Virus record (IMG/VR): IMGVR_UViG_3300030107_002717
Location: 1 to 20,983 of that record
Source of the DNA: a virus
Length of the DNA: 20,983 nucleotides
Direction: 5' to 3' (one strand)
Positions 1 to 20,983 of this stretch are shown here, piece after piece. Under the pieces are notes generated by a model. The model did not search any database. It was not told where the DNA came from and saw only the letters and a program-made list of their open reading frames with translations. The first letter of the stretch is position 1. Each line of letters starts with the position of its first letter. The position numbers and the translations under genes are program-made.

Positions 1-59
1 CTGGAGGAGCAGGTACTACAGCTACTGGACAATTTGTTACAGAGCTAGAAATGAACTAG
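1..59 (+). CDS. C-terminal end of a Gly/Thr-rich protein (partial)
   Basis: Only the last 18 codons lie in the window, read in the third frame from position 3 and ending at TAG (57-59). The tail reads GGAGTTATGQFVTELEMN. Its Gly/Ala/Thr-rich character resembles the low-complexity secreted protein that follows 4 nt later on the same strand, so it is probably the previous gene of that plus-strand unit. Of the three plus-strand frames this is the one with a protein-like composition, but with so little sequence the call rests mainly on spacing and composition. Function unknown. Confidence 0.45.
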   Translation, partial: GGAGTTATGQFVTELEMN

Positions 60-63
60 GACA

Positions 64-549
64 ATGAAGAAAGTTATAGTACTACTATGGCTTAGTTTGA
101 TGGGGTCTGCTGCTAATGCCGTGCCAGTGGTCCCCAATTTTCAGCAGGGCTCGATGACGAGCCATACAGAAACTGAAAGTACAGTTACAGAAACCATAAA
201 TTCAATAGATTATAGGACAGGATGGGAATACAGCGTGACTGGGGTAGGCGTTTCCAACAACGGAGAAGCACTAAACCCACCAGTGAATACATCAACAGTA
301 ACAGTGACTCCTTCCACTGCAGCAGGAACGAACGGTGGAGCTGGTGGAGTAACAATAACAGGAGCAGTAACAAGTTCCTTCGATGCGTTAGATTTCTCAC
401 AGCAAAACAACTTCACAATAACGGAACCAGGGGAAGCATTTCAATTTTCCCAAACATATCAAGGACCAGGGATCACCAATCAGACCGTGATACAAAGAGT
501 CACCTCCATAACAAGCGTCACCGACACGACAAGTACGTTTACCCAGTAA
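64..549 (+). CDS. Secreted Thr/Ser-rich protein with signal peptide, unknown function
   Basis: A 161-aa protein starting at ATG with an AGGA-type ribosome site 3 nt upstream. Residues 1-19 form a clear Sec signal peptide: a Lys pair (MKK), a hydrophobic core and an A-N-A site consistent with signal peptidase I cleavage. The mature part is Thr/Ser/Val/Gly-rich with no Cys, looks beta-rich, and has a Gly/Ala-rich stretch near residues 87-98. No catalytic motif is visible. It is followed by a second gene with its own export signal in another frame, and the two probably act together at the host envelope or in the virion. I do not recognise the family; a virion or surface protein is a guess from the signal peptide and composition. 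Confidence 0.7.
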   Translation: MKKVIVLLWLSLMGSAANAVPVVPNFQQGSMTSHTETESTVTETINSIDYRTGWEYSVTGVGVSNNGEALNPPVNTSTVTVTPSTAAGTNGGAGGVTITGAVTSSFDALDFSQQNNFTITEPGEAFQFSQTYQGPGITNQTVIQRVTSITSVTDTTSTFTQ

Positions 550-1667
550 TTGCAACGGGTCTCATACTTAATTCTTTACTACCAATTAAAGCCTTAGCAG
601 AAGGTGTTGGTGGTGTAAGTGCAACAGCAAATCCTATAGCCAATAGTTCGGGCTCGGTCACGAACCAGGCAATACAAGTTTTACAAGGTCCATACATAAC
701 CAACACCTACGGTGGTGGTGTCCAGTGTCAGGGTAGTACATTAAACGTCACTCCCTATGTTCAGTTTGCTGACTCAAGGAAGTGGCCATGGGAAGATTAC
801 TATGATGAACCACAATATAATATGAGTGACTACTCTGGTAGGACTACTACTCAGACTGTTACTGTTAAAAACTATCCTTGGGAGTCATGGTATGACGATA
901 GGACTAAAGCAGATGGTAGTAGATGGTTTGAAGATGGAGATGATATACAAATAGAAATGGAAATAGATGGTCCTGATGGTGTACCTGATGTAGTAAGCAA
1001 TCAATCAATGGAACCTACATGGTATAAACCAGTAAGGACTGACATGAAAGCAAACCAAAGTTTTAATATGGGTCTCAGTGCTACTCTGTCTATACCATTG
1101 AATAAGAAATTAAGAGACCAGTGTCATCAAGCAGCACAAGCACAGATTAATCATCAAGTTCAATTGACATCTAATAAAAGATTAGATTTTGAGATCGCAA
1201 GATTAAAAAATTGTGGTGAACTCAAAAAGGCTGGTATATTTTTCCATCCAGCATCACCATACCATAGTATATGTGCTGACGTAGTAGTCACAAATCCTGG
1301 TGGTAAGATTGTACCACACAAACATGACCTACCTCAACCTAACTTTGAGGATTCTTCTTCTGAGACTCCTTCTTCTGAGACTCTAACTCCTTCTCCTTCT
1401 TCTTCTGAGCCTTCTCCCTCTTCGCATGATTCTTCGCAAACGGGATCGGAAGTAGACCTTTCTTCTTCCGATACTCATTCGTCTTCAGCTCTTCCTGAGT
1501 CGGGCGGTATGTCGTTTTTCCGAGGATGGCGTTTACCTTGGTCATCACCTGCTTCACAGCAGGTTTCACAACCCTCAGCAGCAGATCAGCTAGGGGTTTT
1601 GCAAGTAGGGCAGAGCTTGCAGCCACAGACGCAATCACCGCAGTCGTCGTCACAATCTGAGGACTAG
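528..1667 (+). CDS. Secreted protein with signal peptide and Ser-rich tail; start codon unclear
   Basis: A protein-like reading frame beginning around KYVYPVIATG, followed by a hydrophobic stretch and an A-L-A cleavage site before EGVGG, so a signal peptide is likely. The mature part has Trp/Tyr/Asp-rich segments (NYPWESWYDD), a conserved-looking region (RLDFEIARLKNCGELKKAG) and a His/Pro stretch (PHKHDLPQPNF). No in-frame ATG, GTG, TTG or CTG occurs between about 225 and 820; the next ATG (about 820) would remove the signal peptide. The 5' limit given is therefore only where protein-like sequence begins, and a non-AUG start (for example ATT at 549, touching the upstream stop), a frameshift or a sequence error are all possible. 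The last 110 codons are Ser/Pro/Gln-rich and antisense to the opposing gene; the ancestral end may have been near 1350. Function unknown; probably exported. Confidence 0.6.
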   Translation, partial: DKYVYPVIATGLILNSLLPIKALAEGVGGVSATANPIANSSGSVTNQAIQVLQGPYITNTYGGGVQCQGSTLNVTPYVQFADSRKWPWEDYYDEPQYNMSDYSGRTTTQTVTVKNYPWESWYDDRTKADGSRWFEDGDDIQIEMEIDGPDGVPDVVSNQSMEPTWYKPVRTDMKANQSFNMGLSATLSIPLNKKLRDQCHQAAQAQINHQVQLTSNKRLDFEIARLKNCGELKKAGIFFHPASPYHSICADVVVTNPGGKIVPHKHDLPQPNFEDSSSETPSSETLTPSPSSSEPSPSSHDSSQTGSEVDLSSSDTHSSSALPESGGMSFFRGWRLPWSSPASQQVSQPSAADQLGVLQVGQSLQPQTQSPQSSSQSED

Positions 1668-2334
1668 GTAGATACTGTTCTACTACTCCTATATCCTCAT
1701 AGAGGGACACACAAATTAATTTATTAAGGTTGTTAGGATCGGGTTGTAACTCGTGTCCTACAACCTTTTCTTTTTCATTAGGTCCAACTGATCCTATCCT
1801 TGGTTCTAAAGGGCCAGGACATTCTGGATCACCTTCAGGTTCGTCTGTAGGAGGTGCATCTGGTGTATCTGGTGGTGCAATAGATCCTGTATCTCCTGTG
1901 TCTACACCTTCTGGAGCATTCTCTGGTTCACCGTAAATAGTCTGCCAAGTTAATTCTCTGGCATCATAATTTGGTGCTGTAAAATATGGCATTCCACCAT
2001 CACACAACACGGTATTACCTTTTGGGTCATCATTAACTAACTGTTTATTTCTACTTCTCTGCTTTACATTCTCTTTGTGTACCTGAACACAACCAGGCAT
2101 ATCAACAACAGGTGTCCCTGCAAAGATAGTAACTGGTGGGACATTTGGTAATGATAAAGACGTACCCTGCACCCAAATACGCTGATCTGCTATTTCTCGT
2201 ACATTAATTCTCCTCACACCACCCATGTTTATTTGGTTGGTATTAGAATCAATGCTAGGAATAAACCTAATATTCTGCCCGTCAGGGGAGATTTTAATAT
2301 TAGGGTTGACCTGTATTCTCTCTATCGGATCCAT
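1339..2334 (-). CDS. Unknown 331-aa protein with acidic Pro-rich linker, membrane segment and Lys-rich tail
   Basis: Starts MDPIERIQVN. Regions in order: a folded-looking N-terminal part (1-130) with two Cys (about 82 and 111), an acidic Pro/Asp/Glu-rich linker (about 135-175), a hydrophobic segment near 226-254 rich in Ala, Val and Leu, and a strongly basic Lys/Gln/Ser tail (305-331, with KKKEKE and KKESQKK). This suggests a single-pass membrane protein with a charged tail. The start overlaps the end of the upstream gene by 35 nt, and it is the last gene of the minus-strand run. Its final 110 codons are antisense to the end of the plus-strand secreted protein. I recognise it only as the type of unannotated protein found in T4-like cyanophages; a virion or envelope role is inference. 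Confidence 0.75.
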   Translation of the reverse strand: MDPIERIQVNPNIKISPDGQNIRFIPSIDSNTNQINMGGVRRINVREIADQRIWVQGTSLSLPNVPPVTIFAGTPVVDMPGCVQVHKENVKQRSRNKQLVNDDPKGNTVLCDGGMPYFTAPNYDARELTWQTIYGEPENAPEGVDTGDTGSIAPPDTPDAPPTDEPEGDPECPGPLEPRIGSVGPNEKEKVVGHELQPDPNNLNKLICVSLYEDIGVVEQYLPSPQIVTTTAVIASVAASSALLAKPLADLLLRVVKPAVKQVMTKVNAILGKTTYRPTQEELKTNEYRKKKGLLPIPFAKNHAKREKAQKKKEKELESQKKESQKKNPQS

Positions 2335-2584
2335 CAGGGACTATTGATCTATAATTACCATTAGGTTGTGTACCTTTTATATATCCAGTAGTCTTTGGCC
2401 ATGCTTCCTTTATAGCATTACGAACTTCTTCTCTAACAATCAGTCTAAGTTCAGTTGCTTGTGCTTCTATTCTTTTTTGGGGACCACCAGTAGCATTATC
2501 AATGGCAACATTGCCACCAACAATACCACCAGTACCGACAACAGCTACTGCTGTTCCATAAGTTGCAAGTTTTTGTACATCCAT
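2300..2584 (-). CDS. Small protein with hydrophobic Gly-rich N-terminus, unknown function
   Basis: A 94-aa protein (MDVQKLATYGTAV...). The ATG is chosen because it overlaps the upstream stop as TAATG; the open frame continues further upstream but that part reads as a shadow of the preceding gene. Residues 8-28 are hydrophobic and Gly-rich (AVAVVGTGGIVGG), perhaps a membrane segment. Residues 38-60 look like an amphipathic helix of alternating charges (RIEAQATELRLIVREEV). The C-terminus is polar. It sits between two other proteins with membrane-like segments in a run that looks cotranscribed. No family recognised. Confidence 0.65.
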   Translation of the reverse strand: MDVQKLATYGTAVAVVGTGGIVGGNVAIDNATGGPQKRIEAQATELRLIVREEVRNAIKEAWPKTTGYIKGTQPNGNYRSIVPDGSDRENTGQP

Positions 2585-3129
2585 TAGCAATTCTTGTTTA
2601 AATCTTCTGCCATTTGTCCGCCTATATCTGAACCAGCATCCATTCCCATCATCGTAGCAGCACCAGCAAGTACCCAACCAACATAAGGAATAGAGGCGAG
2701 ACCAGTACTAGCAACACCTGCACCGACGCTACCGCCGACAAGCTTCCCCGTTTGCTTTCCACCACCGATTGCCTCGATACAGGCGACAGACTTTTTTGAC
2801 GAGTCTCCATAATATTGTTGTTGCCTTCTACTCTCCAAGTGCTGAATCCCATCCATCGTGTATTCTTCTTCCACTTTAACTGTGTTATTACCCAATCCCA
2901 GAAAGCCACCTTTCTCTTTAATATCCCTTTCCACACGCATCACTTTAGGATCATTGGCTTTATAATTTATTCTATAACCATCTTTACCTGCTTCTACTTG
3001 ATAAGAAGTGTAGTTTCCTACAGGTAAATTTACAACAGGAAAAGACTTCTTGTTAGCAAGAAGTCCTATCATTCCTATATGACTAACCCCTAGAAGTGTT
3101 CCTAGAGATATTCCAATCCACTTGTTCAT
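2584..3129 (-). CDS. Membrane-anchored protein with glycine-zipper-like C-terminus, unknown function
   Basis: 181 aa. Residues 5-24 form an N-terminal hydrophobic helix (signal anchor or uncleaved signal peptide). A polar, probably beta-rich middle follows (NYTSYQVEAGKDGYRINY). The C-terminal third is Gly/Ala-rich with repeated G-x-x-x-G spacing (GKLVGGSVGAGVAS), resembling the glycine-zipper segments of membrane-inserting proteins. Two Cys occur, near 117 and at the very C-terminus. The start has a GAGGAT ribosome site in the 18-nt gap after the previous gene. Glycine zippers occur in some envelope and pore-associated proteins, so an envelope role is possible but not shown. Confidence 0.7.
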   Translation of the reverse strand: MNKWIGISLGTLLGVSHIGMIGLLANKKSFPVVNLPVGNYTSYQVEAGKDGYRINYKANDPKVMRVERDIKEKGGFLGLGNNTVKVEEEYTMDGIQHLESRRQQQYYGDSSKKSVACIEAIGGGKQTGKLVGGSVGAGVASTGLASIPYVGWVLAGAATMMGMDAGSDIGGQMAEDLNKNC

Positions 3130-3147
3130 ATACCAATATCCTCATCA

Positions 3148-3426
3148 TTAATTGGGGATTCCGAATCCCGAACTGGCTGCTTCTTGCGGAGCTGGCGAAG
3201 GACTACCCAAAGCAGCATCATCCCCAAAGGAAGGAAGATCATTGGTGCCAGTAGGAAGTGCGTCACCGCCCAATCCTCCAAACCCACCAGTGACAGCTTC
3301 AAGAGCTTGCTGCTTGACCGAATCAATAATAGAATCTCGGTTGACATATACAAATAGACCACTGCCAACAACGGCAATAGATACAACGCCAGACGCAACA
3401 GCAATGATGTTAACAATTTTCTGCAT
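3148..3426 (-). CDS. Small single-pass membrane protein, unknown function
   Basis: 92 aa. Residues 5-28 form one strongly hydrophobic segment (IIAVASGVVSIAVVGSGLF), followed by a short charged helix (NRDSIIDSVKQQ) and a Gly/Pro/Ala/Ser-rich flexible tail. This frame is preferred over the overlapping one at 3126-3416 because it starts with ATG 2 nt after the upstream stop, has a single clean membrane segment and does not invade the next gene. It lies among other membrane-segment proteins. No family assignment; the shape would fit a small virion, lysis or envelope protein. Confidence 0.65.
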   Translation of the reverse strand: MQKIVNIIAVASGVVSIAVVGSGLFVYVNRDSIIDSVKQQALEAVTGGFGGLGGDALPTGTNDLPSFGDDAALGSPSPAPQEAASSGFGIPN

Positions 3427-3428
3427 TT

Positions 3429-3866
3429 TTAAATCTCATAAGTTTTCTTTTCTTTGCTATTAGGATCAACAGCAATGATTTTCAATGGTGCTTGTTCTAT
3501 ACGAATAGTTTGAGTAGGTCCACCTGAACCAGAAGATCCGTTACCGTTACCATTGTTCTGCATCTTCATAGTACCATCACCCTTCTTAGATGCTGTCTGA
3601 ATTCCGAAGCTAGCTAAAACTCCAGTAAAAACCGAAGCTATAAATGTAGGATCGATTTTCTGTTGAGGAATACCTGGGATGGCAACATAATTTAAAGTCA
3701 AAATTCCACCGCTCCAGGCAAGTACAGTAATTCTCACCATTGTGGAGATGATTGCTGCTTGTTCCTCTGGGTCTGGTATAATCGCAGACTTTACTTTACC
3801 GAAGAGACCTTTCTTTTTCTCTTCTTTATGTTCCTCTTGGACTAGAGGTTCTTCCTTTTCAGACAT
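3429..3866 (-). CDS. Two-segment membrane protein, unknown function
   Basis: 145 aa. A very charged Glu/Lys N-terminus (1-28) precedes a basic amphipathic segment and two hydrophobic segments (about 38-62 and 73-91) joined by a short Pro/Gly loop. A Gly/Asn/Ser-rich low-complexity linker (about 104-117) leads to a polar C-terminus. Two helices with charged ends would be compatible with a holin-like protein, but I see no holin signature and no endolysin nearby, so I do not make that call. The gene upstream codes for another small membrane protein. Confidence 0.7.
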   Translation of the reverse strand: MSEKEEPLVQEEHKEEKKKGLFGKVKSAIIPDPEEQAAIISTMVRITVLAWSGGILTLNYVAIPGIPQQKIDPTFIASVFTGVLASFGIQTASKKGDGTMKMQNNGNGNGSSGSGGPTQTIRIEQAPLKIIAVDPNSKEKKTYEI

Positions 3867-3897
3867 ATAACGTTATTTAACTTATATTATATAGTCT

Positions 3898-4074
3898 TTA
3901 TTTTGTTTCTTGTATGGCTTCTTTTATTACAGTTTTCAATTGTCTTAGTTTCTTTTTACCAAGTCCTGCTCTTGTATCTATCTTAACTTTAACCCAATAG
4001 ACTCCTGCTAATACGAGGAGGAAAGGAATGGCTTCTGCCCATGAGATATCATTCCATGCTTCTACAACATTCAT
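3898..4074 (-). CDS. 58-aa single-pass membrane protein, unknown function
   Basis: A short gene in the gap between regA and the 145-aa membrane protein: ATG at 4074 to TAA at 3898. The protein starts MNVVEAWNDISWAEA, has a hydrophobic segment at about 16-30 (IPFLLVLAGVYWVKV), then a basic tail (LGKKKLRQLK), so the C-terminus is probably cytoplasmic. Codon use and the clear hydrophobic-then-basic design argue it is real. There is no strong ribosome site; the leader is AT-rich. The 31 nt between its stop and the next start hold a 10-bp palindrome (ATAACGTTAT, 3867-3876) and a TATAAT-like hexamer (3886-3891) without a recognisable -35 element. Confidence 0.65.
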   Translation of the reverse strand: MNVVEAWNDISWAEAIPFLLVLAGVYWVKVKIDTRAGLGKKKLRQLKTVIKEAIQETK

Positions 4075-4100
4075 AATTTATTTTTTAACTATAGTATATA

Positions 4101-4529
4101 TTACTCTGATGTCTGTCTCTTTTTACCGATGTTATACTTGGATTCAAGACCCCACTCACTCTTTTCTTTATATGAAATAACCTTTATCTGACTAAGAGGT
4201 GCTGCATCTTCAATTACAGACTCGTTAACAATCTTTACTAAACCCCAATCAGATAATAACTTAATAATTCTGTTACGTCTTTGTACATCATTCGCATACA
4301 AGTTTGCTTTCTTACCGTCCAAAGCAAATAGTTCTTTGAAATGTACTATGTAATACTGTCCCTTCTTATGAAGGATGTGGCATGACTGGTATAACTTCTT
4401 TTCCTTACGAGAAGCAACACCAATTCTTGTTAATGTTTCACGAACTTTAAGGAAGTCATCTGCTTGTGGCAAGAGCACCTCAACCATATCATCTTTAGTC
4501 CACTGAACCTCTTTAAGTTCATTCATCAT
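4101..4529 (-). CDS. regA: RegA translational repressor
   Basis: RegA is the T4 RNA-binding protein that blocks translation of many early phage mRNAs, including its own and those of the clamp and clamp loader, by binding near the start codon. The match is strong: FLKVRETLTRIG, LYQSCHILHKKG, YYIVHFKELFALDG and, near the end, KYNIGK line up with T4 RegA. At 142 aa it is longer than T4's 122 aa, because of an N-terminal extension of about 14 residues and a slightly longer C-terminus. The chosen ATG has a strong GGAGGT ribosome site and an ATGA overlap with gp62; an internal ATG at 4487 would match the T4 length but lacks a ribosome site. As in T4, regA directly follows gp62; here gp43 does not come next. 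Confidence 0.95.
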   Translation of the reverse strand: MMNELKEVQWTKDDMVEVLLPQADDFLKVRETLTRIGVASRKEKKLYQSCHILHKKGQYYIVHFKELFALDGKKANLYANDVQRRNRIIKLLSDWGLVKIVNESVIEDAAPLSQIKVISYKEKSEWGLESKYNIGKKRQTSE

Positions 4530-4921
4530 TTACCTCCTCTATTCAGTTTTTCTTTAATGTAATCAAGTTGTTTTGGAGATAGAATTCTTAATGCTTGTTG
4601 GGCTTTTTCATTACTATATCCATAGTATTGCTTCACAAGGTCAAGATCATCCACCTTTTTCTTTTTAGCCCACGGAGAAAATCTCTTACGGGATCTGATC
4701 GTATTTATAAAAAAATCATATTGGAGTCTCTTATCCAGATTAGGATACCGATTCATTTCATTGGCAAACATAACAGTATCCATATGATGTGAAACACATT
4801 TGTTAATAACATAAGGAGTATAGTTTTTCTCCCAATCAGGATCTTCTCCCATGAGATACTTCTTACTGTAATTAATACTGTTCAGGTAATCCTTTAAAGG
4901 ATAACGTTCATCATATGCCAT
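4526..4921 (-). CDS. 62: Clamp loader small subunit gp62
   Basis: In T4, one gp62 joins four gp44 subunits to load the gp45 clamp onto primer-template DNA. The 131-aa protein carries the family's typical central segment (FANEMNRYPNLDKRLQYDFF) followed by a basic stretch and W (RSRKRFSPWAKKKK), aligning with the T4 segment containing GKRYGKW. It is clearly shorter than T4 gp62 (187 aa). Position supports the call: it ends with an ATGA overlap onto regA, as in T4. Unlike T4 it is not next to gp44; about 6.5 kb of metabolic and modification genes separate them. Its start overlaps the end of the upstream oxygenase gene by 11 nt. Confidence 0.85.
   Translation of the reverse strand: MAYDERYPLKDYLNSINYSKKYLMGEDPDWEKNYTPYVINKCVSHHMDTVMFANEMNRYPNLDKRLQYDFFINTIRSRKRFSPWAKKKKVDDLDLVKQYYGYSNEKAQQALRILSPKQLDYIKEKLNRGGK
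4702..4709 (-). promoter_or_regulatory. Possible T4-type late promoter TATAAATA
   Basis: An exact match to the T4 late-promoter core TATAAATA on the minus strand, inside the gp62 gene. It would start transcripts entering regA and the downstream membrane-protein block, which look like late genes. In AT-rich DNA a few such octamers are expected by chance in a window of this size, and this one also encodes part of gp62, so the call is weak. Confidence 0.3.
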
Positions 4922-5366
4922 ACTTTAATGCCACCGTAAATCTGTGTGAGTTTCTGAAAGATGTTGCCTTATGCTTTATACTAGCATCAAAATAAAAAAA
5001 TCTGTTAGGTAAAGGTTTAATACCTTTAATCTCATTATCAATTATAAGTTGCGTCTCTCCTCCTTCCTGTTCATCATAATTCTCAGTGAGATAAAATAAT
5101 CCAGTAATACCTTCATCACCATCTATATGAAAATAAGGATTCTCTCCTGGAGCAAAGCAATTAATATATGCTCTATAGAGTTTAAACCTTCCATACTCTT
5201 TAGGAAAATCTCTAAGTTGATGTTGTTTTAAATCAAGATCATGAACCATTCCTGTTGGTGGAGTACACAGGCTATCACGTTCTCCATACTTATACAAGCA
5301 ACTTCTAGAATAATTTACAAAAGATAAGTATGCTTCATGAGTTAGATAGTTGTCTGTTATTTGCAT
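4911..5366 (-). CDS. 2-oxoglutarate/Fe(II)-dependent oxygenase (prolyl-4-hydroxylase type)
   Basis: 151 aa with the facial-triad pattern of this superfamily: H80-x-D82 in PYFHIDGD, a second metal-ligand candidate H132 in IKHKATSF, and a basic residue after it (R142, in HRFTVALKY) that would bind 2-oxoglutarate. GGETQL between them is typical of the prolyl-4-hydroxylase-like branch. Such enzymes hydroxylate or demethylate proteins, nucleic acids or small molecules using O2, Fe(II) and 2-oxoglutarate; the substrate cannot be read from the sequence. It is compact and likely a minimal double-stranded beta-helix. It overlaps a second oxygenase gene upstream by 10 nt and gp62 downstream by 11 nt, so the three are probably cotranslated. 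Confidence 0.85.
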   Translation of the reverse strand: MQITDNYLTHEAYLSFVNYSRSCLYKYGERDSLCTPPTGMVHDLDLKQHQLRDFPKEYGRFKLYRAYINCFAPGENPYFHIDGDEGITGLFYLTENYDEQEGGETQLIIDNEIKGIKPLPNRFFYFDASIKHKATSFRNSHRFTVALKYGI

Positions 5367-5947
5367 AGGAAATCAGTGTTGATAATAATACGGTTCTTAT
5401 ACTTGGATGGAGAATGACCTGTATGCAGGTACGTTCCATCAAATATAACTATTCTATTTTCTTTTGCTTCAACTGAATGAAGAGGTCTTAGATCTCCTAG
5501 ATCTGTTTCCAAATACTCCTCATGAGAATGAACCTGCTTATCATATATTACCGTCTCAGCATCTGAATCAGTAAGATAGTATACTGATGCAAAGTGAGGT
5601 GCATATACATCAACATGAGGAGTATGCATATGCTTCTCAGGAGAGTAAGTAGTCATATCCACTCTCTGTTTACCTATAGTAAATTCTAATTCACCTTGAG
5701 TAATACAATCATATACTAGAGTAGTAAATCCTTGAAGTGATCTAGCATACTCTGATATAGGAACACCATCTTCATTATGAACTACATGAAAGAATCCAAA
5801 AGAGCTTAAATTATTTTCACTATCCCAACCATGTCCAGCACTAATATCAGACTTATACCTCCAAGGAAATTCTGGACCATTAACTTCATCTTTAATAGAT
5901 TTGAAATATGACTGTGGTAAAAAATCATCAACGACACTATACATCAT
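5357..5947 (-). CDS. 2-oxoglutarate/Fe(II)-dependent oxygenase, second paralogue
   Basis: 196 aa. Metal-ligand candidates are H111-x-D113 (in TPHVDVYAP) and H175 (in YLHTGHSP), with R186 (KNRIIINTDF) as the likely 2-oxoglutarate-binding residue. The segment ASVYYLTDSDAETVIYD is typical of phage and bacterial members of this fold. It is longer than, and quite diverged from, the next gene, so the pair is not a recent duplication. The substrate is unknown. The start overlaps the dam gene by 11 nt, so Dam and both oxygenases form one tight block. Two adjacent ATG codons (MM) leave the exact start uncertain by one codon. Confidence 0.82.
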   Translation of the reverse strand: MMYSVVDDFLPQSYFKSIKDEVNGPEFPWRYKSDISAGHGWDSENNLSSFGFFHVVHNEDGVPISEYARSLQGFTTLVYDCITQGELEFTIGKQRVDMTTYSPEKHMHTPHVDVYAPHFASVYYLTDSDAETVIYDKQVHSHEEYLETDLGDLRPLHSVEAKENRIVIFDGTYLHTGHSPSKYKNRIIINTDFLCK

Positions 5948-6764
5948 AATTTAATAGCAGCAGTTCTTTTCGTTCTTGCTGATCCTTCATATACTCACCA
6001 ACTGATCTCATAGTATAGGTATGGTCATATTCCTGAGCATCCCAATCAATAAACCTTTCTTTAATTAATTGAGAACTATTATATGATACCATCATCTTTC
6101 CTATCCAACGATCACAATGCTCATAGAATTCATCATGGTCAAATCCTTTATGCATTGCTCCTCGTTTTCCATACAAGTTGGATCCGATCTCGTAAGGTGG
6201 ATCAAGGTAAGTAAAAGTATCCACACTATCAGTGTATAGTTCTTGGTACGTCTGGTTGGTGATTTTCCAATTTTGAATGACATCACTATACTCAGGTAAT
6301 TTTTCTATGCCTCGTAAACTGAAGTTACTATCGGAGGCTTGGGGACTGAACGAGGAGCTTTCGGTGAGACCACTGAAAGAACACTTATTAGTAATATAAA
6401 AAGCAACAGCACGAGTGGTGAGACTGGCGTTGGGCTCACGAAGAAGTTCTTTACTTTCGTTAAAAAGTTCTCTCGCTCTGTCTCTGTTAGGGTACTGACT
6501 CTTGAAACATCGTAGTCTTTTAACAAGTTCAACTGGATCCTCCTGTAATTGTTTCCAAAAATTGACCAATGGTTCATATAAATCATTGACCCATATATCC
6601 AAATGAGGATACTGTTGAGTAACGTACAGTGCAACAGAACCACCTCCAAGGAAGGGTTCTCTATACGATTTAAATTTTGTAAGATCAGGTAAGAATGGTG
6701 CAAGCTTTTTAACAGCACGAGACTTCCCACCTGGATAGCGTAATGGAGTCTTTAAAGATGCCAT
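5937..6764 (-). CDS. dam: DNA adenine methyltransferase (Dam family, D12 class)
   Basis: Transfers a methyl group from S-adenosylmethionine to N6 of adenine, usually in GATC for this family. The 275-aa protein has the N-terminal RYPGGKS motif (9-15), the SAM-binding region REPFLGGGSVAL (35-46), and the catalytic DPPY (188-191, in YLDPPYEIG). The length matches the family (T4 Dam is 259 aa). The start ATG overlaps the upstream stop as TGATG. No cognate restriction enzyme is visible, so it is an orphan enzyme, as usual in T4-like phages. It may protect phage DNA from host restriction or mark it; target specificity is inferred from family only. Confidence 0.93.
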   Translation of the reverse strand: MASLKTPLRYPGGKSRAVKKLAPFLPDLTKFKSYREPFLGGGSVALYVTQQYPHLDIWVNDLYEPLVNFWKQLQEDPVELVKRLRCFKSQYPNRDRARELFNESKELLREPNASLTTRAVAFYITNKCSFSGLTESSSFSPQASDSNFSLRGIEKLPEYSDVIQNWKITNQTYQELYTDSVDTFTYLDPPYEIGSNLYGKRGAMHKGFDHDEFYEHCDRWIGKMMVSYNSSQLIKERFIDWDAQEYDHTYTMRSVGEYMKDQQERKELLLLNYDV

Positions 6765-6961
6765 CAGTACAAAATCGGCGGTTTCTCTAACTCTATTATA
6801 ACAGCTTCTGTAATTCTGTCAAACGACTCTGCCATTCTACGGAAACCACTTCCTACAAACATCTGTCCAGCAAATACTGATACAGTAGCAGCACCCCAGA
6901 AGATATAATACCATCTGGATTTAACTTGTGCTCTTAGTTTTCGTTTGTCTTTAGTCATCAT
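6764..6961 (-). CDS. 65-aa single-pass membrane protein, unknown function
   Basis: Starts MMTKDKRKLR with a strongly basic N-terminus, then an aromatic-rich hydrophobic segment at about 17-36 (WYYIFWGAATVSVFAGQMF) and a polar acidic C-terminus, so the N-terminus is probably cytoplasmic. A GGGGAA ribosome site lies just upstream of the first of two adjacent ATGs. It is the first gene after an intergenic gap and is coupled to dam by a TGATG overlap. No family recognised. Confidence 0.65.
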   Translation of the reverse strand: MMTKDKRKLRAQVKSRWYYIFWGAATVSVFAGQMFVGSGFRRMAESFDRITEAVIIELEKPPILY

Positions 6962-6997
6962 GCATTCCCCAGTCCCATAATTTTTTTAAAAATTCAG

Positions 6998-7017
6998 CAA
7001 TTTTATAGATAAAATTG
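6998..7017 (-). promoter_or_regulatory. AT-rich hairpin in the gap before the dam block
   Basis: The 72-nt gap at 6962-7033 holds a perfect inverted repeat: CAATTTTA, four-base loop, TAAAATTG. Just downstream in the transcription direction lies a second AT-rich repeat around 6980-6994 (AATTTTT facing AAAAATT). In the minus direction the first hairpin is followed by a short T run (ATTTTT). It could be a weak terminator after the Ycf35 gene or an mRNA processing or stability element; with no G/C in the stem beyond the end pairs, a strong terminator is unlikely. Confidence 0.35.
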
Positions 7018-7033
7018 AAGGAGTTAAATTTTA

Positions 7034-7426
7034 TTACAACCATCGTGTAACAGTAAGTTCAATGGAATTATCATCCATCTCCCACTCCTCCTCTACATCA
7101 AACCCAAGATTCTTTGTGGTTGAATGTACTACCATTCTAGCATACTGTTGGGTAACTTTGTCAACAAATCTATTTACTGGAACATCAAGATTCCAAGTAG
7201 CATGATCAGAATAAAGATCATAACTCTGTGTTTCTTCATTCCAACGAAATCCAATGTCATTTGATATAGCAACTTCTGCATGAACCACAGGATGATCCGC
7301 ACGATGATCAGGATTTGTAATAATAAGTTCTTGATCTTCTTTAACATCATACGACAGAAGATTCAATGCTTCTATTAACTGGGGACGTTCTTTAATTTGT
7401 GTCTGTATTGTGCTGAAGTGAGACAT
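7034..7426 (-). CDS. Ycf35-like protein (DUF1257)
   Basis: 130 aa. The start MSHFSTIQTQIK, the central GFRWNEETQSYDLYSD and the C-terminal ELTVTRWL are hallmarks of the DUF1257/Ycf35 family found in cyanobacteria and plastid genomes. The biochemical function of the family is unknown, so none is assigned. The gene starts inside the upstream DUF2997 gene (35-nt overlap); the same pairing occurs in cyanobacteria, which suggests the two were acquired together from a host and act together. Full-length compared with cyanobacterial members, with no sign of decay. Confidence 0.85.
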   Translation of the reverse strand: MSHFSTIQTQIKERPQLIEALNLLSYDVKEDQELIITNPDHRADHPVVHAEVAISNDIGFRWNEETQSYDLYSDHATWNLDVPVNRFVDKVTQQYARMVVHSTTKNLGFDVEEEWEMDDNSIELTVTRWL

Positions 7427-7613
7427 CTTTAACCTCTTGTTTGTAATATTCTGGTTTAAATGATCTAGTTGCTAGGACTCCTAACTTATCTTCAATCTCC
7501 TTTGTAACATTTATACATTGACCACCTTCTATATTCTCAACTTCTTCTATAACAGTACCATCTTGTTTGATAGTAAACTTAATTGTTTCTTTTTTTGTAG
7601 GTCTTAATTTCAT
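7392..7613 (-). CDS. DUF2997 family protein
   Basis: 73 aa. The pattern IKFTIKQDGTVIEEVENIEG, then C-x-x-V-T-x-x-I-E near 33-42, and the short C-terminal part (FKPEYYKQEV) match the small DUF2997 proteins of cyanobacteria, which usually sit beside a Ycf35/DUF1257 gene. That neighbour is present here and overlaps it by 35 nt. The start overlaps the end of purC by 4 nt (ATGA). No enzymatic motif is visible; function unknown, probably a partner of the Ycf35-like protein. Confidence 0.8.
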   Translation of the reverse strand: MKLRPTKKETIKFTIKQDGTVIEEVENIEGGQCINVTKEIEDKLGVLATRSFKPEYYKQEVKDVSLQHNTDTN

Positions 7614-8302
7614 ACGAATTGCCTCAACTCTTCTAATATGTATTTGTAGGCTTGAACAATGTCTCCTTCACCTTTACGAAATAGGTCTTTATCAAATCTC
7701 TCTTTCGTCCCTTTCTTCCAGAGTCGCATGTTGTCAGGTGATATCTCATCAACCAAGAGTAAACTGCCAGTAGTATCGTGTCCATATTCTAATTTAAAAT
7801 CAACAAGATCAATACCCATCCTATCAAAAATCATCTTAAGATGATAATTCACTTCTGATGCTCTACGTTTAAATGTGTCAGGATCAAATCCCATTAGACT
7901 AACTCTGTCATCTGTTAATAAAGGATCATCCTTTGCATCATCCTTTAAATTAAACTCAACAAGAGGGGGATCAAAAACCGTTCCCTCTGCAATAGGAGTA
8001 TCTCTAACAATAGATCCTGCTGCTATATTTCTACAGATAACCTCTACTGGAATTACATTTACTTTCTTACACAGCATATGAGTTGGGGATGGACAACTGA
8101 TATAATGTGTGAGAAATTTATCATCAAAATATTTGAAGAACAATTCAGATATCTGACAACATAAAGCACCCTTCTCTTCAGGGAAGTCTACCTTCCTACC
8201 ATTACCAGCAGTAACCTTATCATGGTATTGGATAACAACTTGATCATCATTATCCTTAACATCATAAACAGATTTAACTTTACCCTGATGAATTAGAGTC
8301 AT
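7610..8302 (-). CDS. purC: SAICAR synthetase PurC
   Basis: Catalyses ATP-dependent condensation of CAIR with aspartate to SAICAR in de novo purine synthesis (cytoplasm). The 230-aa protein has the GKVKSVYDV nucleotide-binding start (7-15), HDKVTAGNG (27-35), VEVICRNIAAGS (86-97), PPLVEFNLKDDAKDDPLLTDDR and the DEISPDNMRLW motif near the C-terminus. Length matches bacterial PurC (about 235-240 aa). It is intact, so likely active. It sits in a run with purN, purM and pyrE; purD, purE, purK, purL, purB, purH and purF are not in this window. ATGA overlaps join it to the genes on both sides. Confidence 0.96.
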   Translation of the reverse strand: MTLIHQGKVKSVYDVKDNDDQVVIQYHDKVTAGNGRKVDFPEEKGALCCQISELFFKYFDDKFLTHYISCPSPTHMLCKKVNVIPVEVICRNIAAGSIVRDTPIAEGTVFDPPLVEFNLKDDAKDDPLLTDDRVSLMGFDPDTFKRRASEVNYHLKMIFDRMGIDLVDFKLEYGHDTTGSLLLVDEISPDNMRLWKKGTKERFDKDLFRKGEGDIVQAYKYILEELRQFV

Positions 8303-8661
8303 TTCTTTTTCCTGCGTGGTACCTTAATAGTCCATGCTGGTGCTACTAAATCTACCATCTCAAATTCTTTCTTAGCTTTCTCTCTAGCTTTTGCTGCTGC
8401 TTCAAATGACTTAGCAGGTTCGTCACCAGCAGTTTCTCCATAGTGAGGATCCCATATCTCAGGGTGCTCATGATTATCAAAGAACTCTAAGATAGAAGTA
8501 TCAACCATATGATATAATGTATCAAAAGTTAGAGTCCTTCTTAACTGCTCAGAGATATAATCATTCTGAGCAACAGACATCTCTTGCTTAAGGAACTCAC
8601 CTCTATCCCATACTAATCCGTTTACGTCAATCGTAATAGTAATATTAGAGTGAATACTCAT
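8299..8661 (-). CDS. Unknown 120-aa protein with Lys-rich C-terminus
   Basis: Starts MSIHSNITITIDVNGLVWDR directly after the upstream stop (TAA then ATG). The predicted structure is mixed: a beta-like N-terminus, helical middle (EQLRRTLTFDTLYHMVD), an Ala/Lys/Glu helix (AAAKAREKAKKEFEM, about 90-103) and a basic tail (RRKKK). The basic end could bind nucleic acid, but nothing specific is seen. The ATGA overlap with purC suggests cotranslation. No family recognised. Confidence 0.65.
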   Translation of the reverse strand: MSIHSNITITIDVNGLVWDRGEFLKQEMSVAQNDYISEQLRRTLTFDTLYHMVDTSILEFFDNHEHPEIWDPHYGETAGDEPAKSFEAAAKAREKAKKEFEMVDLVAPAWTIKVPRRKKK

Positions 8662-8838
8662 TTATTCTTGAGGTTCAAGCTTGTAAGGACACATGATTGA
8701 TTCTACAATGCCACGTGCGTGAGCATTCTTTTCAGCCAATTTGTGCATCCATATTCGCTCTTCCAAAGTAGTTTTCCTATTCAGTCTAACACGACACGCG
8801 ATTTCTGTCAAACGTAACCTGTAATCTTTGCTTAACAT
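8662..8838 (-). CDS. 58-aa helical protein, unknown function
   Basis: A short gene in the apparent gap between purN and the 120-aa gene. ATG at 8838 lies inside purN in another frame, giving a 53-nt overlap, and the stop TAA abuts the next ATG. The protein, MLSKDYRLRLTEIACRVR through ESIMCPYKLEPQE, has two charged helices, two Cys (15 and 50) and no membrane segment. Its composition and exact abutment to the next gene argue that it is real; I believe similar small proteins occur in cyanophages but cannot name a family. The start could also be an internal TTG. Confidence 0.6.
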   Translation of the reverse strand: MLSKDYRLRLTEIACRVRLNRKTTLEERIWMHKLAEKNAHARGIVESIMCPYKLEPQE

Positions 8839-9352
8839 CTTCTATTGCTAGTGGTAAAAGTCTATATTCTGCCTGTTGAACACGGTGAGTTAATGATTCA
8901 ATAGTGTCTTCAGGGCAGATAAGAACAACTGATTGATCTATAATTTCACCTGAGTCTAACTCCTCTGTAACATAATGAACTGTGCATCCAGTTTCATTAT
9001 CTCCACTTTCAAATGCCTGTTCAATAGCATTCATTCCTTTATACTTTGGAAGTAATGAAGGATGGATATTTATTATTTTCTGAGGAAATGCATCAACAAA
9101 AGTAGGTGAAATTATCTTCATCCATCCTGCCAATACAATTAAGTCAACTCTCCATGCTTTAAACAATGCAATGATCTCACGTTCATTTGCACCCTTAATA
9201 TGTACATGTGGTATACCTAGTTTCTCTGCTCTCTTTACCGCCCCGCAATGTTTCTTATTGTGTACCATCAGGACAACCTCATCTTCTCTACAAGTCCTAA
9301 CAATATTCTCAAAGTTGGTTCCGTTGCCAGAACACATTACTCCTAAGCGCAT
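8786..9352 (-). CDS. purN: Phosphoribosylglycinamide formyltransferase PurN
   Basis: Transfers a formyl group from 10-formyltetrahydrofolate to GAR, giving FGAR, in purine synthesis. The 188-aa protein has the N-terminal phosphate-binding CSGNGTNFENI, the catalytic INIHPSLLPKYKG (Asn and His) and the later Asp in GCTVHYVTEELDSGEII, so all three catalytic residues are present. Length is slightly under bacterial PurN (about 210 aa), with a short C-terminus. The start overlaps the end of purM by 10 nt, so the two are probably cotranslated, as in many bacterial purMN operons. Confidence 0.95.
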   Translation of the reverse strand: MRLGVMCSGNGTNFENIVRTCREDEVVLMVHNKKHCGAVKRAEKLGIPHVHIKGANEREIIALFKAWRVDLIVLAGWMKIISPTFVDAFPQKIINIHPSLLPKYKGMNAIEQAFESGDNETGCTVHYVTEELDSGEIIDQSVVLICPEDTIESLTHRVQQAEYRLLPLAIEDVKQRLQVTFDRNRVSC

Positions 9353-10242
9353 ACAACCTCTCCGATAACAGATCCTTGTGAAACGTCAACGTTAGGTGGA
9401 ACTACTATACAGAATCCAATACCAAGATTGAATACCTTTTTCATCTCCTCCTCAGATATCTCACCAGCAGATTGTATCGTACTAAAGAGTTTTGGTAAAG
9501 TCCAAGAGTTGTAATCAACATGTGCTTTTAATCCTGGTGGTATACATCTAGGAAGATTGCCTGGTATACCACCACCAGTAATATGCGCCATACCAAGTAT
9601 AGGAATCTCTTCCATTAACTCTTGAATTAAAGATGAATAGATTGTAGTAGGAGTAAGTAACTCAGGCATATCTTTATAAAAGATCTTATGCCTCCACAAC
9701 ATATCATTAATTAAACTATATCCATTACTATGTAATCCACTACTAGGGAAACCAATAATTTTGTCACCCTTCTTAATTAATCTACCATCTATTATTTCGT
9801 TTTCCTCAACAATACCTGTACAAAATCCTGCTAGGTCAATATCCTTTGTTCTTGGATGTTCAGCAGTTTCTCCACCAATAAGTTCTATTCCTGCTATTTC
9901 ACATCCTTTAACAATACCTATCATAATATCATCTACAACAGGATTGATTGTATTAAGAGAAATATAATCTAAAAAATATAATGGTTTAGCACCACAAGTG
10001 ATTATATCATTTACACACATGGCAACTAGATCTATACCTATGGTTGAATAGTCTCTACTTATGCAACACATATTGATCTTAGTTCCTACTCCATCAGCAC
10101 CAGAAACTAATACTGGATTTTCATATCCAGAAGGAATTTTATATGCACCACCAAATCCACCAATAGAAGGTGCTTTCTCTTTAAGTCTTTCAACAAAAGC
10201 ATTACCTGCTTCTATATCAACTCCTGAATCTTTATAATTCAT
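9343..10242 (-). CDS. purM: Phosphoribosylformylglycinamidine cyclo-ligase (AIR synthetase) PurM
   Basis: Closes the imidazole ring: FGAM plus ATP to AIR. The 299-aa protein begins [14 protein letters not shown], standard for PurM, and keeps GGFGGAYKIP, VSGADGVGTKI, GIDLVAMCVNDI, GGETAEHP, GFPSSGLHSNGYSL and HITGGGIPGNLPR. It is compact compared with bacterial PurM (about 345 aa): the C-terminal part ends soon after FCIVVPPN, as if the last helix were shortened. The ATG at 10242 was chosen because it forms an ATGA overlap with the upstream stop behind a GGAG site; three codons upstream only a TTG is available. All active-site motifs are kept, so it is likely functional. Confidence 0.95.
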   Translation of the reverse strand: MNYKDSGVDIEAGNAFVERLKEKAPSIGGFGGAYKIPSGYENPVLVSGADGVGTKINMCCISRDYSTIGIDLVAMCVNDIITCGAKPLYFLDYISLNTINPVVDDIMIGIVKGCEIAGIELIGGETAEHPRTKDIDLAGFCTGIVEENEIIDGRLIKKGDKIIGFPSSGLHSNGYSLINDMLWRHKIFYKDMPELLTPTTIYSSLIQELMEEIPILGMAHITGGGIPGNLPRCIPPGLKAHVDYNSWTLPKLFSTIQSAGEISEEEMKKVFNLGIGFCIVVPPNVDVSQGSVIGEVVCA

Positions 10243-10565
10243 TGACTCCAATCTTGATAAGGTGGTTCATCTTCTCCAACATAATGTTTGAAGTGTTCCG
10301 TATCAAAATAGGATGGTCCTAATGATTCTATTTCATCATGTAAATCATATGGTCCTTTCAGTTTCTTCTTATATTCTCTTTCATCTAATACTTCATTGAT
10401 AAGGATTTTCATCTCCTTAGCAAAGGTCTCAGTAAACAACCTGCGAGGTCTAACAGTAGCAGGTTTATGTTCTTGTGCTTTACCACTCGGTTTATAATTT
10501 GGATCCGCAGGAGCACCCATTCCCTGAGTGTCTATGTAAGATCCTGGTACTGGTTTATCAGACAT
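10239..10565 (-). CDS. Unknown 108-aa charged protein
   Basis: Starts [15 protein letters not shown]. The N-terminal 40 residues are Gly/Pro/Lys-rich and probably disordered; the middle ([21 protein letters not shown]) looks like a long charged helix; the C-terminus is acidic with several aromatics ([13 protein letters not shown]). No Cys, membrane segment or catalytic motif. It lies between pyrE (8-nt overlap) and purM (ATGA overlap), so it is cotranscribed with the nucleotide genes, but that says nothing certain about function. Confidence 0.65.
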
Positions 10566-11094
10566 GAAAATCGTTTATGGTATATAGACTGCGAAGTTCA
10601 ATTCCTGCATCATAAAATGTGAAAGGATCATGTTCCTTCCTATCTACAATAGCAACAATCCTATTAACTTCATATCCAACTTCACGTAATTTCATAACTG
10701 CTTTTAAAGAAGACTTACCACTGGTAACTACATCCTCTAATACAGTAACTGGTTGACCTTCTAATGGTAATGGTCCTTCAATCCAAGCTTGTGTACCATG
10801 CCCCTTAGCTTCTTTACGAACTATTAAAGCATTCAAAATTCTTTCTTGGTTCTTCCAAGCCGCAAGAGAGACACCACATACTAATGGATCAGCACCAAGA
10901 GTTAATCCTGCTACAGCAGCAGCATCTTCTTCAACATGACATAACAATAAATCTGACACTAACGACAGACCTTCTCCACTCAAAATGACTGGTTTACAAT
11001 TTACATAATGCTCACTTTTCTTACCAGAAGAAAGAGTGAACTCACCATACCGATAAGACTTTTCCTTCAGAAGTCGTAATAATTCATCTCTCAT
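10558..11094 (-). CDS. pyrE: Orotate phosphoribosyltransferase PyrE
   Basis: Joins orotate to PRPP, forming OMP, the precursor of UMP and all pyrimidines. The 178-aa protein has the N-terminal [17 protein letters not shown] substrate region, the flexible loop RKEAKGHGT (93-101) and the PRPP-binding motif [11 protein letters not shown] (118-128). Length is close to short bacterial PyrE proteins. It is intact and likely active. The ATGA overlap with the upstream Cys-cluster gene and the position next to purM place it in a nucleotide-supply block inserted between gp44 and gp62. Confidence 0.95.
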
Positions 11095-11279
11095 AATGGG
11101 GGATACTCTGATTTGATTTGTTCATCTGTCTTCTCAACTTCAAACTCTTTCATTAATCGTCCCACTTGTCTCTTATCCAGACCAGCAAGATTTTCACAAT
11201 TACATAAGCACTTGTAAATACATTCCCTATCTGATATGGCTTTCTTTGTCTCAAAACCCATATGATCAGTGGGACTCAT
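11091..11279 (-). CDS. 62-aa protein with a tight Cys cluster, unknown function
   Basis: Starts [13 protein letters not shown]. Four Cys lie within nine residues (C20, C24, C26, C28, in [12 protein letters not shown]), which could bind a metal or form disulfides; the C-terminal half is charged and helical. It is coupled by ATGA overlaps to a 33-aa membrane protein upstream and to pyrE downstream. I know no family with this pattern; the spacing C-x3-C-x-C-x-C is not a standard zinc ribbon. Confidence 0.6.
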
Positions 11280-11377
11280 TTTTTCCTCCTCTTTCTTTTT
11301 GGTTTGTTAAACACTCCGAGTTGGACTAATACAAACATAGTAACTGCAGTCCAAATTACAATATATGATATACTCAT
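11276..11377 (-). CDS. 33-aa single-pass membrane microprotein
   Basis: A very short gene: ATG at 11377 overlapping the gp44 stop (ATGA) and TGA at 11276 overlapping the next ATG (ATGA). The protein is a hydrophobic helix (residues 3-23, ISYIVIWTAVTMFVLVQLG) followed by a strongly basic end (KPKRKRRKK), so the tail is probably cytoplasmic. The double ATGA coupling and the clean anchor-plus-basic design make a chance frame unlikely. Its AGGAGG-containing 3' end also supplies the ribosome site for the next gene. Function unknown. Confidence 0.65.
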   Translation of the reverse strand: MSISYIVIWTAVTMFVLVQLGVFNKPKRKRRKK

Positions 11378-12315
11378 TTGAATTCACACTCCACCATAAT
11401 CTGAGTTAAACATGCTAAGAGATTAATCTCTTGATCTACTACAAAAGCAGACTTGTATTGATACTCAGCAATAATTAATACTGCTGCAGCAACACTAGGA
11501 CCAGTCATTACATTAGAAAGACTGTCATACAACTTCCTCATAATAGATTGAGGATCACTATCTAAATTCTGTGTGACCCATTTCTTTACATCATTAAACT
11601 GTTTACCTTTAAGATAAGATACTAAGTTATCAACATTAGCATCACCTAACGCTGCAAGGATTCCAGTGTCGATAGCACCTGTAGAGCTATATCTCTGGAG
11701 TTCGTTAAGGACTCTTCTGAAGTCTGGGAAGTACTTTTGGATGACTGTGGCAACCACTTTGTCATTGAACCGTACTTTCTCTCTGGACAAGATATCTCGG
11801 CATCGTTCAAAGAACTGTGCCGCCAAATGTTGTTTAGTTTTTCCACGGACATTAAAATCAATTACTGTTGTTCTACTATGTAATGGTTCTATTATTTTAT
11901 TCTTAAAGTTACACGTGAATATGAACCTGCAGTTCTTTTGAAACTCTTCAATCGATGCCCGTAAGAGTAGTTGAACATCCGATGTCGTATTGTCTGCTTC
12001 ATCAATAATGAGAACTTTATGACGAGATGTAGATGTAAGAGAAACAGTAGAAGCAAAGGTCTTTGCCTGATTGCGTACAGTGTCCAAGAATCTACCTTCA
12101 TCCGATCCATTAATGACATAACTATCTACTCCTAACTCATTACATAGTGCTTTAGCTATTGTAGTCTTACCAATACCAGCAGTTCCTGAGAGCAGGAGAT
12201 TTGGAATCTCACCCTGCTCTACAAAACCCTTAAAGGTATTCTTCACATCTGTAGGAAGTATACAATCCTCAATAGTTTTCGGACGATACTTCTCTACCCA
12301 TAAAAAATCATTCAT
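11374..12315 (-). CDS. 44: Clamp loader large subunit gp44 (AAA+ ATPase)
   Basis: The ATPase of the sliding-clamp loader: in T4, four gp44 with one gp62 open gp45 and close it on DNA. The 313-aa protein (T4: 319) has EKYRPKTIEDCI (8-19), Walker A GTAGIGKT (44-51), Walker B IIDEAD (103-108), sensor 1 region FTCNFKNKI and an SRT motif (147-149) at the place of the usual SRC arginine finger. The last 100 residues fit the helical collar domain. It follows gp45 with only a 59-aa gene between them; ATGA overlaps on both sides suggest coupled translation. In T4 gp62 follows directly, but here pyrE and others follow. Confidence 0.96.
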   Translation of the reverse strand: MNDFLWVEKYRPKTIEDCILPTDVKNTFKGFVEQGEIPNLLLSGTAGIGKTTIAKALCNELGVDSYVINGSDEGRFLDTVRNQAKTFASTVSLTSTSRHKVLIIDEADNTTSDVQLLLRASIEEFQKNCRFIFTCNFKNKIIEPLHSRTTVIDFNVRGKTKQHLAAQFFERCRDILSREKVRFNDKVVATVIQKYFPDFRRVLNELQRYSSTGAIDTGILAALGDANVDNLVSYLKGKQFNDVKKWVTQNLDSDPQSIMRKLYDSLSNVMTGPSVAAAVLIIAEYQYKSAFVVDQEINLLACLTQIMVECEFK

Positions 12316-12491
12316 GTATTTAATACCCAGATTAATCTAATAACCATAGCTGCAAATAGAACGTAGTAAGTCCACATGATCCACATACCCACCTTATTGT
12401 GGAGTGAACCACGTTTGTATGGGTGAACTGCTAGATGTGGGGAACTATCCCACCCATCTTGCATGTATTCTTTTGGATCAATTTTACGCAT
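12312..12491 (-). CDS. 59-aa single-pass membrane protein, unknown function
   Basis: A short gene filling the gap between gp45 and gp44: ATG at 12491, overlapping the gp45 stop region by 8 nt, and TGA overlapping the gp44 ATG (ATGA). The N-terminal half is polar and Trp/His-rich (MQDGWDSSPHLAVHPYKRG); residues 34-57 form an aromatic hydrophobic helix (GMWIMWTYYVLFAAMVIRLI). Exact coupling on both sides supports a real gene. A membrane protein between clamp and clamp loader is notable; no family recognised. Confidence 0.65.
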   Translation of the reverse strand: MRKIDPKEYMQDGWDSSPHLAVHPYKRGSLHNKVGMWIMWTYYVLFAAMVIRLIWVLNT

Positions 12492-13143
12492 CAGGTTCTA
12501 GTGCAATGAAGTATTTGATACCTTCTCCTTGGAACAAAGCAACCTTCTTAGCACTTACAGTAACATTATAATTACCAGGAAGCAACTTAAGATTCTCTAC
12601 TTTAAATGAGTAAGAGAAATCAGTATCCACTGTTCCAACTTCAACAGAGTAACTGTTAGAAGTATCATTCTTCTTATCTGTCACACGTAATTTTAACACA
12701 CCCTCAGATCCTTCAACACATAGATCTGGAAGTTGATATACACTAGCAGCACGTTGTAACTGTGCTAAAGTATTAGCATCTAAACGAAACTTAACATCCT
12801 CAGAAGGAAGAGAAATTTCTTTATCTGGTGGTTGAGTAATAATATCAGGATCTGCATAGAAGAATCTAGTCTTAGAACGTCCTGCCGCATCACTAACGGT
12901 TACATAATTATCCTTTGATGTATCAATAGATGGTTGTTCAAATAAAGATAGACCACCCAGAAAAACTCCCAGATCATAAATTGACATCTGAGAATCAAAC
13001 TGTTCTTCAACATCTGCATATACAAGGATATTTTTATTAATACTTAAAGTGCTTAACTTGTTACCAGGTTTGATAACAAGAGACTTATTAATAGAACAAA
13101 AGTTCTTTAAAATTTCAATCGTAGGTTTTGTAATCATAGTCAT
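12484..13143 (-). CDS. 45: Sliding clamp gp45
   Basis: The trimeric DNA clamp that tethers the replicative polymerase and, with gp55, activates late transcription. The 219-aa protein (T4: 228) has the clamp-type pattern: an N-terminal segment TIEILKNFCSINKSLVIKPG, LSLFEQPSID in the middle and a C-terminal beta-rich part ending IKYFIALEPDA, like T4 gp45. The ATG overlaps the upstream stop (ATGA); a second ATG two codons later is an alternative. It lies in the expected place before gp44. Confidence 0.93.
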   Translation of the reverse strand: MTMITKPTIEILKNFCSINKSLVIKPGNKLSTLSINKNILVYADVEEQFDSQMSIYDLGVFLGGLSLFEQPSIDTSKDNYVTVSDAAGRSKTRFFYADPDIITQPPDKEISLPSEDVKFRLDANTLAQLQRAASVYQLPDLCVEGSEGVLKLRVTDKKNDTSNSYSVEVGTVDTDFSYSFKVENLKLLPGNYNVTVSAKKVALFQGEGIKYFIALEPDA

Positions 13144-13454
13144 TTGTCGTAGTCAACAGCGAAGGCGGTAGTATTGGAAGCATTCATACGATCTGCTTTT
13201 TCACGTTTGTCATTGAAGTGAAGTAATAGCATACCATAGTGAATGATTTTGATGATGTCTTTACGTGCTGAACCTTTGCGATCATAACGAGAAGCATACT
13301 TTAGGACATTACTCCTACAGAATGCCTCAGCATCACCTACAGAATCAATGAGGTCAAGAGTCTGTACGTTACCGACAGAATAATGACCTCTATATGTTTG
13401 ACCAACGTAGTCGTGTATTTCTTTGAGGATCTCATCCTCACTATACTTTTGCAT
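13140..13454 (-). CDS. DUF3310-like protein (T7 gp1.7 type)
   Basis: 104 aa. The core AEAFCRSNVLKYASRYDRKG, followed by a helix (KDIIKIIHYGMLLLHF), matches the phage DUF3310 pattern, in which a Cys/Asn/Lys-Tyr motif precedes a short helical hairpin. T7 gp1.7, a member, acts as a nucleotide kinase; whether this protein has that activity is unknown, but the location among replication genes fits a nucleotide-related role. It lacks a good ribosome site, and its start codon is partly inside a hairpin shared with the end of the CobS-like gene. Confidence 0.75.
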   Translation of the reverse strand: MQKYSEDEILKEIHDYVGQTYRGHYSVGNVQTLDLIDSVGDAEAFCRSNVLKYASRYDRKGSARKDIIKIIHYGMLLLHFNDKREKADRMNASNTTAFAVDYDK

Positions 13455-13482
13455 AATGAAGGGTTTTAGTCCCCTTCATTAT
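13453..13482 (-). promoter_or_regulatory. Perfect 11-bp hairpin spanning cobS-like stop and next start codon
   Basis: On the minus strand the mRNA reads ATAATGAAGGG, an 8-nt loop GACTAAAA, then CCCTTCATTAT: a perfect 11-bp stem. The loop contains the UAA stop of the CobS-like gene, and the 3' arm contains the first two bases of the next start codon (ATG, 13454-13452). No T run follows on either strand, so it is not an ordinary terminator. The likely role is to hide the start until a ribosome finishing the upstream gene melts it, or to serve as a protein-binding operator. Confidence 0.6.
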
Positions 13483-14536
13483 ACCCCTCTTCCTCTCCTG
13501 CGTCAACCTTTGTGTATAGATCAAGGAAAGACTGCTTAGTATCATCGTCAAAACGATTAACACAATTGTTAATAGCAGTCAACTTGTCACCAAAGATTGA
13601 GTATGCCTGAACGATATGAACTAAACGACGTGTGGTAATGACTTCATCAACCCCACCGTCAAAGAAGGTCTTACGAATAACCCCTGCCCACTTGACTAGG
13701 TTATCAGCAAAGTCCTGTTCACATCCACGATTCAATAGAATCTTAGTCTCTGTAACTGCAGAAGGATAGTCCTGCTCAAAAGTAATTGGAAATCTCTCTA
13801 GGAATGCTTCATTTAATACGTTAGTACCAATAAACCTACCATCATCAGATCCTTTACCCTTAGTGTTAGCAGTAGCTATGATCGTGAAACCTTCAGCAGG
13901 TTTTACAAACTTACCAATCTTCTTAAGGAAGACTCCTTTACCTTCAAGGATAGACTGTAAACATAAGATCTTATTAGAGGCAAGATCAATTTCATCTAAA
14001 AGGAGGACAGCTCCCCTTTCCAGTGCCTCGATAACTGGACCGTTATGCCATACAGTGTCGCCATTAACAAGACGGAACCCACCAATAAGGTCATCTTCGT
14101 CGGTTTCAATTGTAATATTTACACGTATTAACTCTCTATTTAGATCGGCACATGCCTGTTCTACAGATAAGGTCTTACCATTTCCTGATAGTCCAGTGAT
14201 GAATGCTGGATAGAAAAGCTTAGATCTAAGGATCTTCTTCAAAGATGGATAGTTTCCAAACTGAACAAATGAAGCATCCTTTTCTGGTACGTATGATACC
14301 TCTACAGCAGGTTTCGCAGCAGGTGCATCATATGCTTTTAGGATTTCCTGCGCTGTAAGATTCCAACGTCCACGACCAGTCTTAACAAACTGTGGAAGTT
14401 TGTTCATTCTTTTGGTTACACTCTGAACCTGCACTTGCTGTGAATCTGCAAATGCTTTTACCTGATCGGTATTGATGTCTCCATACTCAAAGAAAGAGAT
14501 GAGATCATCGTTTGAAAATTTCGCTTCGAAAGTCAT
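13466..14536 (-). CDS. cobS: CobS-like MoxR-type AAA+ ATPase
   Basis: 356 aa. After about 80 residues with a small DNA-binding-like or helical N-terminal part comes an AAA+ core: Walker A GLSGNGKT (115-122), Walker B LLLDEID (178-184), sensor 1 ATANT (221-225) and an arginine-finger region (FLERFP). Cyanophage proteins of this type are annotated as CobS, the ATPase subunit of aerobic cobaltochelatase, but the same fold belongs to the wider MoxR family, which works with VWA-domain partners. Such a partner, carrying a VWA domain and HExxH, is encoded 0.9 kb upstream. True cobalt insertion also needs CobN, which is not seen here, so the cobalamin role is inference. A sigma70-like promoter may lie just upstream. 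Confidence 0.85.
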   Translation of the reverse strand: MTFEAKFSNDDLISFFEYGDINTDQVKAFADSQQVQVQSVTKRMNKLPQFVKTGRGRWNLTAQEILKAYDAPAAKPAVEVSYVPEKDASFVQFGNYPSLKKILRSKLFYPAFITGLSGNGKTLSVEQACADLNRELIRVNITIETDEDDLIGGFRLVNGDTVWHNGPVIEALERGAVLLLDEIDLASNKILCLQSILEGKGVFLKKIGKFVKPAEGFTIIATANTKGKGSDDGRFIGTNVLNEAFLERFPITFEQDYPSAVTETKILLNRGCEQDFADNLVKWAGVIRKTFFDGGVDEVITTRRLVHIVQAYSIFGDKLTAINNCVNRFDDDTKQSFLDLYTKVDAGEEEGYNEGD

Positions 14537-14559
14537 AGATGTCTTTTGTTTATACTGTT

Positions 14560-14587
14560 ATTATAACAGAACTGATACCAGATACAA
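14560..14587 (-). promoter_or_regulatory. Possible promoter upstream of the CobS-like gene
   Basis: On the minus strand TATAAT (14565-14560) is preceded by TTGTAT (14587-14582) with a 16-nt spacer, 24 nt before the ATG. The -10 overlaps an inverted repeat CTGTTA/TAACAG (14555-14569) that could be an operator. The -35 matches consensus at only three positions. The 68-nt gap is one of the few non-coding gaps in the window, which mildly supports a regulatory role. Confidence 0.4.
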
Positions 14588-14604
14588 GCCAGAAGGTTCA
14601 CTTA

Positions 14605-14769
14605 TTAAAGTGTCCACTCTCGCTTCAATTGCCTGACATCACTAACTCCGTAGAGAGCCTTGCACCTCTGCTCTGCATCTTCTCTTAAATTAGACTCAGA
14701 AGTAAATTGAACTTTTGTAAGCCTATTAGATTGTAATAAAACGTAAGCAGACCATTTCGTTGTTTTCAT
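14605..14769 (-). CDS. 54-aa protein, unknown function
   Basis: A short gene between pcyA and the CobS-like gene: ATG at 14769 overlaps the pcyA stop (ATGA), and TAA is at 14605. The protein begins MKTTKWSAYVLLQSNRLTKV and ends with a charged helix (LREDAEQRCKALYG) and REWTL. No membrane segment; one Cys. The beta-beta-helix appearance resembles very small nucleic-acid-type domains, but that is only an impression. Coupling to pcyA supports expression with it. Confidence 0.6.
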   Translation of the reverse strand: MKTTKWSAYVLLQSNRLTKVQFTSESNLREDAEQRCKALYGVSDVRQLKREWTL

Positions 14770-15452
14770 AAAGTTAACATTGATTTTGGTTTACAGAATA
14801 ATATATCATTTATATAATTATCCGCCCATTCCTTATCAAACCAATTAGAAAGAACTGCGATTGTTTTTGGATTCTTTCTTTGTTGTGTGGAATATCTACA
14901 CTGTTCTTGATACCTTTTATATGCTTCTTCCAAACTTCCTTTCTTAGCAGCCTTAACTGCATCACAGTATATAATAAGATATTCCATTACTACTTGATAG
15001 AAATGAACCTTTTCTATATCTTCTCTTATACGTTGGAACTTCATATAAGGTGAAAATATATCCGCCCACTCTGGTAAGGGACGAGGTTCTTTAAATTGAA
15101 AATTATCACTAATAGTTTCTATCTTCTGATAGATATAATCTGATCCATGAATAGGAGACACATCAACTATCGCTGCCGTCATTACAGACGGTGTGGCAAT
15201 TATATCTGCACCAAATATAGGAAGGTTATATCTAGGATCAGGGAAGAATACACAATGCAATACATCTAAATGTTTTGTCTTTGCAACTTCTAAATGTACC
15301 TTACGTAGACCAGGACATTCCCACATTTCATTAATGATAGTAACCTCATTATGTTTTACTTCTTCAAAATCATTATGCTGAATCTTTACATTGGGTAAAG
15401 ACTCAGCAGATGATCTTATTAATGCAGCAATGTCGTCTACTTCACATCTCAT
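14766..15452 (-). CDS. pcyA: Phycocyanobilin:ferredoxin oxidoreductase PcyA (bilin reductase)
   Basis: Ferredoxin-dependent reduction of biliverdin IXalpha to phycocyanobilin, a light-harvesting and phytochrome pigment. The 228-aa protein aligns well with cyanobacterial PcyA: KVHLEVAK (51-58), LDVLHCVFFPDPRYNLPIFG (62-81), AAIVDVSP (93-100) and the C-terminal WADNYINDILF. The PcyA residues Glu76, His88 and Asp105 (Synechocystis numbering) correspond to E55, H66 and D83 here, all kept, which points to PcyA rather than PebA, PebB or the viral PebS. The N-terminus is shorter than in hosts. Ferredoxin and heme oxygenase are not in the window and would come from the host or elsewhere in the phage. 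ATGA overlaps couple it to the VWA gene and to the 54-aa gene. Confidence 0.92.
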   Translation of the reverse strand: MRCEVDDIAALIRSSAESLPNVKIQHNDFEEVKHNEVTIINEMWECPGLRKVHLEVAKTKHLDVLHCVFFPDPRYNLPIFGADIIATPSVMTAAIVDVSPIHGSDYIYQKIETISDNFQFKEPRPLPEWADIFSPYMKFQRIREDIEKVHFYQVVMEYLIIYCDAVKAAKKGSLEEAYKRYQEQCRYSTQQRKNPKTIAVLSNWFDKEWADNYINDILFCKPKSMLTL

Positions 15453-17590
15453 GCTATTTGCTCAATGAATCTATTAAGAATAGTTTTGTTTGTCATCTTG
15501 GAACTCATGTGCTTTTTAAATGCACGAGTTAGTTCACCTTTAGTTGCAGTTTCACCTTTAGATTTAACCTCAATATCTTGAGTGTCTTCTCCTAATCCCT
15601 GATTTGGCATATAGAATGACTCACTGAATCCTGCTTTATTTTTGATAGAAGCAAACTTTTCTTTCCTCCACTGTTTATCTAGGATAGTATATTCATCCCA
15701 TGCATAGTTACGGAAGACACGATTGACTTCAGACTTACTGCATAAACGGATACCAACCCAGTTATAGTCAGTGATCTCACGATAGAAAGATACAATTTGT
15801 TCTGTAGTTCTGTATGGACTGTGATCCAATTTTCTAGTGTATCCAGTCTCAGGATCACGTAAGAAGAAAACCTTTCCATGAGAATGACAAAGATGATGTG
15901 AACGGAACTCTTCATCATGGTAAGTATAGTTATTCTCACCAATATATGTTATTGGATTTGCTTCACCATCAGTAAGACATACAACATTTACTTTAGTGAC
16001 TCTCTCTGTTGCTTTCAATTCTCTAACTATATCTCTAGCACAGAAAATTGCTTCTGCTAAAGGAGTACCACCTAGAGTTATATTTTGGCAATGAGGTAAT
16101 CTATGACCTGCCATTGCAAATGCTTGCAAGTAAAGTAACTGCATAGACTCTTCTAAAGATCTATTATTCTGTTTAGAAGTAAGGAATTCTAGAAGATTAA
16201 CATCACCCTCAATGTTAAGACTATTAAGTTTCTGCTTAACTGCTGGATGAAAAGATTCATGTCTATGATAACCACATCCACTCTGGAATCCATAAACTCT
16301 GAAAGGAATGTTTGCTTTCTTACAGAACCATACAAGATTATAAGTCTGCTTTAAAGTATCAAGTAAACAATTCTGCATAGAACCAGACCAATCAAGGAAC
16401 ATTACAAGTCCATGATTCTTACCATCAGCAACAGTAGTAATCTTCTTAAAGATATCTTCTGTTAACTTATACTTGTGTAGTGAATTAGTATTGATAACAC
16501 CAGTCTTAGATACTGCTGCTCTCTTATACTGATCAGCAGACTTCTTCATCTCAAACTGTTTTACAAGATAAGTAACAGTCTTTCCAGAAGACTTCTTAAA
16601 TTTATTATAATGATCTACTCCGTATTCAATATTATCATTGTACCACTCTTGTGCTTCAGGAGATGAGAACGCTTGTCCTTTAAAGTGGTAGTATAATTCC
16701 TCTTTTATTTTTGCTGCAGGGATAACGATCTTATCTAACTGAATTTTTGGTAGATCTAAGTAAACCCATTCCTTTGCACTATCATCAACTAATGTTTCTA
16801 GTGCTTGCTTAAAGGCAGCATCGGTTACACTTTCAGTTTCATCAACGTCAGTTCCATCCCAAAGTTTTCCACCAACAGGTTCAGATCCATAATCTAAATC
16901 ATCAGTAAGATCATCAGACTCTTCCTTCTGACCTTGAGGATCACCAGGAAATTCCTGATCATCTGATTCTCCATCAAGTTCTACTTCCTCTTGCTCACCA
17001 GGAAACAATTCCTGCTGTTGTTCTGCATTAGCTAGTTGCTCTGCTTCCTTTTCAGTTTGCTTAGTTTCACAATACTTATAAAGGTCTTTAGCAAGTTCAA
17101 TTACATCTTGGAAAGTCTTTGTCTTAGCAGCACGATCTACAAAAGGTTTTTCCTCATCAGTAAACTCTAGATCGTTACAACCTTTATAGTATAGGTTAAT
17201 ACGATCAATAAATGCCATCTCATCCATATCTGTTCCACCAACACCGAAGAAATCCTGTTGCCATAGTTCTCCATACCCATCATAGAAAGTCCTTCTTAAA
17301 CCAGGATAGGTAACCTTCATCATCTTCTCAATTCTAACATCCTCTAAGACGTTAACGAAATCCTTCTTAGCACCTGTATAGTCCTCAGCAGGAGTATAGA
17401 GTGCATGTCCTACCTCGTGACCAACCAGAAGGTCATATACAGTGTTAGAGGCGGTCTTCCATATAGGAAGGATAAGAAGACGCTTATCAACGTCAAAACA
17501 TGCAGTACTTACTCTGCGGTGTTCTACTGTTAGGTTCTCTGTTGCTAGTAGTCTAGCGAGAGTTCCTTTGACTTCGGTGTTTACTGTCAT
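15449..17590 (-). CDS. VWA-domain protein with HExxH motif (CobT-like)
   Basis: About 713 aa. The N-terminal part has HEVGH (64-68, counting from an upstream ATG at 17608) followed by NVLEDVRIE (87-94), the layout of a zinc-metallopeptidase-like site. An acidic Gln/Glu/Asp-rich stretch (about 184-262) follows. The C-terminal half is a von Willebrand A domain with the metal-ion site DWSGS (406-410) and a later LTDGEAN. It resembles CobT-type partners of MoxR/CobS ATPases, and a CobS-like ATPase is encoded nearby, so the two probably form a complex; the HExxH part suggests protein processing rather than, or besides, chelatase work. The ATG at 17590 was preferred because AGGGA precedes it; the ATG at 17608 has no ribosome site. 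Confidence 0.85.
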   Translation of the reverse strand: MTVNTEVKGTLARLLATENLTVEHRRVSTACFDVDKRLLILPIWKTASNTVYDLLVGHEVGHALYTPAEDYTGAKKDFVNVLEDVRIEKMMKVTYPGLRRTFYDGYGELWQQDFFGVGGTDMDEMAFIDRINLYYKGCNDLEFTDEEKPFVDRAAKTKTFQDVIELAKDLYKYCETKQTEKEAEQLANAEQQQELFPGEQEEVELDGESDDQEFPGDPQGQKEESDDLTDDLDYGSEPVGGKLWDGTDVDETESVTDAAFKQALETLVDDSAKEWVYLDLPKIQLDKIVIPAAKIKEELYYHFKGQAFSSPEAQEWYNDNIEYGVDHYNKFKKSSGKTVTYLVKQFEMKKSADQYKRAAVSKTGVINTNSLHKYKLTEDIFKKITTVADGKNHGLVMFLDWSGSMQNCLLDTLKQTYNLVWFCKKANIPFRVYGFQSGCGYHRHESFHPAVKQKLNSLNIEGDVNLLEFLTSKQNNRSLEESMQLLYLQAFAMAGHRLPHCQNITLGGTPLAEAIFCARDIVRELKATERVTKVNVVCLTDGEANPITYIGENNYTYHDEEFRSHHLCHSHGKVFFLRDPETGYTRKLDHSPYRTTEQIVSFYREITDYNWVGIRLCSKSEVNRVFRNYAWDEYTILDKQWRKEKFASIKNKAGFSESFYMPNQGLGEDTQDIEVKSKGETATKGELTRAFKKHMSSKMTNKTILNRFIEQIA

Positions 17591-17855
17591 AAGATTCCCT
17601 GTATGCATTAATTATAGCAGCCTGTTCAAGGTTGTAAGGTGACAGTGTGACAGTTTCTTGATTGGAATTCCAATGTCGTATCACCCCTGCGATAATAAAA
17701 CAATTAGTAGTAACATAAGTGAGAAGGATAAAAGATCGAATAATGACAACAATATTATCATACCGCTTCGTCTGTTCATCAGAGAACGAACCCAACGCAT
17801 ATTTCCATACCTTAAGAATCGTCTGACATCTTTGAGAAGTCGTTAATCTTTTCAA
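17553..17855 (-). CDS. Small membrane protein, nested between gp46 and the VWA gene
   Basis: 100 aa. A conserved-looking N-terminal stretch (WKYALGSFSDEQTKRYDN) is followed by one hydrophobic segment at about 34-59 (IVVIIRSFILL, FIIAGVI) and a polar tail. I believe similar proteins follow gp46 in other cyanophages. There is no ATG: the only candidates are TTG at 17855 (used here) or less usual codons nearby, so the start is uncertain. It overlaps gp46 by 44 nt and the VWA gene by 38 nt at the other end. Function unknown. Confidence 0.65.
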   Translation of the reverse strand: MKRLTTSQRCQTILKVWKYALGSFSDEQTKRYDNIVVIIRSFILLTYVTTNCFIIAGVIRHWNSNQETVTLSPYNLEQAAIINAYRESYDSKHRSQRNSR

Positions 17856-19533
17856 ATTTTAAAGTCCTCATAAATTTATCTGCAAGTATATCACCTTTAT
17901 GGGATATAACAAACACATTAGTTCCTTGACCTAAGTCTCTAATGATATGCAAAAGTTCATTAGTAGCAGAGGCATCAAGAGAACTATCAAATACTTCATC
18001 AAGTATAAGAAGATTGGTAGCAGCAGAGTTCTTCATTCGTGCAACCTCTCTCCATGTAAAGAGGAGTGCTAGGTCAATCTTCTGCTTCTCACCCTCTGAG
18101 AAAGAATAGTAATTAAAATCATCTCTAAAACGACTCTTAATAACCTCATTGAATTCTTCATCAAGTGTAAAGTTGAAGAAGGTATCCATATTGTGAAGAT
18201 ATTTATTAATAAGATTGTTAAAAATCGGTATATACTTCTTAATTATTTGCGATTTAATTCCAGAATCCTTCAGTAAGGTTGATACTACTTGGTACTCATC
18301 TAGTGTTTCTGATATTTTTCCACACTCATCTTTAGTTCTATCAAAATCCTTTTGAAGATCTGCAGCAATGGTCATCTCCTTATCAATGTTAGGAGTATCC
18401 TTTTTTAATTTTAATAATTCTTTTTCTATCTTAACGTTTTCCTTTTCCAACCGAACTATATCACGATCAAATGTTGATACTTCACTACGCAGTTCAAACA
18501 ATTCTGAAGAAATTGCTTCTAGTTTTTCAATGACTGATAATATATCCTTAATACTTTTTTTATATTTCTTATCTTCCTTTGTTAATCCGACTCCACTTTT
18601 AGTTAGAGCTGACATTCTAGTCTCTTTAAAACCATCTCCAATCGTCTGAGTACAAGTAGGACATACATCATTAGTCTCAAAGAACTTTACTTCCTTTGTA
18701 ATGCGTCTTAACTCTGCTTTATTCTCTGCTTGCTGTGTCTTTAAATCCTGAAGAGCATCTCTTTGTTCGTCTAATCCCACAAATTCCTTCTCTCTTTCCA
18801 CAAGGTTGTTGGATAACTCAGTTCTCTTTTCTTCTATATCAGTTATTTTAGCCAGGTTTAAGCCATACTTCTCTTCTTTTTCTTGCTGCCGAGAAACATT
18901 AACTTCTTTTAATGATTTAATAAGCCGTTCCTGGCTAAATACACGCTCCTCTGCTAACTTAAGTAGGTGAGTGCAATCCTTACTTTTTCCCATAGTCGTG
19001 CGAACACGATCTTTGAGAAGTGAATTCATGTTTGAGAAGATGTTGATGTCAAGTAAATCTTCAATAACTTCTCGCCTGTGAGGTGCGGTAAGTTGCATGA
19101 AGGGGACAAATGTGGATGAACCAAGGATGACGACCTGTGTGAAACTCTTGTAGTTAAGTTTGAGGACTGATTGTTCCAGATACTTCTGGGTGTCCTTAGC
19201 TGCAGCTTCCTGATCAACCAATTTGTTATTTTTGTAAACCTCAAAAGAATTAGGTTTGATTGTTCTGAATACACGATAGTCATCCCTCCCTATACTAAAA
19301 CATACTTCAACTTTGAGACCCTTCTCGTTTATACTATTAACGAGTTGACCTCTATTAATTTTTCTAAATGGTTTGTTGAATAAACCAAAACAGAGAGCAT
19401 CCAACATAGTGGATTTCCCTGCACCATTAGACCCTACAATCAGAGTTGCATTAGAATCAGTAAAGTTTATGTCAGTCCATTGATCACCAGTGGAAAGAAA
19501 GTTCTTCCACCGAATAGTTTCAAATACAATCAT
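17812..19533 (-). CDS. 46: Recombination endonuclease subunit gp46 (Rad50/SbcC-like)
   Basis: The ATPase half of the gp46-gp47 complex, which resects DNA ends for recombination-dependent replication and repair. The 573-aa protein (T4: 560) has Walker A GSNGAGKST (34-42), long coiled-coil arms (about 185-420) broken by the zinc hook CPTC (291-294), the ABC signature FSEGEKQK (478-485), Walker B LLILDEVFD (508-516) and the H-loop SHK (544-546). All catalytic elements are present. It overlaps the upstream DUF3110-like gene (ATGA), with gp47 immediately before that. Confidence 0.97.
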   Translation of the reverse strand: MIVFETIRWKNFLSTGDQWTDINFTDSNATLIVGSNGAGKSTMLDALCFGLFNKPFRKINRGQLVNSINEKGLKVEVCFSIGRDDYRVFRTIKPNSFEVYKNNKLVDQEAAAKDTQKYLEQSVLKLNYKSFTQVVILGSSTFVPFMQLTAPHRREVIEDLLDINIFSNMNSLLKDRVRTTMGKSKDCTHLLKLAEERVFSQERLIKSLKEVNVSRQQEKEEKYGLNLAKITDIEEKRTELSNNLVEREKEFVGLDEQRDALQDLKTQQAENKAELRRITKEVKFFETNDVCPTCTQTIGDGFKETRMSALTKSGVGLTKEDKKYKKSIKDILSVIEKLEAISSELFELRSEVSTFDRDIVRLEKENVKIEKELLKLKKDTPNIDKEMTIAADLQKDFDRTKDECGKISETLDEYQVVSTLLKDSGIKSQIIKKYIPIFNNLINKYLHNMDTFFNFTLDEEFNEVIKSRFRDDFNYYSFSEGEKQKIDLALLFTWREVARMKNSAATNLLILDEVFDSSLDASATNELLHIIRDLGQGTNVFVISHKGDILADKFMRTLKFEKINDFSKMSDDS

Positions 19534-19787
19534 TCTTTAGGGGGTGGGATCACAAAATCATTAGGACTAATTACAGTATAATAGTAACCGTGATTATTGC
19601 AATTAATTGCAACAATATCATCATCAACTTCCATAACCTCTAACTTTTTTTCATAAGAAGAAGCTTCTAGTTGTTGAATATATCTTACGGCATCATCCTC
19701 TTCTTCAAAACATTGAACAGTTTTTTTCTTGTCTTTGTTTATAACCGAGTACACACCACCATTAGGAACCTGAGTTAGGATGAACAT
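19530..19787 (-). CDS. DUF3110-like small protein between gp47 and gp46
   Basis: 85 aa. The pattern VYSVINKDKKKTVQCFEEEDDAVRY, then LEA, then EVMEVDDDIVAINCNNHGY, resembles the small cyanobacterial DUF3110 proteins, a family without known function. The start shares one base with the gp47 stop (TAATG), and the stop overlaps the gp46 start (ATGA), so it is cotranslated with the nuclease subunits and may be an accessory factor. No catalytic motif or membrane segment; the C-terminus is Pro-rich (VIPPPKE). Confidence 0.72.
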   Translation of the reverse strand: MFILTQVPNGGVYSVINKDKKKTVQCFEEEDDAVRYIQQLEASSYEKKLEVMEVDDDIVAINCNNHGYYYTVISPNDFVIPPPKE

Positions 19788-20821
19788 TAGAGATTGGATG
19801 CCTCCATGTATAATGATCTCATTACAGACTTAATGTTTACCTTATTTACTTTAAGGTCTATCTCATCTATGTAGGTATCCAACAGTGTCATAGTGTCTTC
19901 GGTTTCCAAGACTGAAGCACCATTCTCCAGTTCCACACTGAGATCTTCTACAATTTTAAGATCACCAAGGGACATGTCCTGAAGTCTTTTAACTGCATAA
20001 TCGAACTTTTGATAATCACCTTTATCTTCTACTATGAGTTTGACGAAGGCTCCTTTAAGTTCTCCTTTTCCTGGTAAATTAACTCCATCATTATAATACA
20101 ACTTATGAAAAATGTCAAAGGGATTCCTATAAAAAGTAGTTTTAAGAGTATCCGTATCAAAAACGTGGAAACCTCTTCTACTTTTGTAATCATTCCAGTA
20201 AATTTGATAGGGGTTACCCAGATAGTAGATATTGTTTTTGTTAGACTTGCTATGATAATGACCTGTAAAAACTTTAGTAAACTTAGAAAATATATAGGGA
20301 TCCATTCCCTTTTCCATTACATGACCTGGATGAGCCTCAAAGCCGTTAAGCTCAAGATGGCCCATACAGACAGGTGCAACACTTTCTGTGATGCTTCGTA
20401 AGGTTCTATCGTAGTTGCTATCACATATCCAAGGCAACATAAGAATATCAGTACCGTCATAAGTGCGGGTAGTGGGAGTATCAATGACATTGATGTAGTC
20501 ATATTCTCCCAATAATTCTGTGGGAGCATTAACCCTAAGTGTATTCTTATAATAGATATCATGATTTCCTATTAGACATGTCATGTTACATCCTAACTCT
20601 TGCAAAGGATCAAACCACATATCCTTTGCTTCATCTAATGACATGAAATTAATTGACCTTCTTTTATCGAAGGTATCACCAAGATTTATAATCTCTTTAA
20701 TTCCCGATGCCTTAATAAAAGGTAGGACAATCTCACTATAGAACTTTCTATAGTGTTCAATAAAATGTTGATTGTCGTTACGTACACCAAAGTGTTGATC
20801 GGTGATAAGGAGGATTTTCAT
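19787..20821 (-). CDS. 47: Recombination nuclease subunit gp47 (Mre11/SbcD-like)
   Basis: The nuclease partner of gp46. The 344-aa protein (T4: 339) shows the metallophosphoesterase motifs in order: TDQH (D8, H10), LGDTFDKRR (D49), GNHD (85-88), GHLELNGFE and TGHYHSK, which together ligate two Mn ions. The C-terminal third is the capping and gp46-binding region. Its ATG overlaps the gp55 stop (ATGA). All metal ligands are present, so it should be active. Confidence 0.97.
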   Translation of the reverse strand: MKILLITDQHFGVRNDNQHFIEHYRKFYSEIVLPFIKASGIKEIINLGDTFDKRRSINFMSLDEAKDMWFDPLQELGCNMTCLIGNHDIYYKNTLRVNAPTELLGEYDYINVIDTPTTRTYDGTDILMLPWICDSNYDRTLRSITESVAPVCMGHLELNGFEAHPGHVMEKGMDPYIFSKFTKVFTGHYHSKSNKNNIYYLGNPYQIYWNDYKSRRGFHVFDTDTLKTTFYRNPFDIFHKLYYNDGVNLPGKGELKGAFVKLIVEDKGDYQKFDYAVKRLQDMSLGDLKIVEDLSVELENGASVLETEDTMTLLDTYIDEIDLKVNKVNIKSVMRSLYMEASNL

Positions 20822-20983
20822 CTCTTGGTGTTCATCTCGACACGGTTCTTAATTTGATTATAGTCGGCTCCACCTTCTCCGTCAACCGTAAAGACATGAT
20901 CGTAGCCTGACTTCTCTAAAATTTTATCTTTGATATCCATCTGACGTTTCTCTTTAGCAATACGTCTGAGAAATGCGTAGTAA
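20818..20983 (-). CDS. 55: Late sigma factor gp55, C-terminal part (partial)
   Basis: Only the last 54 residues are in the window; the gene continues past the right edge. The visible part begins YYAFLRRIAKEKRQMDIKDK, matching the sigma-region segment of T4 gp55 (FNAFVQRIKKERKE), which directs host RNA polymerase to late promoters. The tail ends NQIKNRVEMNTKR; T4 gp55 instead ends with a hydrophobic/acidic clamp-binding motif, which I do not see here. The order gp55-gp47-gp46 fits T4. The assignment rests on a short match plus position. Confidence 0.75.
   Translation of the reverse strand, partial: YYAFLRRIAKEKRQMDIKDKILEKSGYDHVFTVDGEGGADYNQIKNRVEMNTKR

Follow-up and report, generated by a model that had tools for sequence, protein, structure and literature searches.

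Conserved membrane and secreted proteins encoded after regA in cyanophages: a candidate lysis module

Prochlorococcus and Synechococcus are the ocean's most abundant photosynthetic bacteria, and a large share of them is killed by cyanophages. To our knowledge, the mechanism by which most cyanophages lyse the cell is not known. A viral sequence from IMG/VR (record IMGVR_UViG_3300030107_002717; the window, 20,983 nucleotides, is the whole stretch analyzed) carries a cluster of genes for membrane and secreted proteins beside regA (4101-4529), and the question is what such a cluster does for the phage. Six tandem minus-strand open reading frames follow regA and are faced by two on the plus strand, all of them where the initial annotation had placed them:

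64-549, plus strand: T4-GC 236, secreted protein with an N-terminal signal, DUF6322 (PF19847, E 2e-34; phrog_650, E 4e-49)
222-1667, plus strand: T4-GC 235, Syn9 gp165 (phrog_848, E 1e-102)
222-549, plus strand: dual-coding overlap of 236 and 235 (depletion of stops in the -1 frame)
1339-2334, minus strand: T4-GC 234, proline-rich domain, one C-terminal transmembrane (TM) segment and a lysine-rich tail (phrog_570, E 3e-70)
2300-2584, minus strand: T4-GC 231, small putative accessory protein (phrog_22018, E 1e-30)
2584-3129, minus strand: T4-GC 219, N-terminal TM segment, conserved domain and glycine-rich end (phrog_605, E 2e-67)
3148-3426, minus strand: GC 414-like, small protein with one TM segment, labeled 'plasmid stability' (phrog_33185, E 6e-27; phrog_568, E 2e-18)
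3429-3866, minus strand: T4-GC 218, DUF6450, holin-like with two TM segments (PF20048, E 4e-33)
3898-4074, minus strand: 58-aa putative accessory protein with one TM segment (phrog_9048, E 2e-25)

These are considered real genes, since every product has a match (E 1e-25 to 1e-102) to a PHROG family whose function is unknown. None of the proteins matched a family of known function among the Pfam, NCBIfam and PHROG profiles, and a PDB sequence search gave no match for 235 or 219. By Kyte-Doolittle analysis, most minus-strand products do contain the hydrophobic segments ascribed to them. Two TM-like segments occur in 218 and one each in the 58-aa protein, the GC 414-like protein, 219 (N-terminal) and 234 (C-terminal), and 231 has none above threshold. 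The glycine-zipper-like end that had been described corresponds to the glycine-rich end of 219, as seen by eye. Sec signal peptides had been assigned to both plus-strand products; 236 has such an N-terminal signal, and 235 has none at its likely true start. The start of 231 is ATG 2584, within a longer TTG-initiated reading frame, and the 3' end of 234 is antisense to the tail of 235.

The cluster had been thought possibly undescribed and unexpected in a replication region, and neither view stands. A cassette of T4-GC 218/219/234/235/236/237 is present in 15 of the 16 cyanomyoviruses compared by Sullivan et al. (2010, PMC3037559), whose treatment of these genes offers no function for it. The window matches that cluster, gp161-gp167 of Syn9, in genes, order and place after regA. 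A literature search found no paper on the function of Syn9 gp161-gp167. The place after regA is the norm for cyanomyoviruses; in these phages gp43 is found several kb beyond, behind the cassette and hsp20 and often with pstS as well. The arrangement is thus normal for the group and no intrusion peculiar to this genome. The idea of an envelope-directed module that is conserved as a unit was borne out by a neighborhood survey across cyanophages. Homologues of single genes were found in 259 to 429 phage records (364 for 219, mostly myoviruses), and the 58-aa protein occurs in 25 of the fetched loci. The late promoter motif ATAAATA is overrepresented in myoviruses upstream of the genes that open the two convergent units, at 17 of 72 loci for 218 (3.5 in shuffled sequence) and 12 of 65 for 237 (2.7 shuffled). 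The motif is absent from the cassette in this window.

A four-gene core (218, 234, 236 and 235) co-occurs in Kyanoviridae, in T7-like Autographiviridae and in the siphovirus MED4-184, and 237, 219, 414, 231 and the 58-aa protein are probably myovirus accessories. The 218 homologues of podo- and siphoviruses are 71-103 aa long and score above the PF20048 cut-off; short podovirus homologues of 234 were found by iterated HMM. This distribution bears on a suggestion made in the discussion of the cassette by Sullivan et al. (2010, PMC3037559), in which 414, the 'plasmid stability' gene, acts as a mobility factor for a cassette that is kept by linkage. The same source notes that the position varies among some cyanophages, as expected of a mobile cassette. 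However, 414 is a one-TM protein that matched no enzymatic family, and podoviruses without 414 still keep the core, so that mobility is a very improbable explanation.

In podoviruses the core is located between the tail fiber and the small terminase subunit. The holin of T7, 17.5, is encoded in the same slot, and in P60 and S-CBP42, which lack the cassette, an endolysin occupies it. The cassette resembles the T7 lysis genes 17.5 (holin) and 18.5/18.7 (Rz/Rz1-like spanins) in its slot beside the small terminase subunit, in having a small two-TM protein and in the out-of-frame gene pair nearby. It differs from them in that no sequence similarity was found, in lacking a lipobox and in having no counterpart of the gp3.5 endolysin. 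The P60-type endolysin cassettes (P60, S-CBP42; S-B68, S-N03, S-CREM2) share the podovirus slot and the host class, but they encode a recognizable glycoside-hydrolase-type endolysin and lack 235. Since the podovirus core stands among tail genes, a virion component or assembly factor could also be proposed. The records of S-SSM5 and P-SSM4 argue otherwise: the note 'similar to Synechococcus phage S-SM1 protein', taken to mark proteins detected in S-SM1 virions, is attached to gp3, gp18-21 and gp23 and not to the cluster. Sec signals and membrane anchors also fit a virion role poorly, and it is judged quite improbable.

The pair 236/235 has an unusual organization. ATG 222 of 235 is internal to 236 in the -1 frame, so that the 3' two thirds of 236 are dual-coding. 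In the 81 myovirus and 73 podovirus loci examined the -1 frame is open for about 100 codons, with observed/expected ratios for stops of 0.09 (myoviruses) and 0.03 (podoviruses) against 1.03 in control genes. Third-base identity at 4-fold sites is only slightly higher in the overlap than outside it (0.49 vs 0.45 in myoviruses, 0.57 vs 0.48 in podoviruses). Because synonymous divergence is so little reduced, it is the openness of the frame that is kept rather than the amino-acid sequence of the -1 frame. The 236 C-terminus (...SxFxQ) is conserved across the myo-, podo- and siphovirus copies. In myoviruses the ATG of 235 is preceded by a AGGACAGG-like sequence. A non-canonical start of 235 at the 236 stop (RTA in CARTAR) was rejected because the podovirus hydrophobic segment lies within 236 and the frame is open back to the ATG. 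Ribosomal -1 frameshifting from 236 into 235 may occur but seems less likely; inspection by eye revealed no slippery heptamer, and an ATG is available instead. From ATG 222, 235 is predicted to have a basic N-terminus of about 105 aa with N-in topology, a TM segment at residues 108-126 and then a periplasmic domain, which includes a 42-residue helix in a low-confidence model. Cleavage by signal peptidase may release the protein from the membrane.

The cassette and recognizable endolysins are distributed almost exclusively of one another. Of the 13 endolysin-bearing cyanophages tested, 12 lack 235 and the thirteenth has a partial match interrupted by two stops. Neither phrog_181 nor Amidase_2 was matched in any of 11 cassette phages, and Phage_lysozyme was matched in these only within 925-953-aa reading frames of two. 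Among the 16 phages that Sullivan et al. (2010, PMC3037559) compared, only S-PM2 was found to lack the cassette, and this phage encodes a stand-alone lysozyme with the annotation 'putative lysin'. A short 218 relative persists in four endolysin myoviruses that lack 235, and Syn5 has neither the cassette nor the searched endolysin families. Glyco_hydro_19 (PF00182) gave no match anywhere, endolysin phage P60 included, and is hence uninformative. The exclusion could reflect phage lineage or host type, since most of the endolysin phages have hosts among coastal, estuarine or freshwater Synechococcus, and divergent endolysins could have escaped the profile searches.

The position of the cassette, its partners and its absence from phages with ordinary lysis enzymes suggest lysis. 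A host-surface, virion or lysis role had been offered for the cluster; lysis is the reading we prefer, and the virion role found no support. We put at about even the chances that the cassette is the lysis module of marine picocyanobacterial phages, one without a recognizable endolysin and without spanins. Class II holins are small proteins with two TM segments and a charged C-terminus. The 218 homologues (71-145 aa) have two hydrophobic segments and a charged C-terminus, and 218 matched DUF6450 and PHROGs without an assigned function but no holin family. Two-component spanins (Rz/Rz1) consist of a lipobox o-spanin and a type II inner-membrane i-spanin with a periplasmic helical domain, and their genes are commonly, not universally, embedded or overlapping out of frame. 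The 236/235 overlap in the -1 frame is such a pair. No lipobox was found in translations and alignments of the cassette proteins, and none of the cleavage sites predicted for 236, 235 and 237 has a Cys. Spanins were likewise not found in 20 Prochlorococcus/Synechococcus phages, S-SM1, S-SSM5 and Syn9 included, and fragile host outer membranes were proposed to explain this (Kongari et al. 2018, PMC6139136).

The biochemical roles in such a module can be proposed from predicted topology. 218 would act as a class II-like holin of the inner membrane. 234 would be anchored there by its C-terminal TM segment, its long proline-rich region presumably extending into the periplasm. 235 and 236 would be exported by Sec and act with 234 on the periplasm and outer membrane; the three would substitute for roles held elsewhere by endolysin and spanins. 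No cassette protein matched a muralytic family in Pfam, NCBIfam or PHROG, and the lysis reading therefore leaves peptidoglycan cleavage unaccounted for. The position of the myovirus cassette after replication genes also speaks against it.

Homologues on chromosomes are a further point against lysis. In contigs of freshwater Synechococcus/Cyanobium, 237-236-235 face 234 in the same order as in the phages, with the genes non-overlapping; these contigs are chromosomal and also carry nuoK, NAD kinase, CYTH and LuxR genes. More distant 235 relatives occur in other genomes of the same family. 235-237 and 234 can thus serve cells, and the phage copy of a cyanobacterial outer-envelope complex might alter the host surface or block DNA entry by rival phages. 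Superinfection exclusion of this kind would also fit the lack of T4 r genes in cyanophages (PMC2984593). This reading is unlikely, in that it leaves the near-exclusive endolysin distribution and the T7-holin slot in podoviruses unexplained. The cellular homologues would also fit a part in nutrient uptake, in which an outer-membrane channel and its partners in the periplasm and inner membrane would cooperate with the phage pstS and phoA encoded nearby. Many myovirus cassettes adjoin hsp20, DUF680, pstS and phoA, but there is no adjoining pstS in P-SSM4, Syn9 or the podoviruses, and the podovirus copy is within the virion-gene region; an uptake function seems improbable.

Structure models of the secreted proteins are too weak for a fold claim. 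The AlphaFold2 model of 235 (pLDDT 68, pTM 0.34) has beta strands and the long helix, and that of 236 (pLDDT 63, pTM 0.29) has two 20-residue strands; both are of low confidence. Foldseek gave no match under E 0.7. Several TolC-family chains were among the non-significant matches of 235 (E above 2), and a second aligner returned single-helix matches only. The sole Pfam match of one chromosomal 235 is OEP, below cut-off at E 0.042. The 235 model is like TolC-type OEP in having a strand and then a long helix, all matches being below significance, and unlike it in having one strand pair and one helix rather than the TolC repeat. The PDB matches of 236 to WD40 designs and repeats (E 1e-10) are confined to a single Thr/Ser/Val-rich stretch and probably reflect its composition. 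As a lysis protein, 235 may enter the outer membrane by amphipathic beta strands with its long helix reaching inward. A fuller version, tentative and rather unlikely, is a lysis apparatus that originated in an envelope system of cyanobacteria and was condensed into overlapping frames, in which a two-TM inner-membrane protein, a proline-rich protein crossing the periplasm and an oligomeric outer-membrane channel would open all layers without a dedicated endolysin or spanin.

The podovirus core, dual-coding overlap, endolysin exclusion and chromosomal homologues appear to be absent from the account of the cassette in Sullivan et al. (2010, PMC3037559). New relative to it are the core beyond myoviruses, the exclusion of endolysins, the overlap and the freshwater Synechococcus chromosomal locus. 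If the cassette is a lysis module, the question of cyanophage lysis becomes testable with named genes in cultured phages. Cyanophages would then also provide an example of lysis without an endolysin, of a long pair of dual-coding genes common to two virus families, and of a module common to phages and cyanobacterial chromosomes.

The virus contig, 20,983 bases long, has Prochlorococcus phage P-SSM7 and further Kyanoviridae among its relatives. After regA, six tandem minus-strand genes are met head-on by two plus-strand genes; an ORF reading of the window bears out every ORF listed for this cluster in the initial annotation. PHROG and Pfam profile matches place all of them in conserved phage families without known function. 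Numbered as by Sullivan et al. (PMC3037559), the minus-strand genes are a 58-aa gene, 218, a 414-like gene, 219, 231 and 234, and 236 and 235 lie on the opposite strand. The Syn9 counterparts are gp161 to gp167. Three genes at the head-on junction are located as follows.

64-549, plus strand: 236
222-1667, plus strand: 235
1339-2334, minus strand: 234

For about 110 further codons (1339-1667) the 235 ORF overlaps the 3' end of 234 in antisense. Elsewhere among the myovirus loci, the part of 235 beyond its PHxHxxP motif is either ~36-110 or ~225-360 aa. 236 (64-549) and family 237 (e.g., L085, a database locus, 34214-34699) appear to be distant paralogues, both secreted and Thr/Ser-rich, with a common F-x-F-x-x-S/T-Y type motif; the 236 profile is matched by 237 of siphovirus MED4-184 (E 5e-4). 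Elsewhere in the window, two adjoining ORFs between gp62 and dam (4911-5947) look by eye like 2OG-Fe(II) oxygenases; at this position the annotation of P-SSM7 shows a ferrochelatase gene. Also by eye, purC-, purN-, purM- and pyrE-like ORFs for purine and pyrimidine synthesis lie among the replication genes (7610-11094).

Genes 236 and 235 share coding sequence. No ordinary start codon was found near the hydrophobic segment of 235, and its frame, -1 relative to 236, is open back into 236 as far as an ATG formed by the last base of one 236 codon and the Trp codon that follows. The start pair is Gly-Trp (GGA-TGG) in 75 of 81 myovirus loci, a later Thr-Trp in the remainder, and mostly Lys-Trp in podoviruses. 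At the myovirus Gly-Trp start the Gly codon is always GGA, whereas GGA makes up 49% of the gene's Gly codons. Internal initiation of 235 is the simplest reading; a -1 frameshift from 236 into 235 is a less simple one. The -1 open run has a median length of 106 codons in the myoviruses and of 122 in the podoviruses; redrawing synonymous codons gives an expectation of about 20. Permuting synonymous codons within each gene gave the expected number of -1-frame stops. The observed/expected ratio was 0.09 over the final 100 codons of 236 in myoviruses and 0.03 over its final 66 in podoviruses, compared with 1.02 for the 5' portion of myovirus 236 outside the overlap and 1.03 for 55 control genes; of 636 control windows 100 codons long, not one was stop-free. 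Because the loci are related, pooled probabilities exaggerate the case for this depletion, but it is seen in individual genes of two virus families. Inside the overlap, synonymous divergence is hardly below that outside: the -1 frame is held open, and the amino acids it encodes drift.

When the phage collection was searched at the protein level, matches fell in cyanomyoviruses, T7-like cyanopodoviruses and MED4-184. Region reading and iterated HMM searches showed 218, 234, 236 and 235 together in NATL2A-133, 9515-10a, NATL1A-7, P-SSP7 and uvMED S28-C3; MED4-184 adds 237 and a 414-like gene to this set of four. In podoviruses the genes run 234-218-236-235, flanked by the tail fibre gene on one side and the terminase small subunit on the other. 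In T7 the matching slot holds gene 17.5 (holin), then 18 and the 18.5/18.7 spanins. Family 219 is nearly restricted to myoviruses (one podovirus locus, L247, has it), and neither 231 nor 237 was seen in the podoviruses read. Some T7-like podovirus loci in the range L186 to L253 (e.g., L208, L215 and L244) give two adjacent matches to the 218 profile, perhaps one frameshift-split gene or a duplication.

The cyanophages examined that have an endolysin mostly lack 235. The T7-like cyanopodovirus P60 lacks the cassette, and its tail fibre-terminase slot is occupied by an endolysin (phrog_181, E 3e-31); the slot holds an endolysin in S-CBP42 too. Nine further cyanophages with an endolysin, identified through similarity to P60 gp37, are all without 235. 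In S-PM2 a stand-alone lysozyme carries the annotation 'putative lysin', and 235 is absent from this phage and from its lysozyme relative ACG-2014f. In all, 12 of 13 endolysin-bearing cyanophages are without any 235, a count that covers three endolysin families in phages chosen for carrying one system or the other, with lineage and host type confounded. The exception is S-CAM7, a further lysin-bearing relative, where a partial 235 match with two stops (31560-31808 of locus W26) is perhaps a decayed cassette. Conversely, phrog_181 and Amidase_2 were found in none of eleven cassette phages, and Phage_lysozyme occurs among them only within 925- and 953-aa ORFs of S-SM1 and S-SSM5, probably baseplate gp5. 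A short relative of DUF6450, the Pfam family of the holin-like protein 218, is kept near the neck genes in four endolysin myoviruses without 235, which fits a holin usable with either system. Syn5 has neither the cassette nor the endolysins searched; in its tail fibre-terminase slot it has small phrog_12220 proteins (gp47, L093 12393-12653), shared with P60 gp38, a candidate third lysis arrangement.

In bacterial genomes, most matches to the 235 profile lie on phage contigs that were binned into marine MAGs. The profile also matches contigs of freshwater Synechococcus-type MAGs (L285, L286 and L288). Contigs L286 (85 kb) and L288 (120 kb) carry genes for NAD kinase, CYTH and LuxR-type proteins, and nuoK in L288. 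On the freshwater contigs a bestrophin-like gene is followed by 237-236-235 facing a 234-like gene (the L288 contig ends before 234), and 236 and 235 do not overlap. Among 300 genomes surveyed from that family, nine gave a match: two of the freshwater genomes just described, two podovirus contigs and five distant 235 relatives, beside which neither 236 nor 237 was detected. Such chromosomal copies keep alive the readings in which the genes serve envelope remodelling or uptake.

A lysis module is the favoured reading of the cassette, at roughly even odds, since it is the only one to explain the podovirus position, the endolysin exclusion and the absence of spanins from these phages (PMC6139136). 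Within it, the sequence of steps and what 234, 235 and 236 each do are inferred. The TolC-like look of 235 is no more than a lead, drawn from a low-confidence model, non-significant structure matches and a sub-threshold Pfam match. In a lysis module of this kind, one of the exported proteins may breach the peptidoglycan, as a muralytic enzyme or an inhibitor of wall synthesis of an unrecognised type.
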